Shown here: in pieces, positions 1 to 21,960 of the stretch
Numbering within the stretch: position 1 is the first letter of the stretch
How the letters are laid out: the number at the start of each line of letters is the position of its first letter
Assembly (NCBI GenBank): GCA_016212295.1
Contig: JACRGO010000139.1
Coordinates: 1 to 21,960, forward strand
Origin: Nitrospinota bacterium
Lineage (GTDB): Bacteria > Nitrospinota > Nitrospinia > JACRGO01
Length of the DNA stretch: 21,960 bases
Reading direction: 5' to 3'
The notes under the pieces: generated by a model
The model's input: only the letters and a program-made list of their open reading frames with translations
Told to the model about the DNA's origin: nothing
The model's database searches: none
Position numbers and translations under genes: made by a program

Positions 1-41
1 ATGAGATTGCGTTCTTCTTTGGTCACGCGTGTGTAAGCCAT
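1..41 (-). CDS. IS30-family transposase, N-terminal tip only (runs off left edge)
   Basis: On the minus strand an ATG at 41-39 follows a good ribosome-binding site (caaggag, eight bases upstream). It opens MAYTRVTKEERNL before the window ends. IS30-family transposases typically begin with a short stretch ending in an x-T-x-E-E-R-x-x-I motif, the start of their helix-turn-helix, and this matches it. Only thirteen codons are visible, so the assignment rests on that motif and on the terminus-like sequence just upstream. It is unknown whether the rest of the gene is intact. Confidence 0.5.
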   Translation of the reverse strand, partial: MAYTRVTKEERNL

Positions 42-123
42 GTCGTTCTCCTTGTGTTGTGGCACAATACGAAGAACGTAGCTTACCTCGCGTGGCTTTT
101 TCTATCTACAAGTGTTGCAATAG
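1..123 (-). mobile_element. End of an IS30-like insertion sequence
   Basis: Upstream of the transposase start, the minus strand from about 123 reads TTGCAACACTTGTAGATAG and so on. This resembles the terminal inverted repeats of IS30-family elements, which often contain a TTGCA-CTTG core. The transposase start lies about 80 bases inside this presumed end. The exact boundary, the other end and any target duplication are not visible, so the limit at about 123 is an estimate. Confidence 0.4.
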
Positions 124-212
124 CCGGTAGCGCGCGGGGTTCAAAAGGATAACAAATGGCAAATTTGGAGTCAAGTACCACATAAAATATCAGTGTGCTA
201 TTTTTTGGCCCA

Positions 213-258
213 TTGATCCAGATCAATGACTAAATCTTCCAGAGGCGTTATTTTAATA
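213..258 (+). promoter_or_regulatory. FNR/CRP-family operator with a class II-type promoter
   Basis: Positions 213-226 read TTGATCCAGATCAA, an exact TTGAT-N4-ATCAA FNR-type site, and the palindrome extends to CATTGATC-CA-GATCAATG at 211-228. A TATTTT hexamer at 249-254 (or TAATAT at 254-259) is placed where the -10 box would be if the site were centred about 41 bases upstream of a start near 261, the usual class II activator geometry. A perfect 10-base palindrome (GCTCATGAGC, 266-275) lies just after that start. The expected target is the transcript leading to the gene at 584. Confidence 0.6.
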
Positions 259-311
259 TTACAAAGCTCATGAGCCGGTCCAACAAAAACATATTGGAGA
301 AAGGAGTTGCC

Positions 312-340
312 ATGTGACCAGAATTTACGGCAAAAGTTGA
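312..340 (+). other. Start-stop mini-ORF or eight-codon leader in the putative FNR-controlled transcript
   Basis: A strong ribosome-binding site (AGAAAGGAG, 298-306) is followed by ATG at 312 whose next codon is TGA. The overlapping GTG at 314 opens an eight-residue frame, MTRIYGKS, that stops at 340 just before a run of nine T. This may be a leader or stalling peptide, or the stump of a gene whose body was lost when the inverted repeats downstream arrived. The sequence alone does not choose between these. Confidence 0.35.
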
Positions 341-371
341 TTTTTTTTTACACACCCTAAATCATAGCGCG

Positions 372-508
372 GCATGTCCGCAATCAAAATAAATTTAGAT
401 GTATTCAAACGTTCGATAATATTATTACATTCAGAAATTTACGTTTCCGCTTGAAATAAAATCAGCGTTGAATGCTTCAAGAGAAATTTATTTTGATTGC
501 GGACATGC
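372..508. repeat. Inverted repeat A/A': perfect 25-base arms, 87-base spacer
   Basis: Arm A (372-396, starting GCATGTCCGCAATC) is the exact reverse complement of arm A' (484-508). With one extra base on the left the match extends into the GCGC that flanks both arms. The 137-base unit could be a MITE-like element, an invertible segment, or in RNA a very stable stem. It interlocks with repeat B/B' because B lies inside it and B' outside. Confidence 0.85.
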
Positions 509-570
509 GCGCTCCAAGAAACGGTTGTAAAATTTGCGCGGACAACGCAAATTTCTGAACGTAATAATAT
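419..570. repeat. Inverted repeat B/B': 21 of 22 matching arms, interlocked with A/A'
   Basis: Arm B (419-440, starting ATATTATTAC) matches the reverse complement of 549-570 with one mismatch. A weaker continuation pairs 441-450 with 538-548. The order A-B-A'-B' is that of a pseudoknot and cannot come from one simple inverted duplication. B' ends one base before the AAGGAG ribosome-binding site of the gene at 584, so pairing of B with B' would directly adjoin that initiation region. Confidence 0.8.
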
Positions 571-583
571 AAGGAGAAACTTT

Positions 584-868
584 ATGCGAAGATTTTTGAT
601 TATTGTTTTGTGCGCCTTAGCGCTTGGGAACGCCGGAATTTTGTTTGCAGGAGACGCCGCGCCGGAAAAACAATACGGCCTCGCCCAATGGACGCTGGAA
701 GATAAGGAGCAATCTCCCCGGTCCGCTGCTGAAGAAAAGCATGGACTTGGCCAGTGGACGCTGGAAGGCAGGGAACAAGAGCGGTCTGGTTCCACGAAGG
801 AGGAGCATGGCCTAAGCCGGTGGAGTTTGACGGACAAGGCGCAAGGCCAGAAGCAAAAGGAAAGCTAA
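584..868 (+). CDS. Small secreted protein with three 22-residue GL..W repeats
   Basis: This 94-residue protein starts at ATG 584, which follows AAGGAG at 571-576; the frame is open further upstream but only this start has a ribosome-binding site. Residues 1-22 form a signal peptide (RR, then a hydrophobic stretch ending LFA), so export is expected. The mature part is three diverged copies of one unit at residues 28-43, 51-65 and 73-87, with pattern E-x-(H/Y)-G-L-x-x-W-(T/S)-L-x-x-(K/R)-x-Q. GL recurs every 22 residues exactly (66 bases). Between units the chain is charged and Ser/Gln-rich, and the tail is Lys-rich. I do not recognise the family. It sits alone, convergent with the oxidase operon, behind the interlocked repeats and a possible FNR-type promoter, which hints at redox or oxygen control. 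No catalytic motif is visible. Confidence 0.75.
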   Translation: MRRFLIIVLCALALGNAGILFAGDAAPEKQYGLAQWTLEDKEQSPRSAAEEKHGLGQWTLEGREQERSGSTKEEHGLSRWSLTDKAQGQKQKES

Positions 869-900
869 GAGAGGTTTAGGCCCAGGCTGACAGACGCGGG

Positions 901-929
901 GATGGCAAGGAGAAAACTCCATTGCCATC
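901..929. terminator. Hairpin between convergent genes, possible bidirectional terminator
   Basis: GATGGCAAGGAG and CTCC-A-TTGCCATC pair as a 12-base stem with one bulged A and an AAAA loop. It lies between the stop of the small repeat protein (868) and the stop of the DUF3034 gene (955), where both transcripts must end. Neither side has a clear T tract, so termination is inferred from structure and position. Confidence 0.5.
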
Positions 930-954
930 TCCGCCTTGTCTTGGAAAGCTTGCG

Positions 955-1905
955 TCAAAAGTCATATTTCACGTTAAAGGCCCAGATGCTTTCCACTTCC
1001 GTATGAACAACGTTGCCGATAGTGGCCCAGGCCGCTATAAAGGAAAGCTTCGGCGTGGGCATGTACAAGAAGAACCAATCAATGAAGTCATCTTCCTTGA
1101 AGGTAAAATCATTGGCCCTGGAGGTGGCCCTGGCGCCAAGAATAGCGTTCAAGGCAGGGCCCAGGCTCTTCATTCCGTCAGGTTTTTGCTTGTATTCAAA
1201 ACCCAGGGCCACCTTGTCGGCCGGGAGGACGGCAATGGTGGTCTCCAGCCCGGCATGCCATGAGTCGTCAAACCCCAAAAGACCCAGTTGATGCCCTCTC
1301 GATATCCTGGCGCCCGCCGATATTATGGTTGGAAGAGCCCAGGGAATGGTCTTGGTGGCGATTGCCGTGAACTCTGCGGAATCATCCCGGTCGTATCCAA
1401 TGGCTGTGAAGGCCCGGACGCCGGCGTCTTGCAGGGTATAACGATCCAGATCGTCGATCTCCGTGTTCCATTTATACCCGACGCCAACGGAAAAGGCGGG
1501 GAGCAATTCCGCCTCCTTGAGCAGCAGGAGTTTTCCATGAATATGAAAGAGTCTGACATGGTCTTTTCTCAGGTCAACGGCGTTGCCGGTTGCGGCGTAA
1601 AGGTCGTCCCTTAAATCGGTAATATCCAGATCATACACGCCAAACCCTAACTCCAGCCTGTTGGCGACATTGAAGGCAATGCTCTGAAAACCGAAATTAT
1701 AACCGTTTCCTATCCACTCCCAGGCGGATATGGACGGTCTTCCGAATATTTCTCCCTCGGCTGGCGGATTTATCAAATAAGCAAAGGGGTTGATGCCCCC
1801 TCCGCCTTCACCTTCTATATTAAGGAAGGGAGGGGCGGCCCAAGATGTTTCAACCCATCCAAGGAAAAAAACGAGCAGTAAAAATTTTTTGAATGCCGAG
1901 CGCAT
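955..1905 (-). CDS. DUF3034-family outer-membrane beta-barrel protein
   Basis: The protein is 316 residues counted from ATG 1905, chosen because GAGGAGGAG lies just upstream; the frame runs 11 codons further to an ATG at 1938 with no such site. A signal peptide (MRSAFKKFLLLVFFLGWVETSWA) is followed by a GGGGINPFAYL stretch and alternating amphipathic beta-strands ending in a C-terminal aromatic (KYDF), as in outer-membrane barrels. The stretches SRGHQLGLLGF, GFEYKQKPDGM, EDDFIDWFFLYMP and AAWATIGN match the conserved C-terminal half of DUF3034 as I know it. The biochemical role of the family is unknown. It is last in the oxidase operon, 32 bases after sco, so co-transcription with coxCBA-sco is likely, though a functional link to respiration is only inferred. 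Confidence 0.75.
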   Translation of the reverse strand: MRSAFKKFLLLVFFLGWVETSWAAPPFLNIEGEGGGGINPFAYLINPPAEGEIFGRPSISAWEWIGNGYNFGFQSIAFNVANRLELGFGVYDLDITDLRDDLYAATGNAVDLRKDHVRLFHIHGKLLLLKEAELLPAFSVGVGYKWNTEIDDLDRYTLQDAGVRAFTAIGYDRDDSAEFTAIATKTIPWALPTIISAGARISRGHQLGLLGFDDSWHAGLETTIAVLPADKVALGFEYKQKPDGMKSLGPALNAILGARATSRANDFTFKEDDFIDWFFLYMPTPKLSFIAAWATIGNVVHTEVESIWAFNVKYDF

Positions 1906-1937
1906 AATATCTCCTCCTCGAAAAAAATGGATATTCA

Positions 1938-2792
1938 TTAAAATATGGAAATTTTATTTTTCAGTTCCACCTCCCTCCTGCCAGCCGTTTTTTTGTCAGC
2001 CTCCCTTGCCGACTTGAAAAGGTAGATTACGAAGAAGAGAAGGGCGGCCTGGGCGGCGGCGATAAGAAACAGCCTCATGAACATTCCATAGTCAGGCTTG
2101 TATTCCCCAGTAATAGGGTCATAAGTAAAACAGAACAGCTTCAGTTTGTCAATAACGCCCGGGGTTGCCTTCGGCGGAATCCCCAGCAGGGAGTAATCGA
2201 TGGGTTCCAGTATTTCCTCCGAACTGAAGTTAATGCCATAGACCTGTTTATAGACCTTGCCGTCCCTGCCCACGATGCTCACCATATTCAGGTGGTCAAA
2301 GCCCCTGTTTGTCCGCTCATAATAAAACCCGATGTCCCTTGCCATACTGTCAAGGGTCTCCTTATCCGCGGCGGCGAACTTCCAGGATTTGAAGTCCGCG
2401 GCGAACTTGCATCCATAAGCCTTCAGCGCCTCCGGCGTGTCGTTTTCCGCGTCAAAGCCCACGGTCAGGACATTGAACTTGGCGCCGAGGCCTGCGCCCG
2501 CCTCTTCCAAGGCGGCCTTGAGGCTCATGGTTAGGGTTGGACAGATGTGGCCGCACCTCGTGTAGATGAAGCTCACGACCAAGGGCTTGCCGAAATACCT
2601 GCTTAACTTGAATCCGTTGCCGTCCTGGTCAACCAGGGCATAATCGCCCACGCTTCTTCCAACGGCCTCCTCCGCGGCCCTTAGCTTCTTTTCATCACCC
2701 TGGGAGGCGTGGGAGAAGGCCGCGAGCAGGAGCAAAAAAAAGACCGCAAGTCCAAGTGAGCGCCGCAGCCGTGCTCCAAGGGTTTTTAACAT
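1938..2792 (-). CDS. sco: SCO1/SenC-type copper chaperone for cytochrome oxidase
   Basis: Sco proteins deliver copper to, or reduce, the CuA centre of oxidase subunit II in the periplasm. From ATG 2792 the product is 284 residues. It has an N-terminal signal or anchor (about 10-29), then a thioredoxin-like fold with the copper motif TRCGHICP (Cys80 and Cys84) and the distal His167 in GFDHLN, so all three metal ligands are present. Unlike minimal Sco proteins it carries an extra C-terminal membrane segment (about 245-266) and a charged tail. ATG 2792 was chosen for the signal peptide and the GAGGG-rich region before it. The frame continues to 2906, but that part would be encoded by an intergenic repeat and overlap coxA. 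Position directly after coxA supports the role. Confidence 0.88.
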   Translation of the reverse strand: MLKTLGARLRRSLGLAVFFLLLLAAFSHASQGDEKKLRAAEEAVGRSVGDYALVDQDGNGFKLSRYFGKPLVVSFIYTRCGHICPTLTMSLKAALEEAGAGLGAKFNVLTVGFDAENDTPEALKAYGCKFAADFKSWKFAAADKETLDSMARDIGFYYERTNRGFDHLNMVSIVGRDGKVYKQVYGINFSSEEILEPIDYSLLGIPPKATPGVIDKLKLFCFTYDPITGEYKPDYGMFMRLFLIAAAQAALLFFVIYLFKSAREADKKTAGRREVELKNKISIF

Positions 2793-2881
2793 TCGCCCCT
2801 CCCTCTCCCCTCCGGGGTAAGAGGGGAGAACCCCTTCTTTCCCGGCTGAAGGGAAAAGGGGGAAGGTGAGGGGTATAGTTT
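2793..2881. repeat. G/C-tract intergenic repeat between coxA and sco
   Basis: The gap is made of facing runs of CCCCTC and GAGGGG type: CCCCTCCCTCTCCCCTCC, then GGGGTAAGAGGGGAGAACCCC, then GGGAAAAGGGGGAAGG. They can fold into several alternative stems. Dispersed intergenic repeats of this look are common in bacterial genomes. It sits inside the operon and could act as a processing or attenuation structure between coxA and sco. Confidence 0.5.
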
Positions 2882-2883
2882 TT

Positions 2884-4500
2884 TCATCTGTTTCCGGCAT
2901 AATCATAGGGGTCCCAATCCTCGGGCAGATTCACCGGCTCCTCGAAGTTGCCGGGCGGCGGCGGGGACTGGGTATGGGTCCACTCGAGCGATCTCGATCC
3001 CCAGGGATTCGCGGACGCCCTTTCTCCCTTGGCGAGCGAATGAATCCAGGATGCGAGCACAACGAGCGCCGCGGCAAAGATGAGATACGACCCGTAGGTT
3101 ATAAACCTCTGGAGAGGCTCGAACTCAGGGAATTGGGAATAATCGTAGGAGCGTCTGGGCATTCCCTTGTATCCCAGATAGAGCCACGGCCCGAAGGTGA
3201 GGTTCACTCCCAGGAAGAAAAGGGAGAAGCCGAGCTTGCCGAGCGTTTCACTGTACATCTTCCCGGTAAGCTTGGGCCAAAGATAATAGGTGCCGCCTAT
3301 GATGGCCGAGGTCACGGAGACAGCCATGACATAATGGAAGTGGGCCACGATCCACTGGGTCCCATGTATATGAATATAAATGGCCGACATTGCGTTCGGT
3401 ATTCCAGTGAGCCCGCCGATAAGAAAAAGGAAAAGAAAACCCGCCGCGTACAGCATGGGCGTCTTGTAATCGATCGCGCCCTTATAAAGGGTGCCCACCA
3501 TGCTGATGAAAAGCAATCCCACGGGAACACTGATGAGGAGCGTGGTGAAGACCACGATCAGGACAAGCCATTCGGCGGTGCCCGAGACGTAGAGATGGTG
3601 GACCCAGACGACGCCGCTCAATCCGACCGTGCCCCACACCCCGCCGTAGACAGCCCCCTTGTAATTGAAAATCCTGTTTTTGGAGAAGGTGGCGACAATC
3701 TCGAAGAGCACCCCCATGGCCGGAAGGAGGATCACGTACACCGCCGGATGGGAGTAGAACCAGAATAGGTTTTCATAGAGAAGCGGGCTCCCGCCGGCAG
3801 CAACGTCAAAGAAGTGGGTGCCGAGATACTTGTCCATGCTGAGCATGATGACAGCGTCGCCGAGGATGGGAACAAAGATGAGCTGGATCACGAAGGCGGC
3901 CATCAGGCACCAGATGAACATGTTCAGTTTTCCCCAGGTGACGCCCGGCGCCCTCATTCTGATGATCGTGGTCAGAAAGTTGACCCCGCCCGCGATGGAG
4001 GAAAAGCCTATTAGAAGAACCGCGAAGGTGTAGAAGGCGGTATTCCCCTCGGTGATGATGGAGTAGGGCGGATATCCCGTCCACATGATGTCCGGGGGGT
4101 CCGGGATAACAAAGGTCAGGAGCGCCACCACGATGCCCATCCAGAAGAGCCATACGCTCATGGCATTGAGCCTCGGGAACGCCACGTCCTTCGCCCCGAT
4201 CATCAACGGGACATAGTAATTGGCGAAGTAGCCGGTGACGGCCGGGATCTGATAACCAAGGATCATCGCCGCGCCGTGGAAGTATAGCCACACGTTGTAG
4301 TTGGTGGGGTTGTCGGTAAGCGTCGGCCCAACCGACGCCAGCTCCGTCCTCATGAGCATGGCCATCAGACCGGCCAGCAGAAAGGCGGCGAACGACCCTA
4401 TCATATACAGGACGGCGATCCTCTTGTGGTCCGTGGTGAATATCCATTCCTTAAGTCTGAATCCGGCCTCCGTTCCGGCCGTTAATCCTGTCTCTCTCAT
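2884..4500 (-). CDS. coxA: Haem-copper cytochrome c oxidase subunit I, A2-like with altered proton channel
   Basis: This is the catalytic subunit that reduces O2 to water at the haem-copper centre in the inner membrane. The 538-residue product has normal length and about twelve membrane segments. Visible ligands are His75 (HGAAM, low-spin haem), His251 with Tyr255 (YSHPAVY, CuB and the cross-linked Tyr), His301-His302 (CuB) and His387/His389 (HFHYV, haems). The D-channel entrance Asp105 and Asn112 (GAKDVAFPRLN) and the Arg449-Arg450 pair are kept. The usual Glu of HPEVY is Ala, and Tyr-Ser precedes His251, which is the A2-type pattern. Two oddities: the K-channel Lys of PTGIK is Leu330 (PVGLL), and the Mg-site Asp after His379 is Gly380. 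The ATG overlaps the coxB stop as ATGA, so translation is probably coupled. Confidence 0.95.
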   Translation of the reverse strand: MRETGLTAGTEAGFRLKEWIFTTDHKRIAVLYMIGSFAAFLLAGLMAMLMRTELASVGPTLTDNPTNYNVWLYFHGAAMILGYQIPAVTGYFANYYVPLMIGAKDVAFPRLNAMSVWLFWMGIVVALLTFVIPDPPDIMWTGYPPYSIITEGNTAFYTFAVLLIGFSSIAGGVNFLTTIIRMRAPGVTWGKLNMFIWCLMAAFVIQLIFVPILGDAVIMLSMDKYLGTHFFDVAAGGSPLLYENLFWFYSHPAVYVILLPAMGVLFEIVATFSKNRIFNYKGAVYGGVWGTVGLSGVVWVHHLYVSGTAEWLVLIVVFTTLLISVPVGLLFISMVGTLYKGAIDYKTPMLYAAGFLFLFLIGGLTGIPNAMSAIYIHIHGTQWIVAHFHYVMAVSVTSAIIGGTYYLWPKLTGKMYSETLGKLGFSLFFLGVNLTFGPWLYLGYKGMPRRSYDYSQFPEFEPLQRFITYGSYLIFAAALVVLASWIHSLAKGERASANPWGSRSLEWTHTQSPPPPGNFEEPVNLPEDWDPYDYAGNR

Positions 4501-5261
4501 GATTCGCCTCCTGGTTTAAGTTCCGTTTGTTCAGCCGGCGCCTGGCTTCGAGGTTTCCTGGCCTCGACCCATTTCGTGAATTCCCCTTCTGGCATCGCTA
4601 TTATCTTTCCGTACATGCTCGAGTGAAGCATTCCGCAGTACTCCGTGCATGTCATGACGTGGTCCCCCGCCTTTTGCGGGTGAAACCATAGAAACAAACC
4701 TGTCCCCGGCAAGGCGTCCCACTTGGTTCTGAGGTCCGGGATGAAGAGGGTGTGTATCACGTCGCGGGAAGTGAGATTCACGCGGACCGGCTTGCCGGCG
4801 GGCACGCGCAGCTCGTTTTGCAACGTAATACCTTCGGGATATTTCACCTCGTAGCCCCACATGTATGCCTCCATATCAACGGTCAAGGCGTCCGCTGGAG
4901 GTCTCCTGAAGTCAAGCCAATGCTTCATGTTCTCCAACCCGAGAAAAACGTCGTCGGCCATGAAGACAAAGACTGGAATGAAGACCCACCCGAACGAGGC
5001 AAGGGCGTTGAGTGGCTTGGCTGTCCCCACGTCGTTCAGCCCCTTCCTTTTGTACTTCACCAGGAGGTAGAGGGTTATGGCCGCGAATATAACGCCTATG
5101 ATCACGATGTCCAACATCAACGTCCACCAAAGCAGATCCCACCCTTCATGGGGAGTGGCGTACTCCTTGCCCATCTCCGCATGGGCCTGGGAGTCAAGCG
5201 CAGTGTATAAAAAAAACAGCCGAAGGGCTGTCCCGTACCGGTATTTGAGTATTTTGCTCAT
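4497..5261 (-). CDS. coxB: Cytochrome c oxidase subunit II with CuA site
   Basis: Subunit II takes electrons from cytochrome c through the binuclear CuA centre. From ATG 5261, which follows AGGAGG eight bases upstream, the product is 254 residues: a signal-like N terminus (cleavage near QAHA), two membrane helices (about 45-70 and 87-104), then the cupredoxin domain facing the periplasm. The CuA ligands are complete: His170 (DVIHTLFIPDLRTKWDALPG), Cys205, Glu207, Cys209, His213 and Met216 (CTEYCGMLHSSM). The aromatic electron-entry stretch is MWGYEVKYP. There is no fused C-terminal cytochrome c domain, so a separate cytochrome must donate electrons. The frame extends upstream to 5402, overlapping coxC, but without an initiation signal. 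Confidence 0.95.
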   Translation of the reverse strand: MSKILKYRYGTALRLFFLYTALDSQAHAEMGKEYATPHEGWDLLWWTLMLDIVIIGVIFAAITLYLLVKYKRKGLNDVGTAKPLNALASFGWVFIPVFVFMADDVFLGLENMKHWLDFRRPPADALTVDMEAYMWGYEVKYPEGITLQNELRVPAGKPVRVNLTSRDVIHTLFIPDLRTKWDALPGTGLFLWFHPQKAGDHVMTCTEYCGMLHSSMYGKIIAMPEGEFTKWVEARKPRSQAPAEQTELKPGGES

Positions 5262-5278
5262 GGTCAAGCCTCCTTTTT

Positions 5279-6040
5279 TTAAAGAAAATAGACCTGGGAC
5301 ACCACGAAAAGCCATATCACATCCACGAAATGCCAATAGATGGATGAGGCGGTCACAAAGGGTTTGCTTGCCTTTCCCCAAAATGCCGGGATAAGGGCGC
5401 ACAAGAACAGCCCTATCCCCACGAGCACGTGCGAGCCGTGGAACCCGGTAAGGGAGAAGAAAATCGTGAAAAACATGTTAGTGCTTGGGGAAAATCCTTC
5501 GTGGAACAGTTCCGACCACTCGTATCCCTTTAAGCAGAGAAACAAGACCCCGAGCGCGATCGTAACGGCAAGCCAAGTGATGAACCCCGGATAGTTGTCC
5601 TCCTCCAATCGTTTCTCCGCGATGTGAATGGCGATGCTGGACGAAATCAGAATAATTGTCATAATCAAGGGGATGACATGCGGGATTTCAGGAGTCCCCG
5701 GTGGCGGCCACGCGGGGGCGGTGAATCTCAAGTACCAGTAGGCTGCGAAGAATCCGACGAAGAGAAGGGCCTCCGGCAGGATGAAGACCGGCATGGCCCA
5801 AATGCCGTGTCCCTCACTGTAGCGGTGGACATCCTCTACTCCTTCCTTTGCCCATCCCGCTATGGACAAAAGAATCAGCGGCGCTCCGATGCCCAGGGCT
5901 AGCGTGGTTAAAAATGGATTTTTATAGACGAAATGAAAGGAAAAGGCGAGGGGGCCCAAAAACAGTATCCCCACGCTTATCACCAACGGCCATACGCTTG
6001 TGTGCCACTGGGCCTCATGGCTAGTAATGCGGTTTTCCAT
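5279..6040 (-). CDS. coxC: Cytochrome c oxidase subunit III
   Basis: Subunit III is a seven-helix membrane protein that stabilises subunit I and proton uptake. The 253-residue product shows the family signatures LPEALLFVGFFAAYWYLR (with the conserved membrane Glu), FFSLTGFHGSHVLVG and IYWHFVDVIWLFV, and it ends just after the last helix as usual. A ribosome-binding site (GAGAGGAGAGAA) precedes ATG 6040. It is the first gene of the operon, 17 bases before coxB. This III-II-I order differs from the more usual II-I-III. No subunit IV is seen in the operon. Confidence 0.94.
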   Translation of the reverse strand: MENRITSHEAQWHTSVWPLVISVGILFLGPLAFSFHFVYKNPFLTTLALGIGAPLILLSIAGWAKEGVEDVHRYSEGHGIWAMPVFILPEALLFVGFFAAYWYLRFTAPAWPPPGTPEIPHVIPLIMTIILISSSIAIHIAEKRLEEDNYPGFITWLAVTIALGVLFLCLKGYEWSELFHEGFSPSTNMFFTIFFSLTGFHGSHVLVGIGLFLCALIPAFWGKASKPFVTASSIYWHFVDVIWLFVVSQVYFL

Positions 6041-6162
6041 AATAATGTTCTCTCCTCTCTTGCAAATTCTCTTGTTTTTATTTAGCGAACTTTTTCCGGT
6101 TCATACGTTTGGCGCAACCGTCACCACCCCCTTTGACCTGCTCGTGATTTTAATTAAGGACC

Positions 6163-6191
6163 ACTATAGTCCTCTTTATCTTGATTGTCAA
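6163..6191 (-). promoter_or_regulatory. Sigma70-type promoter of the cox operon with a possible operator over the -10 box
   Basis: Read on the minus strand, TTGACA (6191-6186) and TATAGT (6168-6163) are separated by exactly 17 bases, which is close to consensus. Transcription would start near 6156, leaving a leader of about 115 bases before coxC. The inverted repeat AGGAC-N7-GTCCT (6157-6173) straddles the -10 box, the placement expected of a repressor site. No regulator gene is nearby. Confidence 0.7.
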
Positions 6192-6228
6192 GAAAAAAAT
6201 TGCGCAGTGGCATGGCGGAAACTAACGG

Positions 6229-6420
6229 TTGAAGAGGGGCTTGAATTCGCCGCCAGCCAAGGGGGCGGGCCGAGAGGCTTTTGCGTTTCAATACAGGCTT
6301 GTAACCGAGATGAGATTAAGGGGAATAAAGGCGAAGGAGGAAGCCGGTATGCTTTTGAAGGAATATCTTCCTGTCCACAACAAGAAGTTTCAAGCGCGCG
6401 TTATCCGCAGTATAACGTAA
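6229..6420 (+). pseudogene. Fragment of an ISNCY/integrase-core transposase
   Basis: The frame encodes SPPAKGAGREAFAFQ followed by RLVTEMRLRGIKAKEEAG and LLKEYLPVHNKKFQ. This matches the C-terminal catalytic part of DDE transposases of the ISNCY type as I recall them, where the pattern is SPQAKGR.ER....QDRLVKE.RL.GI...EEAN.FL.EYLP.HN..F. Only about 50 residues remain. The GR-E-R positions and spacing are degraded, and no upstream catalytic domain or downstream tail follows. It lies between the cox promoter and a repeat cluster, a typical insertion graveyard, and is not a functional gene. Confidence 0.6.
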
Positions 6421-6446
6421 AACTCAGCGATGCGGTTGTCTGCTCT

Positions 6447-6579
6447 ACCCCGGAGGGGTTACATATGATAGCCCAGGGTTGCCGAAGGCTACCCTGGGCA
6501 TGGGAAGCCCGCAAAATATTTTCCCCAGAGGGGATACATAAATAATGTTTTTTAGAATTTTATATATCCCCTTTGGGGA
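6447..6579. repeat. REP-like hairpin cluster
   Basis: Four short palindromes occur in 130 bases. ACCCC-GGA-GGGGT is at 6447-6459. A long stem GCCCAGGG.GCC-GAA-GGC.CCCTGGGC is at 6471-6499. CCCCAGAGGGG is at 6523-6533, and CCCCTTTGGGG is at 6568-6578. The first and third are each followed by a (T/A)TACATA box, so the unit CCCC-N-GAGGGG-N-TACATA is directly repeated about 75 bases apart around the long stem. The look is that of dispersed extragenic palindromes of the kind mobilised in trans by Y1-type transposases. None is encoded in this window. Confidence 0.6.
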
Positions 6580-6708
6580 ATAGAAAAAAACGCTGAATAG
6601 TTACAAAAATTTTTCATTTTCTCACTCAAGGCAAAGGCTTTTCCATGCCAAGTTTCCTTTTCACTTTGTGCCCTGCGCCTTCGTGTGAGAATCATTCCAG
6701 TTTGGAAT

Positions 6709-8889
6709 TTAAGGCTCCAAAGGCAGGGCCTTTCCCTTTATATCAGAGGGAGGCTGAATATTGAATATTTTACAAACCGTTGGAAAGATATCCATTATTC
6801 CTGGGTCTTTCAACTCCGCCTTTTTATTGGCGAAAAAGATCCCTCTGACCTGCGCGGGCTCCATGGAGCAATGGTCTCCGCTCCATTTCTTGGCGTTTGG
6901 CGTCAGTACCTGGGCCGGGATGCCGCCCAGGGAGGTCTGCCAGGAAACGCGGTAACCGCGGTTGTTGGCGGCGCGAAGGTCAGGGACCATGCCCTCGTCA
7001 AAGGAGGAATATATGTCTTCCCGTTTGTAAACCTTGAAGACCGGGTGCTCTCCCGTTTCCTCGTCCACGAAGCCCTCAAGTTTCTTGATAAGATCATTCC
7101 TCACTTCTTCATATTCACCCCCAAGGGAAACAATCCCGGATTTTTCCCTTCCCTTCACGTTGATGAAGATGGAACCCAGGCCTACGGCATAAGCCTTGGT
7201 CCGGCTCCAATCAACGTTTGGCCAGAACTCGCCCTTGCCGAACAGGTCTTCAAGCTTTTTTTCCTCCCCGCCCTCGGATCTAAGGGCCATGAATCCGTTC
7301 CTGACCAGCCAGGTGTTGTAGTTCACGGATTTCTTGAAAGAGGCGAAGCCGTGGTCGGACAGGACCATGAATACCGTGTCCTTGTCCAGTTTCTTCATGG
7401 CCTTGCCAACGATCTCATCCATCTTAATATAAGCCGTCTTGGTGACGTCCCCGAATTTCCTGGCCATCTCTTCGTTATAAGCCGGATGATCGGTCTCTTC
7501 CAGCCTCCAGAACATGTGGTTGATGCGGTCCGTGAAGTCGAACACCTGTATGAACAACCGGTTGGATTTATCGTCCATGAAGGCGTCCATCATCTCCTCG
7601 AACTTGTCAATGGCGGAGTATACGTCTTCCAGGAAGGTTTCCTCGTCGGAGCGGTCTTCGTTCAACGCCCACGTGTCCTCAAGCCAGCCGATGGTCTTGA
7701 AAAAACCGAACCGCTGGAAGAGTTCCTTGGCGTATTTCATTGGATGGGAGATCTTGACCGGAGAATGTTCGGGGTGAATATTGATGGGCGGCATGTAGAG
7801 CTTCAGATGCGGTTCCAGCGCAAGCAGGTGGAATTTGGACATCCCGGTGACCTGAATCAGCGGATTAAATTGAAAATCAAAGACGAACCAGTTGCTCCAC
7901 TCCCCCACCCTGACGGTTTGGGTCTTGCCGGACGCCTCGATTATCAAGGTATCCGGGCCTTCCCTGGTCAACTTGAGAGGAATATTTATCTCCTCCGGTT
8001 CCTTGAATAGCTTGTTCCTGGGACCGTATATAAGGGTCTCGGCGGAACCGTCCTTAAATTCCACCTGGACTACCTTCCCACCCATCTCGGTGTCTCCCTT
8101 CTGCTCAAGCGGCCCGTCGGTATAATATGAAAAGGTCCCGACGGTTCCCCGGATATCAGGGACGCCAAGCCCGGACAGGGCATGTCCATCAGCCAAGTCC
8201 GGGGCCGGGAACGTTGCTGGAATGCGCACGATTTGGGTTTTGATTTTTTGCTCGCTCGTGAGTTCCCACAGGGCCTTTCCTTTTCTTTTGTTCACCACAG
8301 TGGGCATTTCCACTGGAATTAAATCCTTGATCTGGTAATAAGCCGAAACGTCTATCAGGGCCACGGAAATAATTAATATGGCTAGAGAGGCATTGTCCTT
8401 CATCCTCAAGACCTTGCGCGCCAGGAAAAAAATCAGGCCAACCACAAGGGCTATTATGGATGAGAATATAATGGCGTTATTTTTCCCGAAAAGAAGGGTC
8501 GTCTTCCCTTCTTTTATGAGGGCAAAGTCCGGGAAATAGGTCCCGGGGTCCCGGACAAGAAAATCAAAAATTCCAGTCTGGCCGGGGTCCTTGCCGGTGG
8601 CAAAGGAAGACCATGACACCGGGGTCTGGGGCGGGTTAGTGGTCCCAAGGGGAGAGTAAACCCCTTCCTCTCTCAGTTTCGCGAGATTTGGAAGCGCCCC
8701 TTCCTTCATCCACTCCTCGGTCATAACCGGATCTGCCCCATCAAAGCCTATAATCACCACCTTTGTGTCCGGCCCGGCGGCGGCCCCTGGCGCAAGAGGG
8801 CCGAAAAGAAAAACCGGGAGGAACAGGAAAAAAAATATTGCGGTGAACATATGGCCGCTGTTTTTCGAAAGCTTCAGGAAGAATTTCAT
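6709..8889 (-). CDS. Alkaline-phosphatase-superfamily (type I phosphodiesterase-like) membrane protein
   Basis: The family hydrolyses phosphate esters with two metals bound in a periplasmic or extracytoplasmic site; the natural substrate here is unknown. The 726-residue product has a signal or anchor at 15-36, then the metal motif GFDGADP (Asp50) and the nucleophile region NPPQTPVSWSSFATGKDPG (Thr89). Further metal ligands are Asp454 and His458 (DFTDRINHMFW), Asp512-His513 (LSDHGF) and His673 (SGDHCSMEP), so the active site looks complete. Two membrane helices (about 139-157 and 168-185) interrupt the catalytic domain just after the nucleophile, an insertion I have seen in similar proteins. 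The ribosome-binding site before ATG 8889 is weak. The gene stands alone, divergent from the cytochrome gene at 9177. Confidence 0.82.
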   Translation of the reverse strand: MKFFLKLSKNSGHMFTAIFFFLFLPVFLFGPLAPGAAAGPDTKVVIIGFDGADPVMTEEWMKEGALPNLAKLREEGVYSPLGTTNPPQTPVSWSSFATGKDPGQTGIFDFLVRDPGTYFPDFALIKEGKTTLLFGKNNAIIFSSIIALVVGLIFFLARKVLRMKDNASLAILIISVALIDVSAYYQIKDLIPVEMPTVVNKRKGKALWELTSEQKIKTQIVRIPATFPAPDLADGHALSGLGVPDIRGTVGTFSYYTDGPLEQKGDTEMGGKVVQVEFKDGSAETLIYGPRNKLFKEPEEINIPLKLTREGPDTLIIEASGKTQTVRVGEWSNWFVFDFQFNPLIQVTGMSKFHLLALEPHLKLYMPPINIHPEHSPVKISHPMKYAKELFQRFGFFKTIGWLEDTWALNEDRSDEETFLEDVYSAIDKFEEMMDAFMDDKSNRLFIQVFDFTDRINHMFWRLEETDHPAYNEEMARKFGDVTKTAYIKMDEIVGKAMKKLDKDTVFMVLSDHGFASFKKSVNYNTWLVRNGFMALRSEGGEEKKLEDLFGKGEFWPNVDWSRTKAYAVGLGSIFINVKGREKSGIVSLGGEYEEVRNDLIKKLEGFVDEETGEHPVFKVYKREDIYSSFDEGMVPDLRAANNRGYRVSWQTSLGGIPAQVLTPNAKKWSGDHCSMEPAQVRGIFFANKKAELKDPGIMDIFPTVCKIFNIQPPSDIKGKALPLEP

Positions 8890-9176
8890 TGTTTAATTGC
8901 CTTAATTTATAGGGTCAAAAAAAATCTAAGTCTAAAGCATCCATCTTACGGAAGTCAATTTTGGTTCATATTCAAATAAATTTAACTTGAAATTTTTAAA
9001 TTTGTATTATAAAATGATCTCCGTTTTAGTCGATTATTTCAATTCAAGTTTAGTTTTATATAGAAAAAAATGATGGGAAGGAGGTGTAAGCCTTTTAACG
9101 CTGGAAATTTTTAACCGTAACTTTTTTTAATTTTTTTAAACCATCGGGGGACACACAGGTTAAGGAGGAGAAAAAA
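8890..9176. promoter_or_regulatory. AT-rich divergent intergenic region, probable promoters
   Basis: The gap separates two genes read outward, so it should carry both promoters. For the plus strand, TTGAAA (8987-8992) and TATAAA (9008-9013) are 15 bases apart, a weak candidate. The rightmost part holds two purine-rich sites, AAGGAGGTG near 9080 with no start codon after it, and AAGGAGGAG just before the ATG at 9177. No convincing operator is seen. Confidence 0.3.
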
Positions 9177-10268
9177 ATGATTAAAAAACTGACAGCGCTT
9201 ACGTTTTTTGTATTTGTATTTTCGATTTGTTTAGCTGCCTTTGGCGCGAACGCCGCCAAGGCCGCTGACGCGGGCAAGGCGGCCCCGGCCAAGGCCGGAG
9301 AGGTGAACAAGCAAGAGTTGGAGCAAGCTAAAAAAGAAGGGGATTCCGATGCCGTGACCAAGGCCAAGGAAAAAACTGATGAATATGGCAAGGAAGCGGC
9401 CCAGGCCCTTAAAAATGACCCTGCCTCCGGTAAATCCACCTACGGCGTGGTCGGGTTTGACTACCTCACCGGCGTCGGCAAGATAGGTTCGGACATCACC
9501 GGGACAAACCTTGGCGAAAAATCACCGCTCAAGAATATCATTGACAAGAGATTCACAGGAAGCCAAAAATGGACCGGAAAGGCCGACGCCACCCACTCAG
9601 GCTGGTCGGAAAAGACCGGCGTAACCGAGGTTTGGAACCGGGGAAAATCAACCAACAAGATCGGCGCCAACTATGATGAGTGGGTCAATCAATGGAATAT
9701 TCCCACCAGGCCCCAAACCAAAGGGACCACTCTGGTCGCAGGGGCCGACCCAGACCAGGGCGCGCATTGGTTCAGCTTTTATTGCGTCCACTGCCATGGC
9801 TGGACCGGCAAGGGCGACGGTCCCACGGCCACCGAACTCGATCCCAGGCCGAGGAACCAGACCAACGGCAAATACCTGAACAACATCTCCAATCTTGATC
9901 TCTTCGCGGTCATCAAGGGCGGCGGCAAGGCAAGGAACCTTTCAGAGGCCATGCCTCCTTGGGGTAACGTGTTGCAAGACCAGGATATATGGAACGTTGT
10001 TGCTTTCCTGCGCACCCTCTCCAACCCGGCATATCAAGCCAAGGCGGGTGACGTGACAGCGGCCAGCGCGGCCCAAAGCAAGGAGTTCAAGGAAGTAAAC
10101 GAGGAACTGGAGCTTGAAGGCAGTATGGGCGGACGAGGCGCCGGGCAGAAAGGCGGCTTCGATTCCATCGGCGGAGGCCGCCTGGCCAGTAAGAAGGTTG
10201 GTATCGGCGATGTTAAAAGCAGCGCGGTTACCGTTGGCCAAGGCGATTGGGCTGAGGACAAAAAGTAA
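9177..10268 (+). CDS. Secreted monohaem cytochrome c with a long N-terminal extension
   Basis: This is a periplasmic class I cytochrome c, a probable electron carrier. From ATG 9177 (AAGGAGGAG upstream) the product is 363 residues with a signal peptide ending near ANA (about 26). Then come an Ala/Lys/Glu-rich, coiled-coil-like stretch (27-82) and a Gly/Lys-rich region (85-185) with no match I know. The haem domain spans about 190-285, with haem motif CVHCH (Cys203, Cys206, His207) and axial Met259 in AMPPWG, followed by the usual IWNVVAFLRTL helix. A Gly-rich tail follows. The haem domain resembles cytochrome c subunits of respiratory complexes that collect electrons. Because CoxB lacks its own haem domain, this could feed it, but no link beyond proximity is visible. 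A strong terminator follows. Confidence 0.85.
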   Translation: MIKKLTALTFFVFVFSICLAAFGANAAKAADAGKAAPAKAGEVNKQELEQAKKEGDSDAVTKAKEKTDEYGKEAAQALKNDPASGKSTYGVVGFDYLTGVGKIGSDITGTNLGEKSPLKNIIDKRFTGSQKWTGKADATHSGWSEKTGVTEVWNRGKSTNKIGANYDEWVNQWNIPTRPQTKGTTLVAGADPDQGAHWFSFYCVHCHGWTGKGDGPTATELDPRPRNQTNGKYLNNISNLDLFAVIKGGGKARNLSEAMPPWGNVLQDQDIWNVVAFLRTLSNPAYQAKAGDVTAASAAQSKEFKEVNEELELEGSMGGRGAGQKGGFDSIGGGRLASKKVGIGDVKSSAVTVGQGDWAEDKK

Positions 10269-10317
10269 GGCAATCGCTTGGCGAACCGTTTTTACCCGAT
10301 CAATTAATTATTAACTA

Positions 10318-10359
10318 CGAGGGTAGAAGTAGAGATACTATCTACCCTCGTTTTTTTTT
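10318..10359 (+). terminator. Rho-independent terminator abutting the next start codon
   Basis: CGAGGGTAGA (10318-10327) pairs perfectly with TCTACCCTCG (10341-10350) and is followed by nine T (10351-10359). It ends transcription of the cytochrome gene. The ATG of the ABC ATPase gene lies only four bases after the T run, so the hairpin also occupies that gene's whole initiation region. Confidence 0.88.
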
Positions 10360-10363
10360 CATT

Positions 10364-11305
10364 ATGATAGAAGTCAGAAATCTTACCAAACATTACGGCA
10401 GCCAGAGGGGCATCAAGGACGTTTCCTTTACTGTGGAAAAGGGGGAGATACTCGGCTTTCTGGGTCCAAACGGGGCCGGGAAGACCACCACCATGAGGAT
10501 ACTGACCTGCTTCATGCCCGCCACATCCGGCACTGCTAAGGTGGCCGGGTTTGACGTCTTCGAGGACAGCCTGCAGGTCCGACGCAGGATAGGGTATCTT
10601 CCCGAAACAGTCCCCCTTTACACGGACATGAAGCCTCCTGTGTATCTTGCCTTCGTGGCCGGACTCAAGGGGGTGCCTTATAGGGACGTGAAAAAGAAGG
10701 TCGCGGAAGTGATGGATGACGTGGGCCTGAACGAGGTGGCCCATAAATATGTAGGCGAGCTTTCCAAGGGCTACCGCCAGCGCGTGGGCCTTGCCCAGGC
10801 CCTGCTTCACGATCCGGAGGTCCTTATACTGGACGAGCCGACCATCGGCCTGGACCCGCGCCAGATCAAGGACATCAGGAACCTTATAAAAGGTCTGGCC
10901 GGAAAGAGGACCCTTATCCTGAGCACCCATATCCTCCCGGAAGTGACCATGACCTGTAAAAGGGTGCTGATCATCAACGAGGGGAAAATCATCGCCGAGG
11001 ACACACCGGACAATCTCACGCAAAGGCTGCAGGGTTCCATGAAATTCGAAATCCGTGTCCTTGGCGCGGACAAGGAAGAAGTCCGGGAGGGCTTGAAAGG
11101 ACTGAATAAATTTAAAAACATCAACCACCTAACAGGTGAAGGCAAGGACAATTCTTTCCGCGTGGAAATGAAGGAGCAAAGGGACGATATTTTCAAGGAA
11201 CTCCCTGTTTTCTTCGCCCAAAAGAAATGGGGTCTACGGGAGTTGAAGCAGGCAGGACTTAGCCTTGAGGATATTTTTATACAGCTTGTGACGGAAGAGA
11301 ATTAA
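10364..11305 (+). CDS. ABC transporter ATPase, GldA-like
   Basis: This is the ATP-hydrolysing subunit of an ABC-2-type exporter or membrane-remodelling system. The 313-residue product has Walker A GPNGAGKTT (34-42), Glu in the Q-loop position (YLPETVPLY), signature LSKGYRQ (133-139), Walker B VLILDEP (153-159) and the H-loop His189 (LSTHI). The C-terminal 90 residues form the accessory domain seen in GldA/NatA-type ATPases. Only two bases separate it from the permease gene. The start at 10364 lacks a ribosome-binding site, being preceded directly by the T run of the terminator. Translation may be leaderless from a start created there, or the transcript may arrive by readthrough. The transported substrate is unknown. 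Confidence 0.9.
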   Translation: MIEVRNLTKHYGSQRGIKDVSFTVEKGEILGFLGPNGAGKTTTMRILTCFMPATSGTAKVAGFDVFEDSLQVRRRIGYLPETVPLYTDMKPPVYLAFVAGLKGVPYRDVKKKVAEVMDDVGLNEVAHKYVGELSKGYRQRVGLAQALLHDPEVLILDEPTIGLDPRQIKDIRNLIKGLAGKRTLILSTHILPEVTMTCKRVLIINEGKIIAEDTPDNLTQRLQGSMKFEIRVLGADKEEVREGLKGLNKFKNINHLTGEGKDNSFRVEMKEQRDDIFKELPVFFAQKKWGLRELKQAGLSLEDIFIQLVTEEN

Positions 11306-11307
11306 AA

Positions 11308-12087
11308 ATGCGAAACTTTTTATTGATTTTCCAGAAAGAGATACGCTCCTACTTTAACTCACCAATCGCCTACGTGGTCATCACCATGTTTCTGGTGCTG
11401 TCAGGGTACTACTTCTATAACGTCTTCGCGTCCTTCAGCACGGTGAGCTTTCAGGCTTTATCGGATCCAATGCTCCAAAGGCAGTCAGGGCTTTTGAACA
11501 TAACGGAGCGCGTGGTGCGCCCCTTCTTTGGAAACCTGAGCACTTTTTTACTGATCATGCTGCCAATGCTGACCATGAGGTCCTTTTCCGAGGAAAAAAA
11601 GAGCGGGACCATAGAGCTGCTTCTGACCTATCCCATCACGGACGCGCAGGTGATCATGGGTAAATTCGCCGGCTGTTTCGGCATCTTTTCCATCATGCTG
11701 CTTCTCACAATTCCCTGCTTCGGCTTCGTGGTTGCTTGGGGCCAACCGGAGATAGGGGTCATTGTCTGCGGATACATAGGCGTCTTTCTCATGGGAGGGG
11801 CGTTTATCTCGCTTGGAATACTTATCTCCTCCCTCACGGAAAACCAGATTGTCGCCGCTGTCCTCTCCTTCGGCTCACTGATTCTTTTTTTCATGTTGGG
11901 CTTCGCGGCGACCAAGGCCGGCCCGGGCATGCGGGACCTGCTGAACTATATTTCCTTTATTCCACACTTATACAGTTTCGCCAAAGGGGTCATCAACACA
12001 GCGGACATCGTTTACTACCTTCTCTTTATTTTCGTGTGCGTTTTCCTGAATATGAGGGCCTTGGAGTCCAAGCGGTGGAGAGGATAA
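11308..12087 (+). CDS. ABC-2-type permease, GldF-like
   Basis: This is the membrane subunit paired with the ATPase immediately upstream. The 259-residue product has about six membrane helices, and its opening MRNFLLIFQKEIRSYFNSPIA is typical of GldF/CcmB-like ABC-2 permeases, which begin with a cytoplasmic amphipathic stretch and a conserved Tyr-Phe-x-Ser-Pro. The motif RSFSEEKKSGTIELLLTYP, the family's conserved loop between helices 2 and 3, is at about 91-109. The GAAGAGA purine tract at the end of the previous gene can serve as its ribosome-binding site. In Bacteroidota the same trio supports gliding, whereas outside that phylum its role is not settled. Confidence 0.88.
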   Translation: MRNFLLIFQKEIRSYFNSPIAYVVITMFLVLSGYYFYNVFASFSTVSFQALSDPMLQRQSGLLNITERVVRPFFGNLSTFLLIMLPMLTMRSFSEEKKSGTIELLLTYPITDAQVIMGKFAGCFGIFSIMLLLTIPCFGFVVAWGQPEIGVIVCGYIGVFLMGGAFISLGILISSLTENQIVAAVLSFGSLILFFMLGFAATKAGPGMRDLLNYISFIPHLYSFAKGVINTADIVYYLLFIFVCVFLNMRALESKRWRG

Positions 12088-12090
12088 AGA

Positions 12091-12165
12091 CAGTGACGAG
12101 TTGCCAGTTGCCGGTTATCAGTTATCAGTTACAATTGTCAATTGTCAATTGTCAATTGTCAATTT
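12091..12165. repeat. Heptanucleotide repeat tract in front of gldG
   Basis: The gap reads as ten consecutive 7-base units in one phase: cagtgac, gagttgc, cagttgc, cggttat, cagttat, cagttac, then four aattgtc, ending aattt. Both the diverged and the perfect units keep the 7-base spacing, and each perfect junction contains the palindrome CAATTG. It occupies essentially the whole region between the gldF stop and the gldG start, including the place of the ribosome-binding site. Confidence 0.85.
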
Positions 12166-12169
12166 AAAA

Positions 12170-13747
12170 ATGGACATGAAGAAAGCCATCATAATCCTGG
12201 GCGTCATCGGACTTTTTCTCCTTGCCGGGGGCGGCATTGTTTACGCCATTCAAAGCGAGATGACCATCGCCGCCGCCGCCCTCCTATGGGCCGGCCTGCT
12301 CCTGGTCCTATTTTCCATGTACGCGAACTTCACCGGCCTTCGTGATCTCCTCGCGAAACGTTCCGCCAAGTACGGGGCGAACATGCTCGTAATGATCGTG
12401 ATCTTCGGCGGGGTCATAGCGCTCCTCGCCTTCTTTTCCACCAGGAACTCGAAACACTGGGACCTCACTAAGTCAGGAAGATATACCCTATCCGACCAGA
12501 CCATCAAGATTCTTAAGAGTCTGAAGAGCGAGGTCCACGCCATTGCCTTTTACAGAAGCGAGGCAGAGACCCTTCACGCCCAGCAGAAGCTTGCGGCGGA
12601 GGACCTCTTGCAGGAATATTCCCGTCATTCCCCATTTTTTAAGTATGAGTTCGTTGACCCTGACCGCAATCCCGCCCTTGCGATAAAGTACGGCGTATCG
12701 GAATACCGGATCATCCTTCTCCTGCATGAGGGCAAGGAGGTAACGGTCGGCCGGGAAACCGAGGACAAGCTCACAAACGCCTTATTGAACATGACAAGAG
12801 GGGCCGTGAAAACGGTATATTTCCTCAAAGGCCACGGTGAAAACGATATAGCAAGCACCCAGAAAAACGGATACAGGGCGGCCAAATCCGCCATCGAAAA
12901 GGAAAGCTACAAGGTAAAGGACCTCCTTTTGATCGCTGAACAGAAGGTCCCTGACGACGCCGCCCTTCTTATTGTCAGTTGCCCCAAGCGGGACCTTATG
13001 GAAGAGGAAATGAAAAGGATCGCCGCCTATATCCGGGGCGGGGGCAAGGCGCTTTTCATGCTGGACCCCGGGTATCCCTTGGGCGTCAAGCAATTTCTGG
13101 AAACTTACGGCTTCAAGATCGGGGACAACGTGATCGTGGACAAGCAAAGCCAGGTCTACGGCATGAATTACCTGACGCCGCTGGTATTCATGTACGACAA
13201 GATGCATCCGCTCACAAAGGATTTCAACCTGGCCTCCTACTTCCCCTTCTCATGCTCGGTTGAGGTGGAGGCCGACGCAAAGGCGGGAAAATACAATTTG
13301 GCGTCCACCGGTCCCAACAGTTGGGCGGAAACCGACCTTAAAAAACTGGAAGGCGGAGAGGCGGAATTCAACGAGGGGACCGAAAAGAGGGGGCCTATTC
13401 CGGTCATGGCCGTCTCCATAGTCACGGTCCCAGGCTCTGAAAAACCCCAGGAGGGAAAGGCCACAAGGGAAATCTACGGCAAGATCATTGTGGCCGGCGA
13501 CTCCGATTTCGCGAACAACAGCAACATCAGCCTTGGAGGAAACGGGGACCTCTTTTTGAACACCGTTAACTGGCTTGCCGAGGAGGCGGACCTTATCTCC
13601 ATCCGCAAGAAGGAAGAGGAAAACACAGGCGTGGTCCTTACGGTTAAGCAGGGCAGGGCCATCTTCTGGATACCGGTCGTTGTCATCCCCTCCTTTGTTT
13701 TATTCATGATGGCGGCCCACTACGTCCGCAGGCGGATCGGAAGGTAA
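12170..13747 (+). CDS. GldG-like ABC transporter auxiliary protein
   Basis: This is a membrane-anchored periplasmic component of the Gld-type ABC system. From ATG 12170 it is 525 residues, with three N-terminal helices (about 6-27, 31-51, 71-90) and then the GldG periplasmic region starting WDLTKSGRYTLSDQTIKILK. An ABC_transp_aux-type domain follows, with YFLKGHGE and LFMLDPGYPLG, and a C-terminal helix closes the protein before a basic end (RRRIGR). Length and order are normal for the family. The start is uncertain: the upstream heptad tract leaves no ribosome-binding site, the ATG at 12176 is an alternative, and the frame stays open through the tract back to TTG 12101. It probably works with the ATPase and permease upstream. 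Confidence 0.85.
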   Translation: MDMKKAIIILGVIGLFLLAGGGIVYAIQSEMTIAAAALLWAGLLLVLFSMYANFTGLRDLLAKRSAKYGANMLVMIVIFGGVIALLAFFSTRNSKHWDLTKSGRYTLSDQTIKILKSLKSEVHAIAFYRSEAETLHAQQKLAAEDLLQEYSRHSPFFKYEFVDPDRNPALAIKYGVSEYRIILLLHEGKEVTVGRETEDKLTNALLNMTRGAVKTVYFLKGHGENDIASTQKNGYRAAKSAIEKESYKVKDLLLIAEQKVPDDAALLIVSCPKRDLMEEEMKRIAAYIRGGGKALFMLDPGYPLGVKQFLETYGFKIGDNVIVDKQSQVYGMNYLTPLVFMYDKMHPLTKDFNLASYFPFSCSVEVEADAKAGKYNLASTGPNSWAETDLKKLEGGEAEFNEGTEKRGPIPVMAVSIVTVPGSEKPQEGKATREIYGKIIVAGDSDFANNSNISLGGNGDLFLNTVNWLAEEADLISIRKKEEENTGVVLTVKQGRAIFWIPVVVIPSFVLFMMAAHYVRRRIGR

Positions 13748-13760
13748 GAAAAGACATTTC

Positions 13761-13843
13761 GTCATTGGTCAATAGTCATTGGTAAAATGGAAGATATCTC
13801 AACACACCAATGACAATTGACAATTGACAATTGACCATTGACA
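13761..13843. repeat. Heptad repeat tract forming a hairpin before the DUF4340 gene
   Basis: Left arm 13761-13783 (gtcattg gtcaata gtcattg gt) pairs with 13806-13828 (accaatga caattga and so on) at 20 of 23 positions. The right side continues as 7-base units (caattga three times, then ccattga). It is the same repeat family as at 12091-12165 but arranged as an inverted pair. It covers the initiation region of the next gene. Confidence 0.8.
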
Positions 13844-13847
13844 TGCC

Positions 13848-15212
13848 TTGAGATACTTCAAAAAAACCTTCATCTGGATATTCATTCTCACCCTTTTGGC
13901 CGGGTATTCCTATATCGACCTCAAAAGGGAAAAAATCCTCGAAAAGAAAAAGGACGAGGCCACGCGGCTCCTGCCCTTTGAATCGAACCAGGTGCTTAAA
14001 ATCCAGATAAAGAAAACGGAAAGCGACATTGAACTGGAAAGATGGGAGGAGGGCTGGAAGCTCATCAAGCCCGTCCAGGCCCCTGCGGTCAACGAGGAAG
14101 TGGAAAAATTCATTCGCTATGCCACCGACTTCCGAAACGATTCCGACTACATCATGGACCCCAGCCCAACGGAGGAGAGGCTGAAGGAGTTCGGACTGGA
14201 CAAGCCCGAAGTGGCCGTGACCCTGTTCGTGGGCAGGGACATGAAGCCCCACACCATCCTGTTCGGAAACAGGGCGCCCACAAAAGGAGTGGCCTTCGCG
14301 AGAATAGAAGGAAATCCCAAGGTCTACCGGGTCCTGGCGGACGCGAAGGCCGAGGCCGACCAAAACGTCTATTACTTCCGGGACAAGAAAATCGTGAATT
14401 ATAATATCGCCATGATAGACCAGTTGGAAGTTTCATCTCCCTCCGGCGTTATCCGCTGTGAACTCCCAATGGACGGAAAATGGAGGATAGTAGAGCCGGT
14501 CAGCGCCAAAGCGGACATCCCGCAAATCATGGAACTCTTCACCGTTTTTAAAAACGGGGAAATAAAGGAATTCATTGAAGAAGAACCAAAGGATTTAGTA
14601 CAATATGGACTTCAATCCGAGGCCCAGAAAATTTCCTTTCGCATCAGCGGAGACGCTGCTTCCACCAATCAGGTCCTGCTCGGCGCCAGGGACAAGAAAA
14701 AACGCGGGGTATTCGCGCGGATCGGGACCAGGAAGAACGTCGTCCTCCTTGATGACAAACTCCTGGACTACATTCCAACGGAACCTTTCGCCATAATGAA
14801 TAAGGAAATTTTTTCCTTTGAGGAGGAAGGCGTCCAGAGGATAGCGCTTTTTTCCGGCGCTACTCAATGGGAATTCGTGAAGAAACCCGATTTCAGTTGG
14901 GAGCAGACCGCGCCGTCGGCCAAGACGGTGGACTTTAATCCCATCATGGCCTTTCTCCAGGCGGCCCGGAAATGGAGAATACAAAAATTCATCCCCGGCA
15001 ATCCGGCCCTTTTTAAGTCCTCCGGCCTGGACCGTCCGGCTTACAAGGCGGCCTTTTGGATGAAGGACGCCAAGGATGAAGAGTGGATGGCCATCGGGGA
15101 CAAGGCCGGGGAAGAGGGGTTTTACGCCATGTCCGCCAACGGCCAGGACATATTCGTAATCGGCCATGAAGCGGAGCAAAATATAAAATATTTTTTGGGA
15201 GAAATGAAATGA
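13848..15212 (+). CDS. DUF4340-domain membrane protein, GldG partner
   Basis: The product is 454 residues, with one N-terminal membrane helix (FIWIFILTLLAGYSYIDL) and a large periplasmic part carrying repeated beta-rich DUF4340-type units. Typical stretches are IKKTESDIELERWEEGWKL, LKEFGLDKPEVAVTLFVG and VRIPRVLAD-like YRVLADAK. DUF4340 proteins commonly follow GldG genes, and this one does. The function is unknown, with an envelope role assumed. The start is poor: TTG 13848 is the only one that keeps the signal helix in frame, it has no ribosome-binding site, and the nearby ATG 13843 is followed at once by an in-frame TGA. The stop overlaps the next gene's ATG as ATGA. Confidence 0.78.
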   Translation: MRYFKKTFIWIFILTLLAGYSYIDLKREKILEKKKDEATRLLPFESNQVLKIQIKKTESDIELERWEEGWKLIKPVQAPAVNEEVEKFIRYATDFRNDSDYIMDPSPTEERLKEFGLDKPEVAVTLFVGRDMKPHTILFGNRAPTKGVAFARIEGNPKVYRVLADAKAEADQNVYYFRDKKIVNYNIAMIDQLEVSSPSGVIRCELPMDGKWRIVEPVSAKADIPQIMELFTVFKNGEIKEFIEEEPKDLVQYGLQSEAQKISFRISGDAASTNQVLLGARDKKKRGVFARIGTRKNVVLLDDKLLDYIPTEPFAIMNKEIFSFEEEGVQRIALFSGATQWEFVKKPDFSWEQTAPSAKTVDFNPIMAFLQAARKWRIQKFIPGNPALFKSSGLDRPAYKAAFWMKDAKDEEWMAIGDKAGEEGFYAMSANGQDIFVIGHEAEQNIKYFLGEMK

Positions 15213-15850
15213 GGAAATTGTTGTTGGTCGCGGCGGGGATTATCATCTGGGCGTCGCAATTCTCCACGCCCATTTTTTCTTATGGGGAAGAGAAGGCTTC
15301 CATAGGCCAGAGCTTTATCGACGCCTACACCCAGGGCAACCGTAAGGGCATGGAAGGCATCATAGAAAAAAATAAAGACGGGGTCCCTAACGAGGTCCGC
15401 GACATGGTTGGATACGCCATGTCCGACAAGGTGGAAAGCAAGGACGAGCGGGATTTCCTCATGATGATTACCACTGAAATGGCCACTATCTATAAGGCGA
15501 AAACCGGAGACGGACGACTTTTGGACGCGGTCCAGGCCAATATGAAAAGCGCGAGTGAAGGCGCGGCCGCGAAAAAAACAGGCGGGGAGGAGTTGGGAAA
15601 AATAAAGGAAGAACTGACCCAGATAGGTAAAGGCGACTGGGACGTGCGGACTATTGGGTTTGACGAACAAGGCAAGCTGAAGGTGGAAATCAACCTCAAG
15701 GAAAAAGAGGCGTCATTTAATGACCGTTATGTTTCCTTTAAGGACTCCAAAAAAGCCGAGGAGGCTGTAAAAAAATACCTGCCTAAGGCCAAGGGCCGCA
15801 TCGACTGGGTCAGCGGCGGAATGGGGATGAAGGCGGTGATCCTTGAGTAA
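15209..15850 (+). CDS. Secreted protein of unknown function with a domain shared with the lipoprotein at 16209
   Basis: I do not recognise this family. The 213-residue product has a signal peptide (MRKLLLVAAG through PIFS), a helical N-terminal part (about 30-115, SFIDAYTQGNRKGMEGIIEK) with no known motif, an Ala/Gly/Lys linker, and a C-terminal domain at 134-213. That domain aligns with the lipoprotein encoded at 16209-16529: EL..IGKGDWDV, GKLKVEINL, KKAEEAVKKYLPKAKGRIDW and GM. It contains no cysteine or obvious catalytic residues. It is translationally coupled to the DUF4340 gene (ATGA overlap) and ends one base before the cytochrome gene, so all four probably belong to one operon. Confidence 0.72.
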   Translation: MRKLLLVAAGIIIWASQFSTPIFSYGEEKASIGQSFIDAYTQGNRKGMEGIIEKNKDGVPNEVRDMVGYAMSDKVESKDERDFLMMITTEMATIYKAKTGDGRLLDAVQANMKSASEGAAAKKTGGEELGKIKEELTQIGKGDWDVRTIGFDEQGKLKVEINLKEKEASFNDRYVSFKDSKKAEEAVKKYLPKAKGRIDWVSGGMGMKAVILE

Positions 15851-15851
15851 A

Positions 15852-16193
15852 ATGAAAAAAATAATTTTATTAATGGCCGTTCTGGCCTTGGGCCGGGGAA
15901 TCGCGGAAGCGGACGCGGAGAAGGGAAGGGCTTTCTTCGAGAAAAAATGCGTCCGTTGCCATAAAATAACAGATCAAAACGGCACTGGTCCCGGACTCAA
16001 GGACGTGTCGAAAAGGCGGAAGGAAGAGTGGCTGATAAAATGGCTGAAATCTCCCAAGGAGATGATAGAAAGCAAAGACGCGGCCGCGTTGGAGTTACTT
16101 GAAAGATTCAAGGTCAAAATGCCCACCATATTTGAATTCGAGACCCAGGAAGGGCTTTTGGAGGATGTTCTCGACTATTTAAAGACGCTTTAG
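15852..16193 (+). CDS. Small secreted cytochrome c
   Basis: This periplasmic class I cytochrome c is 113 residues from ATG 15852; a TTG three codons earlier, at 15843, is an alternative. A signal peptide is followed by the haem motif CVRCH (Cys33, Cys36, His37) and the class I fold signature TGPGLKDVSKRRKEEWLIKWL. Met90 (KMPT) is the probable sixth ligand, and a C-terminal helix closes the fold. It is encoded between two genes sharing an unknown domain, 1 base after the first and 15 bases before the second. That suggests the three products act together, possibly with the haem protein passing electrons, though nothing in the sequence names a partner. Confidence 0.85.
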   Translation: MKKIILLMAVLALGRGIAEADAEKGRAFFEKKCVRCHKITDQNGTGPGLKDVSKRRKEEWLIKWLKSPKEMIESKDAAALELLERFKVKMPTIFEFETQEGLLEDVLDYLKTL

Positions 16194-16208
16194 AAAAGGA
16201 GAGGCAAG

Positions 16209-16529
16209 ATGAAAAATAAAATATCTCTTTTATTCGCGGTTTTGTCCCTTATAGGACTCATCGCTTGCGGCGGTGGCGGGGAATCCTCCTTGCAGGACAA
16301 GCTTGCCCAGGAACTAAAGGCCGCCGGCGACGGAAAATGGGAATGCTACGAAGCGGTGGAACACGAGGGGACCCTGTCCGTTAAAATCGAGGTGGATTAC
16401 GTGGTGAATTTACAAGAGGGGAAAAAGGCCCTTGATGTGGTGAAAAAATTGGCCCCCCAAGCCAAGGGGATGATTGATTTCACAAACGCCCAGACTGGAA
16501 TGGTGGTCCGGAAAGTGCCGATTGAATGA
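16209..16529 (+). CDS. Lipoprotein carrying the same unknown domain as the 15209 product
   Basis: The 106-residue product starts at ATG 16209 behind AAAAGGAGAGG. A lipoprotein signal ends LIGLIAC (Cys20), followed by GGGG, so lipid anchoring to an envelope membrane is likely; Gly after the Cys argues against inner-membrane retention by the Asp rule. Residues 33-106 align with the C terminus of the protein at 15209: EL...GDGKWE, GTLSVKIEV, KKALDVVKKLAPQAKGMIDF and GM. No family is recognised. It is the last gene of the plus-strand operon and is followed by a convergent gene with only 66 bases between. Confidence 0.75.
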   Translation: MKNKISLLFAVLSLIGLIACGGGGESSLQDKLAQELKAAGDGKWECYEAVEHEGTLSVKIEVDYVVNLQEGKKALDVVKKLAPQAKGMIDFTNAQTGMVVRKVPIE

Positions 16530-16595
16530 ATTGGCAAGACGTCAGGCACAGAGGCAAAAGGCACAAAGTTTGTTTGCAATCGTTGAATGCTATCG

Positions 16596-17195
16596 CTATA
16601 AAAGATGAAACCGCCTTAAAACGTTGGCTATTTTTTCGTCTTCCTTGGAAAGCTCCCTCAAGGAATCTATTAATCGCGCGAATTTGCTTCCGTCGCGCTC
16701 CCCGACGCCGATCTCCCGTTCCATGGCGACAATCTTTTCCTCCATGGGTTTCATTAAGGTCCTCCTGTCCCAGATAATATATCCGAACAGGGCCAGGAGA
16801 ATGGACATAATAAAACCAAGAGCCCACCTCATGTCATCGAACCGCTTATCAACCTGTTCGAACCGTTTGTCCACCTGCTCGAACCTGGTATTCATATCCA
16901 ACCTTAACTCATCGAACCGCTTATCTACCTGCTCAAACCGCTTATCAATCTGCTCAAATCGCTTATCTACCTGCTCAAACCGCTTATCTACCTGCTCAAA
17001 CCGCTTATCAACCTGCTCGAATTGCTTATCAATCTGCTCAAACCGCTCGCCGAAAGCCTTAAGCGTTGCCTTTATTTCAGCAAGGCCCTCGATAATTTCC
17101 CTGTCGCTGATTCTTGGGGCCGGCTCCACGGCGAAACTAGGGGCGCTGCATAAAAAAAACGCGAAAAACAAAAGGGTTATTGTTAATTTTTTCAT
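16596..17195 (-). CDS. Coiled-coil membrane protein built of RFEQVDK heptads
   Basis: From ATG 17195 (TTG 17204 is an alternative) the product is 199 residues. A signal peptide (MKKLTITLLFFAFFLCSAPSFA) is followed by a short linker, then about ten consecutive 7-residue units of type RFEQVDK. A variant stretch RFDELRLDMNT interrupts them once. Phe and Val or Ile occupy the heptad core positions, as in a long parallel coiled coil. After it comes one membrane helix (FIMSILLALFGYIIWD) and a charged helical tail. Proteins with this plan occur in many bacteria without a defined role. It is transcribed toward the operon to its left and lies 71 bases downstream of the chemotaxis gene, so it may share its transcript. 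Confidence 0.78.
   Translation of the reverse strand: MKKLTITLLFFAFFLCSAPSFAVEPAPRISDREIIEGLAEIKATLKAFGERFEQIDKQFEQVDKRFEQVDKRFEQVDKRFEQIDKRFEQVDKRFDELRLDMNTRFEQVDKRFEQVDKRFDDMRWALGFIMSILLALFGYIIWDRRTLMKPMEEKIVAMEREIGVGERDGSKFARLIDSLRELSKEDEKIANVLRRFHLL
16838..17050 (-). repeat. 21-base tandem repeat encoding the coiled-coil heptads
   Basis: Within the gene, units such as CGCTTATCTACCTGCTCAAAC repeat head to tail with few changes. The central units are near identical, while the outer ones have drifted (gttcgaa, ctcgaa). The repeat is a multiple of three, so gain or loss of a unit would keep the frame and only change coiled-coil length. Confidence 0.85.
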
Positions 17196-17229
17196 TGTCC
17201 GCAAAACCCCAAACTTTTTTTACTGAAAA

Positions 17230-17255
17230 CAGTCAACCGTGAACTGATAACCGGC
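17230..17255. repeat. Remnant of the heptad repeat family
   Basis: Units cagtcaa, ccgtgaa, ctgataa and ccggc keep the 7-base phase. The 14-base core AACTGATAACCGGC (17242-17255) is the reverse complement of 12109-12122 in the gldF-gldG tract. It is a third copy of the family, between the chemotaxis gene and the coiled-coil gene. Confidence 0.65.
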
Positions 17256-17266
17256 GGCTTATTTCC

Positions 17267-19252
17267 TCAGACCTTGAATTTCGCCACCAGGTCCTTAAGG
17301 TCCAAGGCCAGCCTGGACAAGTCCTCCACCGCCGAGGACACCTGCTTGACTCCGGAACTGGTTTCCTTGATCACCTCCGCGATCTTGGACATACTCAAAT
17401 TCACCTCTTCGGTGGCTGCGTGTTCTTCCTCCGTGGCGGTTGCTATATGGGTGATCATGTCAGCGACCTTTTGAACGCCCATCTTGATTTTTCTTAGGGA
17501 CTCCCCTGCCTCCTGGGCCGAGCCGACTCCCTCCAGGACCTTCTTCTTTCCCTCTCCCATGGAGGCCACGGCCTTGCTGGTCCCCTCCTGAATGGCGAAG
17601 ATCATGGACCCGATTTCCTTGGTCGCGTGCTGCGTCTTTTCCGCCAGCTTCCTCACCTCGTCCGCCACAACGGCAAAGCCCCTTCCCTGCTCGCCCGCCC
17701 TCGCGGCCTCAATCGCGGCGTTCAGGGCCAGAAGGTTGGTCTGGTCCGCTATGTCGTCTATCACCCCGACAATGGCGCCTATCTCATTGGACTTGCTTCC
17801 CAGCCCCTCCACCACGGACCCAATGTCCGCAACGGATTTTTCTATCCCTTTGATCCGGTCAATGGTTTGTTGCACCACCTGTTCCCCTTTTTCGGCCAGG
17901 TCCTTGGCGCTCTGGGACCCTTGGGACGCCTCCAGGGAGTGCTTGGCAACCTCGGATACAGTGGCGTTCAACTCTTCCATGGCGGTTGAGACCTGGGCCG
18001 CCTGGTCGGACTGGTTATCTATCCCCCTGCCTATCTGCTCAAAAGTGGCGGCAAGCTGGGTAGAGGCCGAGGAGACGCTATCGGAGGAATTGATTATTTT
18101 CCTGATAATCCCGGACATTCCGTCCACCATTTTGTCTATTCTTTCTATAAGCACGGCCACTTCGTCTCTGATCTCCTTGCCGAAGAACCGTATTTTACAA
18201 TCCAGCCTTCGCCTCATGTCTCCCTGGGCGTACTCTTCCACCAAATCGCTGAGGGAGAGTAGGGGCTGCAAGGCGTATTTATTGCCGGAGAACATTATGC
18301 CGCCTACAAGGATAACGGCGATGACCACCGCGACGACCACGAAATTAAGCAAGTTCCCAATGGCGCCTTTTGCCTCGCCCCCCAGCGCGTTCAGTAGGTC
18401 CTCGGCGTATTTGACCATTTCACGGATATGGACTGATTCGATGTCGCTGAATATCTGCCTGTACCGGTCCCTGTTTTCCAGGATGTAATTCAGGGCCTCC
18501 TTCCTCTTTTCCCACGTCTCCTTCACCATTTTCAGATTGTCCCTGATCTCACCCGTTGGCGGGGCCTTGATGCCGGCTTTATCATTGCCGTTTATAAGGT
18601 CATCCAGGGACTGCTCGAATTCCTTCATGGTTTTTACGATTTTTTCCTTGTACTGGACCACATGCTCCTTCTCGGACTCCGAGATATAGCGGGCCATCTC
18701 AAAGGACATGGTCAAGGTCCTTGCTCTTTCAACGCCGGCCACGCTGATGTTCTCCTCCAGTCCGGCCTGGTGTCCCGCCGCGATATATTTATTTATGGTG
18801 TCGGTCATGGCTGTGACAACCGGATAGGAGGTGTCATAAACAAGCCTTCTCTTTATGTTGATCGTGTCGCCGATTTCCATGCCTTTATTAAAGGCGGCCT
18901 GGGTCTCTCCCCACTTTTTTTCAAGAATGGAAACCTTCTGAAGGGGCTCCTCTCCGCTTATGGGTCTCACATCGCCTCCGCCCCTGCGCAGTGCCGCCAT
19001 ATTGCCCTGGAACTCTCGCATCCTTTCCTGGAACACATTCTCCAGGGATTCGTCATTGTTCAATATATGGTTATTCAGAATAAAGGCGATATCAACCATG
19101 TCCCTTCCCATCTCGGAAACCAGCTCAAGCTGATTGTCTATTTCCTCTATTCTTTGGGCTATGTTGTAGACCACCGGCGCTTGCACGGCCAGGATGATAA
19201 GCAACAGTAGGAAGGCCAAGGCGAACCTGGTTTTCAAGGACTGGAAAATCAT
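17267..19252 (-). CDS. Methyl-accepting chemotaxis protein with PilJ-like sensor
   Basis: This is a membrane receptor that would control a CheA kinase. The 661-residue product starts at ATG 19252 behind AAAGGGGG. It has TM1 at about 10-31, a large periplasmic helical sensor (32-300), TM2 at about 302-321, a HAMP region to about 380, and a long cytoplasmic signalling coiled coil. The highly conserved kinase-contact hairpin ([38 protein letters not shown]) spans 501-540. In the sensor, [24 protein letters not shown] resembles the PilJ-type motif (AGRQRMLSQRMAK), so a helical-bundle sensor of that class is likely. No C-terminal pentapeptide for CheR tethering is seen. No other chemotaxis gene is in the window, so its pathway (flagellar, pilus or other) is open. 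Confidence 0.92.
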
Positions 19253-19666
19253 GGTAATACCCCCTTTAAAAGTGGATTAAAAGTTATAGAGTAACAAGAG
19301 TTAAGGAAGGGCGGAAAATAAAAATGAACCACTAATGAACACGAATTTTCACGAATTTTTAAAAACTTAAAACTATTTCTTTTTTTTAATTCGTTTCCAT
19401 TCGTGTAAATTCGTGGCTAAATCCTGATTGCCGCGTTTTCCCCTCTTTCCTCCCCAGAGCAGACATTGTAAACATAATTTTCTTGTGTTTCAAGATTTTT
19501 TACCGTAGCGTGAAAAAATTAATGATATCCGGCAGCCCGCGCTTTAAATTTGAACAGGCATTCGAAGTCTGATAAGATTTAAGGGCGTTAGGGGGGCGTG
19601 CCCGAACTCTTGCAGCGCGTGGGACTTGTTTTTTGTCCCGGCCTGCCCCGCCAGGAGCCCGGAAAA
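19253..19666. other. Intergenic region between divergent genes: repeat unit plus GC-rich leader
   Basis: The 414-base gap holds no credible gene. Its first part contains the chemotaxis gene's ribosome-binding site, then the CACGAATT repeat (separate entry). From about 19505 it turns GC-rich. A hairpin GGGAC-N9-GTCCC (19621-19639) and further GGGG/CCCC pairings lie just before the AGGAG ribosome-binding site at 19652-19656. They may fold in the leader of the gene at 19667, but I match them to no known riboswitch. Confidence 0.4.
19326..19420. repeat. Inverted CACGAATT-type intergenic repeat
   Basis: The left arm (19327-19360) has ACCACTAATGAACACGAAT, then TTTCACGAATT. The right arm (19388-19420) has its inverted counterpart AATTCGTTTCCATTCGTG, then TAAATTCGTGG. 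The core CACGAAT occurs at a spacing of about 10 bases in both arms. The layout is that of a small dispersed palindromic repeat and does not encode protein. Confidence 0.6.
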
Positions 19667-21960
19667 ATGTTGCCTTTTAAAAGAAATTTATCGGGAATAA
19701 GCCCGGCCTTTGGCCTTGTTCTGATTGTCCTCTTTCTTTTTGCCTGCCTGCCTTTCATTGACCCCGCCTTCGCGAAAGAGAAAGGGACAAAATCCACCGG
19801 AAAAAAACAAAAGGCGTCCCTTGTCGTAATCACCAAGGACCAGGACGGTCAGCCGGTGGCGGCCCCTTTCTATTTAGACGGGGACTTGCAGGACAAAAAG
19901 CAGGGACAATTGACGTTATCTCTCTCCCCCAATAAATACACTGTCAAATTCGGCGGCCTTGACGGGTATTCATTGAAAACGCCTAAGAAAGACACCCAAA
20001 AAGTTGTTCTTAAAAAAGGGCAGTCCAAGCAGGCAATTGCCGTGTATTCAAAAAACATAACGCAAGGGACCGTCTCCGCGCTGAAGGAATCAAAACCCTT
20101 TGATATTGGAGGAGATAAAAAGGGCATCACAGCCTCGTACGAAACCATTGATTCCAACAGCCTCTATTTCCACGGCTCAAAGGTCACGGGCAAGAGCAGC
20201 GACGTTGCTCACGAGTCCGGCCTGACTGACGTGTCCCAGATCACAGACGCCTCGCAATATATCTTCCAGTCGGATTCAGTCGGGCCGGTGAAAAAAGGTG
20301 AACTTGTCATATACCATAACACTTCCACTGACTCTTACGGGGCCATTAAGGTTGACGATATCCACTCCTCAGGCGGAGGCCTTGCCGCTCCATACAAGGC
20401 AGCGGGCTCCACAACTATTGATATCACATGGTATTTCCTGGCTAAAGCCGAGGGGGAGACCATCGATTTCAGTGCGGCTGACTGGGAGGCCCCAACGACC
20501 CACGCGTCGCCGGACGGAGGAAAGCTGTCCAAATCCTGGCCCGTGACTCTAAGTTGCTCCGACAATTCAGGGGGGTCCGGCTGCGCCGCCACCTACTATA
20601 CCACGGATGGCAAGAATCCGGACTTTTCATCCGACGTCTATACCGCCCCCATTCCCATATCAGGCAGCGTCAAGCTGAAATTTTTCAGCGTTGACGGATA
20701 CGGAAACGAGGAACCGGTCCAATACGCCGCCTATTCGGTTGCCTCCTGCTCGAACGCGCGCGCGCAAGCGGCCTGCGAAGTCGTGGAGGGATGCGCCTGG
20801 GACGGCAAAAAAAGAAAATGCTCCGAAAGCCAGGCGGATAGCGGCGCGACTTTGTGCCAAACCCACGCTACCCCGGCGACCTGCGAGACGGAGGGAGGCT
20901 GCTATTGGGACTATATAACGCAAGACTGTTACGCCTCCCTGCCTTGCGCGTCATTTGTCTCCAAACTAGGCTGTGAAGCAGATTCAAATTGCGCATGGAA
21001 CGCCCTGACCAGGATCTGCTCGGAAAAAAACGCAACCGTGACGGAAATCGCTCCGGGAACGATTTGTTCAGATAACGCCACAATGGCGGCCTGCTTCTCG
21101 GTCGGGTGCTCCTGGGACTACTTTGCCAATTCTTGTTTTGATTATACGAGCCAGACCCCTTGTTCAGTTAAAAAGACGCCCGCCGAATGCTCCTCGGCCG
21201 GGTGCTCCTGGAACAAAGCGACAGATGCCTGTTCCGATTCCATGAGCTGGGGGTCCCCATGTTTTTATTATGTCACGGAACCCACTTGCGCTGAAGGCGG
21301 CTGCTACTGGGATTCTTCCTCTGGTTCCTGCTCCGGCTACCAGGGGGGCGGCTGCTCAGTCTATGGGACCATGGCCACATGCAATATCATGCCCGGATGC
21401 ATGTGGGATTATGCAGCCAATGTATGCATATCCACTTTTACAGGCATAAAGGGAGGGACCACTGGAGGGGGTGGGTGCTCAGTCTATGGGACCATGGAAA
21501 CGTGCAATACCATGCCCGGATGTTGGTGGAATCCGGTGGCTAATTCCTGCCTCGGCCAAACGGGCGGGACAGCGGGCGGCAAATGTTCCGCCATGATAAC
21601 GCATCCAACGTGCATTGCCATGCCCGGATGTTGGTGGGAAACGGCGGCCAATGTGTGTTTTGACGCAACCGGCGGAACTACCGGCGGCGCAACAGGAGGA
21701 ACCACAGGCGGGGCTGCCGATGGAACAAGCGGGGGCGGCTGTTATGCCAATGTGACAATGGCTACATGCAATACCATGACCGGCTGCTGGTGGGACTCAG
21801 CAATCAACGCGTGCTTCGGCGGCGCAACCGGCGGGACCACGGGAGGAACGACAGGCGGGACAGCGGCTTGCTCAACATATATAACCATGCCTACTTGCAC
21901 AACCGGAGGATGTTTCTGGGACTATGCAACCAATGTCTGCTCATCCACACAGACAGGAGG
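19667..21960 (+). CDS. Very long secreted protein with cysteine modules (3' end beyond window)
   Basis: An uninterrupted frame runs from ATG 19667 (AGGAG at 19652) to the window edge, at least 764 residues. Residues 1-36 are a signal peptide ending DPAFA. Residues 48-128 look like a PEGA or carboxypeptidase-regulatory beta domain (SLVVITKDQDGQPVAAPFYLDG). A region without a known match follows (130-275). Residues 275-358 match the chitobiase C-terminal-like domain (SPDGGKLSKSWPVTLSCSD, YYTTDGKNP, VDGYGNEEP). From Cys361 on it is a series of at least eleven four-cysteine modules, C-x(6-9)-C-x(3-5)-(G/N)-C-x-W-x(6-7)-C. The later ones are separated by Gly/Thr linkers such as TGGTTGGTTGG. The regular Cys pairs suggest disulphides and a surface or secreted location. 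The ligand and family are unknown, and the C terminus, where an anchor or sorting signal would be, is not visible. Confidence 0.8.
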   Translation, partial: MLPFKRNLSGISPAFGLVLIVLFLFACLPFIDPAFAKEKGTKSTGKKQKASLVVITKDQDGQPVAAPFYLDGDLQDKKQGQLTLSLSPNKYTVKFGGLDGYSLKTPKKDTQKVVLKKGQSKQAIAVYSKNITQGTVSALKESKPFDIGGDKKGITASYETIDSNSLYFHGSKVTGKSSDVAHESGLTDVSQITDASQYIFQSDSVGPVKKGELVIYHNTSTDSYGAIKVDDIHSSGGGLAAPYKAAGSTTIDITWYFLAKAEGETIDFSAADWEAPTTHASPDGGKLSKSWPVTLSCSDNSGGSGCAATYYTTDGKNPDFSSDVYTAPIPISGSVKLKFFSVDGYGNEEPVQYAAYSVASCSNARAQAACEVVEGCAWDGKKRKCSESQADSGATLCQTHATPATCETEGGCYWDYITQDCYASLPCASFVSKLGCEADSNCAWNALTRICSEKNATVTEIAPGTICSDNATMAACFSVGCSWDYFANSCFDYTSQTPCSVKKTPAECSSAGCSWNKATDACSDSMSWGSPCFYYVTEPTCAEGGCYWDSSSGSCSGYQGGGCSVYGTMATCNIMPGCMWDYAANVCISTFTGIKGGTTGGGGCSVYGTMETCNTMPGCWWNPVANSCLGQTGGTAGGKCSAMITHPTCIAMPGCWWETAANVCFDATGGTTGGATGGTTGGAADGTSGGGCYANVTMATCNTMTGCWWDSAINACFGGATGGTTGGTTGGTAACSTYITMPTCTTGGCFWDYATNVCSSTQTG
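20747..21960 (+). repeat. Array of at least eleven four-cysteine coding modules
   Basis: Eleven modules can be read in one frame; each has Cys pairs around a G-C-x-W core. Modules 1-6 are diverged and directly abutted. Modules 7-11 are more alike (CSVYGTM.TCN.MPGC.W, NVC) and spaced by Gly-Gly-Thr runs of varying length (ACCGGCGG-type codons). The gradient suggests recent amplification toward the right, continuing past the window edge. Confidence 0.82.

Follow-up and report, generated by a model that had tools for sequence, protein, structure and literature searches.

The PATEs of Haloquadratum walsbyi carry palindromes near their ends, lie at a conserved 5' target of 4-5 nt and generate no target duplication, and forms in which the core has been deleted and only the termini persist are also known (PMC3119063). 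For single-strand transposition of the IS200/IS605 type, a fixed 5' target, unlike ends, subterminal hairpins and the absence of a duplication have been described (PMC7290912). Here we analyzed a 21,960-nt stretch of DNA from a Nitrospinota bacterium (GCA_016212295.1, contig JACRGO010000139.1; hereafter the window), in which two long inverted repeats interlock upstream of a small gene. We consider that positions 367-571 probably represent a PATE-type non-autonomous mobile element, moved by a Y1 transposase, whose self-nested composite form spread as a unit.

An inverted-repeat search of the window detected the arms A/A' (372-396/484-508; 25 nt, 25/25 identical) and B/B' (419-445/544-570; 27 nt, 25/27 = 93%), which follow each other in the order A-B-A'-B'. 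The interlocked arrangement reported in the first-pass annotation was thus reproduced, and its limits for B and B' (419-440 and 549-570) fall inside ours. The longest exact inverted repeat was 25 nt, compared with a mean of 9 and a maximum of 16 in 200 mononucleotide shuffles of positions 340-600, and for each strand the predicted RNA fold of the region was 6 sd lower in energy than dinucleotide shuffles. The contact between B' and a ribosome-binding site was likewise borne out: B' ends at 570, directly followed on the plus strand by the Shine-Dalgarno (SD) sequence AAGGAG (571-576), which touches the element, and by an ATG at 584. The open reading frame that begins there (584-868, plus strand) encodes a protein of 94 aa that is predicted to be secreted and contains three GLxxWTLxxK-type repeats; it lies outside the element, as the neighbor of the insertion. 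No Pfam family scored above the cut-off for this protein, and a search of Rfam returned nothing above the gathering cut-off, its sole matches being to microRNA precursor hairpins below that threshold. Other repeats in the window comprise inverted CAATTGT-type tracts (12132-12164 and 13806-13843) on both sides of an ABC_transp_aux (GldG-like) gene, a 21-bp tandem repeat (16830-17051) whose translation, (FEQVDKR)n, is part of a predicted membrane protein of 202 aa, and cysteine-rich repeats with Gly/Thr-rich linkers (21344-21861) that continue up to the contig end.

We compared positions 340-600 with the source genome (3.74 Mb, 237 contigs, 90.5% complete) and found approximately 40 further places, most of which matched nearly the whole of a 210-bp stretch with 79-94% identity. 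Among 30 aligned copies the ends were sharp, the left one reading GCGCG directly after CATA and the right one AATAATATA, and the flanks were unrelated; 26 of the 28 copies checked were intergenic. The feature first delimited as 367-570 is therefore real and its true extent larger, since the boundaries common to the genomic copies are 367, immediately after a CATA at 363, and 571 (plus strand, ~205 bp). The copy search that had been suggested thus yielded an amplified unit, which runs from A to B'. The proposed 137-base MITE bounded by A and A' was correct in that the element is mobile, and incorrect in its limits and in the target duplication expected of it. The alternative of an invertible segment found no counterpart in the data, as the stretch from A to A' was inverted in 0 of the 30 aligned copies. 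The ~205-bp unit recurs about 40 times in the genome and is thus not peculiar to the 94-aa gene as a leader. Patterns for single ends matched ~213 A-type (left) and ~198 B-type (right) sites, with 0 matches for a reversed control pattern. Across 60 genomes (the source genome and its relatives), the right end occurred 144 times in the source genome versus once in the sole congeneric genome searched, and the left-end hairpin motif occurred 211 times here, compared with low copy numbers (1-9) in six further members of the class. The right-end 25-mer was absent from a collection of genome contigs, and a 23-mer was absent from a collection of viral contigs. The amplification is limited to one lineage, and the family is almost certainly a dispersed mobile repeat inserted at CATA.

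The target was apparent from the left flanks. In 113 non-nested left ends, the CATA tetranucleotide (363-366 in the window, plus strand; the putative left cleavage site) was conserved at 82-91% per base and the adjoining GCGC at 93-96%, and positions farther to the left were near random. One empty site was found. At L040, where the host site is another repeat of the same genome, the occupied sequence reads ATATTTCATA, then GCGCGAC...AATAATATA, then AAAACACACC; its empty counterpart at L107 reads ATATTTCATA joined to AAAACACACTT, with no base duplicated or lost and with the CATA present. This host repeat (AACCACGAATTAACACGAATATTTCATGAAAACATAC...) is itself dispersed (L040, L107, L108, L127, L128 and L038) and served here as the empty-site control. 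No target duplication was observed in 28 paired copies, a set that includes two composites of other than A-B-A'-B' form (L095 and L108); copies are many, and the target duplications that would have marked an ordinary MITE are absent. A 3-bp ATA duplication is compatible with the empty site, and we rejected it because, of 19 copies that deviate from ATA on one side, 0 show the matching deviation on the other. We also considered a Xer/dif-like junction, since the joined ends look dif-like by eye, and dropped it because the insertions are dispersed. At the window locus, for which the congeneric genome (G001) offered no alignable counterpart, the site before insertion would have been ...CCTAAATCATAAGGAGAAACTTTATG.

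Besides the A-B-A'-B' form, the stretches around ~110 sites, on each of which we mapped the A and B arms, contained left-only pieces, right-only pieces and short A...B' elements. The last of these represent a simple element, with a left end (GCGCGGCATGGCCGCAACCAAAAT..., starting with GCGCGRC) and an unlike right end (...GCGGAAAACGCAAATTTCTGAACGTAATAATATA, finishing with GTAATAATATA); GCGCGRC... and ...GTAATAATATA are unrelated, so that terminal inverted repeats are absent from simple copies. In L099, the left body (CATA followed by GCGCGGTATGGCCGCAAACAAAATAAATTTCGATGGATTCAAA) runs directly into the right body (GAAGCAGTTGAAAGACTTGCGTGGAAAACACAAATTTCTGAACGTAATAATATA) without an intervening segment; L036 is likewise simple and uninterrupted, and L086 is a more diverged simple copy. 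When the window is read against these copies, the outer element consists of a left end with arm A (367-396, plus strand), which in the consensus contains the small hairpin GCGGC-ATG-GCCGC, a left body (397-418, plus strand) that in L099 and L086 continues into the right body, a right body (514-529, plus strand) and a right end with arm B' (544-571, plus strand), whose last bases are TATA, the putative right cleavage site. The predicted right-end hairpin AAATTTGCG-CGGACAA-CGCAAATTT (530-554, plus strand) competes with B-B' pairing. The intervening segment (419-512) reads on the minus strand as left end, body and right end, arm A' (484-512) being its left end and arm B (419-445) its right end, and it aligns over its full length with the outer element; when the middle parts alone were aligned, the signal lay mostly in the last ten bases, without which 136 of 2000 shuffles were equally good. 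In the subfamily that includes L030 and L050, the inner copy retains its CATA (GCGCTATG on the plus strand), and the window subfamily has TGGA at that position. These observations suggest that the A-B-A'-B' order very probably arose by inverted insertion of one element into another, A [B A'] B'. The first-pass annotation had concluded that two separate events, or selection for structure, were needed; inverted insertion of an element with unlike ends into another copy would give this order, so that a single event suffices.

The elements are non-coding and no longer than 205 bp, too short for a transposase. Terminal-only forms also exist, as 46-nt fusions joined at AAATTTC and 36-nt fusions joined at GCGCGG. 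Folded as DNA, the left hairpin has 5 bp (-5.8 kcal/mol; 17/200 shuffles equally good) and the right hairpin 9 bp (-8.1 kcal/mol; 6/200 shuffles equally good), both of which are modest statistics, and the small left hairpin is weaker where the left end has the GRC variant.

The survey also revealed other arrangements of these ends. The same 27-nt left end heads other repeat bodies, for example GGAAAACAAAAYCCCAAATGACAAATAGCAAATTAC... (L116:6203, L092:113-314, L082:4101-4313, L134:2590, L046, L052 and L086), and in L092 and L082 an inverted left end is also present at the far side of these bodies; there seem to be several repeat families with one end in common. Right-end variants in L096, L128 and L115 have an additional palindrome (CCTGTCTGCGTGCGACGCACAGGCAGG) within the loop of the hairpin, and the sole right end of the congeneric genome (G001 C649, L059:1455-1535) is of this kind, which indicates that the variant is older than the burst. 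Left-only (e.g. L118, L122 and L133) and right-only (e.g. L080, L112 and L094) pieces outnumber full elements; each has one perfect end and a variable internal break, and they possibly result from cleavage of the long palindrome. We rejected the idea that such halves are the two ends of long cargo-bearing elements, because the order and orientation that it requires were not overrepresented in the sampled loci (4 downstream, 3 upstream and 7 opposite).

The unlike ends, the subterminal hairpins, the fixed 5' target and the absence of a duplication together match PATE-type elements and single-strand transposition. In the mechanism that we propose, the element would insert 3' of CATA without duplicating the target, and an HUH/Y1 transposase (IS200/IS605- or RAYT-like) would move it as single-stranded DNA, cutting at CATA on the left and at TATA on the right. 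A basic element would once have inserted, inverted, into the middle of another, and the nested composite would then have spread to ~40 places in the lineage. The simple form resembles PATEs in having near-end palindromes and no terminal inverted repeats, in lacking a target duplication, in its 5' target of 4-5 nt, in being too short for a transposase, and in the occurrence of terminal-only core deletions and of elements inserted into one another. It differs from them in its bacterial host, in that a cognate IS605-type transposon was not found in the genome, in ends that are unrelated to known IS as far as tested, and in that the form seen most often is a self-nested composite, which appears to have spread as a unit. 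Likewise, it shares with the IS608 type of IS200/IS605 elements the insertion 3' of a fixed tetranucleotide, the unlike ends, the subterminal hairpins and the lack of duplication; in contrast to these, it has no internal tnpA or tnpB, and no flanked tnpA was found in the genome.

We further analyzed the arms for covariation and the leader for alternative folding. In the 30 aligned copies, double changes in A/A' and B/B' pairs exceeded those in shuffles (20 pairs versus 9.3; 51 cells versus 17), and in L050 and L037:4452 several mirrored changes of the arms occurred together. Pairing of arms within a copy was in modest excess of that between copies (0.87 versus 0.81 for A; 0.91 versus 0.88 for B). 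Such blocks of mirrored changes fit hairpin-templated correction between the arms, and may also stem from selection for structure. The aligned copies are paralogues, so that covariation by itself is no proof of an RNA function. In the window leader, the A-A' state was predicted to be favored over the B-B' state by ~22 kcal/mol, and the predicted unpaired probability of the SD sequence differed little between the two (0.58 versus 0.37). The covariation-aware check advised earlier, run here on paralogous copies, was positive for the arms. The suggestion that B-B' pairing gates translation gains no support from folding. On these predictions, an RNA switch in the window leader is unlikely.

The contact with the SD sequence is not confined to the window. 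For 12 of 88 right ends, an SD sequence with a start codon and an open frame began no more than 10 nt away, compared with 1/113 for left ends, 4/522 for intergenic CATA and 1/192 for CATAA sites; the limit of 10 nt was picked after inspection of the data, and against a background of ATATAA sites the excess was weaker (P = 0.009). The genes behind these right ends include hemB, clpP, clpA, a MiaB-like radical SAM gene and YceI. A promoter within the right end was detected at chance level. These contacts allow the possibility, which we regard as rather unlikely, that on top of its mobility the family was adopted as a 5' leader, in which the right end (hairpin and A/U-rich tail) in front of the SD sequence aids mRNA stability or translation and copies are kept by selection. 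The excess over the first three controls, the presence of hemB, clpP and clpA among the contacted genes and the covariation of both pairs of arms are in its favor. However, apart from the post hoc limit and the weaker ATATAA comparison, folding predicts no switch, and a 36-nt remnant (L108) contacts the SD sequence before clpA, so that the contact is independent of the interlocked arms, which are dispensable for it. Selection could account for the excess; so could, in whole or in part, a preference of the element for CATA sites that have A-rich sequence behind them. That the right end forms a portable 5' leader, repeatedly set against the SD sequences of co-oriented housekeeping genes and changing their translation or mRNA stability in concert, is a somewhat more doubtful proposal.

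As for the enzyme, a search of the genome with the Pfam Y1_Tnp model identified two genes, with scores of 97.9 and 78.7 bits against the NCBIfam model for REP-associated transposases (cut-off 80). A copy of the right end lies 13 nt past the stop codon of one of them, C179, which at first made this gene a convincing parent transposase; we rejected this as proof because C179 has no left end and has the motif GGGGTCA on its upstream side, as do most of the relatives examined in other genomes. An upstream GGGGTCA characterizes those Y1 transposases that are TIR-associated and have a C-terminal helix-turn-helix (PMC3733652, PMC6006769), and the right end near C179 is therefore probably a chance neighbor. 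No element ends were found within ~1.4 kb of the other gene, C211. In this genome (~90% complete), we found no TnpB and no Y1 or other transposase gene flanked by both ends; since an IS605-type transposon with related end palindromes was not found either, we filed the family as PATE-like. From the insertion rules, it is nonetheless likely that a Y1 enzyme moves the family, and the cognate enzyme may have been lost or may be encoded in the tenth of the genome that is missing.

The two Y1 scores bear on another explanation, which we regard as unlikely: that a REP-associated tyrosine transposase spread the left and right ends as a pair of REP-like palindromes, and that A-B-A'-B' is a BIME-like cluster and not an IS-like element. 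Indeed, REP, BIME and REPIN sequences with their RAYT (TnpA-REP) are similar in their short palindromic units, in hundreds of intergenic copies as singlets and clusters and in the presence of Y1 genes; moreover, low-copy single left-end hairpins that bear a conserved tag are present across the class, and each end is found alone at many sites. However, the GTAG/CGTC tag is absent here (the consensus is CATA followed by GCGCGRC...), the left and right ends are unrelated, and the unit is a sharp 205 bp. Neither Y1 gene has both ends around it, and C179 appears to be of the TIR type.

It is improbable that two overlapping classical MITEs, A...A' and B...B' (each ~150 bp), lie one inside the other. 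Classical bacterial MITEs are likewise small, dispersed, non-coding and mostly intergenic, some copies (e.g. L030) have perfect A-A' inverted repeats of 34 bp, and A-type ends flank another body on both sides in L092 and L082. The family differs from such MITEs in lacking inverted repeats at its outer ends and target duplications; furthermore, simple A...B' elements exist, A-less B..B' pieces lack the pattern expected of a family, constant outer ends set in unrelated flanks on both sides, and the second MITE would have to span the boundary of the first exactly. Finally, a regulatory pseudoknot or alternative-structure leader particular to the 94-aa protein, to which the adjacency of B' to the SD sequence, the stable folding and the covarying arms might point, is very hard to reconcile with a unit that lies in either orientation beside many unrelated genes, with a gene neighborhood to which nothing in the congeneric genome could be aligned and with the predicted dominance of A-A' pairing and its small effect on the SD sequence.

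We thus describe a new family of PATE-like non-autonomous elements, the most visible form of which is a self-nested composite. When an element with unlike ends inserts once into a copy of itself, a pseudoknot-like A-B-A'-B' repeat can result, and this pattern can mislead searches for RNA structure, as the arms covary without a demonstrated RNA role. The excess of insertions directly against ribosome-binding sites is testable. The burst is limited to one lineage (144 right ends versus 1 in the sole congeneric genome searched), and it makes the rules of single-strand transposition readable from sequence.
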